64,000 nt of DNA from Armatimonadota bacterium (GTDB taxonomy: Bacteria; Armatimonadota; UBA5829; DSUL01). The notes beneath the pieces are model-generated. The model did no database searches. It saw nothing but the letters and a program-made list of their open reading frames with translations, and was not told the origin of the DNA. The stretch is from positions 2,062,162-2,126,161 of the forward strand of contig AP024674.1 in NCBI GenBank assembly GCA_025998755.1. Direction: 5' to 3'. Below are positions 1 through 64,000 of the stretch, piece by piece; within the stretch, counting starts at the first letter, position 1, and the number at the start of each line of letters is the position of its first letter. The position numbers were made by a program, and so were the translations under genes.

Positions 1-919
1 CGACTGGCGGATCTCCCAGCCTGGCGGCAGCCTCCCGCAAAAGCTGTTCACACTGCTCATCAGAGGCAGCGTGGGCCATGGCAAAGAGCCGGTAGGGCCA
101 GTCGTCGTAGTCCGGACGCTCGTAACAGTGACTGACACACGCAAGAGACGCAAGATGGCGAGCTGCTTCTTCCAGTTCCGCCCCGCGGACACCCCACGCG
201 CTCATGATGTTCCCGGCAAAGCCGACGCTTCGATGTCGCACGACGGCGGCGAGTCTGCGCAAGGCTCCCCGCCTGTGCAAACGGTCGGCACCTTCCAGAA
301 GTTCCTCCTCACTCAATCCCAAGACGGCCGCGGTTTCCCCGAACGGGCGAGCCGTGATGGGCAGGTCCATCTGAAGTGCCCGCACGCACAGGATGTCCCG
401 TTCCGTCAGCGCGAGCGGCTCGGGCGGGTCAAGCGGCGCCGAGCCCTGCCCGGCAGCCGCAGCCCCTTCTTCCAGGTCGAAACGGACTCCCAGTTTGAAG
501 GTGCGCAGAGCGGGAAACAGCCGCAGCTTCCACCCACCGGCCTGCTGGGCCAGGCGCCGGGATTCTTCCTCTATGGAGACACCGGGGGGAACCGCCAGAG
601 TGAACCAGAGGCTGTAAGAATGGTTGCGCGCATAGTTGTGGCTGACGCCGGGATGAGCAGAGACAACGGATGCGGCATGCTCCAATGCGTCCGGAGGGAC
701 GGCCATCGCGGCCAGAGCAGTGCAGTAGCCCAGTGCGCGGCCGTCGAAGATGCCACTGATCTCGCGGACCAGCCCTTCCCGGCGGGCGCGCTCCAGAGTC
801 GCCAGCACGGCATCCACAGAAACGCCGGCGCGCCGCGCCAGAGCCGCGAATGGCTCCGGGCAGAGCTCCAGCCCCTCCTGGGCGAGCGTCAGGATGCGCG
901 CCTGATGGGCGGATGTCAC
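1..919 (-). CDS. ahbAB: Fused siroheme decarboxylase AhbA-AhbB, partial (3' end outside window)
   Basis: About 306 codons are present; the gene runs off the left edge. Siroheme decarboxylase removes two acetate side chains from siroheme to give didecarboxysiroheme, the first step of the siroheme-dependent heme (or d1 heme) route. Two Lrp/AsnC-like halves follow each other in one chain. The first half carries a winged-helix start and the motif HNYARNHSYSLWFTL; the second carries SHCYERPDYDDWPYRLFAMAH. Both motifs are typical of AhbA/AhbB/NirDL proteins, usually separate subunits or a NirDL-type fusion. The GTG start at 919 overlaps the folB stop by four bases (GTGA), so translation is probably coupled. 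A long plus-strand reading frame over the same bases is its antisense shadow. Confidence 0.8.
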   Translation of the reverse strand, partial: MTSAHQARILTLAQEGLELCPEPFAALARRAGVSVDAVLATLERARREGLVREISGIFDGRALGYCTALAAMAVPPDALEHAASVVSAHPGVSHNYARNHSYSLWFTLAVPPGVSIEEESRRLAQQAGGWKLRLFPALRTFKLGVRFDLEEGAAAAGQGSAPLDPPEPLALTERDILCVRALQMDLPITARPFGETAAVLGLSEEELLEGADRLHRRGALRRLAAVVRHRSVGFAGNIMSAWGVRGAELEEAARHLASLACVSHCYERPDYDDWPYRLFAMAHAASDEQCEQLLREAAARLGDPPV

Positions 920-1287
920 AATCCGAAGTCCGCGCGGGTCCGGCGCATCTCCACCGCCGCGCGCTCGCAGACTCCCCCCACCGGCGGGTTCAACTTGGAG
1001 ACGCGGACGGTGACGGCCTCGCAAGGAAGGCCGCTCAGCGCCTGGCGGGCGATGTCCGCGGCCAGATGCTCCAGAAGATGATGCTTGCCATCCGCTACAG
1101 CGCGGCGCACCATCTGATAAGCCTGCCCGTAGTCTATGGTGTCGCCCAGGCGGTCCGAGGCGCCGGCCGCAGAGAGATCCGCCTCCAGGATAAGGTCCAC
1201 CTCCAGCGCTTGTCCGATCTCGCGCTCCTCCGGCGTGTAACCGTGGTGACCGTAGATCTTCATTCCGGACAGAAAGATCCTGTCCAT
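916..1287 (-). CDS. folB: Dihydroneopterin aldolase FolB
   Basis: A 123-residue protein of normal family length. It converts 7,8-dihydroneopterin to 6-hydroxymethyl-7,8-dihydropterin and glycolaldehyde in folate synthesis, in the cytoplasm. Visible hallmarks are the N-terminal GHHGYTPEER strand-turn, the TIDYGQAY stretch that supplies the active-site tyrosine, the LLEHLA helix and the C-terminal VRVSKLNPPVGG segment carrying the catalytic lysine. It is the first gene of a two-gene minus-strand unit with the fused siroheme decarboxylase, with a four-base overlap. No other folate gene lies nearby. Confidence 0.93.
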   Translation of the reverse strand: MDRIFLSGMKIYGHHGYTPEEREIGQALEVDLILEADLSAAGASDRLGDTIDYGQAYQMVRRAVADGKHHLLEHLAADIARQALSGLPCEAVTVRVSKLNPPVGGVCERAAVEMRRTRADFGL

Positions 1288-1372
1288 CGCGATGGCCTCC
1301 TTTCGCTTGCCCGGCCGCCCTGCAGAACGGCGGTTCCGCTGCCGATGGATTCTACAACAGACGGCGCCTTCG

Positions 1373-1401
1373 TTGACGCGGAAGAGGGTATCTGGTATAC
1401 T
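1373..1401 (+). promoter_or_regulatory. Sigma-70-type promoter of the tRNA array
   Basis: TTGACG (1373-1378), a 17-base spacer and TATACT (1396-1401), with TG one base before the -10 box (extended -10). Transcription would start near 1408, about 70 bases ahead of tRNA-Arg. This is one of the best-matched promoters in the window. Confidence 0.75.
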
Positions 1402-1480
1402 GACGATGCGGTTGAAGGCGCAGGGCCGCAGGAGGGCCCCCGGCTTCAGAGGGAGCGGGGCAGGACGCTGGAGCCGCTGT

Positions 1481-1554
1481 GCGCTTGTAGCTCAGTGGAT
1501 CAGAGCATCTGACTTCGGATCAGAGGGTCGGGGGTTCGAGTCCCTCCAAGCGCG
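1481..1554 (+). tRNA. tRNA-Arg (TCG)
   Basis: Cloverleaf can be drawn by hand: acceptor GCGCTTG/CAAGCGC, D arm GCTC/GAGC, anticodon stem TCTGA/TCAGA with loop CTTCGGA (anticodon TCG, reading CGA), T arm with TTCGAGT loop. The 3' CCA is not encoded. First gene of the four-tRNA array. Confidence 0.93.
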
Positions 1555-1692
1555 TCTGGTTTCCAATCTTGCCGGAGGCGCCCCGAGAGCTTCTGGTGCA
1601 TCAGGAAAAGATGCATACGGGACTTTCAGGAGTCTCCGTCTGATAATGCGCCACGCGCATTTAGGCCAAGGGCCGCCTCCGGCGAGCATCCC

Positions 1693-1765
<73 letters not shown>

Positions 1766-1808
1766 TTTTCCGATTTTCCCGGCTGGCGGCCCCGCGGACG
1801 GCTCTTGC

Positions 1809-1889
1809 GGGCGAGTGGTGGAATGGCAGACACGCCAGATTTAGGATCTGGTGCCGCAAGGCGTAGGAGTTCAACTCTCCTCTCGCCCA
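1809..1889 (+). tRNA. tRNA-Leu (TAG)
   Basis: Class II tRNA of about 81 bases with a long variable arm. Acceptor GGGCGAG/CTCGCCC, anticodon stem CCAGA/TCTGG with loop TTTAGGA (anticodon TAG), T loop TTCAACT. CCA is not encoded. Confidence 0.93.
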
Positions 1890-2029
1890 TTCCCGATGTC
1901 CGCGCAGATGGAGCCCTGGCGGTTTTGCCCGTACGCGTGTAGACTTATCTGGAAGGAAGCCGGCCGGCGGATGACGAAGAGGCCGGTGCGCGGGGGGAAG
2001 GCGCCGGGCCGCCCCGGAGCCGGGTTCGA

Positions 2030-2101
2030 GCGGGAGTAGTTCAGTGGTAGAACGCCTCCTTGCCAAGGAGGAGGTCGCGGGTTCGATGCCCGTCTCCCGC
2101 T
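2030..2101 (+). tRNA. tRNA-Gly (GCC)
   Basis: Acceptor GCGGGAG/CTCCCGC, anticodon stem CCTCC/GGAGG with loop TTGCCAA (anticodon GCC), T loop TTCGATG. Last tRNA of the array, followed by a terminator. Confidence 0.95.
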
Positions 2102-2179
2102 TATTGTCTTCTTATGAGGGATGTTCCAGGAGCGGCCGGACGGCGCCGGAGGAGGCCGCCTGTTCGTGAGAGTGAAGCA

Positions 2180-2221
2180 CCTCGCCCGATGTCTTGCAAG
2201 GCATGGACAGGCGGGGTTTTT
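2180..2221 (+). terminator. Terminator of the tRNA array
   Basis: CCTCGCC (2180-2186) pairs with GGCGGGG (2210-2216), with an inner TGTC/GACA helix, followed by TTTTT. It separates the tRNA array from tig. It also makes the upstream in-frame ATG at 2194 an unlikely start for trigger factor. Confidence 0.65.
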
Positions 2222-2289
2222 CGTTTTATGGACCCATGTTTCCCCGTCATCGCCCGGCGACGGCGGGGCTGGAAGGATTGAATCGAAGG

Positions 2290-3633
2290 ATGGAGTCTGA
2301 AGGCGCATTGCAGGTAGTCAGAGAGGATATTTCGCCCTGTCTGGTTTCGTTCGAGATCCAGGTGGGGCCGGAGCGCTACGCCTCGGCGCTGGACCAGGCC
2401 CGGCGCGAGCTGGGCCGGGTGACCGAGGTGCCGGGGTTCCGCAAGGGCAAGGCGCCGATGGCGATCCTGGAGAAGGTGCTGGATCCCGAGCGCGTGGAGC
2501 GTCTGGCCAACGAGACCCTGATGCCGGACGCCGTCCGCGAAGTGCTGGACGAGCACAAGCTGAAGCCCTGGGACAGCCCTACGGTGCAGGTCATCGAGTC
2601 GGGACCGGAGTCCGGGCTGAAGTTCCGGGCCAGAGTCCCGCTGGATCCGCAGGTTGAGCCGGGCCCGTATGTGGGGCTGAACGTGGACCGCATCGTCCGC
2701 CCGGTGACCGATGAAGTGGTCGAGCGCGAACTGGCGCGGATGCAAGACCAGCACAGCCGCCTGGAGCCCCGTGAAGAGGGAGGCGTCGAGCAGGGCGACT
2801 ATATCTATTTCTCGCTTCAGGAGCTGAACGAGGCCGGCGAGCCCGCCGGGGAGGCGGGATTCAACTCCGCTGTCGTGGGTGAGAACCTGCCGGACTTCGA
2901 CAACGGTGTGCTGGGCGCGGTGCGCGAGGAGACCCGCGACATTACCCTGAACTATCCTCCGGACTGGCAGGAGCCGGAGCGCGCCGGCAAGTCCGCGAAG
3001 GTGCGTGTGACCATCTCACACATCTTCCGGCCGGTGAAGCCTGCGCTGGATGATGAGTTCGCCAACATGGTCAGTGAGTATCAGACTCTGGACGAGCTGA
3101 AGCAGGCCATCCGGGAGGCGGCCGGGCGCGCCTTCCAGCAGATGGCGGATGAGCAGGTGGAGAACGACCTGGTCCGCCAGATCGTGGAGTCGTCCCGCGT
3201 TGACTATCCGCCGCAGATGCTGGAAGAGGAGTTCCGGGCCCGGGTCATGGACATCTACGGCGAGCTGCAGCAACGAGGCATGACCTTCCAGGAGTATCTG
3301 GAGCGCACGGGACGTACGGAAGAGCAGTTCCGCAGCGAGCTGGAGGCGCGCATTGACCGGGACATCCGGGTGGGTCTGGTGCTGCACGAGATCGGCACCC
3401 GCGAAGGCCTGGAGGTGACGCCGGAAGAGATAGATGCGCAGATCCAGGAGATGCTCTCGTCGCCTGAGGCGGATGAGGATTTCAGACAGCGCGTGAACAC
3501 TCCGCAGGCCCGGGCCTCCATCGGGCGGCGGATTGCGCTGCGGAAAACGCTTGATTTCCTGAAGGCGGCGTCCAATATTCATGATGTTGCGCGCTCCGGG
3601 GACGAAGCCGCCCCGGAGGCAAGGGAGGAATGA
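2290..3633 (+). CDS. tig: Trigger factor
   Basis: A 447-residue ribosome-associated chaperone and peptidyl-prolyl isomerase that binds nascent chains at the exit tunnel. The N-terminal ribosome-binding domain carries the signature GFRKGKAP near residue 45. A degenerate FKBP-like domain ([12 protein letters not shown] onward) and the long helical C-terminal domain follow. Start chosen at ATG 2290 because homology begins there and the in-frame ATG at 2194 lies in a terminator. No strong Shine-Dalgarno is seen. It leads the tig-clpP-clpX-lon run, a very common bacterial arrangement, and is seven bases from clpP. Confidence 0.93.
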
Positions 3634-3640
3634 TCACGCA

Positions 3641-4228
3641 ATGGCATTGATCCCGATGGTGGTGGAGCAGACCGCGAGGGGCGAGCGGGCTTATGATATC
3701 TTCTCGCGGCTGCTGAAGGACCGGATCGTCTTCATCGGCACCCCGATAGACGACGACGTCGCGAATCTGGTCGTGGCGCAGCTTCTGTTCCTGGAAAAGG
3801 AAGATCCGGACAAGGACATAGACCTCTACATCAACTCGCCGGGCGGGCTGGTCACGGCGGGGCTGGCCATCTACGACGCCATGCAGATCATCAAGCCGGA
3901 TGTGGCCACTATCTGCATCGGACAGGCCGCCAGTATGGGAGCAGTGTTGCTGGCCGGAGGCGCCAAGGGCAAGCGCTACGCCCTGAAGAACTCGCGCATC
4001 ATGATCCATCAGGGGAGCGCGGGATTCCACGGCACCCCTTCGGACATTGACATCCAGGCGAGGGAGATTCTTCGCTACAAGGCTCTGCTGAACGAAATCC
4101 TCTCCAAGCACACGGGCCAGCCTGTGGAAAAAGTACTGCAGGATACCGACCGGGACTACTTCATGTCCGGGGAGGAAGCCCGCGAATACGGCATTGTTGA
4201 TGCCGTCATGGACAAGGACTCTCGCTGA
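3641..4228 (+). CDS. clpP: ATP-dependent Clp protease proteolytic subunit ClpP
   Basis: A 195-residue serine peptidase that forms the double-heptamer chamber fed by ClpX. Catalytic Ser98 sits in GQAASMGAV, His123 in MIHQGSAG, and the acidic residue in the DTDRDYF stretch near residue 170. Start at ATG 3641 gives the standard N-terminus ([10 protein letters not shown]). A GGGAGG Shine-Dalgarno lies inside the end of tig. The upstream in-frame ATG at 3581 would add 20 residues read over tig and is not used here. Confidence 0.96.
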
Positions 4229-4333
4229 GGCTGAAAGCCGGGCGGGTGGATGCGCCGGAGGCGGGGGCGGTGAAGGAACGGCGCACGGCGCGTCGAACAC
4301 CTTCGACGGACGGCGCATAATCAGGAGGCGGTA

Positions 4334-5599
4334 TTGGCCAGAATCGGTTTGGATCGCAACGACTCGCGGTGCGCTCTGTGCGGCAAGCCGCGTGAGCAGG
4401 TCAGGAAGCTCATTCTGGGCGTGTACGGAGGGGTCTGCCTGGACTGCGTGGACCTGTGCAACGAGATCGTCCGCAATGAGAACGCCAAGGCGGAGCAAAC
4501 GGCCGATCTCGGGACGCTGCCCAAGCCCAAGGAGATCTACCGGCATCTGTCCCAGTATGTGGTGGGGCAGGAGAAGGCCAAGCGTATCCTCTCCGTTGCC
4601 GTCTACAACCACTATAAGCGGATCAACTCGCCGCAGTCCGACGTCGAGCTTTCCAAGTCCAACATCCTGCTGATCGGCCCCACCGGGTGCGGCAAGACGC
4701 TGCTTGCGCAGACGCTTGCCCGGATCCTGAAGGTGCCCTTCGCCATCGCCGACGCCACCAGCCTGACGGAGGCGGGATACGTGGGCGAGGATGTGGAGAA
4801 CATCCTGCTGAAGCTCCTACAGGCGGCGGACGGGCATGACAGCATCCAAAGCGCCGTCAAAGCGGCAGAGCGCGGGATCGTCTACATCGACGAAATAGAT
4901 AAGATCGCGCGCAAGGCTGACAACCCGTCCATCACGCGGGACGTCTCCGGCGAGGGAGTGCAGCAAGCGTTGCTGAAGATCATCGAGGGCACGATCGCCA
5001 ACGTTCCCCCGCAGGGAGGCCGGAAGCATCCGCAGCAGGAGTACGTGCAGATCAACACGTCCAACATCCTGTTTATCTGCGGCGGAGCCTTCGAGGGGCT
5101 GGACCGGATGATCGAGCGGCGCCTTGCGGACAAGACGCTCGGTTTCCGTGCTCCGGCGGAGTCGCGGCAGGCCAGGGATGTGGGCGAACTGCTCTCAATG
5201 GTGATGCCGGACGACCTGCTGAAGTATGGCCTCATTCCCGAGTTCATCGGACGCCTTCCCGTCATTGCCACCCTTGGTGGACTGGATCAGGAGGCGCTGG
5301 TGCGCATTCTGGTGGAGCCGAAGAACGCGTTGGTCAAGCAGTATCAGAAGTTCTTCGAGCTGGACGGGGTGGAACTGGTCTTCACGGATGAGGCGCTGGA
5401 GGCCATCGCGGCGGAGGCGTATCAGCGCGGAGTGGGAGCGCGCGCGCTTCGCACCATCATTGAGGAGGTGATGCTCAACATTATGTATGAGATCCCCTCC
5501 CTGGAAGATATCAAGAGGTGCGTGGTCACCCGCGAGACCATCACCGAGCGCAAGGATCCCACGGTGCTTACAATGGAGGAATTGAAGCAGGCAAGTTGA
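4334..5599 (+). CDS. clpX: ATP-dependent Clp protease ATP-binding subunit ClpX
   Basis: A 421-residue AAA+ unfoldase, the normal family length. The N-terminal C4 zinc finger is visible (CALCGK and CLDCVDLC). Walker A is GPTGCGKT, Walker B is [10 protein letters not shown], and the RIVSR-type region reads KTLGFRA nearby. Start is TTG 4334 with an AGGAGG site six bases upstream. A 105-base gap separates it from clpP. A strong terminator follows, so clpX ends the tig-clpP-clpX transcript. Confidence 0.95.
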
Positions 5600-5644
5600 C
5601 CGCCGGCGGCGAACCGGCAGACACGACCTGCGTTTCACGGGGCG

Positions 5645-5690
5645 CTTCCACGGCCGCGAAAGCGATATGGCCGTGGAAGTTCGCTTTTTG
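5645..5690 (+). terminator. Rho-independent terminator after clpX
   Basis: CTTCCACGGCC (5645-5655) pairs perfectly with GGCCGTGGAAG (5669-5679), loop of 13 bases, then TTCGCTTTTTG. It lies 46 bases after the clpX stop and isolates lon from the clp operon. Confidence 0.85.
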
Positions 5691-5699
5691 CGCAGGAGG

Positions 5700-5715
5700 T
5701 GCTCCCGTGGGAGCA
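5700..5715. promoter_or_regulatory. Perfect dyad upstream of lon, possible operator
   Basis: TGCTCCC-GT-GGGAGCA is a perfect 16-base palindrome about 70 bases before the lon start. Its two-base centre is too tight for an RNA hairpin, so a dimeric repressor site is more likely. GTGCTCCC recurs once at about 5743-5750. It matches neither CIRCE nor the HspR site. Regulation of lon by it is inference. Confidence 0.4.
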
Positions 5716-5785
5716 TGCGCACGGGGCCGCAGAGCGTCCGGCGTGCTCCCTGACAGCGTTGACTCAGAAACGGTCGAGAAGGTTT

Positions 5786-8164
5786 ATGGCTCGCAGACAG
5801 AGGTTCACAGACGAAACTCCCGAGGAGAGCAGAGGCAGAGATGTGTCCCGGCGTCTTCCCCGCACTCTGCCTCTCCTGCCGGTTCGTGACAACGTCTATT
5901 TCCCTCACATGCTTTTCCCGCTGTTTGTTGGCAGGGAGAAGTCCGTCCGGGCGCTGGAGGAGGCGACTTCGGCGCGGCGCTACATTCTTCTGGTGGCGCA
6001 GAAGGACATGACTGTGGAGGATCCGGAACCGGACGATCTGTATGGCGTGGGGGTGGTGGCGGAGGTCCTGCAGATCCTGAAAGTGCCGGATGGCACTGTC
6101 CGGGTGATGCTGGAGGGTCTGGCGCGGGTGCAGATCCTCCGGTTCCTGCAGCAGGAGCCGTTTTTCCGCGTCCAGGTGCAGCCGCTACGGAGCCGGCTGG
6201 TGAAGTCGCTGGAGGTGGAGGCTCTGATGCGCAGCATCACCTCCCAGTTCGAGCAGCTGGTCAACAACGGGCGCAACGTCCCTCCCGAGGTTTTGATCAA
6301 TGTCCTCAACATTGACGACCCGGGCAAGCTGGCGGACACCATCACTCCCTACCTGCCTCTCCGCGTGGATCAGAAGCAGGAGATCCTTGAGACGACGGAC
6401 GTCCAGGAGCGCCTGGAGAAGCTATCGCTGATCCTTAAGAAGGAGCTGGAGATCCTGGAGATCCAGCGCAGCATCCGCTCGCGGGTGGAAAAGGAGATGG
6501 GCGACTCGCAGCGCGAGTTCTTCCTGCGCGAGCAGATGAAGGCCATCCAGCAGGAGCTTGGGGAGAGGGATGAGCGGACGGTCGAGATTGACGAGTACCG
6601 GGAGCGCATCGCCCGGTGCGGCGCTCCGCCGGACGTGCAGGAACGGGCGCTGAAGGAGGTCAGCCGCCTGGAGAAGATGCCCTACTCCGCGCCTGAGGGC
6701 GTGGTCATCCGCACCTACCTGGACTGGCTGCTGGGACTTCCCTGGGCCGAGGAGACCCCGGACGACCTTGACGTGGAGCAGGCGGAGCGCATTCTGGACG
6801 AGGACCACTACGGTCTTGCCCGGCCCAAGGAGCGGATCCTGGAATTTCTTGCGGTCCGGAAACTGGCAGGCTCGCTCAAGGGGCCCATCCTCTGCTTCTA
6901 CGGCCCGCCGGGAGTGGGGAAGACATCCATCGGCAAGTCCATCGCGCGGGCACTGGGACGCAAGTTCGTCCGCATCTCCCTGGGGGGCATTCGGGACGAG
7001 GCGGAGATACGCGGCCATCGGCGAACGTACGTGGGTGCCCTGCCGGGAAGGATCATCCAGGGCATCAAACAGGCCGGATCGCGCAATCCCGTATTCATGC
7101 TGGACGAGATTGACAAGGTGGGGGCGGATTTCCGGGGAGACCCTTCCGCGGCGCTTCTGGAAGCCCTGGACCCGGAACAGAACGAATCCTTTAGCGACCA
7201 CTATCTGGAGGTGCCGTTCAATCTCAGCAACGTGATGTTCATCACCACGGCGAACGTGCTGGACACCATCCCGCCCGCACTGAGGGACCGGATGGAGGTC
7301 ATCCCGTTCACGGGCTACACCGAAGAGGACAAGCTGCAGATCGCGCGGCAGTTCCTGGTGCCAAAGCAGCTCCGGGAGCACGGCATCAAGGAGTCGCGCC
7401 TGACGTTCGAGGATGCCGCGCTCCGGGAACTGATCCGGCAGTATACCCGCGAAGCGGGCGTGCGCAACCTGGACCGCGAGATTGCGGGCATCTGCCGTAA
7501 GGTGGCGCGGAAGATCGCCGCCGGGCGCAAAGGGAAGATCCAGGTGAAGGCAGCGGACCTGTCCGCATACCTCGGTAAGCCTCGCTTCCGCTACGGACGC
7601 GCGGAGGAGAAGGATGAGGTGGGCGCGGCCACGGGCCTGGCTTACACAGAGTTCGGAGGCGACGTCATCACGGTGGAGGTGGGGCTGGTGCGCAGCCAGA
7701 AAGGGTCGCTCATTCTGACCGGCCAGCTCGGAGACGTGATGAAGGAGTCGGCGCAGGCGGCCCTCACATTCATCCGCTCCCGGGCGGCGCAACTGGGCTT
7801 TGACGAAGACTTCCAGTCCTCCTCGGACATCCATATCCACGTTCCTGCGGCCGGGGTGCCGAAGGACGGGCCGTCGGCCGGGGTGACGATCGCGGTGGCC
7901 CTGGCATCAGCGCTGACCGGGCGTCCCGTGCGTAAGGAGGTTGCTATGACAGGGGAGATCACCCTGCGGGGACGTATCCTTCCCATCGGTGGTCTGAAGG
8001 AGAAGGTGCTGGCGGCGCACCGGGCGGGCATCCGCACAGTCGTCATGCCCCGGGAGAACGAGAAGGATATCGAGGACATTCCGGAGCACGTGGTCAAGGA
8101 GATGGATCTGCGAATGGTGGACCACGCCGACGAGGTGCTGGAGATCGCGCTCCTGACGAAATGA
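5786..8164 (+). CDS. lon: ATP-dependent protease Lon
   Basis: A 792-residue LonA-type protease degrading damaged and regulatory proteins. Domains in order: N-terminal substrate-binding LON domain (from [15 protein letters not shown]), coiled-coil region, AAA+ module with Walker [10 protein letters not shown] and Walker [11 protein letters not shown], then the protease domain. The catalytic dyad is the serine of [10 protein letters not shown] and the lysine of GLKEKVLAA. Start placed at ATG 5786 (MARRQRF) behind GAGAAGG; an in-frame upstream ATG at 5699 would add a non-homologous 29-residue leader. It is transcribed apart from clpX because of the intervening terminator. Confidence 0.95.
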
Positions 8165-8213
8165 TGGAAGCGCTTTCCATTCTTGTGCCGCGGGTGACGG
8201 GCCGGGAGGCGCC

Positions 8214-9716
8214 GTGAACTATCTAGGGGTAGACATCGGGACGACGGGCTGCAAGGCACTCGCATTCGACGGCGAAGGACGTCTGCTGGCGTCCGCTTAC
8301 CGGGAATATCCCCTCCATCTCACCAGGGACGGCGGGGCCGAGCTGGACTCCGGGCTCGTGATGGAGTGCTGTTTCCAGGTCATCCGCGAGGCCGCGGCGG
8401 GAGCCGGAGCGGGATCCGTGGCAGCCCTGGCGGTTTCAAGTCAGGGAGAAGCCTTCACCCCGCTGGATTCCGCCGGGAACCCGCTGCACGGGGCGATGGT
8501 CAGCTCGGATACCCGGTCTGCGGCATACATCCCGCAGTGGCTGGAGGAGTTCGGGGAAGATCGGCTGTATCGTGCCACCGGCCACACGGCTCATCCGATG
8601 TTCACGCTCTTCAAGCTCGCGTGGATGCGGGATCAGCGTCCGCAAGTCTTCGCCGAGGCGCGGCGCTTCCTGTGTTTCGAAGATCTTCTGGGCTTCCGGC
8701 TGGGTGTGGACCCCGCGATGGGTTGGCCTCTCGCCGGACGGACCATGATGTTCGATGTCTGCCGCCACGCCTGGGACGGCGAGATCCTGGAGCGCGCCGG
8801 GGTTCGGGAGGAGCAGCTGGCACGGCCCCTCGCCTCCGGCAGCGTGGCCGGGGAGGTCTCCGACGCGGCCGCCCGGGACCTGGGGCTTCGTCCCGGCGCC
8901 CTGGTGGTGACGGGCGGGCATGATCAGACCGTGGGAGCGCTCGGTGCAGGGGTCACCTCACCCGGCGTTGCGATGTATGCAACCGGCACGGTGGAATGCA
9001 TCACAGCGGCGATGCCCGGGGCGGTTTTCTCGGAGGATCTCCGCCGGGCCAACCTCTGCACCTACGACCACGCCGCTCCCGGACTGTATGCCACCATCGC
9101 TTTCAGCCTGACCGGGGGCAACATCCTCAAGTGGTTCCGGGACAATTTCGGGCAGCAGGAGGTTCTGGAGGCAGAGCGCACCGGGCGTGATCCATACGAA
9201 CTGTTGCTCGAACAGGCGCCGGACGAACCGTCCTCGCTACTGGTGCTGCCCTACTGGACTCCGTCGGGGACTCCCTATTTCGATCCGGATACGCCGGGTG
9301 CGATCGTGGGGCTCCGCCTGTCCACAGGCCGCGGCGAGCTGCTGCGGGCCCTGCTGGAAGGAGTGGCGCTGGAGATGCGATTGAATCTGGAGATCCTGGA
9401 GGGGGCGGAATGCCGGGTGCGGGAGCTTCGCGCCATCGGCGGCGGCGCCAGGTCGCGCTTCTGGAACCAGTTGAAAGCGGATGTGACAGGCAGGCCGGTG
9501 ACCCGGCTGGACGTCACGGAAGCAGGTTGCCTGGGAGCGGCGATGCTGGCGGCGTCGGCACACAGCGGAACGCCGGTGCAGGAGCTTGCCCGGACCTGGG
9601 TGCGGACCGGCGAAACGCTGGAGCCGGATCCCGAAAAGGCCGCGCTTTACAGCGAACGCCTGGAGCACTACCGCAGGCTCTATCCCACCGTAAAAGAGTT
9701 CGCGGCGCGCCGCTAA
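8214..9716 (+). CDS. FGGY-family carbohydrate kinase, xylulokinase-like
   Basis: A 500-residue sugar kinase with the two-domain FGGY fold. The N-terminal phosphate loop reads GVDIGTTGCKALAFD; the second nucleotide motif GGHDQTVGALGAGV and the C-terminal AIGGGARSRFWNQLKAD box are clear. It phosphorylates a pentulose or related polyol with ATP; xylulose is the best guess but the substrate cannot be read from sequence. Start is GTG 8214 behind GGGAGG. It stands alone, with no isomerase or transporter beside it, and its stop codon lies inside its own terminator hairpin. Confidence 0.85.
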   Translation: MNYLGVDIGTTGCKALAFDGEGRLLASAYREYPLHLTRDGGAELDSGLVMECCFQVIREAAAGAGAGSVAALAVSSQGEAFTPLDSAGNPLHGAMVSSDTRSAAYIPQWLEEFGEDRLYRATGHTAHPMFTLFKLAWMRDQRPQVFAEARRFLCFEDLLGFRLGVDPAMGWPLAGRTMMFDVCRHAWDGEILERAGVREEQLARPLASGSVAGEVSDAAARDLGLRPGALVVTGGHDQTVGALGAGVTSPGVAMYATGTVECITAAMPGAVFSEDLRRANLCTYDHAAPGLYATIAFSLTGGNILKWFRDNFGQQEVLEAERTGRDPYELLLEQAPDEPSSLLVLPYWTPSGTPYFDPDTPGAIVGLRLSTGRGELLRALLEGVALEMRLNLEILEGAECRVRELRAIGGGARSRFWNQLKADVTGRPVTRLDVTEAGCLGAAMLAASAHSGTPVQELARTWVRTGETLEPDPEKAALYSERLEHYRRLYPTVKEFAARR

Positions 9717-9739
9717 TGGCGCGCCGCAGCGCTTTTCTT
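9702..9739 (+). terminator. Terminator overlapping the end of the FGGY kinase gene
   Basis: GCGGCGCGCC (9702-9711) pairs with GGCGCGCCGC (9718-9727); the TAA stop sits in the six-base loop. AGCGCTTTTCTT follows. Confidence 0.75.
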
Positions 9740-9752
9740 CTGGACTCAGCAG

Positions 9753-10421
9753 CTAGTTCAGCGGCTTGATCCGGATGTTGCGGAACCACACCCTGTCACC
9801 GCCGCCATGGTTCTGCAGGCCGATGTAACCCTCTGTCGCCCGGCTCCCGGTGAAGCGGGTGACCAGGGTTCCGTTCACACGAACCAGATACCGCTGCCCC
9901 ACTACCTCGATCTCCATCGTGTTCCACTGGCCGTAGGGCTTTGTGGGCACGCTGTAGGACTCGCTGAAGCTGTACACGGCTCCGGTGCGGTGCTTCGGCC
10001 CGCCTGCATCCTGGATCTGGATCTCGTATCCCTCGTTCACCGGCTTCCAGGGGTCGCCCTGCGGATCCGGGAAGCGGACGAAGATGCCGGAGTTGGACTC
10101 TGCCTTCTCCGCCTTCCAATCCACGCGCAGGATGAAGTCCTTGAACGGCCGTTCCGCATACCAGAACAGCCCCATTCCCCCTTCGGAGAGCAGTGACCCG
10201 TCCGGTTGCTGGACAAACCGTCCGGGCCCGGCCTGTTTCCACCGGGACGTGTCTCGCCCGTCATACAGCAGGGTGAATCCCTTTTCCAGAGCGGGCCAGT
10301 CCACCGGCCCACCCGGTGAAGTCCGGGCCGCCGGACGGCCCATTGCCCAGCCCGCCACTGCCGCCAGGACCACCGCCGCGCCGCAGACCGCGCCGATCGT
10401 CAGCTTCTTGCACTTGCTCAT
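9753..10421 (-). CDS. Secreted DUF1080 (3-keto-disaccharide hydrolase-like) protein
   Basis: A 222-residue exported protein. Residues about 8-28 form a hydrophobic signal segment. The rest is one DUF1080 concanavalin-like domain, recognised by LLYDGRDTSRWKQ, the central GLFWYAERPFKDFILRVDWK, SNSGIFVRFPDP, YEIQIQDAG and the terminal VWFRNIRIKPLN. Members of this family bind or cleave sugars, and some hydrolyse 3-keto-glycosides; the activity here is not provable from sequence. It faces the FGGY kinase gene tail to tail. A ten-base-pair inverted repeat lies just upstream of its start. Confidence 0.85.
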   Translation of the reverse strand: MSKCKKLTIGAVCGAAVVLAAVAGWAMGRPAARTSPGGPVDWPALEKGFTLLYDGRDTSRWKQAGPGRFVQQPDGSLLSEGGMGLFWYAERPFKDFILRVDWKAEKAESNSGIFVRFPDPQGDPWKPVNEGYEIQIQDAGGPKHRTGAVYSFSESYSVPTKPYGQWNTMEIEVVGQRYLVRVNGTLVTRFTGSRATEGYIGLQNHGGGDRVWFRNIRIKPLN

Positions 10422-10445
10422 CTCCGCATTCCTCGCCTTTCATCG

Positions 10446-10487
10446 AAGGGGAGGAACTGCCATTTTGCCGGCACAGATCCTCCCCTT
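10446..10487 (-). promoter_or_regulatory. Inverted repeat between the pseudopilin gene and the DUF1080 gene
   Basis: AAGGGGAGGA (10446-10455) pairs with TCCTCCCCTT (10478-10487), loop of 22 bases. No T-run follows on either strand. It could stop or slow transcription leaving the upstream pseudopilin gene, or shape the leader of the DUF1080 gene. Confidence 0.35.
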
Positions 10488-10561
10488 CAGGATCTCTGAG
10501 CTTCCGCCTTCCGGAATTCAGGGGTTCCCCGGAATGCGCAGTCTCTCCTTCCGTAAGGCGT

Positions 10562-11272
10562 TCATGGACGCCAGTGAACGTGGTCCCACGGGGCCCACAG
10601 CGATGCCTTCATCTCCTCCTGCCGGATATGGCGCGCGTGGCCATCCAGATAGGCTGCGTTGGCTCCGCCGTTGTGCTGATAGCGCAGGCGCTCCTCGGGC
10701 CGCCCCGGCGTCACGTGTTCCGGCTTCCAGACGTGACTGCCATTGAACCCCTCCGCCACGACGATGATGCTGGATGGACCATACGACAGCCCATCTCTGG
10801 CGGAGCCGCTGAAGCCGCTCTCGGGTGCTCCGTCCAGCGTCTCGTTCCAGACGTAAGTGCCGCGGATGCCCGCCCGCTCGAAGGGGACGGACGGGTCCGG
10901 TGGGCGCTCCCAGTCCAGCAATCCCGTGGGCATTGGCGTGGGTCTCCACCCCGGACAGATGAACACATCATCCGCCTTCGTGTAAGGATGCAGGATGACC
11001 CACCAGTATCCGCCGCTCTCCGGGATGTCGTCGCGGCAGACCGGGACGCGGCTCTTGTGATCCGACGTGTACATCTGCACCGCCCGCGCCACCTGCCCCA
11101 TATTGGACAGACAGCCGGTCTGAATGGCCCGGCTTCGCGCCCGCGCGAACACCGGGAACAGCACAGCGGCCAGGATGGCGATGATGGCGATCACCACCAG
11201 AAGCTCGATGAGTGTGAAACCCCGCCGTCCGCGCACGAGGCGGGAGCGGGAGTGGAAATCCCTGCGTTTCAT
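10562..11272 (-). CDS. Prepilin-type pseudopilin with C-terminal DGH signature (copy A)
   Basis: A 236-residue type II secretion/type IV pilin-like protein. The class III leader ends at RRG, followed by FTLIELLVVIAIIAILAAVLFPVF, the prepilin peptidase site and membrane helix. Then comes CLSNMGQVARAVQMY, PVC, FICPGWRPTP and AAYLDGHARH, the layout of the H-X9-DG (DUF1559-related) proteins abundant in Armatimonadota and Planctomycetota. Three cysteines (CLSN, PVC, FICP) are shared with copy B at 17665. ATG 11272 has GGAGG at good spacing. It is preceded by the cysteine-rich protein gene A. Function is unknown; surface assembly is the family expectation. Confidence 0.85.
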   Translation of the reverse strand: MKRRDFHSRSRLVRGRRGFTLIELLVVIAIIAILAAVLFPVFARARSRAIQTGCLSNMGQVARAVQMYTSDHKSRVPVCRDDIPESGGYWWVILHPYTKADDVFICPGWRPTPMPTGLLDWERPPDPSVPFERAGIRGTYVWNETLDGAPESGFSGSARDGLSYGPSSIIVVAEGFNGSHVWKPEHVTPGRPEERLRYQHNGGANAAYLDGHARHIRQEEMKASLWAPWDHVHWRP

Positions 11273-11329
11273 TGGAAATCCTCCGTTTCGAAGTCCGTAT
11301 TGTGGAAGCGCAATGACCGTGAACGGACT

Positions 11330-11704
11330 TCAGCGGGGAGGAGCGCGGAGAGAACAGGGACGCAGGTTGCCACTGGAGGCCGGCGGAACTTCGCCGGTCA
11401 CCAGCAGCCCGGCTGGACGGGCCGTCTCTGGACGAAAACTATCCAGCGGAGCGGCCCCCAGAGATGGCGGAGCAGGCGAAAGACGCAGCGGCTCAGGGCT
11501 GCGCTCCGGCGCCTGGCAGCAGGCGCAAGGGGTGTCCTCTGCAGACTCTTGCCCGCAACAGGAATCCGCCGCCAGCCCTGGCAGTATGCATCCGGCACAA
11601 AAAGAACCGTCCCCCGCGTGCCGGGGCAGGCTGGAGGCTGCGCCAACGACCGCGGCGGCGGCGAGGAAGAGCACGAGAATGAGGCTTTGCGCCAGGCGTC
11701 TCAC
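11330..11704 (-). CDS. Cysteine-rich exported protein (copy A), unknown function
   Basis: A 124-residue protein: an N-terminal hydrophobic signal segment (RRLAQSLILVLFLAAAAVVG), then cysteine clusters FCAGC, SCCGQ and PCACC within about 30 residues, then a proline-rich tail ending SLRAPPR. Copy B at 18504 has the same plan and nearly the same ending, though little other identity. Clustered cysteines plus export suggest metal binding, as in CopL/DUF2946-like proteins; this is inference. The start is GTG 11704 because a consensus promoter ends seven bases upstream, giving a leaderless mRNA; an ATG at 11782 would lie upstream of that promoter. The pseudopilin gene follows after 57 bases. Confidence 0.6.
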   Translation of the reverse strand: MRRLAQSLILVLFLAAAAVVGAASSLPRHAGDGSFCAGCILPGLAADSCCGQESAEDTPCACCQAPERSPEPLRLSPAPPSLGAAPLDSFRPETARPAGLLVTGEVPPASSGNLRPCSLRAPPR

Positions 11705-11711
11705 AAACTTC

Positions 11712-11740
11712 AGTATAGCAAGGGCAGGGCGCTGTTGCAA
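11712..11740 (-). promoter_or_regulatory. Promoter giving a leaderless mRNA for the cysteine-rich gene A
   Basis: On the minus strand TTGCAA (11740-11735), 17 bases, TATACT (11717-11712). Seven bases separate the -10 box from GTG 11704, so transcription should begin at or next to the start codon. Confidence 0.65.
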
Positions 11741-11765
11741 ACGCTTCGCGTGAATGCCGGAAGAT

Positions 11766-12368
11766 TTACGGGCGCGCGACACCCAGCCCGGAGCTGCGCA
11801 GATACTGCTGACTGATCAGCGCCATGATCATCACCAGCCAGAACATCTGGTAGGCGAACTCCTTGTTCTTCACAGCTCGCCCCAACGAGAAAGCGTGGCG
11901 CAGCCGGCCGCCCGGCCAGCGCCAGGTAAAGAAGCGTCCCACCCGCGACATATACTCCCGGAACTGCTCGCCGTGCTCCATCAGCAGAACCTCTTCCTCC
12001 CAGCGCACCTGCGAGCCGTAACAGATGGCGAATGTCACAACAAAGAAGATCAGGAGCGGGAGGCTGTGCACAAAAATGGCCACTCCCACGCCGCCGATGA
12101 AAGTCCCCAAGTAAAGGGGGTTGCGTGACAGAGCGTAGGGTCCGGAGGTGATCAGCTCCGTCGTCTTTATCAGGGATCCGGCGCTCCAGATGCGGATGAA
12201 GCTGCCTAGCGCCACCAACCCCAGCGCCCACCAGTGGAAGTTCCCGTCGTTCACCAGGAACGCCATAAGAATGAACAGATAGTTCGCCGGCAACCGCATC
12301 CGGGCGGCAAGAGGCAGGCGAGGATGCTTCCTGGGGGTGGCTGTGGTGGCCGATCCGGCGGATGACAC
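11766..12368 (-). CDS. Isoprenylcysteine carboxyl methyltransferase (ICMT/PEMT)-family membrane protein
   Basis: A 200-residue integral membrane protein with about four or five hydrophobic segments. The family core is seen in TSGPYALSRNPLYLGTFIGG and in EEEVLLMEHGEQFREYMSRVGRF, the SAM-binding region of ICMT and phospholipid methyltransferases. Bacterial members methylate lipids, isoprenoids or unknown substrates; a CaaX protein substrate is not expected. It follows the SPOR-domain gene by 52 bases and precedes the promoter of cysteine-rich gene A. Confidence 0.8.
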   Translation of the reverse strand: MSSAGSATTATPRKHPRLPLAARMRLPANYLFILMAFLVNDGNFHWWALGLVALGSFIRIWSAGSLIKTTELITSGPYALSRNPLYLGTFIGGVGVAIFVHSLPLLIFFVVTFAICYGSQVRWEEEVLLMEHGEQFREYMSRVGRFFTWRWPGGRLRHAFSLGRAVKNKEFAYQMFWLVMIMALISQQYLRSSGLGVARP

Positions 12369-12420
12369 GGTCAGCAGCGCCTCCTATCCGGATGGCAGGG
12401 GAACACTTGCGGCACTCTTT

Positions 12421-13161
12421 TCATTCTCCCGACGGCACCACGCTGGCCTGCACTCCCTGCGAGCGCAGCCTCTCAGCCAGCTTTTCCGCGTTGACACGTT
12501 CGTTGAAGAGCCCGGCCTGCACCCGCCACGCTTCCCGACCGTTAAGGGTGGTCTTGACCACTGTGGCCTGCTGGCCGCGGGCGCGCAGGTCCGAAGCCAC
12601 CTGCGAGGCACGGTCTTCCGTGGAGAACACTCCCACCTGCACGCGGTACTGCCTGCCAGACGAGTTTTCCGCCGGCGGTCGGGTTTCTTCCGGACGGGTA
12701 TCAGGCTGAGGGGCTGATGCCGGCTCCCCGGGAGCCCCGGCAGGTGGAGACTGATCCGGGGCGGCTGAAGCCGGAGACGGGGTCGGAGTCCGCGGACCCT
12801 GGTGCGGGGTCGCGGGGGGCGCGGCAGGCGTGGGCGCGGACGGGGGCTTCGGCTTCTGCTGTGCCCGGGCCGCGGCGGAGTCTTCCACGGTGATCTCCAC
12901 CTTCACCCTGGGTGTCACGGGAGCAGACGAGGCGGGCCGGGATGATGTGTCAAGAGCTCCGGATTCTGCGGAGGCCGCATCGGGGGCCGCTTGCTCCGCG
13001 GCAGGCTTATCCTTTCCGCGCTCTAACAGCATCGGCCCCACCACATAGAAGCCCGCAAGGGCGCTCGCCCCGAAGAGCACTACCACGCCCAGAAGCGTCG
13101 CAATAATCCGTCCGGTCTTTCCAGTAAGCCGCATCCGAATGCCCCGAAAGCCCTGTGTCAC
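12421..13161 (-). CDS. SPOR-domain membrane protein
   Basis: A 246-residue bitopic protein. A short basic N-terminus precedes one membrane helix (IIATLLGVVVLFGASALAGFYVV region). A long Pro/Ala-rich periplasmic linker follows (about residues 50-165), then a C-terminal SPOR domain of about 75 residues (from QYRVQVGVFSTEDRASQVA to GVQASVVPSG). SPOR domains bind denuded septal glycan strands, so a role at the division site is likely. No partner division gene is adjacent. The low-complexity linker is normal for this architecture. Confidence 0.88.
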   Translation of the reverse strand: MTQGFRGIRMRLTGKTGRIIATLLGVVVLFGASALAGFYVVGPMLLERGKDKPAAEQAAPDAASAESGALDTSSRPASSAPVTPRVKVEITVEDSAAARAQQKPKPPSAPTPAAPPATPHQGPRTPTPSPASAAPDQSPPAGAPGEPASAPQPDTRPEETRPPAENSSGRQYRVQVGVFSTEDRASQVASDLRARGQQATVVKTTLNGREAWRVQAGLFNERVNAEKLAERLRSQGVQASVVPSGE

Positions 13162-13237
13162 GCCATCCCGGGGCTAAACTCTTCAGCCATCCGGGCCGCT
13201 CGACATTCTAGCACCGAACCGGCGCGCGAACAACACG

Positions 13238-13278
13238 GCGGGGGGAGCGCCTCCCTCTCACGCTCCCCCCGCCTTTTT
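13238..13278. terminator. Strong GC-rich hairpin after the ARPP-1-like gene
   Basis: GCGGGGGGAGCG (13238-13249) pairs perfectly with CGCTCCCCCCGC (13261-13272). CTTTTT follows on the plus strand; on the minus strand, where the ARPP-1-like gene ends 34 bases before the hairpin, only CGTGTTGTT follows. It probably ends that gene's transcript despite the imperfect T-tract. Confidence 0.55.
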
Positions 13279-13311
13279 CGGCTTCCCAGAACCTCTATGA
13301 GCCGGAGCCTG

Positions 13312-14317
13312 CTACAACCGCAGGAACCGGCGACCCGTGAACGCCTTGATGTCAAGCAACGATGCGATGGCCGCGTCGCGCCGGATTCTTGTCTCCAGCA
13401 GTCGAAAGGCACAGAGGTGCACCAGGCGGCCATCCCACTCCAGCCCTCCGCCCGTCAGATCGCCCCCCAGATGCGCAGGTCCTCTCCCATTCCAATGGCC
13501 GGGTCTCTAGTCAGGGAGGCGGCACCCACATCGTTCAGGAACGCACGAGCCTGCTCCAGCGTGGGAGCGGGCGGCTCGTGCCCAGCTCGAGCCTGGTCCA
13601 GGGCATCTGGCGCGTTCCGCTGCACCACCTTGGGCAACATGGCCCGAAGGGTGGCCTCGCCGTCGAAGAGATCCAGGCAGATGAGCGATGGACCAATGAA
13701 AAAAGCGCTCCGGTCTGGCCTTCCACCGGCTGCATCGCCTCCTCGTAGTCCCGCAGGGAAACCTGGTTGCGCTCGTATATGTCATCCATCGCGCCGGTCG
13801 CGCTGTGGGCCTCCAGACTCAGCGACTTCTGGTGGATCTGCTCCCAGATCTCGCTCTGGTCTGATACACGGCTCTCGAATGTCGCAAGCGACGCGCTGAC
13901 GTGATCGGCCTTCCGTGCGCGTGCCTCGGCGAACAACGTGCGGGGAGCGCTCTGAAACTGCAGCGACTCGTAGTGCCACCGGAACTGCTCCACGCAGGAT
14001 ACCGGTATGGTTGCTTCCGAATGGGCATTCAGCGGGAGGCTCAGATTGAGCACCCGGTTCTGCCTGGCCCCGATCAGCTCTTCGCCGTCCATCAGGAAGA
14101 CCGGTTTGTCTGCATTGTTGATGAACCGGGCTTCCGGAACGCTTCTGGAGGCTGACACTTCCTTCACCTCGGCGACACCGTGGGCGATGGCTTCGACCAG
14201 CGTGATATAACCCGGCCCGGATACCGCCGGTCCCAGCAGCGGGAACATGACCAGCTGCTCCATTCTGACAGGGTTTCCGATGGCCGTTTTCTCGAGAGTT
14301 TCCGCAAGGGTCGCCAT
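13312..14317 (-). pseudogene. ARPP-1 family gene with two apparent -1 frameshifts
   Basis: The first 225 or so residues (MATLAETLEKTAIGNPVRME onward, with EAIAHGVAEVKEV and FLMDGEELIGARQNRVLN) match the ARPP-1/DUF6569 type, a family of unknown function linked to ADP-ribose biology. After GALF the frame fails at a run of six A (13699-13704, plus strand). Homologous-looking sequence continues one base back (FIGPSLICLDLFDGEATLR) until a run of six C (13463-13468). Beyond that a third frame carries the expected C-terminus (GLEWDGRLVHLCAFR) to TAG at 13312. Adding one base to each run restores a 335-residue protein. Either the gene is decayed or both homopolymers were under-called. Confidence 0.7.
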
Positions 14318-14394
14318 TGCGGGTAGCCTCCCTCCAACTGGTCTTTCAGCGCTGCCGTCCGTGGCGGCACCGTAGACGGATAATATCCGGGCGC

Positions 14395-14411
14395 TCTGTC
14401 AAATTCTGTCA
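14395..14411. repeat. TCTGTCA direct repeat between divergent genes
   Basis: TCTGTCA at 14395-14401 and again at 14405-14411, period 10. It lies in the 171-base divergent gap between the ARPP-1-like gene (minus) and the SDR operon (plus). It resembles a PhoB box half-site, but those repeat every 11 bases. The minus strand of the same bases contains TTGACA, which may simply be a -35 element. Confidence 0.35.
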
Positions 14412-14488
14412 GCATTGAGCCGTCCGAGACCTTTTTGATCTGCCTCCGACGAAGCGCGGGAGCCTTTGCCGTGCCCCACGCGTTTCAG

Positions 14489-16009
14489 ATGGTGAAAGTG
14501 ACAATAAGCCAGCACAACTCTGCCGGGGACAAACAGCGGGTGCTCCTGACGGGAGCAACCGGCTATATCGGTGGTCGTCTGCTGCGCAAACTGGAAGAAG
14601 AGGGCATCCGCGTGCGGTGTCTGGTCCGCAATCCCGCGGTGCTGGCCGGAAGAGTGGCCCCGGACACAGAGGTGGTTCAAGGCGATGTGCGCGACGCCAC
14701 GTCCGTCGAGCGCGCAATGGCGGGAGTCCGCGCGGCATACTATCTGGTCCACTCCATGGCCTCCGCCGGGTCCTTCGAAGAGCAGGACCGCCAGGCCGCC
14801 CGTAACTTCGCACGCGCTGCTGAGCGCTGCGGCGTGGAGCGGATCATTTATCTGGGAGGTCTTGCGCAGGAGGATGAGCGGGAGCTCTCATCCCATCTGC
14901 GGAGCAGGCTGGAGGTGGGGCGCATCTTCCGTGAAGGTTCCGTTCCCTCCATCGAACTGCGCGCGTCCATCGTCATCGGATCGGGCAGTCTCTCCTTCGA
15001 GATCGTCCGGAACCTGACCGAAAGACTCCCCGTTATGATCTGCCCTCGCTGGGTATCCATGCCCGCCCAGCCGATCGCCATCGGAGACGTGCTGGAATAC
15101 CTGCGGCAATCCCTGGAGATCCCTATCGAGGGCCACCGTATCTTCGAGATCGGGGGCGCGGACATCGTCAGCTACGGCGACCTGATGAGGGAATACGCCC
15201 GTCAGCGGAATCTGAAGCGGGTCATGATCTCTGTGCCCGTTCTAACCCCCTGGCTATCCAGTCTCTGGCTCGGTCTGGTAACGCCTGTGTACGCACGCGT
15301 GGGACGCAAGCTGATTGAAAGCGTGCGGCACGCCACCGTGGTCCGTGACCACTCCGCGCTGGCGGTGTTCAGGATCCGGCCCGCCGGCGTCCGCGAAGCG
15401 ATTGCGGCGGCGCTGCGCAACGAGGACCGCGAGCTGGCCGAAACTCGCTGGTCGGATGCGCTCTCCTCCTCAGGCGTGCGCAGGGACTGGGGCGGTGTGC
15501 GATTCGGCTCGCGACTGGTGGACTCCCGCTCCGTGGAGGTTGGCGTCCCCTGTGATATGGCGTTCGCCCCCATCCGGAGAATCGGGGGAGACACGGGATG
15601 GTATAGTCCGGCGTGGCTCTGGCGTCTGCGGGGAGCGCTGGATCTGCTCAGCGGGGGCGTGGGAATGCGCCGCGGGCGCAGAGACCCGGAACATCCTCAC
15701 GTGGGGGACGCGCTCGACTTCTGGCGGGTGGAAAAGTACGAGGAAAACCGGCTTCTTCGGCTGTACGCCGAAATGAAGGTGCCCGGGCGGGCCTGGCTCG
15801 AGTTCGAGGTCTCTCCGGTCCCCGGAGGGTCCCGCATCACGCAGACGGCTGTGTTTGACCCGCTGGGTCTCACCGGACTGGTCTACTGGTATGCCCTGTG
15901 GCCGGTGCATCAGCTGGTGTTTGGAAGGATGCTTCTCGGCATCGCACGGGCCGCCGCCGGCGAGTCTGCCTCACCGGCCGTCCCACAAAGGGGGCCGGGG
16001 AATGCGTAA
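14489..16009 (+). CDS. NAD(P)-binding epimerase-like protein with C-terminal DUF2867 domain
   Basis: About 506 residues. The N-terminal half is an atypical/extended SDR Rossmann domain with the glycine motif TGATGYIGGRLL and a YLVHSM strand in place of the classic YxxxK site. The C-terminal half (from about residue 330) is DUF2867, an SRPBCC-like ligand-binding fold (EVGVPCDMAFAPIRRIGG, DALDFWRVEKYEENRLL, WLEFEVSPVPGGSRITQ). Function is unknown; a hydrophobic ligand is plausible. The start is uncertain: ATG 14489 is where homology begins but has no clear Shine-Dalgarno. It overlaps tspO by eight bases. Confidence 0.82.
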   Translation: MVKVTISQHNSAGDKQRVLLTGATGYIGGRLLRKLEEEGIRVRCLVRNPAVLAGRVAPDTEVVQGDVRDATSVERAMAGVRAAYYLVHSMASAGSFEEQDRQAARNFARAAERCGVERIIYLGGLAQEDERELSSHLRSRLEVGRIFREGSVPSIELRASIVIGSGSLSFEIVRNLTERLPVMICPRWVSMPAQPIAIGDVLEYLRQSLEIPIEGHRIFEIGGADIVSYGDLMREYARQRNLKRVMISVPVLTPWLSSLWLGLVTPVYARVGRKLIESVRHATVVRDHSALAVFRIRPAGVREAIAAALRNEDRELAETRWSDALSSSGVRRDWGGVRFGSRLVDSRSVEVGVPCDMAFAPIRRIGGDTGWYSPAWLWRLRGALDLLSGGVGMRRGRRDPEHPHVGDALDFWRVEKYEENRLLRLYAEMKVPGRAWLEFEVSPVPGGSRITQTAVFDPLGLTGLVYWYALWPVHQLVFGRMLLGIARAAAGESASPAVPQRGPGNA

Positions 16010-16460
16010 CGCCGCGGCACTGTTTTTGAGCCTGCTGATCTGCTGGGGCGCGGCAGGTTTGGGTGGAGCTTGGACCGCATCCAGTGTGGAAGATTGGTAT
16101 CGCGCCCTGGCGCGTCCCTCCTGGACGCCGCCGGACGCCCTGTTCGGGCCGGTGTGGGCGGCACTGTATACGGCCATGGCCGTAAGCGCGTGGCTGATCT
16201 GGCGCAGGGCGGGTTTCGGATGGCCGCTGCCGGCCTTCGCCCTGCAGCTCGCGTTGAACGTCGCCTGGAGCGGCCTGTTCTTCGGGCTGCGGCAGGTGGG
16301 ACTTGCTCTGCTGGATATCGCCGCCCTCTGGACGGCCATCCTGGCGTGCATCCTGCTCTTCTGGTCTGTCTCCACTGTTGCCGCGCTGCTGATGGTTCCC
16401 TACCTGGCCTGGGTCAGCTTCGCGGCCGCCCTGAATTTCGCCATCTGGAGGATGAACTGA
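16002..16460 (+). CDS. tspO: TspO/MBR family tryptophan-rich sensory protein
   Basis: A 152-residue membrane protein with five predicted helices. It carries the TspO hallmarks WYRALARPSWTPPDALFGPVW, the WLIWRRAG loop and ALNVAWSGLFFGLRQ. TspO proteins bind porphyrins and cholesterol-like ligands and can act in tetrapyrrole photodegradation or stress signalling. Start ATG 16002 lies inside the end of the upstream gene, and the next gene starts one base after its stop. The three genes form a tight operon with two SDR-type enzymes. Confidence 0.92.
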   Translation: MRNAAALFLSLLICWGAAGLGGAWTASSVEDWYRALARPSWTPPDALFGPVWAALYTAMAVSAWLIWRRAGFGWPLPAFALQLALNVAWSGLFFGLRQVGLALLDIAALWTAILACILLFWSVSTVAALLMVPYLAWVSFAAALNFAIWRMN

Positions 16461-16461
16461 C

Positions 16462-17208
16462 ATGAGCGATTCGCGCTGTTTCGTCATCGCTGGAGGCTCC
16501 GGCGGCATCGGACGCACTCTCTGCAATCTTCTCTCCCGCAAGGGTCATCGTCTCTTCATAACCGGGCGCGGCCCGGAGCGCCTGCAAGCCGCCTGCGAAG
16601 AGTCAGGAGCCCAGGGAATGACTTGGGATGCAGGGCTGGAGCGGGACTTCTCTCCCGTCGTCGAAAGCGCGCTGGAGCGCTTTGGCCGGCTGGACGGCGC
16701 GGTGAACCTCTGCGGTTCCGTGCTCTTGAAGCCCGCCCACATGACCTCCGATGCCGATCTGGACGCGGTTCTGGCGGCCAACCTTCTCTCGGCGTTCAGC
16801 GTGACGCGCTCGGCCGCGAAGGCCCTGATGAAATCCGGAGGAGGAAGCATTGTGCTGGTCTCCTCGGCCGCGGCCCGCGTGGGGCTTGCCAACCACGAGG
16901 CGATCGCGGCGGCCAAGGCTGGAGTCATCGGCCTCACCCTCTCCGCTGCGGCCACCTATGCCGGATCAGGCATCCGGGTGAACTGTGTGGCTCCAGGTCT
17001 GGTCCGCACTCCGGCCACTGCACGCATCACGTCGAACGAGACAAGCCTGAAGATGTCCGAGCAGATGCATGCGCTGGGTCGCATCGGCGAACCGATGGAT
17101 GTCGCCTCCGCCATCGCCTGGCTTCTGGACCCGGAGGCGGGCTGGGTGACAGGGCAGGTCATCGGTGTGGATGGCGGACTGGCCACGGTGCGCAGCCGCG
17201 GCAGTTAG
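16462..17208 (+). CDS. Short-chain dehydrogenase-like protein lacking the catalytic tyrosine
   Basis: A 248-residue classical SDR fold. Cofactor motif GGSGGIGRTL, NAG-like strand, catalytic-serine strand VLVSSAAARVG, and PGLVRTP and VTGQVIGVDGG are all in place. At the active site, where YxxxK is expected, the sequence reads NHEAIAAAKAG: the lysine is present but the tyrosine position is isoleucine. It may have altered chemistry or only bind its ligand. It starts one base after tspO, so all three genes are probably co-translated. Confidence 0.88.
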   Translation: MSDSRCFVIAGGSGGIGRTLCNLLSRKGHRLFITGRGPERLQAACEESGAQGMTWDAGLERDFSPVVESALERFGRLDGAVNLCGSVLLKPAHMTSDADLDAVLAANLLSAFSVTRSAAKALMKSGGGSIVLVSSAAARVGLANHEAIAAAKAGVIGLTLSAAATYAGSGIRVNCVAPGLVRTPATARITSNETSLKMSEQMHALGRIGEPMDVASAIAWLLDPEAGWVTGQVIGVDGGLATVRSRGS

Positions 17209-17234
17209 CGCAAGCTTCGCCGGCGGACGAAATG

Positions 17235-17266
17235 AGCCCCTGCAGGGACGTGCTCCCCGCAGGGGC
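17235..17266. terminator. Hairpin between convergent genes
   Basis: GCCCCTGC (17235-17242) pairs with GCAGGGGC (17259-17266). It sits between the SDR stop (17208) and the YHS gene end (17292) and could serve both strands. No strong T-run. Confidence 0.45.
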
Positions 17267-17291
17267 CTCACGATATTTGAGGATCTCCTCT

Positions 17292-17642
17292 TCAGTGATC
17301 GTGCCCCGCGTGATCGTCCTTCCTGCCGGAGGAGTCCTGAGGCTTCACTGCGTACTTCGCGGGGTTCTCATCGAATTTCTTCCGGCAATCGTCCGAACAG
17401 AACGCATAGGTCTTCCCTTCGTAGGTCACATTCAGACGCTCCGGAAGGTATCCGCCCATCTTGTGCCCGCCGTCCACGTAGCAGACCCGGCAGTACCGAT
17501 CCACCGCGTCGTCTGGAATGGAGCTCATGTCTTGCGCCTGCGCGGGCGGAGGAGGCGGAGCCTCGGCGCTCTGCTTGCCGCAGCCGGCGCAGACGGCCGC
17601 GAGGGCGGCAACGAGCAATGCGAGAGGCACCATTTTTCTCAT
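17292..17642 (-). CDS. YHS-domain lipoprotein
   Basis: A 116-residue exported protein. A signal peptide ends in a lipobox-like VCAGC, so Cys about 20 would be lipidated. A Pro/Ala linker precedes one YHS domain: YCRVCYVDGG, then TYEGKTYAFCSDDCRKKFDENPAKY. This domain binds metal ions through its cysteines in copper- and other metal-handling proteins. The tail HAGHDH adds histidines. ATG 17642 has GGAAG seven bases upstream. It is the last gene of the copy-B cassette, 22 bases after the pseudopilin. Confidence 0.85.
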   Translation of the reverse strand: MRKMVPLALLVAALAAVCAGCGKQSAEAPPPPPAQAQDMSSIPDDAVDRYCRVCYVDGGHKMGGYLPERLNVTYEGKTYAFCSDDCRKKFDENPAKYAVKPQDSSGRKDDHAGHDH

Positions 17643-17664
17643 ATCCAATCTTCCTTCCCTTCCA

Positions 17665-18363
17665 TCAGGGACGCCAGTTGGGATCCCACGGAGCCCAGTC
17701 GCTCCGCTTGACGTCGGTGTCCTTCACCCAGCGTGCGTGGCCGTCCGCAAAAGCGACGTTGGCGCCTCCGTAGTGGAAATATCGCAGGCGAAGCTCCGGG
17801 CTGTCAACGGGAGCCACCTGCTCCGGTTTCCAGATGTGCGTCCCGTTGAAGCCCTCCGCCACTGCAACAACGGAGGATGGACTGTACCGTCCGCCTTCGG
17901 GAGTGACCCCGAAGAGTCTGCCCTCCGGGGCTCCGTTCATAGTGAGGTTCCAGGCATAAGTCCCCCGGACGCCTCCCCGCTCGAACGGACGGGCGGGGTC
18001 CTGCGGCTTCTCCCAGAAGAGGAGCCCTTGCGGCTCGGGGGTGGGCCGCCAGGACGGGCAGATGAAGACGCCATCCTCGCGCGTGTAGCGCTGGAGCGCC
18101 ACCCACCAGTAGCCGTCGTCGTCGTCCTTGCTGGACGTGACGTCGTGGCAGACGGGATACCGTCCTTTGTAGTCCTGGGCATACATCATCACCGCCTGCG
18201 CCACCTGGCGCATATTGGACAGACAAGCTGTCGCACGCGCCCGTTCCCGGGCGCGCCCGTACACCGGGAACAGGATAGCCGCCAGCACCGCGATAATCGC
18301 TATGACGGCCAGAAGCTCTATCAGCGTGAACCCCCTGCTGGAGGAAAATCTCGAGTCCTTCAT
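17665..18363 (-). CDS. Prepilin-type pseudopilin with C-terminal DGH signature (copy B)
   Basis: A 232-residue paralogue of copy A at 10562. The leader ends at SSRG and the membrane helix is FTLIELLAVIAIIAVLAAIL. The shared stretches are CLSNM-QVA-AV-MY, PVCHD, GYWWVAL, VFICPSWRPTPEP, FERGGVRGTYAWN, VAEGFNG-HIWKPE and GGANVAFADGHARWV, ending DWAPWDPNWRP like copy A. ATG 18363 follows GGGAG at seven bases. It lies between the cysteine-rich gene B and the YHS lipoprotein gene. Role unknown; extracellular assembly is the family expectation. Confidence 0.85.
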   Translation of the reverse strand: MKDSRFSSSRGFTLIELLAVIAIIAVLAAILFPVYGRARERARATACLSNMRQVAQAVMMYAQDYKGRYPVCHDVTSSKDDDDGYWWVALQRYTREDGVFICPSWRPTPEPQGLLFWEKPQDPARPFERGGVRGTYAWNLTMNGAPEGRLFGVTPEGGRYSPSSVVAVAEGFNGTHIWKPEQVAPVDSPELRLRYFHYGGANVAFADGHARWVKDTDVKRSDWAPWDPNWRP

Positions 18364-18503
18364 TGTTTTCTCCCGAAATGCAACCATGTGCTGCGCGGTC
18401 GCGCATCGAGCACGCGACCGGCCTCAGGGGCGAATAGCCGCGAATCACTCTGCGACGATCGGGCCGCCGAGCGGCCCCCGGCAGAGGACGCGCCAAAAGG
18501 GAG

Positions 18504-18905
18504 TCAGGACTCGAAGGGAGGGGCGCGAAGTGACGGAGGGGATCGCCCGGAGAAAGGTTCTGGGACGAAAGAAGGGGCTGCAACGCGAAGGCCGGTCTCA
18601 GGTGCGGGGCACTGGACCGGCGCGGCAACCAGCACTCCAAACGCTGCAGGAGGTGCGTAGCGGGCGGCGGGGGTCTCATCCTGCGCCGCCTGCAGGCTGC
18701 ACCCGCAGGAACAGTCTTCTTGGTGCGAGACTTCAGGCCGGCTGGCCTCACAGCAGCTCGCCTGCCGGACAATGTCCGATCCGCTGGCCGCGCGGCAGCA
18801 GGCTGACATAGCCGGACCACAGGCGCAAGACGGAACGCTGACGACGGCTCCCGCCGCGGTCAGCAGAGCGATCAACAGCGCCAGAGCGGTCCGCAGGTAC
18901 TTCAT
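18504..18905 (-). CDS. Cysteine-rich exported protein (copy B), unknown function
   Basis: A 133-residue protein. A signal segment (LRTALALLIALLTAAGAVV) is followed by CAC, ACC, SCC and CSCGC clusters with interspersed histidine and acidic residues, then a Pro-rich tail ending PPSLRAPPFES. The plan and the SLRAPP ending match copy A at 11330. ATG 18905 (or GTG 18908) lies at the predicted transcription start, so the mRNA is probably leaderless. The longer ORF upstream would cross the promoter and is rejected. Metal binding is inferred from the cysteines and from the YHS lipoprotein in the same cassette. Confidence 0.65.
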   Translation of the reverse strand: MKYLRTALALLIALLTAAGAVVSVPSCACGPAMSACCRAASGSDIVRQASCCEASRPEVSHQEDCSCGCSLQAAQDETPAARYAPPAAFGVLVAAPVQCPAPETGLRVAAPSFVPEPFSGRSPPSLRAPPFES

Positions 18906-18914
18906 CACGATGCT

Positions 18915-18942
18915 ATTATACCACCGCAGCAGATAATGCGAA
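18915..18942 (-). promoter_or_regulatory. Promoter giving a leaderless mRNA for the cysteine-rich gene B
   Basis: On the minus strand TTCGCA (18942-18937), 16 bases, then a perfect TATAAT (18920-18915). Six bases separate it from GTG 18908 and nine from ATG 18905. It fires away from hemW. Confidence 0.6.
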
Positions 18943-19012
18943 GCATTTGTATGGTCCTCCGTGGCGGAGCAAACGCACGCGGGATACCATAAGCTGGAGA
19001 CTGCCACGAGAG

Positions 19013-20149
19013 ATGCGCTGTTCTGCGGCATACGTTCACATACCCTTCTGCGCGTCAAAATGTCCGTATTGCGATTTCAACAGCTACGCAGGCATCTCTC
19101 ACCTTGCCTCGCGCTATGTGGGTGCCCTCTGCCGGCAGATTCAAGAGAGTCCGCAGGCCGGCGACGGTCCGCTGCGGACAGTCTTCTTCGGAGGCGGCAC
19201 TCCCTCGCTTCTGCCTGCAGAATCGCTTGTGCAGGTTCTGGAGGCGCTCCGGAACCGCTTCGGGATTGCGGAGGACGCCGAGGTGACCCTGGAAGCCAAT
19301 CCGGAGAGCGCCGATCCGGAGAAGCTGGCCAGGCTCCGGCAGGGTGGCTTCAACCGCCTTAGCATAGGCGCGCAGGACTTCGACGATGATCTCTTGCGCG
19401 CGCTGGGCCGGGCGCACGACCATCGCCGGTTCCTGCAGGCCTTCCAGGATGCCCGCGCCGCCGGATTCGAGAACATCAGCTTCGACTTGATGTTCGCTCT
19501 GCCCGGTCAGACCCTGGACGGGCTCCGCCGGACGCTCGAGGCAGCCATTGGGCTCTGCCCAGAGCACATCTCGGCCTACTGTCTGACCATCGAGGAGGGC
19601 ACGGCCTTCCACCGCAGACGAGCAGCCGGACGCCTGGATCTGCCCGACGAGGAGGCACAGGCCGATATGTTCCTGCTGACGCGCTCCCTGCTGGAGGACG
19701 CGGGCTACGAGCATTATGAGATCTCCAACTACGCCCTCCCCGGCCGCCGCTGCCGTCACAACGAGGTCTACTGGAGGAACGAGCCGTACCGCGGGTTCGG
19801 ACCAGGCGCTGTGGAGTTCGTCGAAGGCAGGCGGGTGATGTGGGAGCGCGACCCAGCAGAGTTCATCCGGCAGGTGGAGGAGAGCGGCCGCGCCCGAGAG
19901 GTCTTCTCGGAGATGCTGCCCGCTGAGAAGGCCGCCGGAGAGTCTCTGATGCTGGCGCTCCGGACCGCCGACGGAGCCAACCTGGAGGAGCTCTCACGCC
20001 GGTTCGGCCTGGATGTCGAGAATCTCTTCCAGCCGGAGATCGAACGCTACACCGCTGCCGGTCTGCTGAACCGGAGCGGCTGCCGCATCCGCCTCACCCG
20101 CTCCGGACAACTGCTTGCCGACGAGGTGGCCGCCGCTTTCCTTCGCTAG
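19013..20149 (+). CDS. hemW: Radical SAM heme chaperone HemW
   Basis: A 378-residue HemN-like radical SAM protein. The cluster motif CASKCPYCDFNSY has phenylalanine after the third cysteine region, as in HemW, not the extra cysteine of HemN. VFFGGGTPSLL, LEANPES, NRLSIGAQDFDDDLLRALGR and the C-terminal LRTADGAN region are standard. HemW delivers heme to membrane enzymes; older annotation calls it oxygen-independent coproporphyrinogen III oxidase-like. Start ATG 19013 (MRCSAAYVHIPFC) fits family N-termini. It is divergent from the cysteine-rich gene B. Confidence 0.93.
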   Translation: MRCSAAYVHIPFCASKCPYCDFNSYAGISHLASRYVGALCRQIQESPQAGDGPLRTVFFGGGTPSLLPAESLVQVLEALRNRFGIAEDAEVTLEANPESADPEKLARLRQGGFNRLSIGAQDFDDDLLRALGRAHDHRRFLQAFQDARAAGFENISFDLMFALPGQTLDGLRRTLEAAIGLCPEHISAYCLTIEEGTAFHRRRAAGRLDLPDEEAQADMFLLTRSLLEDAGYEHYEISNYALPGRRCRHNEVYWRNEPYRGFGPGAVEFVEGRRVMWERDPAEFIRQVEESGRAREVFSEMLPAEKAAGESLMLALRTADGANLEELSRRFGLDVENLFQPEIERYTAAGLLNRSGCRIRLTRSGQLLADEVAAAFLR

Positions 20150-20162
20150 GGGGTGGGCGGTG

Positions 20163-21461
20163 TCACCGGCTCGCTGTCATCTCTGGGCCGGTCGCCGAGC
20201 CTTCCCACGCCACCGCCAGCAGAGCGCGCACCGGAGCCCCTTCAGGACCGGCCAGGCAGGATGAAACACCTTCAACCACGATGAATGCCCCCGGAGGCGG
20301 CAGGTTCATCTGCTCCACGAAGAGCACCCTGACCGCAGAGCTACCGTCGTTCAGTATAACAAAACGATCTCCCGTGTCGGAGGTCTCCTCCACCCTCCCG
20401 GCCACCCGCACCAATAGCCCGATATTGTTCACGCCCCGTCCCCCCACAACGCCGCGCTGCCCGCGCCCGGAGGCCGGATCGTAGCCAGCGTCGCCGCCCC
20501 CCAGATCCGCAATCCGCATCCCCAGCGGACGGACTGCAGCCAGCCCGCCAGGGTATGCCACCCATCCTTCGATGAATCGCTCACCGTGCTCGTTGGTTTT
20601 CAAGGTGCCGATGACACCCGCCTGCGTGCCGGCCGTTAGCCCGTGATTGGGGAGGCGCACCCGGATGCCGGACGAGCGGTCCGCGGCGGAGAGGTAAAAC
20701 ATATCGGGAAATGCGGCGCTGACGACACCGTGCCCCAAAGCGACGTCTTCGCCGTCCGGCCTGCTCTTCACGTCGCGCATCGCCATAGACTGCGCCGTCT
20801 GGACCGTGACCGACCATCGATGGACGGACCCACCCGTCAGCACAGTCTGATCGCCAGAGTTCACGGCCCACCAGGCGAATCCCAGCTGCATCGGAGGCGC
20901 ATGCGGCGAGAAGTCCGGACGCCCGGAGCGGCTCAGCAGCGTCCCACGCGATGAGAGTTCCATAAAGTCAAACGCGCGTAGGGAGGACATGGCCACCCGT
21001 GTCCAGGATGTGGTGGATGCGGAGAACCAGGGGCAAGGACCCGCCACGAAGATCCGCCCGTTTTGCCGGATGGCCGGCCCGAAACGGCTTGGCCCCATCT
21101 GCCCGAACGAGTCCCGAATGGTCATCCGGAACGACACCCGGCCAATCGCGCCGGATGTACTCGGGTCCACCACCGCCCCCCGCCGGAAGTGGACGACGCA
21201 GATGGCGGACGGACCGGGATTGAGCACCAGCGTGATGCCGCGGTAGGTCTCCGGTCGCCCCGGCATCTGCTCCCTGAGGCTGAATGCAAATCCGCCCGAT
21301 CCTGCCGACACGGTGACGAGATCCCAGTCCGGATTGTGGAAAGCGGTATCGTCGAACGAGATCTGAGCGGCACAGGCGAGCGACGGCAGAACCGCAGCCA
21401 CGGCGCAGTACTGCAGGAGTCTGGAGACGAGCGTGATGGTCTTGCGCACCGGAACGCGCAT
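20163..21461 (-). CDS. Secreted protein with tandem OB-fold-like repeats, unknown function
   Basis: A 432-residue protein with a signal peptide (VSRLLQYCAVAAVLPSLACA). Residues about 30-250 look like an all-beta domain of unknown type. The C-terminal part holds two OB-fold-like units: GHGVVSAAFPDMFYLSAADR with GTLKTNEHGERFI, and VRVAGRVEETSDTGDRFVIL with AFIVVEGVSS. Such secreted OB units are common in Armatimonadota but their ligands are not known. ATG 21461 is chosen because the upstream extension lacks coding character. It faces hemW tail to tail. Confidence 0.7.
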   Translation of the reverse strand: MRVPVRKTITLVSRLLQYCAVAAVLPSLACAAQISFDDTAFHNPDWDLVTVSAGSGGFAFSLREQMPGRPETYRGITLVLNPGPSAICVVHFRRGAVVDPSTSGAIGRVSFRMTIRDSFGQMGPSRFGPAIRQNGRIFVAGPCPWFSASTTSWTRVAMSSLRAFDFMELSSRGTLLSRSGRPDFSPHAPPMQLGFAWWAVNSGDQTVLTGGSVHRWSVTVQTAQSMAMRDVKSRPDGEDVALGHGVVSAAFPDMFYLSAADRSSGIRVRLPNHGLTAGTQAGVIGTLKTNEHGERFIEGWVAYPGGLAAVRPLGMRIADLGGGDAGYDPASGRGQRGVVGGRGVNNIGLLVRVAGRVEETSDTGDRFVILNDGSSAVRVLFVEQMNLPPPGAFIVVEGVSSCLAGPEGAPVRALLAVAWEGSATGPEMTASR

Positions 21462-21731
21462 ACGGCCTCTGGAACCTCTCCCGAGAGCAGGAAAGCTTGG
21501 AAAAGTTGTGCGTAATGTCCCAGGTCTGGTGGATTCCGGACGCACGACCGCCTGAGGGCCAGCACCCGGTTGAGGCGCACGTCTGCAGGATGCGCGGCTG
21601 GGAGGCGCCACCCCGTCTTCCCGGCCAGCCCGGGCATCCCCACTCAGCGGATTCGGGCAACCCCAGCATACCGGCCCGGGGGCGGGGTGTCAAGAGGATC
21701 GTGGGGAAAATGAAAGCCAGAAGAGGAAGAC

Positions 21732-21805
21732 AAGCCGGCGAAGGGACTCGAACCCCCGACCCGCGCATTACGAATGCGCTGCTCTACCAGCTGAGCTACG
21801 CCGGC
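21732..21805 (-). tRNA. tRNA-Thr (CGT)
   Basis: Acceptor GCCGGCG/CGCCGGC, anticodon stem GCGCA/TGCGC with loop TTCGTAA (anticodon CGT), T loop TTCGAGT. CCA not encoded. Confidence 0.95.
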
Positions 21806-21839
21806 TAGCGCCCTCCGGCCACTACCGGGGAGCAGAACA

Positions 21840-21912
<73 letters not shown>

Positions 21913-22001
21913 ATACCTCTCCCGGTTCGGCAAAGGATCCCGGACCAGTAATCCTGGCGTCACCAGGTTTTCCCTGCAGCCGGAGGGAATAGCGTCGGAA
22001 A

Positions 22002-22075
22002 CGGGGATGACGGGACTTGAACCCGCGGCCTCTGCCTTGACAGGGCAGCGCTCTAACCGTCTGAGCTACACCCCC
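22002..22075 (-). tRNA. tRNA-Asp (GTC)
   Basis: Acceptor GGGGGTG/CATCCCC, anticodon stem CTGCC/GGCAG with loop CTGTCAA (anticodon GTC), T loop TTCAAGT. CCA not encoded. It is the first of three tRNAs read right to left (Asp, Phe, Thr). Confidence 0.94.
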
Positions 22076-22318
22076 GCGAAACTCCCGCGGCGCGCTTTGC
22101 GCGCACCGGACCGTCCCCGGGAAATGCTCGCCGGGGTCCTGCCTCCCGCAGGCCGGTCGTGGAACACCATATCTTACCGCAGTCTTCGCAGAGCGTCAAC
22201 GCCGGACCCATATTGCAGGATGGCTGCACCACGGCAGGCAGCCAGAGAAATGATTCCACATCCGGCGGGTGATCAAGCACGGCCAACGACCACCGTCAGC
22301 AGAATCCGGCTCCCGCTG

Positions 22319-23971
22319 TTACACCTCCATGATCACCGGAATGATCACCGGACGGCGGCGGGTGCGTGAGTTGACGAACTTCGCCAGGCCGCTCCGCACA
22401 TCCTGCCCCGCGATTGAGCGGTCGCTTGCGCTGTCCGGCGGCAAAGCCAGGATGATGTCCCGCACCACCTCCCGCGCCTCGGCCAGGAATGCCTCCTCAT
22501 CGTCCATAAAGCCGCGTGACAGCAGGTCCGGACCCGCCAGCAGCTCGCCCGTCTTGCGGTCCACCGAAGCCACCACCACCAGCACCCCGTCAGACGCCAG
22601 ATGGCTCCTGTCGCGCAGGGCCACGTCCCCTACGTCGCCGACGCCCAGACCGTCCACCATGACGCTGCCGCAGGACTGCAGCTTGCCCGCCACCCGCGCC
22701 GAATGCGGCGTGAACTCCACGATGTCGCCAATCTCAGCGGGGATGATGTCCGAGACGCGGTAACCCGTCTCGCGCAGCAGTTCGGCATATTTGACCAGGT
22801 GCCGGTACTCTCCGTGGATGGGCACCACATACTTCGGGCGGGTCAGGTTCACCATCAGCCGGAGTTCCTCCCGGTGCGCGTGGCCGGACACATGCACCGG
22901 CTCCACCTCGTCGTAGATGACCTGCGCGCCGCGCTTGAACAGGTTGTTGATGACCCGCTGAACCAGGTTCTCGTTCCCCGGAATGGGACGCGCCGAGATG
23001 ATGACCGTATCCCCCTCCTGAATGCGGATCTTCCTGTGGTCGTCCATGGCCAGCCGGGAGAGAACCGAAAGCGGCTCGCCCTGGCTCCCGGTGGTCATAA
23101 TGGTCACCTGATAGGGCTCCCGGCTCTCTATCTGCCGGATATCCAACAAGGCCCAGTCCGGCACCTGAAGATACCCCAGCGAGCGGGCGGTGGCGACGTT
23201 CTGCTCCATGCTGCGCCCGATGACCGCCATTTGCCGGTTATACTTGATGCTGATATCCGCAACCTGCTGGATGCGGTGGATGTTGGAAGCAAAGCAGGCC
23301 ACGATGATGCGCCCGTTGGAGCGCGCGAAGATCCGGTCGAACGTGTCGCTCAGCATCCGCTCGCTGCGGCAGAAACCGGGGCGCTCCACATTCGTGCAGT
23401 CGCTCATCAGTGCCAGCACGCCGCTTCTGCCCAGCTCCGCCAGCCGGTGCACGTCCGTATGTCTGCCATCCACGGGGGTGGGGTCGAACTTGAAATCGCT
23501 GGTGTGCAAGAACACCCCGGCCGGAGAGTGCACCGCCAGCGCGCAGGAATCCGGGATGGAATGAGAGACCGCGATGAACTCCACCTCGAATGGCCCGGCC
23601 GGCACGCGGTCCCCGGCCTGCACCTCGTTCAGCGCCGCATCCTCGATGCCGTGCTCGTCCAGCTTCGGACGCACCAGTCCCAGCGTCAGCCGCGTGCCCC
23701 ACACCGGGACGCTGAGCTGCTTCAGAAGATAGGGAAGCGCCCCGATGTGATCCTCGTGCCCGTGCGTGAGAAACACGCCCTCCACGCGATCGGCGTTCTC
23801 TATCAGCCAGGAGAAGTCCGGGATGACAATATCCACCCCGTACATCTCCTCGTCGGGGAACTTGAGACCGGCATCCATCACGATGATGCGGCCATCGTAC
23901 ATCAGCGCGGTCATGTTCTTGCCGATCTCACCTACCCCACCCAGGGGCACCAGTGTCAGTGTGTCGCTCAC
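22319..23971 (-). CDS. rnj: Ribonuclease J
   Basis: A 550-residue metallo-beta-lactamase/beta-CASP ribonuclease with 5'-exo- and endonuclease activity in RNA decay and maturation. The zinc motif THGHEDHIGALPYLL, the ISVSHSIPDSC-like region, SDCTNVERPG and the beta-CASP motif HVSGHAHREEL are clear. GTG 23971 has GAGGAG five bases upstream. It is the last gene of the M16-dapB-asd-dapA-rnj order also seen in Firmicutes, 140 bases downstream of dapA. Confidence 0.94.
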   Translation of the reverse strand: MSDTLTLVPLGGVGEIGKNMTALMYDGRIIVMDAGLKFPDEEMYGVDIVIPDFSWLIENADRVEGVFLTHGHEDHIGALPYLLKQLSVPVWGTRLTLGLVRPKLDEHGIEDAALNEVQAGDRVPAGPFEVEFIAVSHSIPDSCALAVHSPAGVFLHTSDFKFDPTPVDGRHTDVHRLAELGRSGVLALMSDCTNVERPGFCRSERMLSDTFDRIFARSNGRIIVACFASNIHRIQQVADISIKYNRQMAVIGRSMEQNVATARSLGYLQVPDWALLDIRQIESREPYQVTIMTTGSQGEPLSVLSRLAMDDHRKIRIQEGDTVIISARPIPGNENLVQRVINNLFKRGAQVIYDEVEPVHVSGHAHREELRLMVNLTRPKYVVPIHGEYRHLVKYAELLRETGYRVSDIIPAEIGDIVEFTPHSARVAGKLQSCGSVMVDGLGVGDVGDVALRDRSHLASDGVLVVVASVDRKTGELLAGPDLLSRGFMDDEEAFLAEAREVVRDIILALPPDSASDRSIAGQDVRSGLAKFVNSRTRRRPVIIPVIMEV

Positions 23972-24111
23972 TTCATCTCCTCGTTGCCGGTTGCCGCACC
24001 TCCACAGTCCCAACCCTCACCAGAGGAAAGCCCGGCCACGTTCCGCCAGAGTTGCGGAGAGCGCGGCCGGGCCCGCATCACGGCAATATCTTGCTGGGTC
24101 GCCCGCAGCGC

Positions 24112-25017
24112 CTAAGCCTTGCGGGGCAGGTCCACTCCCTCTTCCAGGGCATCCATCGCCTCCCGGATCCGCTGCACCTCTGCATCGGTGGCCTCCACCA
24201 GGGGAAGCCGAACCCCACCACAGTCCCATCCGGCCAGCCGCAGCGCCGCCTTCACGGGAACGGGGTTCGTGGTGATGAACAGGGACTTGAAGAACGGGAA
24301 CAGGCTCCTGTTCCGCCGGGCGGCCTCTGCGACGCGGCCCTCCAGGAAATCGCGGACCATTTGCTGGATCTGGCGGCTGACCAAATGTCCCGCCACGCTG
24401 ACCACTCCCACTGCGCCAACCGCCATCATCGGCAGCGTGATGCTGTCGTCCCCACTGTAGACCGCGAAATCCTCAGGAACGCGCGAGATGACGTCCGTCA
24501 CCTGGTCCAGATTGCCGCAGGCTTCCTTGATGCCCACGATCCGCTCATGCTGCGCCAGCCGGGCCGTGGTGGCCGGCTCCATGTTCACGGCGCAGCGGCC
24601 CGGGATGTTGTAAAGGATGATGGGCAGCCGGGTATTCTCCGCCACGTGCCAGAAATGCTGGAACAGCCCCTCCTGCGAGGGCCGGTTGTAGTAAGGAGCA
24701 ACCAGCAGCACGGCGTCGCAGCCGGCCTCCTCGGCATAATGGCACAGCTCCAGACACTCCGCGGTGGAGTTTGCTCCAGCCCCGCCGATGACCGTGCCCC
24801 TGTCGCCCACCGCCTCGCGCACGGCCCGGAACAGTTGCGCCTGCTCCGCCATGGTGATGGTGGCGGACTCGCCCGTCGTGCCCGCCACCACAACACCGTC
24901 CGATCCGGACTCGATGATGGCCCGTGCCAACTCTCCGGCCCTTTCATAGTCCATGGAAAGATCGGACCGGAATGGTGTCACCATCGCCGTAAGAACACGA
25001 CCGAACCGCGGATTCAT
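24112..25017 (-). CDS. dapA: 4-hydroxy-tetrahydrodipicolinate synthase DapA
   Basis: A 301-residue TIM-barrel aldolase. It condenses pyruvate with aspartate semialdehyde, the first committed step to diaminopimelate. The Schiff-base lysine lies in VGIKEACGNL; the GTTGESATI substrate loop and YYNRPSQEGLFQHF with the tyrosine relay are present. Start ATG 25017 overlaps the asd stop by four bases (ATGA), so the two are coupled. The 30 upstream in-frame codons belong to the asd region. Confidence 0.95.
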   Translation of the reverse strand: MNPRFGRVLTAMVTPFRSDLSMDYERAGELARAIIESGSDGVVVAGTTGESATITMAEQAQLFRAVREAVGDRGTVIGGAGANSTAECLELCHYAEEAGCDAVLLVAPYYNRPSQEGLFQHFWHVAENTRLPIILYNIPGRCAVNMEPATTARLAQHERIVGIKEACGNLDQVTDVISRVPEDFAVYSGDDSITLPMMAVGAVGVVSVAGHLVSRQIQQMVRDFLEGRVAEAARRNRSLFPFFKSLFITTNPVPVKAALRLAGWDCGGVRLPLVEATDAEVQRIREAMDALEEGVDLPRKA

Positions 25018-26036
25018 CGTCTCAGCCACCCTCTCTCGACCGCGATCTCCGCGATCTGCACCGCATTCGTGGCCGCTCCCTTGCGGATGTTGTCGGCCAC
25101 CACCCACAGATCCAGCGCGTTCGGGTTGCCCGGATCCTGGCGAATACGCCCGACGAATGTCTCGTCGCGCCCCTCCACCTCCAGCGGCATCGGATACTTG
25201 CCGGCCGCCGGATCATCTATGACGACGATCCCTTCCTGAGCCGCCAAAAGCTCGCGAGCCTCCTCTGGGGAGATGGGCGACTCGAACTCCACGTTTATGG
25301 CCTCGCTATGTCCGCGGCGCACGGGCACGCGAACGCAGGTGGCGGAGACTTTCAGGTCCGGCATCCCGAAGATCTTGCGCGTCTCCTTGATCATTTTGAT
25401 CTCTTCGCCGTAGTAGCCCGGGAACTCGTCCTTCAGGCTGCTGATCTGCGGGATGAGGTTCAGGAAGATCTGATACGGATACTGCTCCACCTTCAGCGGC
25501 TCACCCGCGGCGTAGGCGCGCACCTGCTCCTCCAGCTCGCGCACCGCGGCCTGGCCGCTGCCGGAGACGCTCTGATACGTGGAGACCACGATCCGCTTCA
25601 TCCGTGCCTTTCTGTTCAGCGGAGCAAGCGCCGCCACCATCTGGATGGTGCTGCAGTTGGGATTCGCGACGAAGCCCTGATGACCGGCGATGGCATCGGC
25701 GTTGGCCTCGGGGACCACCAGCGGGACGCGGTCGTCCATGCGGAAGTCATCGCCGTTGTCCACCACGAAGCAGCCGCGCTTCACGGCCTCCCAGCCGAAC
25801 GTCTGGCTGGCGCCTTTCTCCCCCTCCGTCCCGGCGAAGAAGGCGATGTCCATCCCCTCGAAGGCGTCCGCAGTGGTGGGCCGCACGTGGTACTCCTCCC
25901 CGTCTATCACCTGTGTGCGCTCGCTGCGCGCCAGCACGGTGATGCTCTTCGCGGGGAAGTTGCGCTTCTTCAGCACGTGCACCATCTGCTCGCCGACCAG
26001 ACCGGCGCCCACCACGACAACGTTGTAGCCTTCCAT
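25014..26036 (-). CDS. asd: Aspartate-semialdehyde dehydrogenase
   Basis: A 340-residue enzyme reducing aspartyl phosphate to aspartate semialdehyde with NADPH. The Rossmann glycine motif is GAGLVGEQM; the catalytic cysteine is in FVANPNCSTIQM; the substrate arginine and histidine lie in VRVPVRRGHSEAINVEF. It connects lysC (elsewhere in the window) to dapA. Stop overlaps dapA's start. The 71-base gap to dapB is the only real break in the unit. Confidence 0.95.
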   Translation of the reverse strand: MEGYNVVVVGAGLVGEQMVHVLKKRNFPAKSITVLARSERTQVIDGEEYHVRPTTADAFEGMDIAFFAGTEGEKGASQTFGWEAVKRGCFVVDNGDDFRMDDRVPLVVPEANADAIAGHQGFVANPNCSTIQMVAALAPLNRKARMKRIVVSTYQSVSGSGQAAVRELEEQVRAYAAGEPLKVEQYPYQIFLNLIPQISSLKDEFPGYYGEEIKMIKETRKIFGMPDLKVSATCVRVPVRRGHSEAINVEFESPISPEEARELLAAQEGIVVIDDPAAGKYPMPLEVEGRDETFVGRIRQDPGNPNALDLWVVADNIRKGAATNAVQIAEIAVERGWLRR

Positions 26037-26107
26037 CTCGATGTTGCTCCGTTCGGTATAGGAATTGCGGCGTCCGCCCTGATGGATCGCCGCGCGTTCA
26101 GAACAGT

Positions 26108-26872
26108 TTATTCGAAAAGAAGCGCTTCCAGCCCGAAAACCAGCCCCCGCTGCTCGCGGATCCGGCGGATGGCCAGAATGACCCCCGGCATGAAGCTCTT
26201 GCGGTCCAGAGAATCGTGCCGGATGGTAAGCACCTCTCCGGGATTTCCGAAAACAACCTCCTGATGGGCGACGAATCCCGGCATCCGGACACTGTGGATT
26301 TGTACGCCGCCGCGGTCCAGTCCGCGGGAAGGCTGTCCCACTCCCGGTCCGGGGGATCCGCTCCAGCTGGAAGCGACCCGGTCCGCCGTCATCAGGGCCG
26401 TCCCGGAAGGCGCGTCCAGCTTGCGGTCATGGTGAAGCTCGATGATCTCCGCGCCCTGAAAGAACCGGGCAGCCTCCTGGGCGAAGCGCATCATCAGCAC
26501 CGCACCCATCGCGAAGTTCGGGGCGATGAGCAGGCCCAGGTTGCGTGATCTTGCAAGCTCGCCCAGCCGTTCACGCTCGTCCTCCGCAATACCGGTGGTT
26601 CCCACCACACAGTGCGCCCCCGCCTCCAGCGCGGCGCGGATATTGCCCGGCGCCGCAGCGGGAACCGTGAAGTCAACCACAACCTGTGGATGGACCTCCC
26701 GCAGCATCTCCTCCACCGACGCGGAACAGAACGCCCCTTCAGGGCCATCACCCTGGAACTGCGGATCGGCTCCGCCCGCGAAGGTCATCCCCTCCGCATC
26801 ACTGACCGCCCGGACCACCTCGGCTCCCATCCTGCCCAGGAACCCGCAGACCCCGACAAGGATATCGCTCAC
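26108..26872 (-). CDS. dapB: 4-hydroxy-tetrahydrodipicolinate reductase DapB
   Basis: A 254-residue enzyme that reduces the DapA product to tetrahydrodipicolinate. The cofactor motif is VGVCGFLGRMGAEVV. The catalytic signature EIIELHHDRKLDAPSGTA includes the His-His pair and lysine, and VVGTTGI and FVAHQEVVFG are present. Start GTG 26872 overlaps the stop of the M16 peptidase gene (GTGA). A longer in-frame extension upstream overlaps that gene and has no homology. Confidence 0.95.
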   Translation of the reverse strand: MSDILVGVCGFLGRMGAEVVRAVSDAEGMTFAGGADPQFQGDGPEGAFCSASVEEMLREVHPQVVVDFTVPAAAPGNIRAALEAGAHCVVGTTGIAEDERERLGELARSRNLGLLIAPNFAMGAVLMMRFAQEAARFFQGAEIIELHHDRKLDAPSGTALMTADRVASSWSGSPGPGVGQPSRGLDRGGVQIHSVRMPGFVAHQEVVFGNPGEVLTIRHDSLDRKSFMPGVILAIRRIREQRGLVFGLEALLFE

Positions 26873-28116
26873 AGCACAACCTCCTCTTTCACTTCTTCTT
26901 CCGGTCCCACCACCGCCAGTGTCAACGCGCCGTCGCGGAGCACATCCTGCGCCACGTTCAAAACGTCGTTCTCCGTCACGGCGTCCAGCCGGGCCACCAC
27001 CTCTTCCACCGGAATGAAGCGTCCGTAGTCCAGCAGACACTTCCCCAGCCGGGTCATTCGAGTCCCCATGCTCTCCTGAGCCATCAACAACCCCGCCCGA
27101 ATCTGGGCGTGGGCGCGGGCCATCTCCTGCGGATCGGGCGGCGCGGTGCGCAGGCTTTCTATCTCGGCCCGAACCAGCGACAGTACCTCGCCAAGGGTGG
27201 CCGCCCCGGTGCCGCCGTAAACAGTGAGCATTCCGCCCTCATGGTAGCTGAGGCGGTAGCTGCCGATATCGTAGGCCAGTCCCCGCTTCTCGCGGATCTC
27301 CTGGAACAGACGGCTGCTCATCCCCCCGCCCAGGACAGAGTCCAGAATGGCCAGCGCATATTTCCGGTCGTCCGTTTCACTGTAGGCCGGGGCGCCCAGG
27401 CAGAAATAGACCGCTTCCGTGCTGCGGTCCAGAATGGCGCGGCCGGGCCGATGTTCCAGAGGAGGAAGCGCGGGATCCGGGGCGCGGCCACTCATCGGTT
27501 CAAGCGACTTTGCCGCCAGGTCAACCACCCGCTCGTGCTCCAGCGCTCCAGCAGCCGCAACCACCGTCCGGTCCGGCGTGTATTGGGTCTTAAGATAGGT
27601 GTGGAGCGCTTCCGGCGTGGCCGAGCGCACAGTCTCCTCGGTTCCCAGAACGCTGTGCGCCAGAGCGTGCCCGTCCCAGGCCAGCTCCGCAAGAAAATCG
27701 TGCACCCTGTCCTCGGGGGCGTCCTCGTGCCGGCGGATCTCGTCGGCTACCACGTCCTGCTCCCGCCTGAGCTCTTCGGGATCCATCAGGGAGTTCAGCA
27801 GCATGTCGCCCAGTATGTCCATGGCCAGCGCCACATCGTCCTTCAGAACACGGGCGTAGAATGTTGTGTACTCCCGGTCGGTGGCGGCATTCAGCTGCCC
27901 GCCTACGGCAGCCATCTCCTCGGCGATGTCCCGCGCCGAGCGCCGCGAGGTCCCCTTGAAGAGCATATGCTCCAGCAGATGGCTGATGCCGAACTCGTGG
28001 GGCTGTTCCAGTTTGGAGCCTGCGGCGATCCAGATGCCGAGCGCGACGCTGCGGACGTGCTCCACGCTTTCCGTGATGACCCTGACCCCGTTGTCCAGAT
28101 CCGTAATGCGGACCAC
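26869..28116 (-). CDS. M16-family zinc peptidase (processing-peptidase-like)
   Basis: A 415-residue inverzincin. The zinc motif HLLEHMLFKGT (HxxEH) and the downstream glutamate in the VVADEIRRHED helix are present; the second M16 half is inactive, as usual. GTG 28116 is preferred over ATG 28179 because GGGAG lies five bases upstream and family N-termini begin at the LDNGVRVITE strand. It opens the M16-dapB-asd-dapA-rnj unit, like ymxG/mlpA in Bacillus. Substrate unknown. Confidence 0.9.
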   Translation of the reverse strand: MVRITDLDNGVRVITESVEHVRSVALGIWIAAGSKLEQPHEFGISHLLEHMLFKGTSRRSARDIAEEMAAVGGQLNAATDREYTTFYARVLKDDVALAMDILGDMLLNSLMDPEELRREQDVVADEIRRHEDAPEDRVHDFLAELAWDGHALAHSVLGTEETVRSATPEALHTYLKTQYTPDRTVVAAAGALEHERVVDLAAKSLEPMSGRAPDPALPPLEHRPGRAILDRSTEAVYFCLGAPAYSETDDRKYALAILDSVLGGGMSSRLFQEIREKRGLAYDIGSYRLSYHEGGMLTVYGGTGAATLGEVLSLVRAEIESLRTAPPDPQEMARAHAQIRAGLLMAQESMGTRMTRLGKCLLDYGRFIPVEEVVARLDAVTENDVLNVAQDVLRDGALTLAVVGPEEEVKEEVVL

Positions 28117-28282
28117 TTGCTCTCCCGCCGGCGGACCCTGCTCTCCCCGGATGACAGAACGGCCCCGGAGAGATCCCATCCAGGGCCGGTGTGGTGAAGG
28201 GAAACTTTGCAGCCGATCAGCCGCGACAATTTAGCACAGATGCGACGCGGCAGGCCACTCTTCAAAGGCGTGCAAGAAGAGA

Positions 28283-28356
28283 TCGGGGAGACAGGATTCG
28301 AACCTGCGACCACCGGCACCCCATACCGGTGCGCTACCAAACTGCGCCACTCCCCG
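28283..28356 (-). tRNA. tRNA-Pro (GGG)
   Basis: Acceptor CGGGGAG/CTCCCCG, D arm GCGC/GCGC, anticodon stem CCGGT/GCCGG with loop ATGGGGT (anticodon GGG), T loop TTCGAAT. CCA not encoded. Lies just ahead of the M16 operon. Confidence 0.93.
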
Positions 28357-28443
28357 ACCGCGACAATTATACCCGACAAGGACCGCCCGCGCAATCCGGA
28401 GGAGCGCTTTCAGCAGCGAGACCGGCCACGGAGCGCGCAAAGG

Positions 28444-28472
28444 AAAAACCCCGTTCCGCTTGCGGAACGGGG
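28444..28472 (-). terminator. Strong terminator read on the minus strand
   Basis: CCCCGTTCCGC (28449-28459) pairs with GCGGAACGGGG (28462-28472); on the minus strand TTTTT follows. No protein gene ends here, so it must close a short transcript from the 28.47-28.70 kb interval. Confidence 0.85.
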
Positions 28473-28626
28473 CATCGAAGGGTGGGAGATTGCTGAAACG
28501 CCAGGAGTGCGACTCCTGATTTCGGGCGGGCATCCGCATACGTTAGCCGAGCCGCTCCTGTGCCAAGTAGGCGAAGCCCGCCCGAAACTGCTACCATTTC
28601 CAATAACCGCGCAGAGGCGCCGGCGG

Positions 28627-28655
28627 TTCCCGGAAGGCGAGAACAGTTCCCGGAA
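28627..28655. repeat. Two TTCCCGGAA dyads exactly 20 bases apart
   Basis: GTTCCCGGAA occurs at 28626-28635 and again at 28646-28655. Each core TTCC-C-GGAA is an inverted repeat, and the 20-base period places both on about the same face of the helix. A partial third copy, ATTCCCGGG, is at about 28680. Looks like a tandem repressor or activator site, inside the candidate RNA and about 225 bases upstream of the porin gene. Confidence 0.4.
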
Positions 28656-28671
28656 TCTTTCTCACTACCGC

Positions 28672-28701
28672 ATGATGAGATTCCCGGGGTAGCAGTGTCA
28701 A
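28672..28701 (-). promoter_or_regulatory. Possible promoter of the candidate small RNA
   Basis: Perfect TTGACA (28701-28696) then, after 18 bases, CATCAT (28677-28672), a weak -10 box. The same bases in part pair with ACTGCTACC at 28587-28595. Confidence 0.35.
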
Positions 28702-28740
28702 GCCTCTGTTGCAATCGCCTCAAAGTGATCCGCATCACAA

Positions 28741-28768
28741 GTTGACCGTTCGTTGACGGTGGCGCAAC
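28741..28768 (+). promoter_or_regulatory. Pho-box-like direct repeats upstream of the porin-pstS pair
   Basis: GTTGACCG (28741), GTTGACGG (28752) and a weaker CGCAACGA (28763) recur every 11 bases. An 11-base period of short direct repeats is the layout of PhoB/PhoP/SphR sites. The downstream genes encode a phosphate-selective porin and PstS, which fits. The second repeat also offers TTGACG as a -35 element. Confidence 0.45.
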
Positions 28769-28875
28769 GAGCGCAATGTAACCTTTCTGCGAGACTCAAC
28801 AAATGTTCCCGGCAGGGGGGAGCGCAACACGGGAAAGCGACCCGCAGACCGGGGACTCAAGGAGGAGCAAGAGCA

Positions 28876-30342
28876 TTGCTGAAACGACTCATTGGTCTCG
28901 GGCTGGCCGTCGCGATGCTTGCGGCGGTTGCAGCCCCGTGCGCGCGGGCTCAGGTGCAGGATGTTCCTGCCGATCACTGGGCTTATGACGCCATCCAGTC
29001 GCTCGCCCGGAAGGGTATCATTCTGGGCTATCCGGATGGCAACTTCCTGGGGCAGCGCTCTCTGACACGCTACGAGATGGCTGCCATCGTGCAGCGGATG
29101 CTGCGCTATCTGGAGTCTACCAAGACCGGCCAGAGCAATCCGTCTGCTCGCTCCAACACACCGTCCCCTGCTCCGTCTGTGTCCCCTTCTGATCTGGACA
29201 CGGTCCGGAAGCTGGTGGACGAGTTCAAGGTGGAGTTGACAGTCATGGGCACGGATCTCAAGCAGGTCCAGGAAGAGGTGGCCACGCTGCGCGAGCAGAT
29301 GGACTCTGTTCTCCAAGACATGGAGCCCATCAAGGCCCAGGTGCTGGATCCGGAAGGCACGCTGAACGCCGTCGCGAACGACGTCAGCAAGATGAAGAAG
29401 CTCTCCGTTTCCGGCTACGTCCAGGCCCGCTTCGAGGACTCTGCAGAGGCGAACAAAGACAGCCAGTTCTACATCCGCCGCGCCCGCCTGAAAGCGGAGG
29501 GCAAATTCGGAGAAAAGACCAAAGTGGTCTTCCAGATAGACGGAGGCGGCAGTGACAAGAACACTTCACTGACCCTCAAGGACGCCTATCTGGAGTATGG
29601 CTGGCTGGGCGTTCACGAGTTCGCGCCGAAGATCACCTTCGGTCAGTTCAAGTGGCCGTTCGGCTACGAGGTTGTGGAGTCCTCCGGCGTCCGCGAGACC
29701 CCGGAGCGCGCCGATGTTCTGCGGGCCCTGTTCCCGGGCGAGCGCGACCGTGGTGTGATGCTGTCCGGGCCTTCCGCCGCCCGCGTTATGTGGAACATCG
29801 GTCTGTTCAGCGGCGTGGGCATTGACCAGAAGGGCGCGCCCTGGTGGTCAGCCAACTTCAGCGACAACAACCAGCATAAGGACGTGGTCGGCAACATCCG
29901 GCTGCGCCTGACCGACAATTTCTTTATCGGTGGATCCGGCTACTGGGGCAAGGCCGGGCCGAACGCCCAGCTTCAGGACCGCACCCGCTGGGGAGCCGAC
30001 CTGCAGTGGTACGGTGTGGCTATTCCGCTCTCCATCAAGGCGGAGTATGTCTCCGCCAAGGAGCCTAGCGGAACGGCCTCCGCTCCGGTCAACCGGGAGC
30101 CCTGGGGTTACTACGCGCAGGCTGCCTGGTCGTTCAACCCGCACCTCAGCCTGGTCTACAAGTATGACACCTACGACGACGACGGGCTGGGCACCCGCGG
30201 ACGCCTGAGCAACCACCAGGTGGGCCTCATCCGCTGGCTGGACGACAAGAGCCGCCTGAAGCTGTTCTATCAGTGGCGGAAAGAGAAGCGGAACAGCATT
30301 GACAACGATGTGGCCATCGTGGAGTGGATCACCACGTTCTGA
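28876..30342 (+). CDS. SLH-domain phosphate-selective porin (OprP/OprO family)
   Basis: A 488-residue outer-membrane protein: signal peptide (to about CARAQ), one SLH domain (DVPADHWAYDAIQSLARKGI to TRYEMAAIVQRML), a short Pro/Ser linker, a coiled-coil segment (DTVRKLVDEFKVELTVMG onward), then a 16-18-strand barrel of the phosphate-selective porin O/P type (VSGYVQARFED, YIRRARLKAEG, GQFKWPFGYE). The SLH domain would tether the barrel to the wall. TTG 28876 with AAGGAGG ten bases upstream is chosen; an upstream ATG at 28753 lies in the Pho-box-like repeats. pstS follows after 19 bases. Confidence 0.85.
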   Translation: MLKRLIGLGLAVAMLAAVAAPCARAQVQDVPADHWAYDAIQSLARKGIILGYPDGNFLGQRSLTRYEMAAIVQRMLRYLESTKTGQSNPSARSNTPSPAPSVSPSDLDTVRKLVDEFKVELTVMGTDLKQVQEEVATLREQMDSVLQDMEPIKAQVLDPEGTLNAVANDVSKMKKLSVSGYVQARFEDSAEANKDSQFYIRRARLKAEGKFGEKTKVVFQIDGGGSDKNTSLTLKDAYLEYGWLGVHEFAPKITFGQFKWPFGYEVVESSGVRETPERADVLRALFPGERDRGVMLSGPSAARVMWNIGLFSGVGIDQKGAPWWSANFSDNNQHKDVVGNIRLRLTDNFFIGGSGYWGKAGPNAQLQDRTRWGADLQWYGVAIPLSIKAEYVSAKEPSGTASAPVNREPWGYYAQAAWSFNPHLSLVYKYDTYDDDGLGTRGRLSNHQVGLIRWLDDKSRLKLFYQWRKEKRNSIDNDVAIVEWITTF

Positions 30343-30361
30343 CGATACCCACAGGAGAACA

Positions 30362-31204
30362 ATGACGATGACATTGAAACGGATATCAGCGCTGGCCGCA
30401 TCTGCGGCCCTTCTGGCGGGACTCGGATCCGCCGCCACGGCTCAGGTCGTGACGGTCAAGGGTTCCGACACTATGGTCATCCTCGCTCAGCGATGGGCTG
30501 AGGAGTACATGAAGAAGAACCCGGGTGTGCGCATTCAGGTGACGGGCGGAGGCTCGGGCACGGGCATCGCCGCGCTCATCAACGGTACCACGGACATCTG
30601 CAACGCATCCCGTCCGATGAAAGACAAGGAGAAGAGTAATGTCCGGCAGCGGCACAATCGTGGCGTCTCCGAGTACCGGGTGGCCAAGGACGGTATCACC
30701 ATCTATGTGCACCCGTCCAACAACGTGCCTCATCTGACGCTGGACCAGCTCCGCTTGATCTACACCGGCCGCATCAATAACTGGAAGCAGGTGGGTGGCC
30801 CGGACCGGCCCATCACGCGCTACTCACGTGAGAACAACTCCGGGACCTACGTGTTCTTCAAGGAGTTCGTTCTGAAGAACCAGAACTACGATCCTTCCTG
30901 CCAGAACATGCCGGGCACCGCATCCGTGGTGAACGCGGTCTCGAAGGATCCGGGAGGCATCGGCTACGGCGGAATGGCCTACGCCAAGGGCGTCCGCGAG
31001 GTGCCGATCAAGAAGGACGAGAAGTCCCAGGCCTACGAACCGACACCTGCGAATGTGCGCAACGGCAACTATCCCATCTGGCGGTTCCTGTATCAGTACG
31101 TCGTCGGCGTCCCGAGGGGCGAGGTGGCAAAGCTGATCCAGTGGGAGCTGTCTGACCAGGGCCAGGCCATCGTGGAGAAGGTCGGGTTCGTCCCGGTCAA
31201 GTAG
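30362..31204 (+). CDS. pstS: Phosphate ABC transporter substrate-binding protein PstS
   Basis: A 280-residue exported protein with a signal peptide (LAASAALLAGLGSAATA). Phosphate ligands lie in VKGSDTM, GGGSGTGIAAL, and RENNSGTYVFF; DICNASRPMKDKE and GGIGYGGMAYA are further PstS hallmarks. It captures inorganic phosphate in the periplasm for PstCAB, which is not in this window. Either ATG 30362 or 30368 fits the AGGAG at 30353. The pairing with the porin suggests phosphate entry through both membranes. A GC hairpin follows. Confidence 0.92.
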   Translation: MTMTLKRISALAASAALLAGLGSAATAQVVTVKGSDTMVILAQRWAEEYMKKNPGVRIQVTGGGSGTGIAALINGTTDICNASRPMKDKEKSNVRQRHNRGVSEYRVAKDGITIYVHPSNNVPHLTLDQLRLIYTGRINNWKQVGGPDRPITRYSRENNSGTYVFFKEFVLKNQNYDPSCQNMPGTASVVNAVSKDPGGIGYGGMAYAKGVREVPIKKDEKSQAYEPTPANVRNGNYPIWRFLYQYVVGVPRGEVAKLIQWELSDQGQAIVEKVGFVPVK

Positions 31205-31260
31205 ACGGGCTACACTACCCCGAGGGACATTCTCCTTCCGGGGAAAGGCTGTCGAATAAG

Positions 31261-31288
31261 GCGGCGGGGCCGGCTCCGGCCCCGCCGC
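31261..31288 (+). terminator. Hairpin after pstS
   Basis: GCGGCGGGGCCGG (31261-31273) pairs with CCGGCCCCGCCGC (31276-31288), 13 pairs, followed by TCTGCTTATCTG. The T-tract is weak but the stem is very stable. Confidence 0.65.
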
Positions 31289-31299
31289 TCTGCTTATCT

Positions 31300-31640
31300 G
31301 GTCCCTGTAGGATGATTGGCCAGCCAGGCCACCACTGGAAGAGCTCTCCTTCTATGCTGGTCGACTAGCGCGCCGAAAGGCGCGCGTATCGAGGCCATGC
31401 ATTGTCCGCCTGTGGTTTCGACTCGTCCGCCTGCGGCGGACGGCTCAACCACCGTAATCGGTGTCCCGGGAACAAGTGCCCGGAACGTTAGGAACCTCCC
31501 CCAGGACGGTTGAGGTGGAATCCCTCGAAAGGCGGGGCGTGAAGGTCTTGCCGCACAGCTGGCCCGGGTCGCGCGGGATGGCGGGGGACGGTTGGTATGA
31601 ACTCACCTGCCGTGGGCCTTTGCATCTCCCGCCGGGTGGC
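31300..31640. other. Gene-free stretch with several stable hairpins upstream of lysC
   Basis: No ORF here has coding character. GCGCGCC-GAAA-GGCGCGC (31368-31385) is a perfect helix closed by a GNRA tetraloop. GTCCGCC-TGC-GGCGGAC (31425-31441) sits inside a wider GTGGTT/AACCAC helix. A CCGGG/CCCGG pair follows near 31470. This looks like a structured RNA or leader. The lysine-riboswitch core sequences were looked for and not seen. The lysC promoter appears to lie downstream of all this. Confidence 0.4.
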
Positions 31641-31647
31641 CTCCCCA

Positions 31648-31656
31648 TGCTAGAAT
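31648..31656 (+). promoter_or_regulatory. Extended -10 promoter of lysC
   Basis: TG-C-TAGAAT (31648-31656), an extended -10 element without a good -35 box. Transcription from about 31663 gives a 77-base leader for lysC. Confidence 0.45.
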
Positions 31657-31739
31657 AGTCTGCAACCCGGCGCAGATGAGCCCCGACGGGGCGCCGGAGC
31701 GCGCCGGGCACCAGATAACAGGACAGCAAAGGGCATCAT

Positions 31740-32963
31740 ATGCTTGTCGTGCAGAAATACGGGGGCAGCTCCGTGGCAGACGCGGAGCGCATCCGCAGCG
31801 TGGCCGAACGAGTTGCGCGGACCAGCAAGGAGGCTCAGGTGGCGGTGGTGGTCTCGGCCATGGGGAAGACCACCGATAACCTGATCGCCCTCGCAAGGCA
31901 GATCACCGACAACCCCAGCGACCGCGAGATGGACAAGCTGCTCGCCACGGGCGAGCAGGCTTCCAGCGCCCTGATGACTATGGCGCTTCACGCTCTGGGG
32001 GTTCCGGCCGTTTCGCTGACGGGCGGCCAGGCGGGCATCATCACGGAGAATGTGGCCCGCAAGGCGCGCATTGCTCGCATTGACGTCACACGGATGAAAA
32101 AAGAGCTGGAAGCGGGCAACGTGCTGGTCATCGCAGGTTTTCAGGGTGTGACAGAGGGCTCCAGCTGGGCGGACATCACCACGCTGGGGCGCGGCGGTTC
32201 GGACACCACGGCCGTGGCCGTGGCCAAAGCCCTCAAAGCCGACCGCTGCGAGATCTATACCGATGTGGAAGGCGTTTATACGGCCGATCCGCGCATCGTT
32301 CCGGAGGCCCGCAAGCTGGACACCATCTCCTATGAAGAGATGCTGGAGATGGCCGGTCAGGGGGCCAAGGTCATGCACTCCCGGGCGGTGGAGCTCGGGG
32401 AGCTCTACAATATTGAGATTCTGGTTGCGCACAGTCAGAAGGAGGTTCCAGGCACAGTGATCAAGCACGAAGACGAGGCTATGGAGATCCGCAATCCCGT
32501 CCGCGGGATCGCGCATGACCTGAAGACCAACCGGATCACGATCGCCTCCGTGCCGGACCAGCCTGGAATCGCCGCACGCATTTTCCAGGCGCTGGCGGAC
32601 AAGAACATCAGTGTGGATATCATCGTCCAGAACGTCAGCCAGAGCGGAGTGACGGATCTCTCCTTCACGGTGGCCGATGACGATCTGAACACCGCTGTCG
32701 CCACAGTGCAGGAGGTGGCCCAGCAGATCGCCGCGGGGGGCATCAGCACGGACCAGAATGTGGCCAAGGTGTCCATCGTGGGCACGGGCATCCGCAGCCA
32801 CCCGGGATACGCGGCGCGGATGTTCACGGCGCTGGCTGATGCCAACATCAACATCATCTCCATCACCACCAGCGAGATCCGCATAACCTGTCTGATCGAG
32901 CGCAGCAAGCTGGAAGAGGCGGTCCGCGTGCTGCACAAGACGTTCGAGCTGGAAAAGGCGTAA
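31740..32963 (+). CDS. lysC: Aspartate kinase LysC
   Basis: A 407-residue monofunctional aspartokinase, the entry step to lysine, threonine and methionine. The kinase motif [13 protein letters not shown], the [13 protein letters not shown] loop and [17 protein letters not shown] are standard. Two C-terminal ACT domains ([16 protein letters not shown] and [19 protein letters not shown]) bind the feedback inhibitor. Start ATG 31740 is supported by homology and a nearby AAAGGG. asd, dapA, dapB and lysA lie elsewhere in this window, so the pathway is dispersed over 17 kb. Confidence 0.95.
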
Positions 32964-32969
32964 CAAGCG

Positions 32970-32999
32970 CGGGAGGACCGGCAGCGGCCGGCCCTCCCG
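32970..32999 (+). terminator. Hairpin after lysC
   Basis: CGGGAGG-A-CCGG pairs with CCGG-C-CCTCCCG (32970-32999), an imperfect long stem directly after the lysC stop. Only TTCCGG follows, so termination efficiency is uncertain. Confidence 0.5.
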
Positions 33000-33129
33000 T
33001 TCCGGCAAATACAAACGCATTGCCTGCCCGACCGGCCCGGTGCGGGAACGTCGTTTCCGCACCGGCCTTCACGATAACCGGGACAGAAGAACTCAGAACG
33101 GTCTCTGCGAGGGGGACAGGAGGTCTGTT

Positions 33130-33663
33130 ATGGGAACAGGTTCGGATCTGTCCGGGCTGATGCGAGAGGCCCTGGCGGCGATGAAGTCGGGGCATGCCAA
33201 GCGCGCGTGCGAGATGCTGCGGGCGCATCTGGGCGAGGGCACGAACGATGGCCATTTTCTGGCGCTGCTGGGAGCGGCCTGCTGCCTGGCGGGTCATCCA
33301 GAGGACGGCGTTCCGGCGCTAGAGCGGTCGCTGGAGCTCGCCCCTTCCGCGCATGCCCATTTCAATCTGGGTCAGGCCTATCAGATGGCGGGCGACCTGG
33401 AGAAGGCGCAGCGATGCTACGAGCATGCGCTGGCGCTGGACCCCACCTACCAGTTGGCCCTGCAGGCGCTGGACTCACTGGCGCCGAAGGAGGCTCCCGC
33501 TCCTGACCTGGGCCATCATATTGAACTGACGGAGGACATCCAGGTCAGCGAGCATGCTCACCTGCTGACGGATCCCTCGCTCGCGTTCGAGGAGCCCGGC
33601 GGGGAGCAGAATCAGGAGCCGCCGCTACCCTGGGCCCCTCCGCCGGTCACGGACGAAGAATAG
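33130..33663 (+). CDS. Tetratricopeptide repeat protein
   Basis: A 177-residue cytoplasmic protein with about three TPR units (residues 25-125), the clearest being AHFNLGQAYQMAGDLEKAQRCYEHALALDPTY. The C-terminal 50 residues are acidic and Pro-rich. No signal peptide. TPRs mediate protein contacts; the partner is unknown. ATG 33130 follows AGGAGG. dacB follows after a hairpin. Confidence 0.85.
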   Translation: MGTGSDLSGLMREALAAMKSGHAKRACEMLRAHLGEGTNDGHFLALLGAACCLAGHPEDGVPALERSLELAPSAHAHFNLGQAYQMAGDLEKAQRCYEHALALDPTYQLALQALDSLAPKEAPAPDLGHHIELTEDIQVSEHAHLLTDPSLAFEEPGGEQNQEPPLPWAPPPVTDEE

Positions 33664-33669
33664 CCACCC

Positions 33670-33689
33670 TCCGGCCCTTTGCGGCCGGA
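33670..33689 (+). terminator. Hairpin between the TPR gene and dacB
   Basis: TCCGGCC-CTTTGC-GGCCGGA, seven pairs, then ACACTGCTTTT. A weak terminator or attenuator in the 49-base gap before dacB. Confidence 0.5.
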
Positions 33690-33712
33690 ACACTGCTTTT
33701 GGAGGATTCTGC

Positions 33713-35170
33713 ATGAGGTCTTTCTCCCCTCGCCGCGGAGGCGTTCTTGTTGCCTGGTCTGCGGCGGTTCTGTTGGCGGCGCTCTCCGGAGCGCGTGCCG
33801 ATCTGGCCGCCGTCCGCCAGAAACTGGACTCCATTCTTGACCGTCCCGTCTTTGCGCGGGGCATCCACGGATGCGTTGTGCAGACCCTGGACACCCGAGA
33901 CAGGATCTACTCACGCAACCCGGATTTGCTCCTGATGACCGCCTCCAACCTGAAGCTCATCACGTCCGCGGCGGCGCTGGAGATCCTGGGACCGGAGTTC
34001 CGCTACAGCACCGGAGTCTATACGGCGGGCGAGATTGACCGGGAAGGAGTCCTTCACGGGGATCTGGTGCTGAAGGGCTCCGGCGACCCGCTGCTGGACG
34101 AGCCCGCGCTGCAGGGGATTATCGAAGACCTGAAAGCCCGCGGTTTCAAGCGCGTGGCCGGAGCCATCGTGGGGGATACGGGAGACTTCGACCGCTCGCC
34201 GTACGGCTGGGGATGGAGCTGGGACTATCTCTCAGCTTCGTATGCCGCGCCGGCCGGGGCTCTCAACTTCAACAAGAACGTCATCTCCATCGTGGTGGAG
34301 CCGGCCGCAGAGCCCGGATCTCCCGCCAGGGTGACACTGAAGCCATCCTCAGGGCATATGCGGCTGCGTTCCAGTGTGATGACCGGCGAGCGTGGAAGCA
34401 GCCGTTCGGTCTCCCGGGAGCGCGACGCCGGGGCCACGATGGTGACGGTGACCGGCAGCGTTCCGGCCGGCGGGGACGCGGCCACCGACGCCGTGGTGGC
34501 CGTGCTGGATCCCGCGCAGTTTACCGTGGACTGCTTCCGCGACATGCTGATCTCGTCCGGTATTCCTGTGGACGGCAGGGCACGCAAAGGGTCCGCGCCC
34601 GCCGGGGCCAGGATGCTTGCCCGCCACGTATCGAAGCCCCTCCGAGAGATCGTCACCGACCTGAACAAGTGGAGCGATAATCTGATCGCCGAGTGCCTGC
34701 TGCGCACGCTCGGGTCGGTCCGGAAAGGTTCCGGCTCCGTCAGCGCCGGGCGGGATGTGGTAATGGAGTTCCTGGAGAAGCAGGCGGGCATCGAACCCGG
34801 CGCAGTGTCCATGGCAGACGGATCCGGGCTCTCACGGCTGAACCTGGTCACCTGTGACAGTTTCATCCGCCTGCTGGACTATATGTACCGCCATCGCCAC
34901 GGGACTGATTTCATGGAATCGCTGCCGGTCGCGGGGGTAGACGGCACCCTGCGCACCCGGATGAAAGACACCCCGGCTGAGGGGAAGGTCCGGGCGAAGA
35001 CAGGCTACATCGGCGGCGTATCCAGCCTGTCTGGCTACGTGACCACTGCCGCCGGGCAGCCGCTTGCATTCTCGCTGATCTTCAACAACCAGGTGGGTAC
35101 GGTCGCCCCCTGCCGCGAAGCGCAGGACGAGATCTGCGCGTATCTGGCAGGACTGACAGAGAAGCTGTAG
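33713..35170 (+). CDS. dacB: D-alanyl-D-alanine carboxypeptidase/endopeptidase DacB (PBP4, S13 family)
   Basis: A 485-residue periplasmic enzyme trimming peptidoglycan stem peptides and cross-links. Signal peptide at residues about 1-29. The three penicillin-binding motifs are SNLK (in TASNLKLITSA), SDN (in NKWSDNLIAE) and KTG (in RAKTGYIGG). The inserted domain II between SNLK and SDN is the S13 hallmark. GGAGGATTC precedes ATG 33713. It ends seven bases from the convergent glycosidase gene. Confidence 0.93.
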   Translation: MRSFSPRRGGVLVAWSAAVLLAALSGARADLAAVRQKLDSILDRPVFARGIHGCVVQTLDTRDRIYSRNPDLLLMTASNLKLITSAAALEILGPEFRYSTGVYTAGEIDREGVLHGDLVLKGSGDPLLDEPALQGIIEDLKARGFKRVAGAIVGDTGDFDRSPYGWGWSWDYLSASYAAPAGALNFNKNVISIVVEPAAEPGSPARVTLKPSSGHMRLRSSVMTGERGSSRSVSRERDAGATMVTVTGSVPAGGDAATDAVVAVLDPAQFTVDCFRDMLISSGIPVDGRARKGSAPAGARMLARHVSKPLREIVTDLNKWSDNLIAECLLRTLGSVRKGSGSVSAGRDVVMEFLEKQAGIEPGAVSMADGSGLSRLNLVTCDSFIRLLDYMYRHRHGTDFMESLPVAGVDGTLRTRMKDTPAEGKVRAKTGYIGGVSSLSGYVTTAAGQPLAFSLIFNNQVGTVAPCREAQDEICAYLAGLTEKL

Positions 35171-35176
35171 CTTCTC

Positions 35177-37237
35177 CTAGGGCATCTCCGCAACGATCAG
35201 CGCGAACCTGCGAGGCGCGGGAAGAGTGACCTCTTTCCCGGGCCGGTCCAGCGTCCGGCTTTCCGTGAAATCCAGCGATACCACCCTCACGCGGCGAGGT
35301 TCGCGGGCAAAACGCAGGTGCAGGGACGCGCCGGTCCGCTTCCAGTCCACGCGGGAGGGGGTGGGCACCTCACTTCCGGGAGGCAGATCTGCTCCGGCGG
35401 TGTTCAGATAGAAGATCAGCAGGTCACTCCCCGCCCTGCGGACGGCAGTCAGCGCCGGCGAGTGGGGCACCAGGCTGAGGGAAACCTCGCATTCTCCGGC
35501 AAGGACGCGGACCATCTGCGCAAGCTTGGCGGATAGAACCAGATCCCGGGGGGCTGTGAAAGGTTTCCCCTCGTTCTGGAAGTCCTGGAAGAGTTGCTGC
35601 CCCGGCTCCTCAGGCAGATAGATCACGCTCCCGCGGCCCACACGATTCCGCAGCGCCCGCACCGGGGCGTCCATCTCCCTCGCGCTCGTGTGAGCCAACT
35701 CCACCGGCCCGGAGGTCCTTTCACACGGCTCACGAAGCGAGACGCCGTACAACGACTCCAGGCGGAGCTTGCGAGCCGAAAAAGCGATTGATCCCTCATC
35801 ATCGAAGAACGCAGTCCGGGATGTTGCTAGAAGGATACCTCCGGCGCGGACGAACCGCTCAAGCGCGTCCAGATGAGCATCGGACAGGGCGAACACATTC
35901 GGCGCGATGACCACACGCACGCCGCCCGGGACACCCCTGTCCAGCGTATCCTCCGTGATGGCCCGCCACGGGACCAGAGCGTCCTGAAGACTCTCCGCCC
36001 ATCCGATGGCAGGAGCGACGTGCGAGGCCTCCCACGCCGTGTCCAGATCGCGCGATGCGCGCGAGAAGAGCACTGCTACCTCGGCGTGTGGTTCAGTCCC
36101 TCCCGCAAGCCATCGGCTCAGTCTGTCCCGTTCGAAGACGAAGTAGCCACGGGGAGCGTCCTCAGGGGTCAGTCCTGTTAGAAACACCCTGCCCAGAGCG
36201 AATGGAAGACCGTGCGCCTGTCCCAACCCCCACGCGAAGACCTCTTCTTCGGGGTCGAAAACATCCCGGGACTGCGCGGTGTCCGCATAGGGCAGGAGCA
36301 GGGCGGTCACCCCTCGCACCCGCGCCGCTTCCGCCATGACGGCCGCCTCCACGCTGAGCCGCCGCCAGCTGTAGAAGTCGGCCGGGTTGTAAACCTCCCA
36401 CACGGCCACATCCGCCGTATCCAGGCTTCCTTCCGCCGCACCTCCGTGAGTCTGCCCTCCCCAGGGAGAGAGCGCATTTCCCGAGAGCGCCAGGCAGGCC
36501 GTGCCCGGCAACTCCGCGCGCAGTCTCTCCAGCAGCCAACGTCTGAAATCCGTAAACCACTCCCGGCGCACCGCGTGCCACCGCCGCCACGCTTCGCTGC
36601 CGGGTGTGCGCGACTGCCTGTACGCCTCGTGGATATCTCCGCCGGTCTCCTCCCGCCAACGCCTAGCGCAGGCCGCGCAGGAGCATCCGTGATGGAAGAC
36701 CGTGTCGTCGCTCATGAGAGCGTCCGCACCGATCCGCCGCACCAGCCCTGATGCGATCCTCCAGTAGTGCTCCCGGAATTCCAGGTTGTTCGGGCAGAAC
36801 GCCCACGTCTGATACTCCGGCCAGACAGAGGGTTCCCCGCTCTGGAAATCCCTCTGGATCCACACGGCGTGCTCCCGCGCGTAATCTTCGCGAGTGGTCA
36901 GGACCACACTGTGATGCTCCGCCACCGCGATGCCCCGCTTGCGGCAGGCCATCACCACTCGCGCAGCGGTATTTGCGTAATCATCCAGGTGGGGAAGATC
37001 GTCGTGGAGATAGTGATGCCTGCCTCCCCCGATCAGCACCCCTGTGATGCCGGAGCGCGCGAAAGCTTCCGCATAGGCTTCCACCTCCGCATCCGTCATG
37101 CCGGGGCGCACAAACATCATGGTGGTCCGACGGAACGCCTCTGCCGGAGTCTTCCGTGAGTCTTCCGCCGTGGCGAAGAGCGGCGCCATCGCCGCCATCA
37201 GCACAGGCACCAGCAACGAAGCCTGCAGCCCGCTCAC
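35177..37237 (-). CDS. Secreted glycoside-hydrolase-like protein (GH42/trimerisation type)
   Basis: A 686-residue exported protein with an N-terminal signal segment. Residues about 30-400 look like a TIM-barrel glycosidase: [52 protein letters not shown] and [22 protein letters not shown] with its CxCxxC cluster. Residues about 430-590 resemble the beta-galactosidase trimerisation fold ([28 protein letters not shown]), then a C-terminal beta domain. Substrate unknown. GTG 37237 overlaps the hslU stop (GTGA), an odd partner for a secreted enzyme. Confidence 0.65.
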
Positions 37238-38775
37238 AGGATGTAGCGGCTCAGGTCTTCGTCGCGAGCCAAATCCGTGAGGCGCTCGCGGACATAGTTT
37301 CCATCGATGACCACATGGCGCTCCTTGAGGTCGGGAGCGTTGAAGCTGAGATCCTCCATGAGACGCTCCATCACGGTGTGCAGCCGCCGCGCCCCGATGT
37401 TCTCCGTCCGCGAGTTTACATCCCAGGCGATCTCCGCGATGGCTTGCACGGCGTCTTCGGTAAACTCCACCGTCAATCCTTCGGTGGCCAGCAGGGCAGC
37501 GTACTGCTTCAGCAGGGCGTTGCGCGGCTCCGTCAGGATGCGCTTGAAATCCTCGATGGTCAGGCTTTCCAGCTCCACGCGGATGGGCAGGCGCCCCTGG
37601 AGCTCCGGGATCAGGTCGCTCGGCTTCGCCATATGGAACGCCCCGGCCGCGATGAACAGTATGTGATCCGTGCGCACCGGTCCCAGTTTGGTGATGACCG
37701 TCGAACCCTCGATGATGGGCAGGATGTCCCGCTGCACTCCTTCCCTGCTGACCGCAGGGCCGGACTGTCCGGACTCACGCCCCGCGATCTTGTCCAGCTC
37801 GTCCACGAAGATGATGCCAGCCTGCTCAGCGCGCTGGACAGCCTCGCGGGTGATCTTGTCCTGGTCCACCATTTCCCGGGCCACCTGCTCCACTAGGATC
37901 TCCCGGGCCTCGGCCACCGTCACCGTCCGCTTGCGCCGGCGTTTGGGCAGCATCCCACCCAGCATGCCGGAGATGTCCATTCCCATCTCCTCCAGTCCCT
38001 GGGGGGAGAAGACCTGCAGGAAGGGGCTGGTGGTATCCTCCACTTCTATCTCCACCATCCGGTCGTCCAGTTCTCCGGCGATCAGCCGCGCGCGCAACCG
38101 CGCGCGCAGGCGCTCCACCTGCTCCGCCTTGCGCTGTTCGTATTCGGAAAGCTCTCGCGCATCTTCCTCTTCTCCGGCCTGCTCATCCCGGGCTTCCGGC
38201 TCCGGAGCGGGACGGGACTGGGTCTGACGCGCCAGCCATTCACCCATCGCCGCCGCCAGACGCTCCATGGAGCCGCCCGACGAACGCGCCGGCGGTTGGA
38301 GCAGGTCCAGGAGACGGTCTACAGCGGCCTCGCGCGCTTTCTCACGGACTTTCTCGATCTCTTCCGCCTCCACCAGACGGTAGGACTCCTGCGCCAGATC
38401 GCGCACCATGCTGTCCACATCGCGGCCCACGTAGCCCACCTCGGTGAACTTCGTGGCCTCCACCTTCACGAACGGCGCTCGGACCAGGTGTGCCAGACGC
38501 CGGGCGATTTCGGTCTTGCCCACACCCGTCGGGCCGATCATCAGGATGTTCTTGGGCATGACTTCGTCGCGCATGTCCTCCGGCACGAGCTGCCTGCGCC
38601 GCCGGTTGCGCAGCGCAATGGCCACAGCCCGCTTGGCGCGATCCTGGCCCACGATGTACTTATCCAGCTCCTCGACGATCTGCCTCGGGGTGAGGTCCTC
38701 CGGCAATGCAGAAGCCTCCGCCACCTCCTTGGGAACGACCTCGCCTTCGGGACCCACCTGAAACACTTTATCCAT
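37234..38775 (-). CDS. hslU: ATP-dependent protease ATPase subunit HslU
   Basis: A 513-residue AAA+ unfoldase, somewhat longer than the usual 440-470. The N-terminus [34 protein letters not shown] and Walker [10 protein letters not shown] are diagnostic. The inserted I domain spans about residues 110-250 and is enlarged by an acidic stretch ([20 protein letters not shown] region). Walker B is [12 protein letters not shown] and the C-terminal tail that docks into HslV ends DLSRYIL. ATG 38775 is behind GGAG. The unit xerC-hslV-hslU matches codV-clpQ-clpY of Bacillus. Confidence 0.95.
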
Positions 38776-38825
38776 ACCGCTCCGTCCGCCTTTCGCCAGG
38801 AATCCGCTTGCCCAGCAGCGCCGTT

Positions 38826-39356
38826 TCAGATCTCCTCGATGATGATGTTGTGGTTTGTATAGATGCACAGGTCGGCGGCGATGTTCATCGCCTTCTCCAC
38901 AATCTCTCGCGCGCTGAGGTCCGTGTTCTCCAGCAGGGCGCGGGCCGCGGCGCGCGCATACCCGGCGCCGGACCCGATGGCCGCAACCTGATCATCCGGT
39001 TCCACGATGTCGCCGTTCCCGCTGATTACCAGAAGCCATTCCCGGTCGGCCACAATCATGAGTGCTTCAAGCCGCCTCAGGATGCGGTCGGTGCGCCAGT
39101 CCTTGGCGAACTCCACCACCGCGCGCCGAATGTTGCCTGCCGACTCATCCAGCTTGGCTTCGAACCGGTCGGTCAGGGTCTGCGCATCGGAGGCCGACCC
39201 CGCAAATCCCGCCAGCACTTTTTCGTGATAGATGCGGCGGACCTTGCGCGCCCCGGACTTGATGATGGACGCATCCAGCGTCACCTGTCCGTCGCCAGCC
39301 ATCGCCACCTTGCCGTCTCTGCGGACGGCCAGAACTGTCGTAGAACGGATCTTCAA
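38826..39356 (-). CDS. hslV: ATP-dependent protease peptidase subunit HslV
   Basis: A 176-residue threonine peptidase of the HslUV complex. The active chain should begin at the first threonine of [21 protein letters not shown], which requires removal of MKIRS, a five-residue propeptide as in ClpQ of Bacillus. [16 protein letters not shown] and ICIYTN-like C-terminal residues fit the family. Start is TTG 39356, overlapping the xerC stop (TTGA), with GAGGAG only two bases away, so coupling with xerC is likely needed. Confidence 0.93.
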
Positions 39357-40306
39357 ATCTCCTCGTCCTTCCGGGTTTTCAGCTTTGCCCGCGGATGCGC
39401 CCGGCGGTAGACCTCCCGCAGGTGATCCCGCGTAACGTGCGTATAGATCTGCGTGGTGGAGAGGTCCGCATGCCCCAGCAGCTCCTGCACTGTCCGAAGG
39501 TCGGCCCCGTTCTCCAGCAGATGTGTGGCGAACGTGTGGCGCAGCGTATGCGGCCCGGCGTGGGGCAGGCTGCAGTAGCCCCGCGTGGCCCGGTCCACGA
39601 TCCTGCGGACCGACCGCTCCGTCAGCCGCCCGCCACGGCGGTTGAGAAAAAGCGCCTCCTCACCGGCCTTCCGCGCCAGATGGGGCCGCCCCTCTGCAAG
39701 ATAGCGCTCCACGGCGTCCTGCGCGGCCCGCGTGGTCAGCACAAGGCGCTCCTTATCACCTTTACCGATGACCCGGATGGCGTTGCGGCCGCGAACATCA
39801 TCCACATCCAGCGCCACCAGCTCCGACACCCGCAACCCGGTGGCATACAGCATCTCCAGGATCGCCAGGTCGCGGAGGTCTGAGGGCTTCTCAATGATCC
39901 GGTCGTCCAGCATCCGGACTGTTTCAGTCTGCGTCAGGAATTTGGGAAGACGCCTGTAGCGGCCCGGACTCAGGCCGTCGAGAGAGGGCATCTCCTGAAG
40001 GTATCCCCTGCTCAGGGCCCACTTCAGAAACGAGCGTAGGGATGCCAGACGCCGGCCCACGGTGGATGGTGCAAGCCCGGCCGAGCGCATCCGCGCCAGC
40101 CACCGCCGGACGCCGGAGCGTCCGGCGCGCTGCAGGGTGGAAGCGTCATTCAGATCTATTTCCAGGTCGCAGGCGGCCTGCGCCACATCCCGCATATAGG
40201 CGCGCACGGTGTGCTGGGAGGCTCCCGTCCGGACCAGATGTCCGGCGAACTCCTCCAGCAGACTGCATCCGCCCAGTGTCCTGCTGTCCGCAGCCCGTCC
40301 CGCCAT
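39353..40306 (-). CDS. xerC: Tyrosine recombinase XerC/CodV
   Basis: A 317-residue site-specific recombinase resolving chromosome dimers at dif. The N-terminal SAM-like domain covers about residues 15-105. The catalytic set is R in [10 protein letters not shown] in GKGDKERLV, HxxR in [13 protein letters not shown] in [10 protein letters not shown] and the nucleophile Y in QIYTHVT. ATG 40306 is chosen; TACAAT lies nine bases upstream, so the leader is only about two bases. It heads the xerC-hslV-hslU unit and is divergent from the thioesterase gene. Confidence 0.93.
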
Positions 40307-40315
40307 CTCGTGTGG

Positions 40316-40345
40316 ATTGTAGCACGCGCGGCGCGGCCCCGTCAG
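40316..40345 (-). promoter_or_regulatory. Promoter of xerC-hslV-hslU
   Basis: On the minus strand CTGACG (40345-40340), 18 bases, TACAAT (40321-40316). ATG 40306 follows nine bases later, giving an almost leaderless mRNA. Confidence 0.5.
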
Positions 40346-40355
40346 ACAGCCATCC

Positions 40356-40384
40356 TTGAGCAGCCGGCAGGGTAACGCTATAAT
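40356..40384 (+). promoter_or_regulatory. Promoter giving a leaderless thioesterase mRNA
   Basis: TTGAGC (40356-40361), 17 bases, perfect TATAAT (40379-40384). GTG 40392 lies seven bases further, at the expected transcription start. Confidence 0.65.
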
Positions 40385-40391
40385 CCCTCCC

Positions 40392-40799
40392 GTGAGCGCC
40401 ATCCAGCTTCGTGACAACCGCCGCTGCTTCGCCTGCGGACCGGACAACCCCATCGGCCTTCATCTGGAGTTCGAATGGAAGGGCGACCGGCTCCGCTGCC
40501 AGTGGATTCCTCTGCCGGATCATCAGGGATACGCCGGGATCACCCACGGAGGACTCATCGCCACTGTGATGGATGAGGCCATGGCACGCGTGCTCTGGGA
40601 CAGGGGAGTCCCCGTGGTCACGGGTTCCTTCGAGATGCGCCTGCGTGCTCAGGCTCCTTCCGGTTCGCCGGTTCTCGTGGAAGCGTGGCTGGAAGGCGGG
40701 CGGGGGCGGGTATCACACTGCCGCAGCATTGTGACGAATGCAGATGGAGCCACCGTTGCCGAGGCGTCAGGCTCCTACGTGCACATCCCCGCAGGCTGA
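40392..40799 (+). CDS. PaaI-type hotdog-fold acyl-CoA thioesterase
   Basis: A 135-residue protein. A short RRCFACGPDNPIGL segment precedes the hotdog core: GYAGITHGGLIATVMDEAMARVL carries the PaaI helix with HGG and the acidic MDE. TGSFEMRLRAQAPSGSP and ASGSYVHIP complete the sheet. Members hydrolyse acyl- or aryl-CoA; the substrate here is unknown. GTG 40392 is chosen from the promoter position and the family N-terminus; no Shine-Dalgarno is expected in a leaderless mRNA. Tail-to-tail with trpS. Confidence 0.88.
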   Translation: MSAIQLRDNRRCFACGPDNPIGLHLEFEWKGDRLRCQWIPLPDHQGYAGITHGGLIATVMDEAMARVLWDRGVPVVTGSFEMRLRAQAPSGSPVLVEAWLEGGRGRVSHCRSIVTNADGATVAEASGSYVHIPAG

Positions 40800-40814
40800 C
40801 CAACGCAAAAAGGT

Positions 40815-41792
40815 TCAGCCCAGTTTCATGGCCGCGCGGACCTCTTTCATGGTCTCCTCGGCGGTCTCCCTCGCCTTTGCGGCGCCCTCCTCCAGGGCCT
40901 TCTCCACCAGCGCCGGGTCCGACGCGAACACCTGCCGCCGCTCGCGGATGGGGGCCAGGTTCTCGTTCAGCGCCTCCGTCAGCTTCTTCTTGCAGTCCAC
41001 GCAGCCCAGCGCTCCGGAGCGGCAGTTCTCCTCGATCCACGGAGTCTCGCCTTTGTTGTAAAGCTGCTGCAGCGCGAACACGGGGCAGATCTCCGGATGA
41101 CCCGGATCCCCGCGGCGCAGCTTGGCGGGATCCGTGAACATGGTCTTCAACTTCTTCGCCGTCTCGTCGGCGGAGTCGCTGATGTAGATGGCATTCCCGT
41201 AGGATTTGCTCATCTTCCGGCCGTCCGTCCCAGGCATGACGGCAGCCTCGGTCAGAAGAGCCTCACACTCGGGGAAGACCTGTCCGAACAGGAAGTTGAA
41301 CCGCCGCGTGATCTCGCGCGTCAGCTCCAGGTGAGGCAACTGGTCCCGCCCCACCGGCACGGCCTCGGCCTTGTAGACCATGATGTCCGCCGCCTGAAGC
41401 ACCGGGTAGCCCAGGAGTCCGTAAGAGGCAGACTCGATGTTCAGGTTCTCCCGCTTCTCCTTGTAGGTTGGAACCCGCTCCAGCCACGGCAGAGGGGTGA
41501 TCATGGACAGCAGCAGATGCAGCTCCGCATGCTGCTTCACGTGCGACTGGACGAAGATGGCGCACTTGGCGGGATCCAGCCCGGCCGCCAGGAAGTCCAC
41601 CGCGACCTCCCGCACCAGCGACTTCAGGTTGCTCGGATCCTCGGCCACAGTGGTGAGCGCGTGCCAGTCCACGATGCAGAAATACGAATCGTAACTGTCC
41701 TGCAGCCGCACCCAGTTGCGCAGCGCGCCTTCCAGATTGCCCAGATGCAGCATCCCTGTGGGCTGCATCCCGGAAAGAAGTCTCTTGGCCAC
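40815..41792 (-). CDS. trpS: Tryptophanyl-tRNA synthetase
   Basis: A 325-residue class Ic synthetase charging tRNA-Trp. The HIGH-type motif is in GMQPTGMLHLGNLEGAL, KMSKS is in DGRKMSKSYGN, and QAADIMVYKAEAVPVGRDQ lines the tryptophan pocket. A cysteine pair (CVDCKK) lies in the C-terminal part. Start is GTG 41792 with GAGG close upstream. It is the third gene of lysA-M50-trpS, 37 bases after the protease gene. Confidence 0.95.
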   Translation of the reverse strand: MAKRLLSGMQPTGMLHLGNLEGALRNWVRLQDSYDSYFCIVDWHALTTVAEDPSNLKSLVREVAVDFLAAGLDPAKCAIFVQSHVKQHAELHLLLSMITPLPWLERVPTYKEKRENLNIESASYGLLGYPVLQAADIMVYKAEAVPVGRDQLPHLELTREITRRFNFLFGQVFPECEALLTEAAVMPGTDGRKMSKSYGNAIYISDSADETAKKLKTMFTDPAKLRRGDPGHPEICPVFALQQLYNKGETPWIEENCRSGALGCVDCKKKLTEALNENLAPIRERRQVFASDPALVEKALEEGAAKARETAEETMKEVRAAMKLG

Positions 41793-41829
41793 GGTCCTCT
41801 TGATACTCCCTGTCTGTGTCCTGTATGAT

Positions 41830-42447
41830 TCAGCGCCCCAGCAGGAGCGTCATAAGCAGATCTCGGGGAGGCCCGATGATAAGCCGGACCCCGCCAGTCA
41901 CCAGAAGCAGCAGCAGAATTGCCATTCCATACTGAGAAGCAAACTGCGCATAGCTTCGCGCGCTCTCCGGCGGCAGGATGCCTTGCAGAATGTGCGACCC
42001 ATCCAGTGGCGGCAGCGGAATGAGGTTGAACAGGGCCAGCCCGATGTTCACAATCACCATGATTATCAGAAAATAGCGGAGCCCGGGCGTGAACGCCAGC
42101 ACGCCCGTCCGCAACAAAATGGCGCACACCGTGGCCATGATGATGTTGGAGACCGGCCCCCACAGCGACACCAGCACATCGTCCCGCCGCGGGTTGCGGA
42201 AGTTGGCAGGGTTCACCATCACCGGCTTCCCCCAGCCGATGCCGAATCCTGTGACCGTCATGAAGACGATCATGATAAACCCCACCGGATCGAAATGATC
42301 CACGGGATTCAGAGAGATGCGTCCCTGGCGTCTGGGAGTATCGTCTCCGGCCAGCACGGCGGAGGCGGCATGCGCGAACTCATGCACGGTGATGGACACC
42401 ACCACCGCGAAGAGTGTCACGAAGATGCGGTAGAAGTCAAAGTCCAC
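41830..42447 (-). CDS. Site-2-protease-like membrane metallopeptidase (M50)
   Basis: A 205-residue polytopic protein with about five hydrophobic segments. The zinc motif HEFAHAASAV lies in the first helix and the third ligand in LIPLPPLDGSHIL. GRISLNPVDHFDPVGF is the typical inter-helix loop of the short, PDZ-less S2P group. These cleave membrane-embedded regulators or remnant signal peptides; the substrate is unknown. It overlaps lysA by 11 bases, a common pairing with trpS in bacteria. Confidence 0.92.
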   Translation of the reverse strand: MDFDFYRIFVTLFAVVVSITVHEFAHAASAVLAGDDTPRRQGRISLNPVDHFDPVGFIMIVFMTVTGFGIGWGKPVMVNPANFRNPRRDDVLVSLWGPVSNIIMATVCAILLRTGVLAFTPGLRYFLIIMVIVNIGLALFNLIPLPPLDGSHILQGILPPESARSYAQFASQYGMAILLLLLVTGGVRLIIGPPRDLLMTLLLGR

Positions 42448-43834
42448 CGGACTCTGCTCCCACCTTTCTGACCTCCCAGAACCGGGCCGGGATGACGTCG
42501 TTGCGGACCAGATCGTCCAGCGTCTCCCTGCGCACGATGATATCGGCCCGCCCGTCGCTCACCAGAACGACCGCCGGGCGCGGCAGGCGGTTGTAGTTGC
42601 TGGCCATAGCGTAGTTGTAAGCTCCGGTGGCCTGGACGGCAAGGATATCGCCGGAAGAGGCCTTCTGGATCCTGGTGTCCTGGATCAAGATGTCCGTCTC
42701 GCAGTGCTTGCCCGCCACCCGCACGCGCCAGTCCCGGGGCTCACCCGCCCGGTTGGCCACCAGCGCTTCATACACGGCGTCATATAGCTGCGGCCGAGGG
42801 TTGTCGGACATCCCTCCGTCAATGGTCACATAATCCCGGTAGCCCGGCTCCTCCGCGATGCTCACCCTCTTGATCGCCCCGATCTCATAGAGCGTGACGC
42901 CTGCCTGCCCCACAATGGAGCGGCCCGGTTCCTGTCCGAGGACCGGCGGCCGGATGCCATAGCGCTCGATGCCCTCCTTCAGGGCCGAGACGATGGTTTC
43001 CGCATAATCATGGATGCTGACCGGTTTCTGACTCTCCAGATAGCTGATTCCGAGGCCCCCGCCCATATTCAGCTCCTCCACCTCGGCTCCGGTCGCGTCG
43101 CGGATATCGCGCAGGAAGGCGCACATCACGTCCACGGCCTCCCGGTGCGCCTCCGCGTCCATCAGCTGCGACCCCACGTGGCAGTGCACTCCCGCCAACC
43201 GCAGGGAACCGCTCTCCACACAGCGCCGCACGGCCTCCATGGCCGAGCCGTCCCGGATGTTCAGGCCGAACTTGGAGTCTTCCTGTCCTGTGCGGATCAG
43301 CCTGTGCGTGTGCGGGTCCACCCCCGGGTTGGACCGCACCATCACATCCGGGCAGACGCCGCGCTCGCGAGCCAAGGACTCCAGCATCTCCAGCTCGTGC
43401 AGATTGTCCAGCACGATGCGACCCACCCGATGATCCAGGGCCATCTCCAGCTCGGCGCGGCTTTTGTTGTTGCCGTGCATCACGATGCGCTCCGGAGGAA
43501 ACTCGGCCTTGAGAGCAGTGTAGAGCTCGCCCGCAGACGCAACGTCCAGATACAATCCCTCCTGATCAACGATGCGCGCCATGGCCAGGGTCAGGAAAGC
43601 CTTTCCGGCGTAAGCGATGGCTACCTGCGGATACCGCGCGCCGAACGCCCTGAGGTAGGCGCGCATCCGCTCCCGGATGAACGCCTCATCCAGCACATAG
43701 AGCGGCGTTCCGAAGCGGTGCGCCAGCTCTACGGTGTCACATCCGCCGATCTCCAGATGGCCGTCGGCGTTGATTTTCTGGGTGCCAAAGAGCCTCAACG
43801 TTGTGTGCTTTCTGGTGGTCGAGTTGTCAGGCAT
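42437..43834 (-). CDS. lysA: Diaminopimelate decarboxylase LysA
   Basis: A 465-residue fold-III PLP enzyme making lysine from meso-diaminopimelate. The PLP lysine is in AIAYAGKAFLTLAMAR; GVHCHVGSQ, NMGGGLGISY and GQEPGRSIVG bind the phosphate; the active cysteine lies in GKHCETDILIQD. The N-terminal 20 residues are an unremarkable extension. A terminator-like hairpin ends four bases before the ATG, and a TTGACA promoter lies about 80 bases upstream, which suggests control in the leader. It overlaps the M50 gene. Confidence 0.94.
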   Translation of the reverse strand: MPDNSTTRKHTTLRLFGTQKINADGHLEIGGCDTVELAHRFGTPLYVLDEAFIRERMRAYLRAFGARYPQVAIAYAGKAFLTLAMARIVDQEGLYLDVASAGELYTALKAEFPPERIVMHGNNKSRAELEMALDHRVGRIVLDNLHELEMLESLARERGVCPDVMVRSNPGVDPHTHRLIRTGQEDSKFGLNIRDGSAMEAVRRCVESGSLRLAGVHCHVGSQLMDAEAHREAVDVMCAFLRDIRDATGAEVEELNMGGGLGISYLESQKPVSIHDYAETIVSALKEGIERYGIRPPVLGQEPGRSIVGQAGVTLYEIGAIKRVSIAEEPGYRDYVTIDGGMSDNPRPQLYDAVYEALVANRAGEPRDWRVRVAGKHCETDILIQDTRIQKASSGDILAVQATGAYNYAMASNYNRLPRPAVVLVSDGRADIIVRRETLDDLVRNDVIPARFWEVRKVGAESGGL

Positions 43835-43835
43835 G

Positions 43836-43878
43836 AAAAAGGCCAGGAGCAGCCGCAGGCCCGCAGCATCGCTTCCTG
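43836..43878 (-). terminator. Terminator or attenuator directly before lysA
   Basis: On the minus strand CAGGA...TCCTG encloses an inner GCTGC-GGGCCT-GCGGC helix, then GGCC and TTTTT, ending one base before C-ATG of lysA. It lies 55 bases after the oxidoreductase stop, so it may simply end that transcript, but it is also inside the leader made from the TTGACA promoter at 43915. Confidence 0.55.
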
Positions 43879-43891
43879 ACCATCAGCCTCT

Positions 43892-43920
43892 ATCTAACAT
43901 GGCTGCCGGGAGCCTGTCAA
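43892..43920 (-). promoter_or_regulatory. Candidate lysA promoter
   Basis: TTGACA (43920-43915), 17 bases, TTAGAT (43897-43892). The leader to lysA would be about 51 bases and includes the terminator-like hairpin. Confidence 0.45.
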
Positions 43921-43932
43921 ACAGTCGTTGGC

Positions 43933-44964
43933 TTACGTGCCGATCTTCTGCTTCACGCCGGCCTTGCGATAGATCTTGTTCAGGCAGTCCACAGGAACCC
44001 GCGCCGAGCGCCCGTCGCAGAGGACCGGGCGATCCTCCTGGATGGCCAGCACGAAATCCAGCATCTGGGCATGGTGCCCGGCCAGACCAATGGCCATCGG
44101 GTCGCTGCGGCCGTCTGTCTCCTGACCTTCCTCCTGAGTCTGCAAGTCTATCTCTTCGCCCAGCACGGAGAACTTCACCACGGTGTGGCCGTCGAACTCC
44201 GCGCTTCCTTGCGTGCCGAAGATCTGCGTGCGGGTGGGCATGCCCGGATAGCAGTTTGTGGTGGCCTCGATGACTCCGCGGGCTCCACTTTCGAAGCGCA
44301 CCACGGCAATTGCGAAAGTCTCGGCCTCGATCTGGCGATCGATGGTATCCAGGTGCGCATATTCCACCTCTGCAACCGGCCCGGCCATCCACGTGAGCTG
44401 ATCCAGACTGTGAATGCCCTGATTGCCCAAGACGCCGCCGTCCAGCGCATAGGTGCCTCGCCAAGCGTCCGCGCTGTAGTATTCCTGCGCACGCCACCAT
44501 TTCACGTACGTGCTGCAGGAGATTATGCGCCCCAGCTTCCCCTCGCGAATGAGCTGATTGGCCTTCTGGATCTGCGGGCTGAACCGGTACTGAAAAATGC
44601 AGGCCAGCTTCAGGCCCGTCTTGTCGGCCAGCTCGATCAGCCGGTCTATCTTGACCAGGTCAATATCGATGGGCTTCTCGACCAGCACGTGCCGCCCGGC
44701 CTCCATCGCCATGATGCCCTGCTGGGCGTGCAGGCCGGAGGGAGTGCAGATGTCCACCGCGTCGAACTGTTCGCTGCGGAGCATCTCGGCCATATCGGTG
44801 TAGGGTCTGGCGCCCATCATCTCGGCGGCCTTCTGCGCACGCTCCGGGATGATGTCGCATACCGCCACCACCCTGGCCTGTTCGATCTGCTGCCAGATCT
44901 TCAGGTGGTGCATCCCGATGCCGCCGCAACCCACAAATCCAATAGTCGTCACGCTATCTGCCAC
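43933..44964 (-). CDS. Gfo/Idh/MocA-family oxidoreductase
   Basis: A 343-residue NAD(P)-dependent dehydrogenase of sugars or cyclitols. The N-terminal Rossmann motif is GFVGCGGIGMHHLK; the EKPIDIDLVKIDRL lysine motif marks the family, and YALDGGVLGNQGIHSLDQLTWM lies in the C-terminal beta domain with the catalytic-region aspartate and histidine. Substrate unknown. GTG 44964 follows GGGAG. It stands alone between two terminators, so it should have its own promoter in the 44.97-45.4 kb gap. Confidence 0.9.
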   Translation of the reverse strand: MADSVTTIGFVGCGGIGMHHLKIWQQIEQARVVAVCDIIPERAQKAAEMMGARPYTDMAEMLRSEQFDAVDICTPSGLHAQQGIMAMEAGRHVLVEKPIDIDLVKIDRLIELADKTGLKLACIFQYRFSPQIQKANQLIREGKLGRIISCSTYVKWWRAQEYYSADAWRGTYALDGGVLGNQGIHSLDQLTWMAGPVAEVEYAHLDTIDRQIEAETFAIAVVRFESGARGVIEATTNCYPGMPTRTQIFGTQGSAEFDGHTVVKFSVLGEEIDLQTQEEGQETDGRSDPMAIGLAGHHAQMLDFVLAIQEDRPVLCDGRSARVPVDCLNKIYRKAGVKQKIGT

Positions 44965-45158
44965 TTCACACTCCCGTTGTATGGCCCCTCACCCGGAGAT
45001 TTCCAATCCGGCGCGGCCCCTGCCGACCGCCGGCTGTCTATCGCTTCTGCATCCATTGCCTCCCCTCCTGCCCAACCGTTCCGCCGTCTCCAGCTCCGGA
45101 AAACGGTGGTTGAGCCGTCCGGCACAGCCGATCGATTCGAAACCCCATTCTTACGTAG

Positions 45159-45332
45159 CCTTCTTTCGATTCGGACAGCCATCGAAAGCAGGCTTGCTGC
45201 CAGCACCGGGATGTCGGCCAGCTCGCCGGCGATGGGCTCGTCCTGACGGATGACCAGGTTGTCGTAGGCCGCAAAAAGGTAGTCGCTCTGAGTCCAGTAG
45301 ATAATGTCTATCTGGTTGTCTATCCGGATCAG
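45159..45332 (-). pseudogene. Coding-like remnant without start or clear end
   Basis: About 58 codons on the minus strand (LIRIDNQIDIIYWTQSDYLF ... AASLLSMAVRIERR) show GC-rich third positions and alternating hydrophobic spacing like a real protein. No start codon or Shine-Dalgarno precedes it, and the frame decays after VRIE; a shift of one base continues as KEGYVRMGF to TAG near 45044. I do not recognise the family. It is the only coding-like sequence in the 519 bases between pfp and the oxidoreductase gene. Confidence 0.35.
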
Positions 45333-45422
45333 GGAACATCCCGGCCTCGTGCCGAACGTCGTTCTTGGCCTGATTGCTGCCGTCCCGGGACACGCAATCC
45401 CGGGCTGCTGCCGGATATCGAA

Positions 45423-45450
45423 GAAAACGGCGGCCTTCAACGGGCCGCCG
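45423..45450 (-). terminator. Rho-independent terminator of pfp
   Basis: On the minus strand CGGCGGCC (45450-45443) pairs with GGCCGCCG (45435-45428), loop of seven, then TTTTCTTC. It begins 34 bases after the pfp stop. Confidence 0.85.
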
Positions 45451-45483
45451 TGTGCCATCTTCGCTGGAGCTGCGCAGCCTGAT

Positions 45484-47130
45484 TCAGGAGTGCTCCAGAA
45501 TCAGGGTCTTGGTCAGGCGGTCGCAGACTTCGGAGGGACCGAAGTACTGAATGGGACCCGGGTATGCGAAGCGGTCCTCCTCCACCCAGGAATCCCGCTC
45601 CGCGGCGAACGCCTGGAACGGCTTGCCGTCCACGGAGACCAGCGTCTTGCGGATGACCGGTTTCGGCTTGCCCTTTCGCATCTCCACCGTCAGCATCGAG
45701 GTCACGGGCACGCCGCCCATCACCCATTCCGAGGCGGGCACCGTGAGGTTGCGCGCCGACACCGTGTAGCCCGTCACACCGCCCCGGATCAGCTGCGCTG
45801 CGGTGTATCCCAGCGTATAGCAGTAGTCCGCATCAAAGTTGGAGGGTTGCACGCAACGCCCTTCATAGCCGAAGAAGTGCGACAGCGGGCTGAACGATCC
45901 CTGGAACTGCCCCTCAGCCTTCATCTCGCGGATGCGGTCGCTGACCAGGTCAATCAGCAGCTTCTCAGTCTCCACCTGCGAAAGCGGGATGTTGCCGTGC
46001 TTGTCGCGCAGCAGCAGAACCTCCTGGATGCCGTCCGGAAGCGAGTTGTAGACCTGAGCGGACTCCGCGGAGAGCTTCTCCGTCAGGAACTGCCGCCGGT
46101 CCTCGTGGGAGGTCAGGGATTTCAGGTAACCCTCATGCTCGCCCAGAATGATCCCAAGCTCCGCGATCATCGCCTTCACGTCCACCAGAAACTCCAGCAG
46201 ACCCTCCGGGATGACCACCACGCCGTAGCTCTTCCCGGCCTCAGCCCGGCGCTTCACCACAGCCACGATCTGATCCACGACGTCCTTCAGGGTCCAGCCC
46301 TTCGCCTCGGCTTCCTCGGAGATGATGGCGAGGTTCGGGCGGGTCTGAAGCGCCACCTCCAGCGTGATGTGGCTGGCCGCGCGCCCCATCAGCCGGACGA
46401 AGTGCCAGTATTTCCGGGATGACATGCTGTCACGGCAGATGCTGCCGACGATCTCCGCAAATACCTTGGAGGCTGTGTCGAAGCCGAACGACGCCTCGAT
46501 GTAGTCGTTCCTCATATCGCCGTCAATGGTCTTCGGGACACCGATGACAGATACCGGCACCGCGTTCGCCTTGAAATACTCCGCAAGCACCGCCGCGTTG
46601 GTGTTGGAGTCATCGCCCCCGATGATCACCAGACCGTGCGCCCCCAGTTCGCTCAGGTTCCGGCGGCAGGCTTCCATCTCCTCGGGCTTCTCGATCTTGT
46701 CGCGCCCGCTGCCCAGCAGGTCGAAGCCTCCGGTGTTGCGGTACGGTTCCACGGCCTCGGGGGTCAGCTCAATATACCGGTTCTTGATGACACCGATGGG
46801 GCCATCCAGGAATCCGATCAGGCGGCTCGCGGGATTGGCCTTCTTCAGGGCGTCCAGCAATCCTGCCACCACATTGTGCCCTCCAGGCGCAGGCCCGCCG
46901 GACAGTACCACTCCCACCGTGAGGGGCTCGTCCGAGAGCTCGCCAGCCCCTGGCACGAGCCGGAGCAGCGGTTTCCCAATGGTGTTAGGAAATTCTTTCC
47001 GGATCTCGTCGGCGAAGGTGTGGGGCGCATCTGTGGGATCCTCTTCCAGATGGAATGCCCCCTCCGTCAGCACGCGTGGAAGTTTGGGCTGATAGGCGGC
47101 CCTTGCTCTGTCAAGCTCTGAAATGCTCAA
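45484..47130 (-). CDS. pfp: Diphosphate-fructose-6-phosphate 1-phosphotransferase (PPi-PFK, long type)
   Basis: A 548-residue enzyme interconverting fructose 6-phosphate and fructose 1,6-bisphosphate with pyrophosphate. The active site reads GGDDSNTNAA, where the second aspartate replaces the glycine of ATP-PFK and marks PPi use; PKTIDGDMRNDYIEASFGFDTA and MGRAASHITLEVALQ follow. Length matches the long clade of spirochaete and plant enzymes. TTG 47130 has AGGAG eight bases upstream; an in-frame ATG at 47172 adds an unlikely leader. It has its own terminator. Confidence 0.92.
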   Translation of the reverse strand: MSISELDRARAAYQPKLPRVLTEGAFHLEEDPTDAPHTFADEIRKEFPNTIGKPLLRLVPGAGELSDEPLTVGVVLSGGPAPGGHNVVAGLLDALKKANPASRLIGFLDGPIGVIKNRYIELTPEAVEPYRNTGGFDLLGSGRDKIEKPEEMEACRRNLSELGAHGLVIIGGDDSNTNAAVLAEYFKANAVPVSVIGVPKTIDGDMRNDYIEASFGFDTASKVFAEIVGSICRDSMSSRKYWHFVRLMGRAASHITLEVALQTRPNLAIISEEAEAKGWTLKDVVDQIVAVVKRRAEAGKSYGVVVIPEGLLEFLVDVKAMIAELGIILGEHEGYLKSLTSHEDRRQFLTEKLSAESAQVYNSLPDGIQEVLLLRDKHGNIPLSQVETEKLLIDLVSDRIREMKAEGQFQGSFSPLSHFFGYEGRCVQPSNFDADYCYTLGYTAAQLIRGGVTGYTVSARNLTVPASEWVMGGVPVTSMLTVEMRKGKPKPVIRKTLVSVDGKPFQAFAAERDSWVEEDRFAYPGPIQYFGPSEVCDRLTKTLILEHS

Positions 47131-47217
47131 TTTTTGTCGCTCCTGTCGGTGTTGGTGTGGAACAACTCCCACCCGTTGCTTAACTCCCGGCCGCGCAGCG
47201 CGGGCGCTCGCGCCTCT

Positions 47218-47781
47218 CTAGAAATCGGGCTCCAACAGGCCGTATCCGCCCTCCTTACGGCGGTAGACCACGCTGACCTGCGAAGACTCGGAGTTCACGA
47301 ACACAAAGAAATCGTGATGCAGCAGTTCCATCTGCGCGCAGGCCTCCTCCGGGGACATGGGTTTCACAGGGAAGCGTTTCACACGCGCAATCTCCGGCTC
47401 GTAGTCCTCGTCGAACACAGGGCCTTCCGGCGTCGTGGCCTCGGCCACCACCTGCTCCCGGAGAGCGGCCTTCTCCTTTGGGCCTTTCTGCTGGGACCGG
47501 CCGTACAGCTTACCTTTGAAGCGCTTGACACGCTGCTCCAGCTTCTCTACCACCAGGTCAATGCAGGCGTTCACGCCGTCCGCTCTCTCCTCGCCGCGCA
47601 GCAGCACGCCGTCTCCTTCCAGGAGCACCTCGATGGTATACAGATTCCGCTGCGCGGTCAGCACCACCCGCGCCTCTTTTATCTCCGAGAAATACTTGCT
47701 CAGACGCTGGAGCTTTTTCTCAGCGTACTCCCGGATGGCGGGAGTGATCTCGATATTCTTGCCTTTGACAGAAACTTGCAT
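47218..47781 (-). CDS. hpf: Ribosome hibernation promoting factor, long form
   Basis: A 187-residue long HPF. The N-terminal HPF/RaiA domain (MQVSVKGKNIEITPAIREYAEKKL, basic helices, VNACIDLVVEKLEQRVKRFKGK) binds the 30S decoding region. An acidic linker follows, then the C-terminal dimerisation domain (IARVKRFPVKPMSPEEACAQ, YRRKEGGYGLLEPDF) that pairs two 70S ribosomes into 100S dimers. Expected to be induced in stationary phase. It lies between ispDF and pfp. Confidence 0.95.
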   Translation of the reverse strand: MQVSVKGKNIEITPAIREYAEKKLQRLSKYFSEIKEARVVLTAQRNLYTIEVLLEGDGVLLRGEERADGVNACIDLVVEKLEQRVKRFKGKLYGRSQQKGPKEKAALREQVVAEATTPEGPVFDEDYEPEIARVKRFPVKPMSPEEACAQMELLHHDFFVFVNSESSQVSVVYRRKEGGYGLLEPDF

Positions 47782-47961
47782 GGTGTTCAGGGATTCCCTT
47801 GCTGCATTAGTTCGGATGCCGGTCTCAAAAACGGCCGCCGCGCTTTCGAGTCCCGTGTTCCGGAAGCCTTCCCCCTGTCTGCCGGGCCGGAGCGCCCGTT
47901 CGCCGCAGTTCGCAGTCCCGCAGGGAGGCCGGGGAAGTGTACCAAATCGCCGGAGCCGCTG

Positions 47962-49143
47962 TCAAACCCGGCCGGGTAGGCGTAGAGGGACAATCTGAGC
48001 CACGGCGTGGGCTTCCATGCATTCTCCCTGCCCTGCCGGGCCGACACCCTCGGACGTGGTCGCCTTGATGCTGACCGATTCATCCTCCAGCCCCAGAGCC
48101 TCCGCCATCCGGTGTCTCATCTCCGCGACGCGAGGAGCAATCTTCGGGCGTTCGGCAATCAGTGTGACATCCAGGCTGAAAGGTCTCCACCCCGCTTCCT
48201 CAAGGAGCCCCGCCACGTGGCCGAGCAGCACGATGCTGGAGATTCCGGCAAACCGCGGGTCCGTATCCGGAAAGTGGCGGCCGATGTCTCCCAGCGCCGC
48301 CGCCCCCAGCAGCGCATCCGCGGCGGCGTGGCACACCACATCCGCATCCGAGTGGCCCACCAGACCCGGTCCCTCTTCGAAACGCACGCCTCCCAGCACC
48401 AGCGCTCGCTCCGGGCTGGTGCGATGGATGTCGTAACCGAAGCCTGTCCTCACGGTTCCTGTCCCCAGCATGCCCTCCAGCGCCCTCAGGTCGTTCGGCG
48501 TGGTGATCTTCAGGATGGTCTCATCGGCGGCCACCATACGGACCGGATAACCCATCCGCTCCACCAGGCCCGCGTCATCGGTGAAAGTCAACCCTTCGGC
48601 GGCAGCCTTCTCATAGGCGTCGTAAAGCAGATGCGCCTGGAACGCCTGCGGAGTGGCCGCCTGCCACAGCCTGCGACGATCCATAGTCCGGATGACCGTA
48701 CCGTCGCGCTCGCAGACCTTGATGGTGTCCCGCGCCGGATACCCGGCCACCGCCGCGCCGGTCCGCTGCGCTTCCATGGCCACCTGTTCGATCAGAGCCG
48801 CCGTCACTCCCGGCCGGGCTGCATCGTGAATCGAGACCAGCGGGAAATCCTCGCCCACGGACTGCAGCCCCCTGGCCACGGACTCCTGCCTGTCCCGTCC
48901 TCCGGGCGCGAACTTCCAGGGCGTGGTGCGCAGGCTGCGCCCGGCAAGCCGCCAGATCTTCTGCTTATCCGGACTCTGCCCGACAATGACCACCTCCTTC
49001 ACCACCGGACACTGTTCGTGAGCGTCCAGCGACCACTCCAGAACCGGCTTCCCCGCCAGAAGCGCGAACACCTTGCCCGGACGGCCGAATCGGGTGGAGC
49101 TTCCGGCGGCCACTATGACTGCGCTGACAGACGGTGAAGACAT
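47962..49143 (-). CDS. ispDF: Bifunctional IspD-IspF
   Basis: A 393-residue fusion for the MEP isoprenoid pathway. Residues about 1-230 are IspD (MEP cytidylyltransferase): VIVAAGSSTRFG, PGGRDRQESVARGL, VSIHDAARPGV and DDAGLVERMG. Residues about 232-393 are IspF (MEcPP synthase): GFGYDIHRTSP, LGGVRFEEGPGLVGHSDADVVCHAAADALLGAA, SIKATTSEGVG. The two steps are not consecutive (IspE acts between). The fusion is known in proteobacteria and elsewhere. It follows the PIN/TRAM gene, as yacL precedes ispD-ispF in Bacillus. Confidence 0.95.
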   Translation of the reverse strand: MSSPSVSAVIVAAGSSTRFGRPGKVFALLAGKPVLEWSLDAHEQCPVVKEVVIVGQSPDKQKIWRLAGRSLRTTPWKFAPGGRDRQESVARGLQSVGEDFPLVSIHDAARPGVTAALIEQVAMEAQRTGAAVAGYPARDTIKVCERDGTVIRTMDRRRLWQAATPQAFQAHLLYDAYEKAAAEGLTFTDDAGLVERMGYPVRMVAADETILKITTPNDLRALEGMLGTGTVRTGFGYDIHRTSPERALVLGGVRFEEGPGLVGHSDADVVCHAAADALLGAAALGDIGRHFPDTDPRFAGISSIVLLGHVAGLLEEAGWRPFSLDVTLIAERPKIAPRVAEMRHRMAEALGLEDESVSIKATTSEGVGPAGQGECMEAHAVAQIVPLRLPGRV

Positions 49144-49208
49144 CGGTTCCAGAAAAGACCTGCAAGGAGTATGCCCGCAAACGGGCCGACGCTGCAGGGG
49201 AATGAGGA

Positions 49209-50399
49209 TCAGGCACGGCGGCGCTGGCGCGCCGGATGGGCGTTCTGGGTGGGAGGCTGGATCTCCCCGTTGACACCCTCTTCTTTCAGCGTGGCGAAGA
49301 TCATCTTGCCTGCCACAGTCTGCCAGACGCTGGCGACGATCACATCCACCCGCTCTCCGATGAGACGCTTGGCGCTCTCGATGACCACCATGGTGCCGTC
49401 GTCCAGATACGCGACTCCCTGGTTCGGCTCCTTGCCCTCCCGGATGACCGTCACCGACATCTCCTCGCCCGGGAGCACGACGGGCTTCAGGGCGTTGGCC
49501 AGCTCGTTGACGTTCAGAACGGTCACTCCCTGAAGTTCGGCCACCTTATTCAGGTTGAAGTCGTTGGTGATGATGACGGCTCCCAGATGCTGCGCCACGG
49601 CCACCAGCTTGGAATCCACCTCCTGCGGAAGCCGGATTCCCTCCGGGTCGAAGGTGGTGACCTTCATGCCCAGCTCCTTGCGCATCTGGTTCAGGATATC
49701 CAGCCCGCGTCGGCCGCGCGCCCGCTTGAGCGAATCGCTGGAATCTGCGATATGCTGAAGCTCGTCCAGAATGAACCGCGGGATGAGAATGGGCCCCTCG
49801 ACAAACCCCGTCCGGCAGATGTCCAGAATGCGCCCATCGATGATGACGTTGGTGTCCAGCAGCTTCGGAGATTGCCGCGGCACCTCCGGCTCAACAGGCT
49901 CGGCGGGGGCTCCCGGATAGTAGAACCGGAGCTGCTCCTTGATGCTCATCGTCGCGGCGACGCTGAGATAGCACAGCAGGAGCGCTATGACCACCGTAAG
50001 GCTGACCGGCATCCGGAAGCTGGCGGTGATGAGGAAGGTGAGGATCAGCCCGAAGACCAGCCCCAGGAAGAGCGCCAGCTTCTCCCGCGCGGACATGGAC
50101 TCCAGCGCCTCCTGCGCGGCCAGGATCTGCCGGTATACCACAGAGCTCACCAGGAAACCGGTAAGTCCGGCCGCCACCACGAACGCCAGCACCGCCCAGG
50201 CCTTGCTGGCATCGCTCGGAGGAGCGCCCGCCAGATAGTTTTCCAGCCACGGGGGCTTATCTTCCAGCAGCGAGTTGTACAGGCTGGAGGCGATGCCGCC
50301 AACCACCATCCCGGCGATGACAAAAACCACCGTCAGGATGGCGCGAAGCGCCCGGTTCTCCTTGCGGGGCACCTCCCTGTTGGTGACTGTCAGCCGCAT
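49209..50399 (-). CDS. PIN/TRAM-domain membrane protein (YacL-like)
   Basis: A 396-residue protein. Four hydrophobic helices cover about residues 20-155. The PIN nuclease domain follows with acidic residues in LLDTNVIIDGRILDI, FILDELQHIAD and IITNDFNLNKVA, then a C-terminal TRAM RNA-binding domain (LPGEEMSVTVIREGKEPNQGVAYLDDGTMVVI). It is probably a membrane-anchored ribonuclease. It sits 15 bases downstream of nuoD and 65 bases before ispDF. ATG 50399 is close behind GAGGGG. Confidence 0.92.
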   Translation of the reverse strand: MRLTVTNREVPRKENRALRAILTVVFVIAGMVVGGIASSLYNSLLEDKPPWLENYLAGAPPSDASKAWAVLAFVVAAGLTGFLVSSVVYRQILAAQEALESMSAREKLALFLGLVFGLILTFLITASFRMPVSLTVVIALLLCYLSVAATMSIKEQLRFYYPGAPAEPVEPEVPRQSPKLLDTNVIIDGRILDICRTGFVEGPILIPRFILDELQHIADSSDSLKRARGRRGLDILNQMRKELGMKVTTFDPEGIRLPQEVDSKLVAVAQHLGAVIITNDFNLNKVAELQGVTVLNVNELANALKPVVLPGEEMSVTVIREGKEPNQGVAYLDDGTMVVIESAKRLIGERVDVIVASVWQTVAGKMIFATLKEEGVNGEIQPPTQNAHPARQRRRA

Positions 50400-50414
50400 C
50401 CCCTCTGCGCTGCC

Positions 50415-51521
50415 CTACCTGTCCACTTCGCCCAGCACTATGTCCACGCTGCCGATGATGGCAACCGCATCCGCCACCTTCCACCCCGGGATGAGCTTGG
50501 AGATGATGTTCAGGTTGGCAAACGACGGGGCGCGCCACTTCAGTCGCACCGGCTTCGTGCTGCCGTCGCTGACTATGTAACACCCCATATCGCCGCGCGC
50601 GCTCTCGATGTGATGATACGCCTCCCCTGCCGGGGCTTTCAGGTTCATGTTGATCTTCGCCGATACCGGCCCTTCGGGCAGGCCGTCCAGGGCTTGCTCG
50701 ATGATGCGGATGCTCTGGCGCATCTCCTCGGTGCGGCACAAGTAGCGCGCCAGGCAATCCCCCTCGGTGCGCACAACGGCGTCGAACTCAAACTCTGAAT
50801 ACACGCTGTATGGGTCCGCTTTACGGACATCATAAGCCACGCCGCTGGCGCGCAGCACCGGTCCACTTGCTCCCCAGTTAACGGCATCCCGCGCTTCCAG
50901 CACGCCTACCCCACGCGTCCGCTCCCGGAAGATGCGGTTGTCGCTGAGGAGATCATCATATTCTCGGAGCAGGGCGGGCAGTTTCTTCAGGAAATCCCGG
51001 CACTTCCGATCAAATCCGGCTGGCAGATCCTGCGCCACGCCGCCCGGGCGCATATAGTTGAAGGTCATCCGCGCGCCGGCGGCCTCCTCAAACAGGTCCA
51101 GAATGGCCTCCCGCTCGCGGAAGCAGTAGATGAAAGGGGTGGTGGCTCCGAGGTCCAGTCCGAAGGTTCCCACAAACACCAGATGGCTGCTGATCCGGTT
51201 CAGCTCCATCATAATGACCCGGATGTACTCCGCCCTCCGGGACACCTCCATGCCGCACAGCTTCTCCAGCGTCTGACAGTAGAGCGCGCTGTTGAGCATG
51301 GAGGCAAGATAGTCGAACCGGTCCGTCAGCGGCATGAACTGGAAGTAAGTCCGCTTCTCCGCGGTCTTCTCCATACCGCGATGCAGGTAGCCGATGACCG
51401 GCGTGGCCTCCCGAACCACCTCGCCATCCAGCTTGATGATCACCCTGAGCACCCCGTGCGTGCTGGGGTGCTGGGGGCCCATATTGACTTCCAGCTCCTG
51501 CGTCTTAATCTGGCTCGACAT
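50415..51521 (-). CDS. nuoD: NADH-quinone oxidoreductase subunit D
   Basis: A 368-residue 49-kDa-type subunit forming the quinone site with NuoB. The N-terminus MGPQHPSTHGVLRVIIKLDGE, GYLHRGMEKTAE, LTDRFDYLA, the ARMTFNYMRPGGV stretch and the C-terminal SFANLNIISKLIPGWKVADAVAIIGSVDIVLGEVDR are all typical. Start ATG 51521 lies 17 bases inside nuoC, with AGGAAAG upstream. Last nuo gene here; nuoE onward does not follow. Confidence 0.95.
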   Translation of the reverse strand: MSSQIKTQELEVNMGPQHPSTHGVLRVIIKLDGEVVREATPVIGYLHRGMEKTAEKRTYFQFMPLTDRFDYLASMLNSALYCQTLEKLCGMEVSRRAEYIRVIMMELNRISSHLVFVGTFGLDLGATTPFIYCFREREAILDLFEEAAGARMTFNYMRPGGVAQDLPAGFDRKCRDFLKKLPALLREYDDLLSDNRIFRERTRGVGVLEARDAVNWGASGPVLRASGVAYDVRKADPYSVYSEFEFDAVVRTEGDCLARYLCRTEEMRQSIRIIEQALDGLPEGPVSAKINMNLKAPAGEAYHHIESARGDMGCYIVSDGSTKPVRLKWRAPSFANLNIISKLIPGWKVADAVAIIGSVDIVLGEVDR

Positions 51522-51944
51522 AGTCTTTCCTGAGCGGATGGCCCTGCCAACCGTTGGGCAGAAGGAGGTTGGACAGGTCCGGGTGCCCCTCGAAGTGGAT
51601 CCCGAACATCTCATGCGTCTCGCGCTCCAGCCAGTCCGCCGCCGCCCAGATATCTCGGACCGACCGGACGGAGGCGCCGTCACGCGGGACGGAGCACTTC
51701 ACGGCAAGCTTCCGGCGGTGCTCCAGGCTCATCAGATGGACCACCAGGTCCATCCGGCCCTCCTCAAGCAGATCCACTGCGGTCAGGCAGGCCAGATAAT
51801 CCATCTTCAGAGAGCGGTTCAGATCGGCCAGACACCCGTACCACTGATCCGGCTCGACGCGGCAGATAGTCCAGCCGTGGCTCTCCGTCACCTCCACGGC
51901 CCGCGGCCCCAGGACCGTCGAGATCTCTTCAGGGGAGACCGTCG

Positions 51945-51948
<4 letters not shown>
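51505..51948 (-). CDS. nuoC: NADH-quinone oxidoreductase subunit C
   Basis: A 147-residue 30-kDa-type subunit of the peripheral arm. The signature [36 protein letters not shown] near the C-terminus is diagnostic, and the [18 protein letters not shown] strand is present. GTG 51948 overlaps the nuoB stop (GTGA). It is separate from nuoD, not fused as in enterobacteria. Confidence 0.93.
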
Positions 51949-52471
<523 letters not shown>

Positions 52472-52481
<10 letters not shown>

Positions 52482-52843
52482 GTCAGCACCCCCTTCTTCC
52501 AGGCATAAACCAGCCCGAGGAGGAGTATTCCCACAAACAGCAGGATCTCCAGCAGAGCCAGAAGACCCATCCCGTTCGCGCTAAACCATTCCAGACGGAG
52601 AAAGGCGGGGAACATGAAGACGGTTTCCACTTCAAAGATGACGAAAATCAGGGTGAAGATGTAGAACCCCACCCGAAAGCGCGACCAGGCCTGTCCCACA
52701 GGCTCTTCGCCGCATTCATAAGTTTCCAGCTTCTGACCGGCCGGGTTGTCCCGGCGCACCAGCCGGGACAAGAGAAGGGAAAAGATTGCGAACCCCGCTC
52801 CGACCGCTGCGAAGACAAGTACGGTCAGATAATCGGACGGCAT
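52472..52843 (-). CDS. nuoA: NADH-quinone oxidoreductase subunit A
   Basis: A 123-residue membrane subunit with three helices. The loop [35 protein letters not shown] with ECG and the acidic FEVE motif is diagnostic. ATG 52843 is chosen with GGAGG eight bases upstream; the GTG at 52858 lies at the predicted transcription start. First gene of nuoABCD. Confidence 0.93.
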
Positions 52844-52862
52844 AGCCTCTTCCTCCACTCAC

Positions 52863-52891
52863 ACTGTAGATCGTCGAGGTGCGTTTGTCAA
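52863..52891 (-). promoter_or_regulatory. Promoter of nuoABCD
   Basis: Perfect TTGACA (52891-52886), 17 bases, TACAGT (52868-52863). The leader to nuoA is about 13 bases and consists mainly of the ribosome binding site. The string CGACTGTTTGACA also begins the candidate lysA promoter. Confidence 0.7.
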
Positions 52892-52999
52892 ACAGTCGCC
52901 GTCTGCCTTCACTGCCGCGCTGCCCTGGAGGGAAAGCATGCCCTCTTTGGCGGCGAAGTGGCGCCGCAGGCGCGCGCATCAAGGTCGTAGCTGGGAGAC

Positions 53000-55015
53000 T
53001 CAGAAGGCTGCGCCGCCGAGCTCCAGCCAGAACTTCTGCCCGCGGTTCAGACCGTAGTCCCTGCCCTGTGGGCTCCAGGTCAGACGGATGTCCAGCAGCC
53101 CCAGCGGGCGCACCAGCGACATCTGGAGATAGCTGAAGCGGCTGGTGAACTCATTGCCGAAAGAGTCCTGATACCCCGCCGACGAGTAGCTCCACGAAAC
53201 GTCCATCCGCAGTCCGGCCACCAGCGGTCTGCTGGCAGCCGCGGTGACGCTTGTGGCATCCAGATCGGGGACCCAGCTCAGGTAAGCATAGCCGTGCAGG
53301 CCTGTGGATGCCCCGCCAGACAGCGTCGCCGTCAGGGACTTCCGATACGCCGACGTGAGCGAGGTACCGCCTGCGAACTCCTGATCCCACGCAACCGTGA
53401 TGTCCCCACTCTTCCCCAGCGAGCGCGCCAACACGGCGCGCCCCCGCAGGCTGGCGCCGCTGCGCGCTCCGGCAAGCTGCTCCAGCCCCGCGTCCAGGGT
53501 GAGGTTGGCGAACCCCAGCGACAGCGGTCGGTGCGTCAGCGAGACACCGGCGCTCTGGTAAAACCCGGTCTCCAGGCCGCTCCGCGATCCCACCGGCCCA
53601 CGCACCAGCGCTCCCGAGGCTCGCCAGGACAGTCCGGTCCCGCGAACAGGCTGCGGGCGCGTGCGCGCGTCCAGCCGCGTGGTCAGCGTGCTGCGGCTGC
53701 GCTGAAGGGCCGCGGCCGCGCGCGTCTGGCTGCTGCTCCCATAGGCCCCCAGCGATAGGTCCCACCCCGCCATTGGTAATGAAAGGCTGGCCGACCCTGA
53801 AAGGGCGTTTTTCAGATAATCCGAACGAGGCTGGTAGCGCAGCGACGCGCCCAGCCTCCGCCCGCCACTGAAAGTTTGATTGTGCATCCACTCCAGCGAC
53901 CGGTCGGAAGTGGGGAACGAATCCACGAAGAAACGGCCTCCGCCTCCCGCGACGTCGTAGATCTGCTCCAGCCCCAGCGAGAACCCCTGCCGAGGGCTGG
54001 CGAACCCGCCGTAGGACGACCCTCTTCCGGCGTAGCGGAACCGCACCGCGGCGCTGCGGGTCTGCCCGAACTGGAAGAAATACGGCAAGTCCACAACCAG
54101 CCCCTCGAACTGGGTGTAGCGGAGCTGCTGCGAAATGGGATTGAGCGCGGTCCCCCGATAATCGTAGAAATAGTGCGGCAGCGCCAGCACCGTGCGCCCG
54201 TTGACCAGCACCTCCGCTCGGCTGAACTGGATGCGCTCGCGCGGCCAGACAGTGGCGGCGTCCGCGCGGATCCAGGAGCGTCCCCGCTCCACCCGGAAAG
54301 GCTCGAACGAGCGAAGGTCCAGCGCCGGCTGAGGGCTCTGCAGCGTCAATAGATCCGATCGGAACGGCACCGTCTGCGGCTGCCGGCCGTAGATGAGCAG
54401 CGCCCCGGCGGACTCCTCCGGGCTGTACCACAGCGCATCGGCGTGCACCATGATGTCTCCTCTGGAGACCTCCACGTTCCCCTGCGCCCGCACCTGTCCC
54501 CGGCGCTCATCGAACTCTATGGCGTCCGCCGCGATGCGCAGCTCCCCGTGCATCAGCGCAGCCTCGGAGGCGATGAGCATGCCCTGGTCCACACTGTATC
54601 CAACGTCTCCCACCACGCGGAGCACGATGGAGGGGGGCTGATAATCGCCCGCCACGAACTCGACCTCGGTTACAGCGGAGGCGGCCCCGGCGATGGCGGT
54701 CACCTGCGCGATGTTCGGGGAAGACCCTGCGGTCAGAACGCCCACGGCCCGGCCGGCGGTGGTCCGGGCCACCGGCACGATGGTTCCCGCCGTCGTGGTG
54801 AACCGGACCTCGGTGCCGTCCGGCGCAGGCCCGCCACCGATCACGGAGACGATCGCGGTGACCTGCGACGTGGAGCGCCCGTCCGCAGCGATGCGCCGCG
54901 GCTGGGCATCCAGAGAGATGACCCACTGCGCCCCAACCGTCTCGGCCACTAAAACCGCCAGGACAGAGCAGAGCGCCAGAGTGAAGTTAAGCCGCTTGAC
55001 CGGGTCTGAAGTCAT
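53000..55015 (-). CDS. Ig-like/OstA/outer-membrane-barrel fusion (LptD-like)
   Basis: A 671-residue exported protein. After the signal peptide (TLALCSVLAVLVAETVGA) comes a Big_1-type Ig domain (ISLDAQPRRIAADGRSTSQV to VTEVEFVAGD). An OstA/LptA-like jellyroll follows (MHGELRIAADAIEFDERRGQ, VRAQGNVEVSRGDIMVHADALW). The remaining 400 residues or so alternate polar/hydrophobic and end in phenylalanine (LELGGAAF), as outer-membrane barrels do. LptD has jellyroll plus barrel; the Ig domain is extra and the LptD barrel motifs are weak. Lipopolysaccharide insertion is the likely role, but a generic porin is possible. ATG 55015; divergent from the TlpA pair. Confidence 0.6.
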   Translation of the reverse strand: MTSDPVKRLNFTLALCSVLAVLVAETVGAQWVISLDAQPRRIAADGRSTSQVTAIVSVIGGGPAPDGTEVRFTTTAGTIVPVARTTAGRAVGVLTAGSSPNIAQVTAIAGAASAVTEVEFVAGDYQPPSIVLRVVGDVGYSVDQGMLIASEAALMHGELRIAADAIEFDERRGQVRAQGNVEVSRGDIMVHADALWYSPEESAGALLIYGRQPQTVPFRSDLLTLQSPQPALDLRSFEPFRVERGRSWIRADAATVWPRERIQFSRAEVLVNGRTVLALPHYFYDYRGTALNPISQQLRYTQFEGLVVDLPYFFQFGQTRSAAVRFRYAGRGSSYGGFASPRQGFSLGLEQIYDVAGGGGRFFVDSFPTSDRSLEWMHNQTFSGGRRLGASLRYQPRSDYLKNALSGSASLSLPMAGWDLSLGAYGSSSQTRAAAALQRSRSTLTTRLDARTRPQPVRGTGLSWRASGALVRGPVGSRSGLETGFYQSAGVSLTHRPLSLGFANLTLDAGLEQLAGARSGASLRGRAVLARSLGKSGDITVAWDQEFAGGTSLTSAYRKSLTATLSGGASTGLHGYAYLSWVPDLDATSVTAAASRPLVAGLRMDVSWSYSSAGYQDSFGNEFTSRFSYLQMSLVRPLGLLDIRLTWSPQGRDYGLNRGQKFWLELGGAAF

Positions 55016-55120
55016 ACAAGGACACGAAGCGGAGCAAAGGCCCGCGGGAACCGCGACTGCCTTCTGCCCGTTCTTCAATGTTAACTGACTCTGTATTCGC
55101 GCGCAAAGGAGCGTAACCCG

Positions 55121-55645
55121 ATGTCCAGACCGACACTTCGCATCGCCGTGGCGGTATTCGCCGTGGCCATCCTGGTGGCAGGCGCCGTTTTGGCCCAAAA
55201 AGTCCGGAGCGGTAGCCTGGCGCCGGATTTCACCGCCAAAGACGTGAATGGCAAGATGTTCAAGCTCTCCAGCTACAAAGGGAAGGTGATCTTCCTGAAC
55301 TTCTTCGCCACCTGGTGTCCGCCGTGCCGGGAGGAGTTCCCCGAGCTGGTGAAGCTACACGAGAAGTATCGGAAGAACAGCAATGTGCTGGTGGTCTCCG
55401 TGGCTCTGGAGCGCCCCGAGACCATGCGGAATCTTAAGCCCTTCCTGGAGAAAAACAAGGCCAAGCATGTCGTTCTGGCAGGTCCGGAGACCGACTCCGC
55501 CGCCGAGAAATACGAGGTGCAATATATACCCACCAACTTCCTCATCGGCAAGGACGGCAAGGTGGCCGGGATTTGGGGATTTACCGGTCAGGATGACCTG
55601 AAGAAGTGGGACGCCGCCATCAGGGCGGCCCTGGAGAAGAAGTGA
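55121..55645 (+). CDS. TlpA/ResA-like thioredoxin-fold protein 1
   Basis: A 174-residue exported or membrane-anchored redoxin: N-terminal hydrophobic segment (IAVAVFAVAILVAGAVLA), AlkC/TSA-like APDFTAKDVNGKMF, the active site FFATWCPPCREEFPEL and cis-Pro in IPTNFLIGKDGK. ResA-type proteins reduce apocytochrome c or other periplasmic disulphides. Shine-Dalgarno AAGGAG. Its stop overlaps the start of the second TlpA gene (TGATG). Confidence 0.9.
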   Translation: MSRPTLRIAVAVFAVAILVAGAVLAQKVRSGSLAPDFTAKDVNGKMFKLSSYKGKVIFLNFFATWCPPCREEFPELVKLHEKYRKNSNVLVVSVALERPETMRNLKPFLEKNKAKHVVLAGPETDSAAEKYEVQYIPTNFLIGKDGKVAGIWGFTGQDDLKKWDAAIRAALEKK

Positions 55646-56193
55646 TGTCCGGCGTTTCTGCCGCTGGCCTTCGGCCCTGGGCTGCCTTGAGGACGGCGGT
55701 CCTGGCGGTGGGGATCGTTCTCACAGCAGGCGCGTTGACCAGCGCTGCCCAGCCGAAGAAGGGACATAACGCGCCAGCGCTTGAGGTAAAGGATCTGAAC
55801 GGGAAGGCCTTCTCCCTGAAGGAAGAGCTGAAGAGAGGGCCGGTGTTCGTCAGTTTCTGGGCCACCTGGTGTCAACCGTGCCGCGAGGAGTTCCCCCTGG
55901 TCTCCAGGTTGGCGCGTGAATGGCAGCCGAAGGGCGTTCGGTTCATCAGTGTGGCGGTGTGGGACCGTGAGGATGCGGTCCGCCGCTTCGTCCGGGAGCA
56001 GAAGCCGGTCCAACGGGTGGCGGTGGACCAGAACAAGAAGGCCTACAATGACTGGGATCTGGACGCCGTTCCTGCGAGCTTTCTCGTGGGACGTGACGGG
56101 AAGATAGCGGCGTTCTACGATGTGTTCGAAGCAACCGATCTGCCTGCCATCGGAGCGGATATCCGCCGGGCTCTGCGCGCGTACGGGAAGTAG
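55645..56193 (+). CDS. TlpA/ResA-like thioredoxin-fold protein 2
   Basis: A 182-residue paralogue of the previous protein. A signal segment (AVLAVGIVLTAGALTSA) is followed by APALEVKDLNGKAFSLKEEL, active site FWATWCQPCREEFPLV (WCQPC rather than WCPPC) and VPASFLVGRDGKIAAF. Start ATG 55645 shares one base with the upstream stop, so the pair is co-translated and may act as partners on the same or successive disulphides. The longer in-frame ORF from 55606 is not used. Confidence 0.9.
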   Translation: MSGVSAAGLRPWAALRTAVLAVGIVLTAGALTSAAQPKKGHNAPALEVKDLNGKAFSLKEELKRGPVFVSFWATWCQPCREEFPLVSRLAREWQPKGVRFISVAVWDREDAVRRFVREQKPVQRVAVDQNKKAYNDWDLDAVPASFLVGRDGKIAAFYDVFEATDLPAIGADIRRALRAYGK

Positions 56194-56245
56194 CCGCTGC
56201 GGCGCCTCTGCTGGACAATCCGCGGCGCGGCGCTTCATGATATAA

Positions 56246-56268
56246 GGCCCCCCGCCAACCGGGGGGCC
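56246..56268 (+). terminator. Hairpin after the TlpA pair
   Basis: GGCCCCCC (56246-56253) pairs with GGGGGGCC (56261-56268), followed by ATTGTCC. Weak T-tract; 29 bases before the methyltransferase gene. Confidence 0.5.
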
Positions 56269-56297
56269 ATTGTCCTGTCAGGGTAGGAGAACATTCA

Positions 56298-57140
56298 TTG
56301 GCGGACGAGCATCCCGGGATCGAGCCGGAGTTCTTCGACGTGTTCCACGACCTGCTCCGGTGGGGCGGCTGCGAGGTGCGCAGAGGGTACGGCGGCTGGG
56401 TCCCCGAGGTATATGACCTGATGGAAGGAGATTTTGAGGACGACATCCCGCTGGTCCTCGAGCTTGCCGAGGAGACCGGAGGGCCCGTGCTGGATCTGGG
56501 ATGCGGAACAGGACGCCTCACAATCCCAATGCTGAGGGAGGGGCTGGAGGTGTTCGGGCTGGATTCGGATGCGCGGATGCTGGAGATTCTGGAGCAGAAA
56601 GCCTCCCTGCTTCCGCCAGACGACCAGAAGCGCCTGACCCTCCTGCAGCAGGATATGCGGGTTTGCCGGACGCCGCGCCCGGCGGCTTTGGCAGTATGCT
56701 CTACGAACACCTTCCTGTATCTGGGCTCTCTGGAGGATCAGAGGCGAGCCCTCCGCGGCATCCACGGCTGCCTGATGCCCGGCGGCGTCCTCTGGCTGGA
56801 CGTCTTCGTCCCCAAGCCCAACCCTTCGGCCGACGAGCCCTACTTGACGTCCCACCTGAATCCCGAGACCGGCACGCTGCTTCTCTACGGAGCACAGACG
56901 CGCGAGGACCACTTCACGGAACGCAGCCTGGTGAACGCGTTCACAATGCTTCTTCCGCGCGACGGCCGGCCTCAGGTGTTCCTGCAGAGCTGGACCTACG
57001 CGTGGCTGCACCCAAACGAGCTCCGGCTGCTGTTGGAGGACTCTGGTTTTCGTCTCAGGACGCTGCTGGGAGACTATGACGGCGGGGAAGCCGATGAGTC
57101 GAGCGTTCAGATGATCGCCATTGCGGAGAGGAGGTCGTGA
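56298..57140 (+). CDS. Class I SAM-dependent methyltransferase
   Basis: A 280-residue cytoplasmic enzyme. Motif I is VLDLGCGTGRLTIPML, motif II GLEVFGLDSDARML, and motif IV falls around LAVCSTNTFLYLG; LMPGGVLWLDVFVPKP is the post-I strand. The C-terminal beta extension resembles glycine/sarcosine-type or small-molecule methyltransferases; substrate unknown. Start TTG 56298 with AGGAG nine bases upstream. The metallopeptidase gene starts at its stop (TGATG). Confidence 0.88.
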   Translation: MADEHPGIEPEFFDVFHDLLRWGGCEVRRGYGGWVPEVYDLMEGDFEDDIPLVLELAEETGGPVLDLGCGTGRLTIPMLREGLEVFGLDSDARMLEILEQKASLLPPDDQKRLTLLQQDMRVCRTPRPAALAVCSTNTFLYLGSLEDQRRALRGIHGCLMPGGVLWLDVFVPKPNPSADEPYLTSHLNPETGTLLLYGAQTREDHFTERSLVNAFTMLLPRDGRPQVFLQSWTYAWLHPNELRLLLEDSGFRLRTLLGDYDGGEADESSVQMIAIAERRS

Positions 57141-58597
57141 TGCCGCTGGATGTGACGGCGTACGAAAGGGAAGCCGAGCAGCTGAACGAGGAGCTGATGC
57201 GCGAGGGGCTCCTGACCGGGACGGGAGAGAAGGAGACCTACGAGGTCCGCGACATCTACGCCCGCCATGCTCATCTGTTCGAGCCAGACAATGTTCGTGC
57301 GCGGCTGGAGGAAAGGGTAGACACGCGCACCCTGAACCTGGCGGATTTCGCCGTGGAGGGACACATCGGCCTGCAACTGGCGGAAGAGTCGGAACGGCTG
57401 GTGAACGCGGAGCTGCAGGCCACGGTGCGACTGGACGGGCAGGATGCGCCGTACCGCTCAGCGCCGGTAATGATCCAGAACCAGGAGGATCGACAACGGC
57501 GCCTGGAGTGGGACCGGGCCTACTGCGCAGTGATGGAGTCGCTGAATCCTCTCTATTCGGAAATCTGGACCAGGACACGGCAGATCGCTGTGGAACTGGG
57601 CTTCCGCGATTACCGCTCCATGTGCGATGAACTGGGGCGGCTGCGGCTCGACTGGCTGAGAGGGGCAGCGGAGGAGATCCTGGAGGCGACCGCGGCCGGG
57701 TGGAAAGGACGCGTGGCGCAGGCGCTGGAAAGTGTGGGAGCCGCCGCGGAGGACGGGACGACCGCGGACATCAGCCACTTTATGCGCGCCAGGCGCTTTG
57801 ACGACGCGTTTCCGGCGGAGCGGCTACTGGTCTGCCTGAAGGAGACGCTCGCCGGGCTGGGAATCCGGATGGAAGAGCAGGCCAACCTGCACCTGGACAT
57901 CGAGGATCGGCCGCTGAAATCGCCCCGCGCCTTCTGCGCTCCGGTGCGGGTGCCTGACGAAGTGTGGCTGGTAATCAAGCCGCACGGCGGGCAGGACGAC
58001 TACAACTCGCTGCTGCACGAGGCTGGCCATGCCGAGCATTTCACCCACGTGGACGGGCGCCTGCCGTTTGCCTTGCGCGCGCTGGGAGACACTTCCGTCA
58101 CGGAGACCTATGCGTTCCTTTTCAACAACCTGCTGTTCAACGAGCGGTGGCTGACCAGGCGTCTGGGCAGGCGGGACTGGACCGAGTTTCTGGAGTTCAA
58201 CCGGTTCTGCGAGACCTGGATGCTGCGCCGGTACTGCGCCAAGTTGCTCTACGAGCTGGAGATGCACTCTGTGAACGAGGAGCGCGCGCGGCAGCTCTAT
58301 GTGGACACGCTGGGAAAACACTTGGGAGTGCGCATCAATCCGGAACGGTTTCTGGCGGACGTGGACGAAGGTTTCTACGTGGCTCAGTATCTGCGGGCAT
58401 GGATGCTGGAAGCGCAACTGCGGTCCGTGCTGGAAAGAGAGTTCGGGCCTGAGTGGTTCGCTGAACCCGGCGCCGGGGAGATGCTGAAAGGTCTCTGGAC
58501 GCTGGGCGAGAGCCTTGATGCTCCGGCCCTCGCAGAAAAGCTCGGAGAGAACGGCCTCTCTCCGGACGCTCTGATCGGGAGCCTGGTGGGCAACTAA
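57140..58597 (+). CDS. M3-like zinc metallopeptidase
   Basis: A 485-residue mostly helical gluzincin. The zinc site is SLLHEAGHAEHFTH (HExGH), with the third ligand in VTETYAFLFNNLL about 30 residues on, the M3 (thimet/oligoendopeptidase) pattern. The N-terminal part is helical and shorter than in standard oligoendopeptidase F. It probably digests peptides in the cytoplasm; no signal peptide. ATG 57140 with GGAGG five bases upstream is preferred to GTG 57137. Coupled to the methyltransferase gene by TGATG. Confidence 0.85.
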   Translation: MPLDVTAYEREAEQLNEELMREGLLTGTGEKETYEVRDIYARHAHLFEPDNVRARLEERVDTRTLNLADFAVEGHIGLQLAEESERLVNAELQATVRLDGQDAPYRSAPVMIQNQEDRQRRLEWDRAYCAVMESLNPLYSEIWTRTRQIAVELGFRDYRSMCDELGRLRLDWLRGAAEEILEATAAGWKGRVAQALESVGAAAEDGTTADISHFMRARRFDDAFPAERLLVCLKETLAGLGIRMEEQANLHLDIEDRPLKSPRAFCAPVRVPDEVWLVIKPHGGQDDYNSLLHEAGHAEHFTHVDGRLPFALRALGDTSVTETYAFLFNNLLFNERWLTRRLGRRDWTEFLEFNRFCETWMLRRYCAKLLYELEMHSVNEERARQLYVDTLGKHLGVRINPERFLADVDEGFYVAQYLRAWMLEAQLRSVLEREFGPEWFAEPGAGEMLKGLWTLGESLDAPALAEKLGENGLSPDALIGSLVGN

Positions 58598-58733
58598 GAC
58601 AAGCCTGCCTCCATTCCGCAAAGCTGCCCGCCTGTCACACGTTTTCTGCTGCAAGGATGAAAACCCGCAGAAGTACGGTTTTTGCAGCGCAGCAGGATCG
58701 GCGGGGCGGGATCGGCCTCCTGTAAGGAATATC

Positions 58734-59027
58734 ATGATTGACCCGGCACTCTTTCCGGGGCCGCGGGCACAGGGAGAAGCCGCCGACGGCCGGCCCGTCT
58801 CCCGCCAGCAAATGCCAAGATCCGAACTCAACCCGCGAAGGGGACCGACCCTGTCGCAACCGGCCGGAAAACGAAGGAAATCACTGTTCTCTGTCGCCGC
58901 TGAAAAGCGGCCGGGGCGCAGGGTGGTACCGGAAGCGGAGAAACTTATAAGCTGCAGACGTCTGCCCGGAATGTGTGGAGGAGAAACGGGAAGACCTGCA
59001 ACAGCTTTGTTCGATGCGCTGACCTGA
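58734..59027 (+). CDS. Possible small basic protein, or a non-coding transcript
   Basis: In the 519-base interval 58598-59116 one 97-codon ORF has an AAGGA site five bases before its ATG, and its stop lies six bases before a strong terminator. The protein would be basic and disordered (MIDPALFPGPRAQ, then KRRKSLF and a CRRLPGMCGG segment). Third-position GC is lower than in neighbouring genes, and I recognise no family, so this may instead be an RNA. AGGGTGGTACCGG at 58921 resembles a T-box but nothing downstream on this strand fits. Confidence 0.3.
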   Translation: MIDPALFPGPRAQGEAADGRPVSRQQMPRSELNPRRGPTLSQPAGKRRKSLFSVAAEKRPGRRVVPEAEKLISCRRLPGMCGGETGRPATALFDALT

Positions 59028-59033
59028 TGCCAG

Positions 59034-59070
59034 TCCGCCGGGCTCGATTTGAGCCCGGCGGATTCTCTTT
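59034..59070 (+). terminator. Strong rho-independent terminator
   Basis: TCCGCCGGGCTC (59034-59045) pairs perfectly with GAGCCCGGCGGA (59051-59062), loop GATTT, then TTCTCTTT. It lies 437 bases after the metallopeptidase stop, so it ends either a long tail or a separate short transcript. Confidence 0.88.
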
Positions 59071-59116
59071 CCGGAGGGTGGTGGAGAAGACTGCCTGTTC
59101 CAGCCACACACCCGGA

Positions 59117-60082
59117 TCAGGCGGCGGAGGGTTCGGCTTTTGCGGGCGGCTCCGGGCCCACGACCCGGTTGCGTCCCAGATGCTTGGCCAGATAAAGCCT
59201 CTTGTCCGCCATGGCGATGAACTCTTCCGCCGTGCGGACCGTATCGCCGGGCAACCCCGCGACGCCGATGCTCACCGTGATGCGCAGCGGATGGCCGTCG
59301 CAATGGAACTCATGCATCGCCACAAGCTCCCGCACGCGTTCCGCCGTCATTACCGCTGAGTCCACAGGAATGGAAGGAAGCAGCATGACGAACTCCTCGC
59401 CGCCGTAGCGCGCCAACACGTCCTCCTCACGGATGTTGGGGCGCAGCACGTCGGCCAGTTCCCGCAACAGGTCATCACCCGCCACGTGGCCATAAGTGTC
59501 GTTGACGGACTTGAAGCGATCTATGTCAAACAGCAGCAGTGAGACTGGACCTCCGTGACGGATGTGCTGGGCGATGGCCTCGCTTACTCGGCTCATTAGG
59601 TGCCGCCGGTTGTGCAGTTTGGTGAGTTCGTCGGTGGTGGAAAGCGCCTGGAGACCCTCCGCTGCAATCCGCAGACGTTCTCGCTCCTGTTTGCTACGCA
59701 GCAGCACCTTTACGCGTGCGGCGAGCTCCCTCGGCTCGAAAGGCTTGGTCATGTAATCCTGAGCCCCGGCCTCGAATCCCTCGACTTTGTCGTCGGTCTC
59801 AGTCTTGGCGGTCAGCATGATGACAGGGATGTCCAGGTCCGGGAATCGCAACTTCATCTCCCGGAGCACCTCGAATCCGGTCATCTGGGGCATCATGACG
59901 TCAAGCACCATGATGTCCGGGCGCACTGTCTCTATGACAAAGAGCGCTTCCTGGCCGGACGAGGCTTCCACAGTGTTGTATCCTGCGGACTTCAGCCCGA
60001 TCCGGACCAGCCTTCTGATCTCTTCCGTGTCGTCTACAATGAGGACCGTAGGCAGCGTGTTTGTCTGTTTATTTTGTGACAT
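59117..60082 (-). CDS. Response regulator diguanylate cyclase (REC-GGDEF)
   Basis: A 321-residue two-domain regulator. REC domain at about residues 12-125: acidic pair VDDTEE, phospho-acceptor aspartate in IMVLDVMMPQMTG, and lysine in MTKPFEP. GGDEF domain at about residues 155-305: LTKLHNRRHLM, FDIDRFKSVNDTYGHVAGD and active site RYGGEEFVMLLP. REED five residues before GGEEF is a product-inhibition (RxxD) site. It should make cyclic di-GMP on phosphorylation. No sensor kinase is adjacent. ATG 60082 behind GGAGA. Confidence 0.94.
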   Translation of the reverse strand: MSQNKQTNTLPTVLIVDDTEEIRRLVRIGLKSAGYNTVEASSGQEALFVIETVRPDIMVLDVMMPQMTGFEVLREMKLRFPDLDIPVIMLTAKTETDDKVEGFEAGAQDYMTKPFEPRELAARVKVLLRSKQERERLRIAAEGLQALSTTDELTKLHNRRHLMSRVSEAIAQHIRHGGPVSLLLFDIDRFKSVNDTYGHVAGDDLLRELADVLRPNIREEDVLARYGGEEFVMLLPSIPVDSAVMTAERVRELVAMHEFHCDGHPLRITVSIGVAGLPGDTVRTAEEFIAMADKRLYLAKHLGRNRVVGPEPPAKAEPSAA

Positions 60083-60231
60083 ATCTCCGCGCTGGGGCGC
60101 CCGACGCAAGGCTTCCCACTCACCATTCTTCACAGCGGGCCTGCTCGCCGGGGCCACACCAGTCTCATTATGGCAAGGCGCGGCGTGGTTCCTCAGAGCC
60201 GGCAGGGCGGCGACGGGGCTCTGAACATCTG

Positions 60232-60240
60232 TGGTATACT
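60232..60240 (+). promoter_or_regulatory. Extended -10 promoter of ftsK
   Basis: TG-G-TATACT (60232-60240) with no good -35 box. ATG 60256 lies 15 bases after it, so the leader is under ten bases. Confidence 0.5.
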
Positions 60241-60255
60241 CAGGCGGTTAGGCTT

Positions 60256-62553
60256 ATGCGGAAGTCGTCCAGAAAAACCTCGCAGACGGGCTTCTCCCCG
60301 CTGGCCTGCGACATCGCGGGAATTCTGGTGCTGACGCTGGGCGTCATCAGCCTGGTGAGCCTTGCGTCACCGGCAGAGGAGACGGGGGAGATCGGCCGGG
60401 ATCTGGCGCACGCGCTGCGTCTGATCTCCGGTGCGGGAGCTTACATTGTGCCCGTGCTGGCGTTCATCGTGGGGGCAATGCTGCTGTTCGGCGGGCTGCG
60501 GGTCCGCTTCACGCGCAGGACCTTCGCTGCGGTGGCGCTCTGGCTGATCGCGATAAGCTGGCTTCACGTGGCCAGCCTGGAAGGGCCGCCGACAGCCGGT
60601 CGGGTGTTCTCCCCGGAGGCGATGGCGCAAGGAGGCGGTTACCTGGGAGCAGGGCTTTCCTACTTCCTGCTGGTGGCGCTGGGGAGGACCAGCGCTCTGG
60701 CCCTACTGGGCGGGCTGGCGCTGGCGGCAGTCATCGTCATCACGGACATTCCGGTCTTCTCGACGCTGGGGCAACTCCTGCGCCGCAGACGGGAGGAGCA
60801 GCCCGCCGTTGTGAAGTCTTCCGACCGGGAGATGGCCGGCCGCGAGCGGGACAAGGAGGAGCGCAGGAAACCGGAGCCTGAGCCCACGCCGCAACCGGCG
60901 CCGGAACCCGCGGTGGACCGTCAGGCGCTCATCGAGCGGGCCATCCAGAGCCGGCGGCAAGCTCTGGAGGAGGATCTGAAGGAAGCAGCATCCGCAGGAG
61001 AGGTGATCGCTCGGCCTTCCAACGCTGCCGGCAACGGCCGGGAAGAGTCCCCCTTCACGGACGAAGCATTTGACGACGAAGGCTTCGTCCTGCCTCCTGT
61101 CTCGCTACTGGATGACTCTCCGCCCACCCCAGCGCGCAGCGCCGAGGAGTTGAGCCAGAACGTCGAGATTATCGAGCGGACCCTGCAAGAGTTCAACATC
61201 ACCGCCAACGTCGTGGAGATCGCGCACGGGCCGACGGTGACCCGCTACGAGATCCAGCTTGCGGCCGGGATTCGGGTGAACAAGATCGTCAGCCTGGCGG
61301 ACAACATCGCAATGTCGCTGGCGGCCATCAACGTGCGCGTGGAGGCGCCCATCCCGGGCAAGTCGGCGATCGGTGTGGAAGTCCCCAACCGGCACAGGGG
61401 TCTGGTGGGGCTGAAGGACGTCATCGAGACACCACAGCTCCGGAACCATCCCTCCAAGCTGGCGTTTCCGCTGGGACTGGACGTGGCGGGCGAGCCGGTG
61501 GTGGCCGACCTGTGCTCAATGCCTCACCTGCTGGTGGCAGGGGCAACGAACATGGGCAAAAGCATCATGCTCAACTCGTTGATCTCCAGCCTGCTGCTTC
61601 GCACCACCCCGCGGGACCTGCGTCTGGTGCTGATAGACCCCAAGCGCGTGGAGCTCAGCCTGTTCGACGGGATTCCGCATCTGTGCGCGCCGGTTATCCG
61701 GGACGCGAAGTCCGCTGCGGGGATCCTTCGGGCGGCGGTTCAAGAGATGGACCGCCGCTACGACAAGCTGGCCGCCAAGGGCACGCGCAACATCGCCAGC
61801 TACAACGAATCTGTGGGGCCGCGGGACCGTCTCCCGTACATTGTCATCGTCATAGACGAGCTGGCGGACCTGATGATGCAGGCGGCGGCGGACGTGGAGG
61901 CCAGCATCTGCCGCATCGCCCAGCTGGCGCGCGCGGTGGGCATTCATCTGGTCATCGCCACTCAGCGCCCCAGTGTGGATGTGGTGACGGGCACCATTAA
62001 GGCGAACATCGCGAGCCGCATCGCTTTTGCGGTGAGTTCGCAGGTGGACAGCCGGACCATTTTGGACCAGAATGGGGCGGAGAGGCTCATCGGCAAGGGG
62101 GATATGCTCTTCCGTCCCATAGATGCTCCCAAGCCCGTCCGCATCCAGGGAGCTTATGTATCGGAGCAGGAGGTGAAGCGGCTGGTGGACCACCTGCGGG
62201 AGCAGGGACGCCCCGAGTTCTCGCTGAAGCCGGTGGAGCCGTCCGTGAGCGGCGACGGAGAGTTCGCCGACGCGGAGGATGCGGCCTACCGGGACGAGTT
62301 TTACGAGCCGGCGGTCCGGCTGGTGGTCAGCCAGGGCCGCGCCTCCACCTCCATGATCCAGAGGCGGTTCCGCATAGGATACACGCGCGCCGCCCGGCTG
62401 GTGGACGCGATGGAGAAGCAGGGCATCGTGGGGCCGGCGGACGGAGCGAATCCCCGCGAGGTGCTGCTTTCGCCGGCTCAGATGGACGAGCTTTTTGGCC
62501 TTCCTCAGGGAACCACCGCCGCCTCTCAGGACTACGATGAAGACGAAGGATAG
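60256..62553 (+). CDS. ftsK: DNA translocase FtsK/SpoIIIE
   Basis: A 765-residue septal DNA pump that clears chromosomes from the division plane and activates XerCD at dif. Four hydrophobic segments occupy residues about 18-190. A Pro/Glu-rich linker follows, then the alpha-beta motor (FNITANVVEIAHGPTVTRYE; Walker A LVAGATNMGKSIM; Walker B YIVIVIDELADLMM) and the C-terminal gamma winged helix (ASTSMIQRRFRIGYTRAARLVDAMEKQGIVG). Walker A has NM where GS is usual. ATG 60256 fits the promoter position. rimO overlaps its end by 17 bases. Confidence 0.95.
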   Translation: MRKSSRKTSQTGFSPLACDIAGILVLTLGVISLVSLASPAEETGEIGRDLAHALRLISGAGAYIVPVLAFIVGAMLLFGGLRVRFTRRTFAAVALWLIAISWLHVASLEGPPTAGRVFSPEAMAQGGGYLGAGLSYFLLVALGRTSALALLGGLALAAVIVITDIPVFSTLGQLLRRRREEQPAVVKSSDREMAGRERDKEERRKPEPEPTPQPAPEPAVDRQALIERAIQSRRQALEEDLKEAASAGEVIARPSNAAGNGREESPFTDEAFDDEGFVLPPVSLLDDSPPTPARSAEELSQNVEIIERTLQEFNITANVVEIAHGPTVTRYEIQLAAGIRVNKIVSLADNIAMSLAAINVRVEAPIPGKSAIGVEVPNRHRGLVGLKDVIETPQLRNHPSKLAFPLGLDVAGEPVVADLCSMPHLLVAGATNMGKSIMLNSLISSLLLRTTPRDLRLVLIDPKRVELSLFDGIPHLCAPVIRDAKSAAGILRAAVQEMDRRYDKLAAKGTRNIASYNESVGPRDRLPYIVIVIDELADLMMQAAADVEASICRIAQLARAVGIHLVIATQRPSVDVVTGTIKANIASRIAFAVSSQVDSRTILDQNGAERLIGKGDMLFRPIDAPKPVRIQGAYVSEQEVKRLVDHLREQGRPEFSLKPVEPSVSGDGEFADAEDAAYRDEFYEPAVRLVVSQGRASTSMIQRRFRIGYTRAARLVDAMEKQGIVGPADGANPREVLLSPAQMDELFGLPQGTTAASQDYDEDEG

Positions 62554-63898
62554 AGGCTCCGCGCGGCAGGCCCGGACTCTGGGTCTGGTGCACCTGGGCT
62601 GCCCCAAGAATCAGGTGGACTCGGAGGAGATGCTGGCCGTCCTGGCACAGGACGGCTGGACGCTTGTGGGCGACCCGGACGATGCGGACGTGCTGGTGGT
62701 GAATACGTGCGCGTTCATTGACGCCGCGAAGGAGGAGTCGATGGCAGCCATCCGGGATGCCGTCCGCCGCAAGAAGCGGGGACGCTGCCGGAAGGTGCTG
62801 GTGGCCGGATGCCTGGCACAGCGGTATGCCGGCCGCCTGGCGGAAGAGATGCCTGAGGTGGACGCCATTGTGGGTGTGGGTCATACCCGGGAGCTGCCGG
62901 AGTATCTGCGCGCCACGTTTCGCGGCGAACGCCCGGTGGTCTCCACACCTCCCCCGCCGGAGTGGCAGGAGATCGGCGCCCGGCTGATGACCACTCCGCC
63001 ATGGACAACATACCTGCGGATCGGGGAGGGATGCGACCATACATGTTCTTTTTGCGCCATCCCGTCCTTCCGTGGAGGCTGGCGGAGCCGTCCGGCGGAA
63101 AAGCTGCTGGACGAGGTCCGGATGCTGGTGGATCTGGGCCTGAAGGAAGTTGTGCTGGTCGGCCAGGACACCACTCTGTATGGCCGGGAAACGCGGGGGG
63201 AGTGGAGCCTGGCGCGCCTGGTGCGTGAGCTGGGAAAGATCGAGGGGCTCCGATGGCAGCGGATCATGTATGCCCATCCCGGGCGCGTGGACCGCTCCAT
63301 CGTGGAGCTGTTTGGAGAAGTGCCGAATCTTGCGGCCTATATTGATCTTCCGTTCCAGCACGGAGACGACCGGATGTTGAAACGGATGCGCCGGGCCGGA
63401 AGCACAGCGCAGTATCTCCGGCTGGTGGACGAGCTGCGGGAAAGTTGCCCGCACATCGCCATTCGCAGCACGTTTCTGCTGGGATTCCCGGGCGAGACTG
63501 ATGAGGAGTTCGGGAACTGTCTGAAATTCCTGGAGGCGGTGAGGCCCGATCATGCCGGGGCGTTCGTCTACTCGCACGAAGAGGGGACCCCGGCGTTTGA
63601 GATGGACAACGACGTGCCCCGGCAGGTGGCCGAGGAGCGCCGGGCCGCGCTGATGGAGATGCAGCGCCGCATCTCGCGCGAGAGGCTGCGGGAGCTGGAG
63701 GGCAGGGAGATCGACGTGCTGGTGGAAGCCCAGGCGGGACCGGAAAGGATGACGGGCCGCTCGGAGCGCGACGCTCCCGAGGTGGATGGTCTGGTGGAGC
63801 TTTCCGGAAATGGTATCCGGCCCGGCGAGATCGTGCGCGCGAAGGTCGTCGAAACGGGCGACCATGACCTGAAGGCCGTGGCGACAGGTTGCGCCTGA
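62537..63898 (+). CDS. rimO: Ribosomal protein S12 methylthiotransferase RimO
   Basis: A 453-residue radical SAM enzyme modifying an aspartate of ribosomal protein S12. The N-terminal UPF0004 domain carries three cluster cysteines (HLGCPKNQVDSE, NTCAFIDAAKEES, VAGCLAQRY). The radical SAM motif is EGCDHTCSFCAIPSFRG, with IDLPFQHGDDRMLKRMRR and a C-terminal TRAM domain. HLGCPKNQVD separates RimO from MiaB. ATG 62537 lies 17 bases inside ftsK. The longer in-frame ORF from 62495 is not used. Confidence 0.95.
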   Translation: MKTKDRGSARQARTLGLVHLGCPKNQVDSEEMLAVLAQDGWTLVGDPDDADVLVVNTCAFIDAAKEESMAAIRDAVRRKKRGRCRKVLVAGCLAQRYAGRLAEEMPEVDAIVGVGHTRELPEYLRATFRGERPVVSTPPPPEWQEIGARLMTTPPWTTYLRIGEGCDHTCSFCAIPSFRGGWRSRPAEKLLDEVRMLVDLGLKEVVLVGQDTTLYGRETRGEWSLARLVRELGKIEGLRWQRIMYAHPGRVDRSIVELFGEVPNLAAYIDLPFQHGDDRMLKRMRRAGSTAQYLRLVDELRESCPHIAIRSTFLLGFPGETDEEFGNCLKFLEAVRPDHAGAFVYSHEEGTPAFEMDNDVPRQVAEERRAALMEMQRRISRERLRELEGREIDVLVEAQAGPERMTGRSERDAPEVDGLVELSGNGIRPGEIVRAKVVETGDHDLKAVATGCA

Positions 63899-63951
63899 GG
63901 CGCTCCTGCGTCCACGATTGACAGGTCGAGTACACTCGGAGGAAGAATCTG

Positions 63952-64000
63952 GTGACACCCAAGACTGCTGCAGCGCCAAGCGCTGTTATGGAAGACCTGC
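63952..64000 (+). CDS. Start of an unidentified gene (cut by window edge)
   Basis: GTG 63952 is preceded by GGAGGAAG at six bases and opens a frame without stops to the edge (VTPKTAAAPSAVMEDL). Sixteen residues are too few to name it. pgsA or cinA often follow rimO, but these residues do not look like either N-terminus. Confidence 0.45.
   Translation, partial: MTPKTAAAPSAVMEDL

Follow-up and report, generated by a model that had tools for sequence, protein, structure and literature searches.

What does an LptD-like outer-membrane barrel do when it carries an Ig domain ahead of its jellyroll and when its gene lies away from all lpt genes? The established view of LptD is that it serves LPS only, and the question is raised by one gene in the 64,000-nucleotide stretch of Armatimonadota DNA analysed here (the window), which is part of a genome of 3.29 Mb, contained in one contig and 98.95% complete. 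The gene runs on the minus strand from 53000 to 55015 and encodes P0001, a protein of 671 aa in which an Ig domain, a jellyroll, and an outer-membrane barrel follow one another up to a C-terminal Phe. The best reading, to which a probability of roughly 0.45 can be given, is that the family of P0001, here termed IgLptD, is an LptD-derived barrel that serves the display of surface proteins.

Domain architecture of P0001

The reading frame of P0001 starts with ATG, which is also present at the equal position in a 93%-identical relative, and its product ends in ...GGAAF, with the terminal Phe that the original prediction had pointed out. The signal-like N-terminus, also predicted, corresponds to a hydrophobic segment at residues 1–29 (54929–55015, minus strand), for which the first structure model shows a low-confidence helix at residues 5–22. 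An Ig domain of the Invasin_D3/Big_1 type follows at residues 31–123 (54647–54925, minus strand). It is matched by the Pfam model Invasin_D3 at residues 34–123 with 35.3 bits (cut-off 33), and the family profile A1, built from an alignment of 26 members, matches the Ig domain of invasin 1cwv with an E-value of 1.9e-13. The Ig domain itself was thus correctly predicted, whereas its assignment to Big_1 was not sustained, as this model reaches 17.0 bits against a Pfam cut-off of 34.9.

The next domain, at residues 132–285 (54161–54622, minus strand), is a beta-jellyroll of the type found in LptA and in the N-domain of LptD. The Pfam model LptD_N matches residues 161–195 with 22.4 bits (cut-off 20.4), over 35 of its 113 model positions only; the NCBIfam model of LptA remains far below its cut-off, and a PDB search with the single sequence of P0001 gave no significant match. 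The A1 profile aligns with LptD 7omm over positions 145–321 (E 7.6e-9), with LptD 8h1r (E 1.6e-5), and with LptA 8onu (E 1.7e-7), and, together with the LptD_N and invasin matches, these alignments bear out the predicted relationship to LptD and the position of the Ig domain ahead of the jellyroll. The LptD barrel domain PF04453 has no match in P0001 or anywhere in the genome of the window, although this model matched just 2 of 14 control genomes and therefore misses distant LptDs.

Two AlphaFold2 models were computed, from 8 and 9 sequences, respectively, and the second supersedes the first (pLDDT 60). In the second model, which covers residues 124–671 with a mean pLDDT of 66.5 and a pTM of 0.39, the jellyroll is well modelled along most of its length (block pLDDT mostly 72–91), and the barrel, at residues 307–671 (53003–54097, minus strand), shows about 21 strands at medium-low confidence, the first of them with pLDDT under 50. 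A jellyroll joined to a large barrel, as had been predicted, is therefore modelled, with about 21 strands instead of the 26 expected. When the model was compared with the PDB by Foldseek, the best 15 rows were all LptD, with E-values from 1.7e-12 to 3.6e-9 and low TM-scores. VIA-align 2 ranked TonB-dependent receptors (Z 17), which are 22-stranded barrels, above LptD (Z 14.1) for the modelled barrel. Since both programs disagree and the global TM-scores are low (0.2–0.35), the fold assignment leans mainly on the sequence profiles. The barrel of P0001 is likely large according to the model, and a small porin barrel finds no support in either the second model or VIA-align 2. Overall, the Ig-jellyroll-barrel protein of the LptD type that had been predicted was recovered, except for the 26 strands, which the model does not show, and the Big_1 name.

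On one side of the gene lie nuoA-, nuoB-, nuoC-, and nuoD-like genes and a gene for a PIN-TRAM protein, all downstream and on the minus strand (49209–52858), which were named from Pfam matches, with the nuoC-like gene named by its position. On the other side, two genes for TlpA-like thioredoxins (55121–56193, plus strand; the first at 55121–55645) diverge from the P0001 gene, although mature P0001 is free of cysteine. At least one TlpA-like gene is kept at this place, in divergent orientation, in all three other genomes of the window's family. No lpt gene adjoins the P0001 gene.

Spread of IgLptD and its coexistence with other LptD-like proteins

The A1 profile has matches in 289 of the 291 genomes of the phylum, 275 of them strong (E < 1e-30), whereas a single-sequence query with P0001 found a match in 258. 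A lone match is not always proof of an IgLptD, given that other LptD-like proteins also match A1 (large LptDs with up to 120 bits). Sixteen genomes have no match below 1e-30, and in three (G133, G134, and G002) the match is another LptD-like protein. LptF/G and LpxC are matched in 284 and 278 of the 291 genomes, respectively. All 55 of the IgLptD members examined carry the Ig domain, which rules out a lineage-specific fusion. Moreover, variation in the family alignment is lowest in this domain, where the mean entropy is 1.76 bits, and higher in the jellyroll (2.20) and in the barrel (2.25). No viral relative of P0001 was confirmed with the single-sequence query.

The absence of lpt genes reported for this DNA holds for the neighbourhood but not for the genome, in which an LptC-LptA-LptB-LptF/G operon is located at C1:2293706–2296716, unlinked to P0001, together with LpxC elsewhere. 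The LptC of this operon scores 25.2 with Pfam (cut-off 21) and 35.8 with NCBIfam, just under the cut-off of 38, and LptF/G is represented once in the genome. The original prediction depended on a large barrel and on the existence of other Lpt genes; the barrel is large in the model, and other Lpt genes are present. Its suggestion that the Ig domain replaces LptA is rejected, because an LptA-like gene exists in the genome of the window.

A second LptD-like protein of 501 aa was found with A1 at C1:981206–982711 (L055:8707–10212, minus strand), next to a MATE transporter gene. It scores over the cut-off for DUF3769 and just under that for LptD_N, it contains a cysteine pair, and it is a candidate for the LPS translocon of this lineage. 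Profile A4, built from four proteins of this kind, matches all 47 genomes picked across families, in some of them weakly or through IgLptD itself. In about 39 of these 47 genomes (40 when one frame cut by a contig end is counted), there is a large LptD-like frame besides IgLptD, so that IgLptD would be redundant there as an LPS translocon. The large LptDs (about 720–1050 aa) have LptF/G within the fetched stretch at 26 of 29 loci, and short LptDs (about 420–670 aa) were collected from 21 loci, including that of the window genome. In E. coli LptD, a cysteine pair joins the N-domain to the barrel. By the simple rule of one cysteine in the N-terminal half and one near the C-terminus, such a pair occurs in 25 of the 29 large LptDs and in 19 of the 21 short ones, whereas mature P0001 has no cysteine and the alignment of 26 IgLptD members has no conserved cysteine column; 22 of 55 members contain at least two cysteines, whose positions differ between proteins. 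The comparison of A1 with A4 by hhalign (probability 99.4, E 5.5e-21) covers the jellyroll and the first barrel strands only (positions 137–380). IgLptD is thus very probably a family distinct from canonical LptD.

The coexistence of these LptDs rules out P0001 as the only LptD of the phylum, a situation that is possible, though, in G219. This genome of the window's family is 94% complete and contains two LptF/G and LpxC, and its IgLptD is its sole LptD-like match. Large LptD is absent from the genome of the window and from all four genomes of its family, two of which are at most 80% complete, and because of this loss an LPS role of P0001 is quite possible in this lineage. In families f1 and f27, mostly one or no LptF/G is present and large LptD is absent (four of four and six of six tested genomes, respectively), which suggests that LptF/G and large LptD come and go together as a pair. 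The 1.5-Mb genomes G133 and G134 have no match for LpxC, IgLptD, FlgD_ig, or the LpoB-like protein and have kept LptF/G and large LptD; as these losses fit a role in LPS export and one in surface-protein display alike, they decide nothing. These two genomes without an LpxC match (L057 and L058) raise the question of which cargo LptF/G and LptD transport in them.

A surface-protein cassette beside IgLptD genes

At most sampled loci, IgLptD closes a series of genes that all point in the same direction. The genes upstream of it on that strand form a recurring cassette and encode a protein whose N-terminal part is LpoB-like, a subtilase, at least one large protein, and an LpoB/CsgG-like protein. 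The subtilase often has a C-terminal FlgD_ig domain, and the large proteins end in FlgD_ig or contain Ig repeats. The LpoB/CsgG-like protein is exported and has 200–380 aa, and its similarity to LpoB, CsgG, and FlgT stays below the cut-offs. One LpoB-like match (G065:C82:111810–112532) sits within an open frame of 6946 codons.

The cassette was counted at 55 IgLptD loci, scoring every element that the fetched upstream DNA (0.7–13.3 kb) carries on the strand of IgLptD. An LpoB-like gene was found at 33 of these loci, within 320 bp of IgLptD at 32, FlgD_ig at 27, subtilase (S8) at 19, a homologue of the giant protein at 17, and an Ig-array gene at 4. At least one element occurs at 42 of 55 loci and in 21 of 28 families, while uvrB follows IgLptD at 10 loci. 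The loci were picked for breadth from the best-scoring matches and are kin by descent; three belong to the family of the window, and the window itself was left uncounted. As L040, L060, and L062–L068 supplied query sequences, a separate count was made on the 40 loci L120–L159, from which no queries were drawn, and it gave 26 with an LpoB-like gene and 30 with any element. By contrast, 20 control regions around LptF/G or large LptD, some with under 10 kb upstream, contained no LpoB-like, FlgD_ig, giant, or Ig-array gene and a single S8 gene, located on the other strand; the starts of the open reading frames were set by a rough rule. For the LpoB-like gene (33/55 versus 0/20), Fisher's test gives 6.8e-7, a value to be read in the light of the shared descent of the loci, which are not independent.

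The association is not universal. No cassette element was found at 13 of 55 loci, and 7 of 28 families have none; seven sampled IgLptD genomes (G225, G191, G195, G196, G140, G080, and G077) have no LpoB-like match. In one genome of family f20, IgLptD does adjoin FlgD_ig and an LpoB-like gene with a weak match. Of the 275 genomes that match IgLptD strongly, 27 have no FlgD_ig match, compared with 5 of the 16 others (p 0.02), a loose link that is confounded by genome completeness.

In the genome of the window, the cassette lies apart from the barrel gene. It occupies C1:1241280–1264634 (L190 and L191) and comprises the protein with the N-terminal LpoB part, the subtilase, a giant protein (read except for C1:1251501–1256999), the LpoB-like protein, and uvrB. 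In f2, f5, and other families, IgLptD sits between the LpoB-like gene and uvrB, whereas in all four genomes of the window's family no barrel gene is present at this place. Since P0001 is the only member of the IgLptD family in the window genome, it would act in trans on this cassette. In a midpoint-rooted tree of 59 proteins, P0001 falls in a clade of 10 (support 1.0) formed by the family of the window and one copy from each of six genomes of f2 and f5; the three of these copies that were scored all follow an Ig-array gene.

Possible functions of IgLptD and known counterparts

Sequence comparisons demonstrate a shared ancestry of IgLptD with LptD, its separation from the canonical LptDs, and its recurring partnership with surface-protein genes, and on this basis it seems somewhat probable that IgLptD works with surface proteins. 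That it translocates protein itself is an inference and somewhat less likely than not. A display role would work as follows. The Ig domain and the jellyroll would be placed at the periplasmic entrance of the barrel, the Ig-like tails of surface proteins could dock to this Ig domain or else to the LpoB/CsgG-like partner, the barrel would pass these proteins or anchor them at the outer membrane, and the subtilase may trim them. In the genome of the window, P0001, as a member of a sister clade that is tied elsewhere to Ig-array genes, would act in trans. In its boldest form, which is rather unlikely, a barrel of the LptD type that carries its own Ig adaptor would be the outer-membrane exit of an undescribed surface-protein display system. 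The proposed content of this system, with cargo ending in FlgD_ig or Ig arrays, a subtilase, an LpoB/CsgG-like partner, and an Lpt barrel turned from lipid to protein, is similarly speculative.

A display role is favoured by the coexistence of canonical LptDs, mostly near LptF/G, and by the missing cysteine pair in P0001, as well as by the cassette at 42 of 55 loci, with none on that strand upstream in the 20 controls, the presence of the Ig domain in every member examined and its low variability, the cassette beside uvrB in the family of the window, and the resemblance, far below the cut-off, of a FlgD_ig tail to the end of PorU. However, jellyrolls of the LptA/LptD type are lipid-handling folds in characterised relatives, and we know of no LptD-type barrel that exports proteins. 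Furthermore, the own neighbours of P0001 are nuo and TlpA-like genes, with the cassette elsewhere, the 13 loci without cassette and the several IgLptD genomes without FlgD_ig or LpoB-like match weaken the partnership, 22 of 55 members do carry two or more cysteines, and the cassette proteins may use another exporter, such as type IX. That IgLptD is the only LptD-like match in G219 also speaks for the serious rival, in which P0001, in this lineage without a large LptD, would take LPS from an LptB-F/G-C-A bridge and insert it into the outer membrane, the Ig domain being an added docking site or wall anchor. This is somewhat less likely than a display role, even though the true homology to LptD over the jellyroll and first strands, the best 15 Foldseek rows, the presence of LpxC and LptC-A-B-F/G in the genome of the window, and the lack of a large LptD in its family all fit it, because the 501-aa protein of the same genome has DUF3769 and the cysteine pair that P0001 lacks, and the genomic context of IgLptD consists of surface proteins and not of lpt genes.

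An export of lipid or glycolipid that anchors the cassette surface proteins, with the subtilase as the processing enzyme, would reconcile the lipid-type jellyroll with the protein cassette. This possibility is drawn by analogy with A-LPS, which anchors type IX cargo, and the weak likeness of the FlgD_ig tail to the PorU end and the subtilase at 19 of 55 loci are consistent with it, but we regard it as quite unlikely. Finally, IgLptD might be a porin or structural tether with a merely inherited LptD-like N-domain, as the best fit of VIA-align 2 to TonB-dependent receptors could suggest; this is highly improbable, given that the jellyroll and the first, LptD-like portion of the barrel are retained throughout the family and match LptD in a single continuous alignment.

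Among known proteins, LptD, as solved in the LptDE complexes 7omm, 8h1r, and 4q35, shares with IgLptD the jellyroll and, behind it, the large outer-membrane barrel. IgLptD differs from it in the Ig domain in front and in the lack of a PF04453 match and of the cysteine pair, and P0001 has about 21 modelled strands rather than 26 and is unlinked to lpt genes; canonical LptDs coexist with the family in the phylum. The large and short LptDs of the phylum mostly have the cysteine pair, and the profile alignment of IgLptD with them stops after the first barrel strands. Invasin and intimin (type Ve) resemble P0001 in the Ig domain itself (Invasin_D3 and Big_1), but in invasins the barrel comes first and the Ig passengers after it, whereas the order in P0001 is Ig, jellyroll, and barrel. 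Type IX secretion comprises the PorU sortase, CTD cargo, an A-LPS anchor, and the SprA/PorV translocon, and it is similar in that its large cargo proteins end in an Ig-like domain and in its use of a protease and outer-membrane barrels; however, the match between the end of PorU and the FlgD_ig tail of a cassette protein reaches 19.6 bits, far under the cut-off of 420. GfcD/YjbH has an LptD-sized barrel, an uncertain substrate, and periplasmic partners, and its authors speculate on an LptD-like role, although it is predicted to form a twin barrel with a central domain and belongs to a group 4 capsule operon; neither a jellyroll nor an Ig domain is described for it in the accessible parts of the paper (PMC8592465). 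No description of the IgLptD family or of an Ig-fused LptD was found among titles and opening lines of abstracts in the open PubMed Central literature.

If the display of surface proteins is the true function, a sister family spread throughout the phylum would represent an LptD barrel put to another use, and the deep-branching and little-studied Armatimonadota would gain a specific pathway by which their surface is assembled. According to the available text of PMC5007114, Armatimonadetes carry core LPS genes, and the diderm Firmicutes studied have no clear LptD/E. In the accessible main text of PMC8871954, lptD and lptE are confined to (most) true LPS diderms, and Armatimonadota are not named; in surveys of diderm evolution that score lptD, of which this is an example, caution against annotating IgLptD as LptD would be advisable.

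Other features were also seen in this genome. A gene on the plus strand of the window (57137–58597) encodes a protein of 486 aa with HEAGH, a zinc-peptidase-like motif, and has no Pfam match at 1e-3. Elsewhere in the window, at 28753–30342 on the plus strand, Pfam recognises an SLH domain combined with a Porin_O_P barrel. In related phyla, SLH-porin proteins of this kind link wall and outer membrane, and another SLH porin is encoded after the lpt operon (L034:4155–6020).
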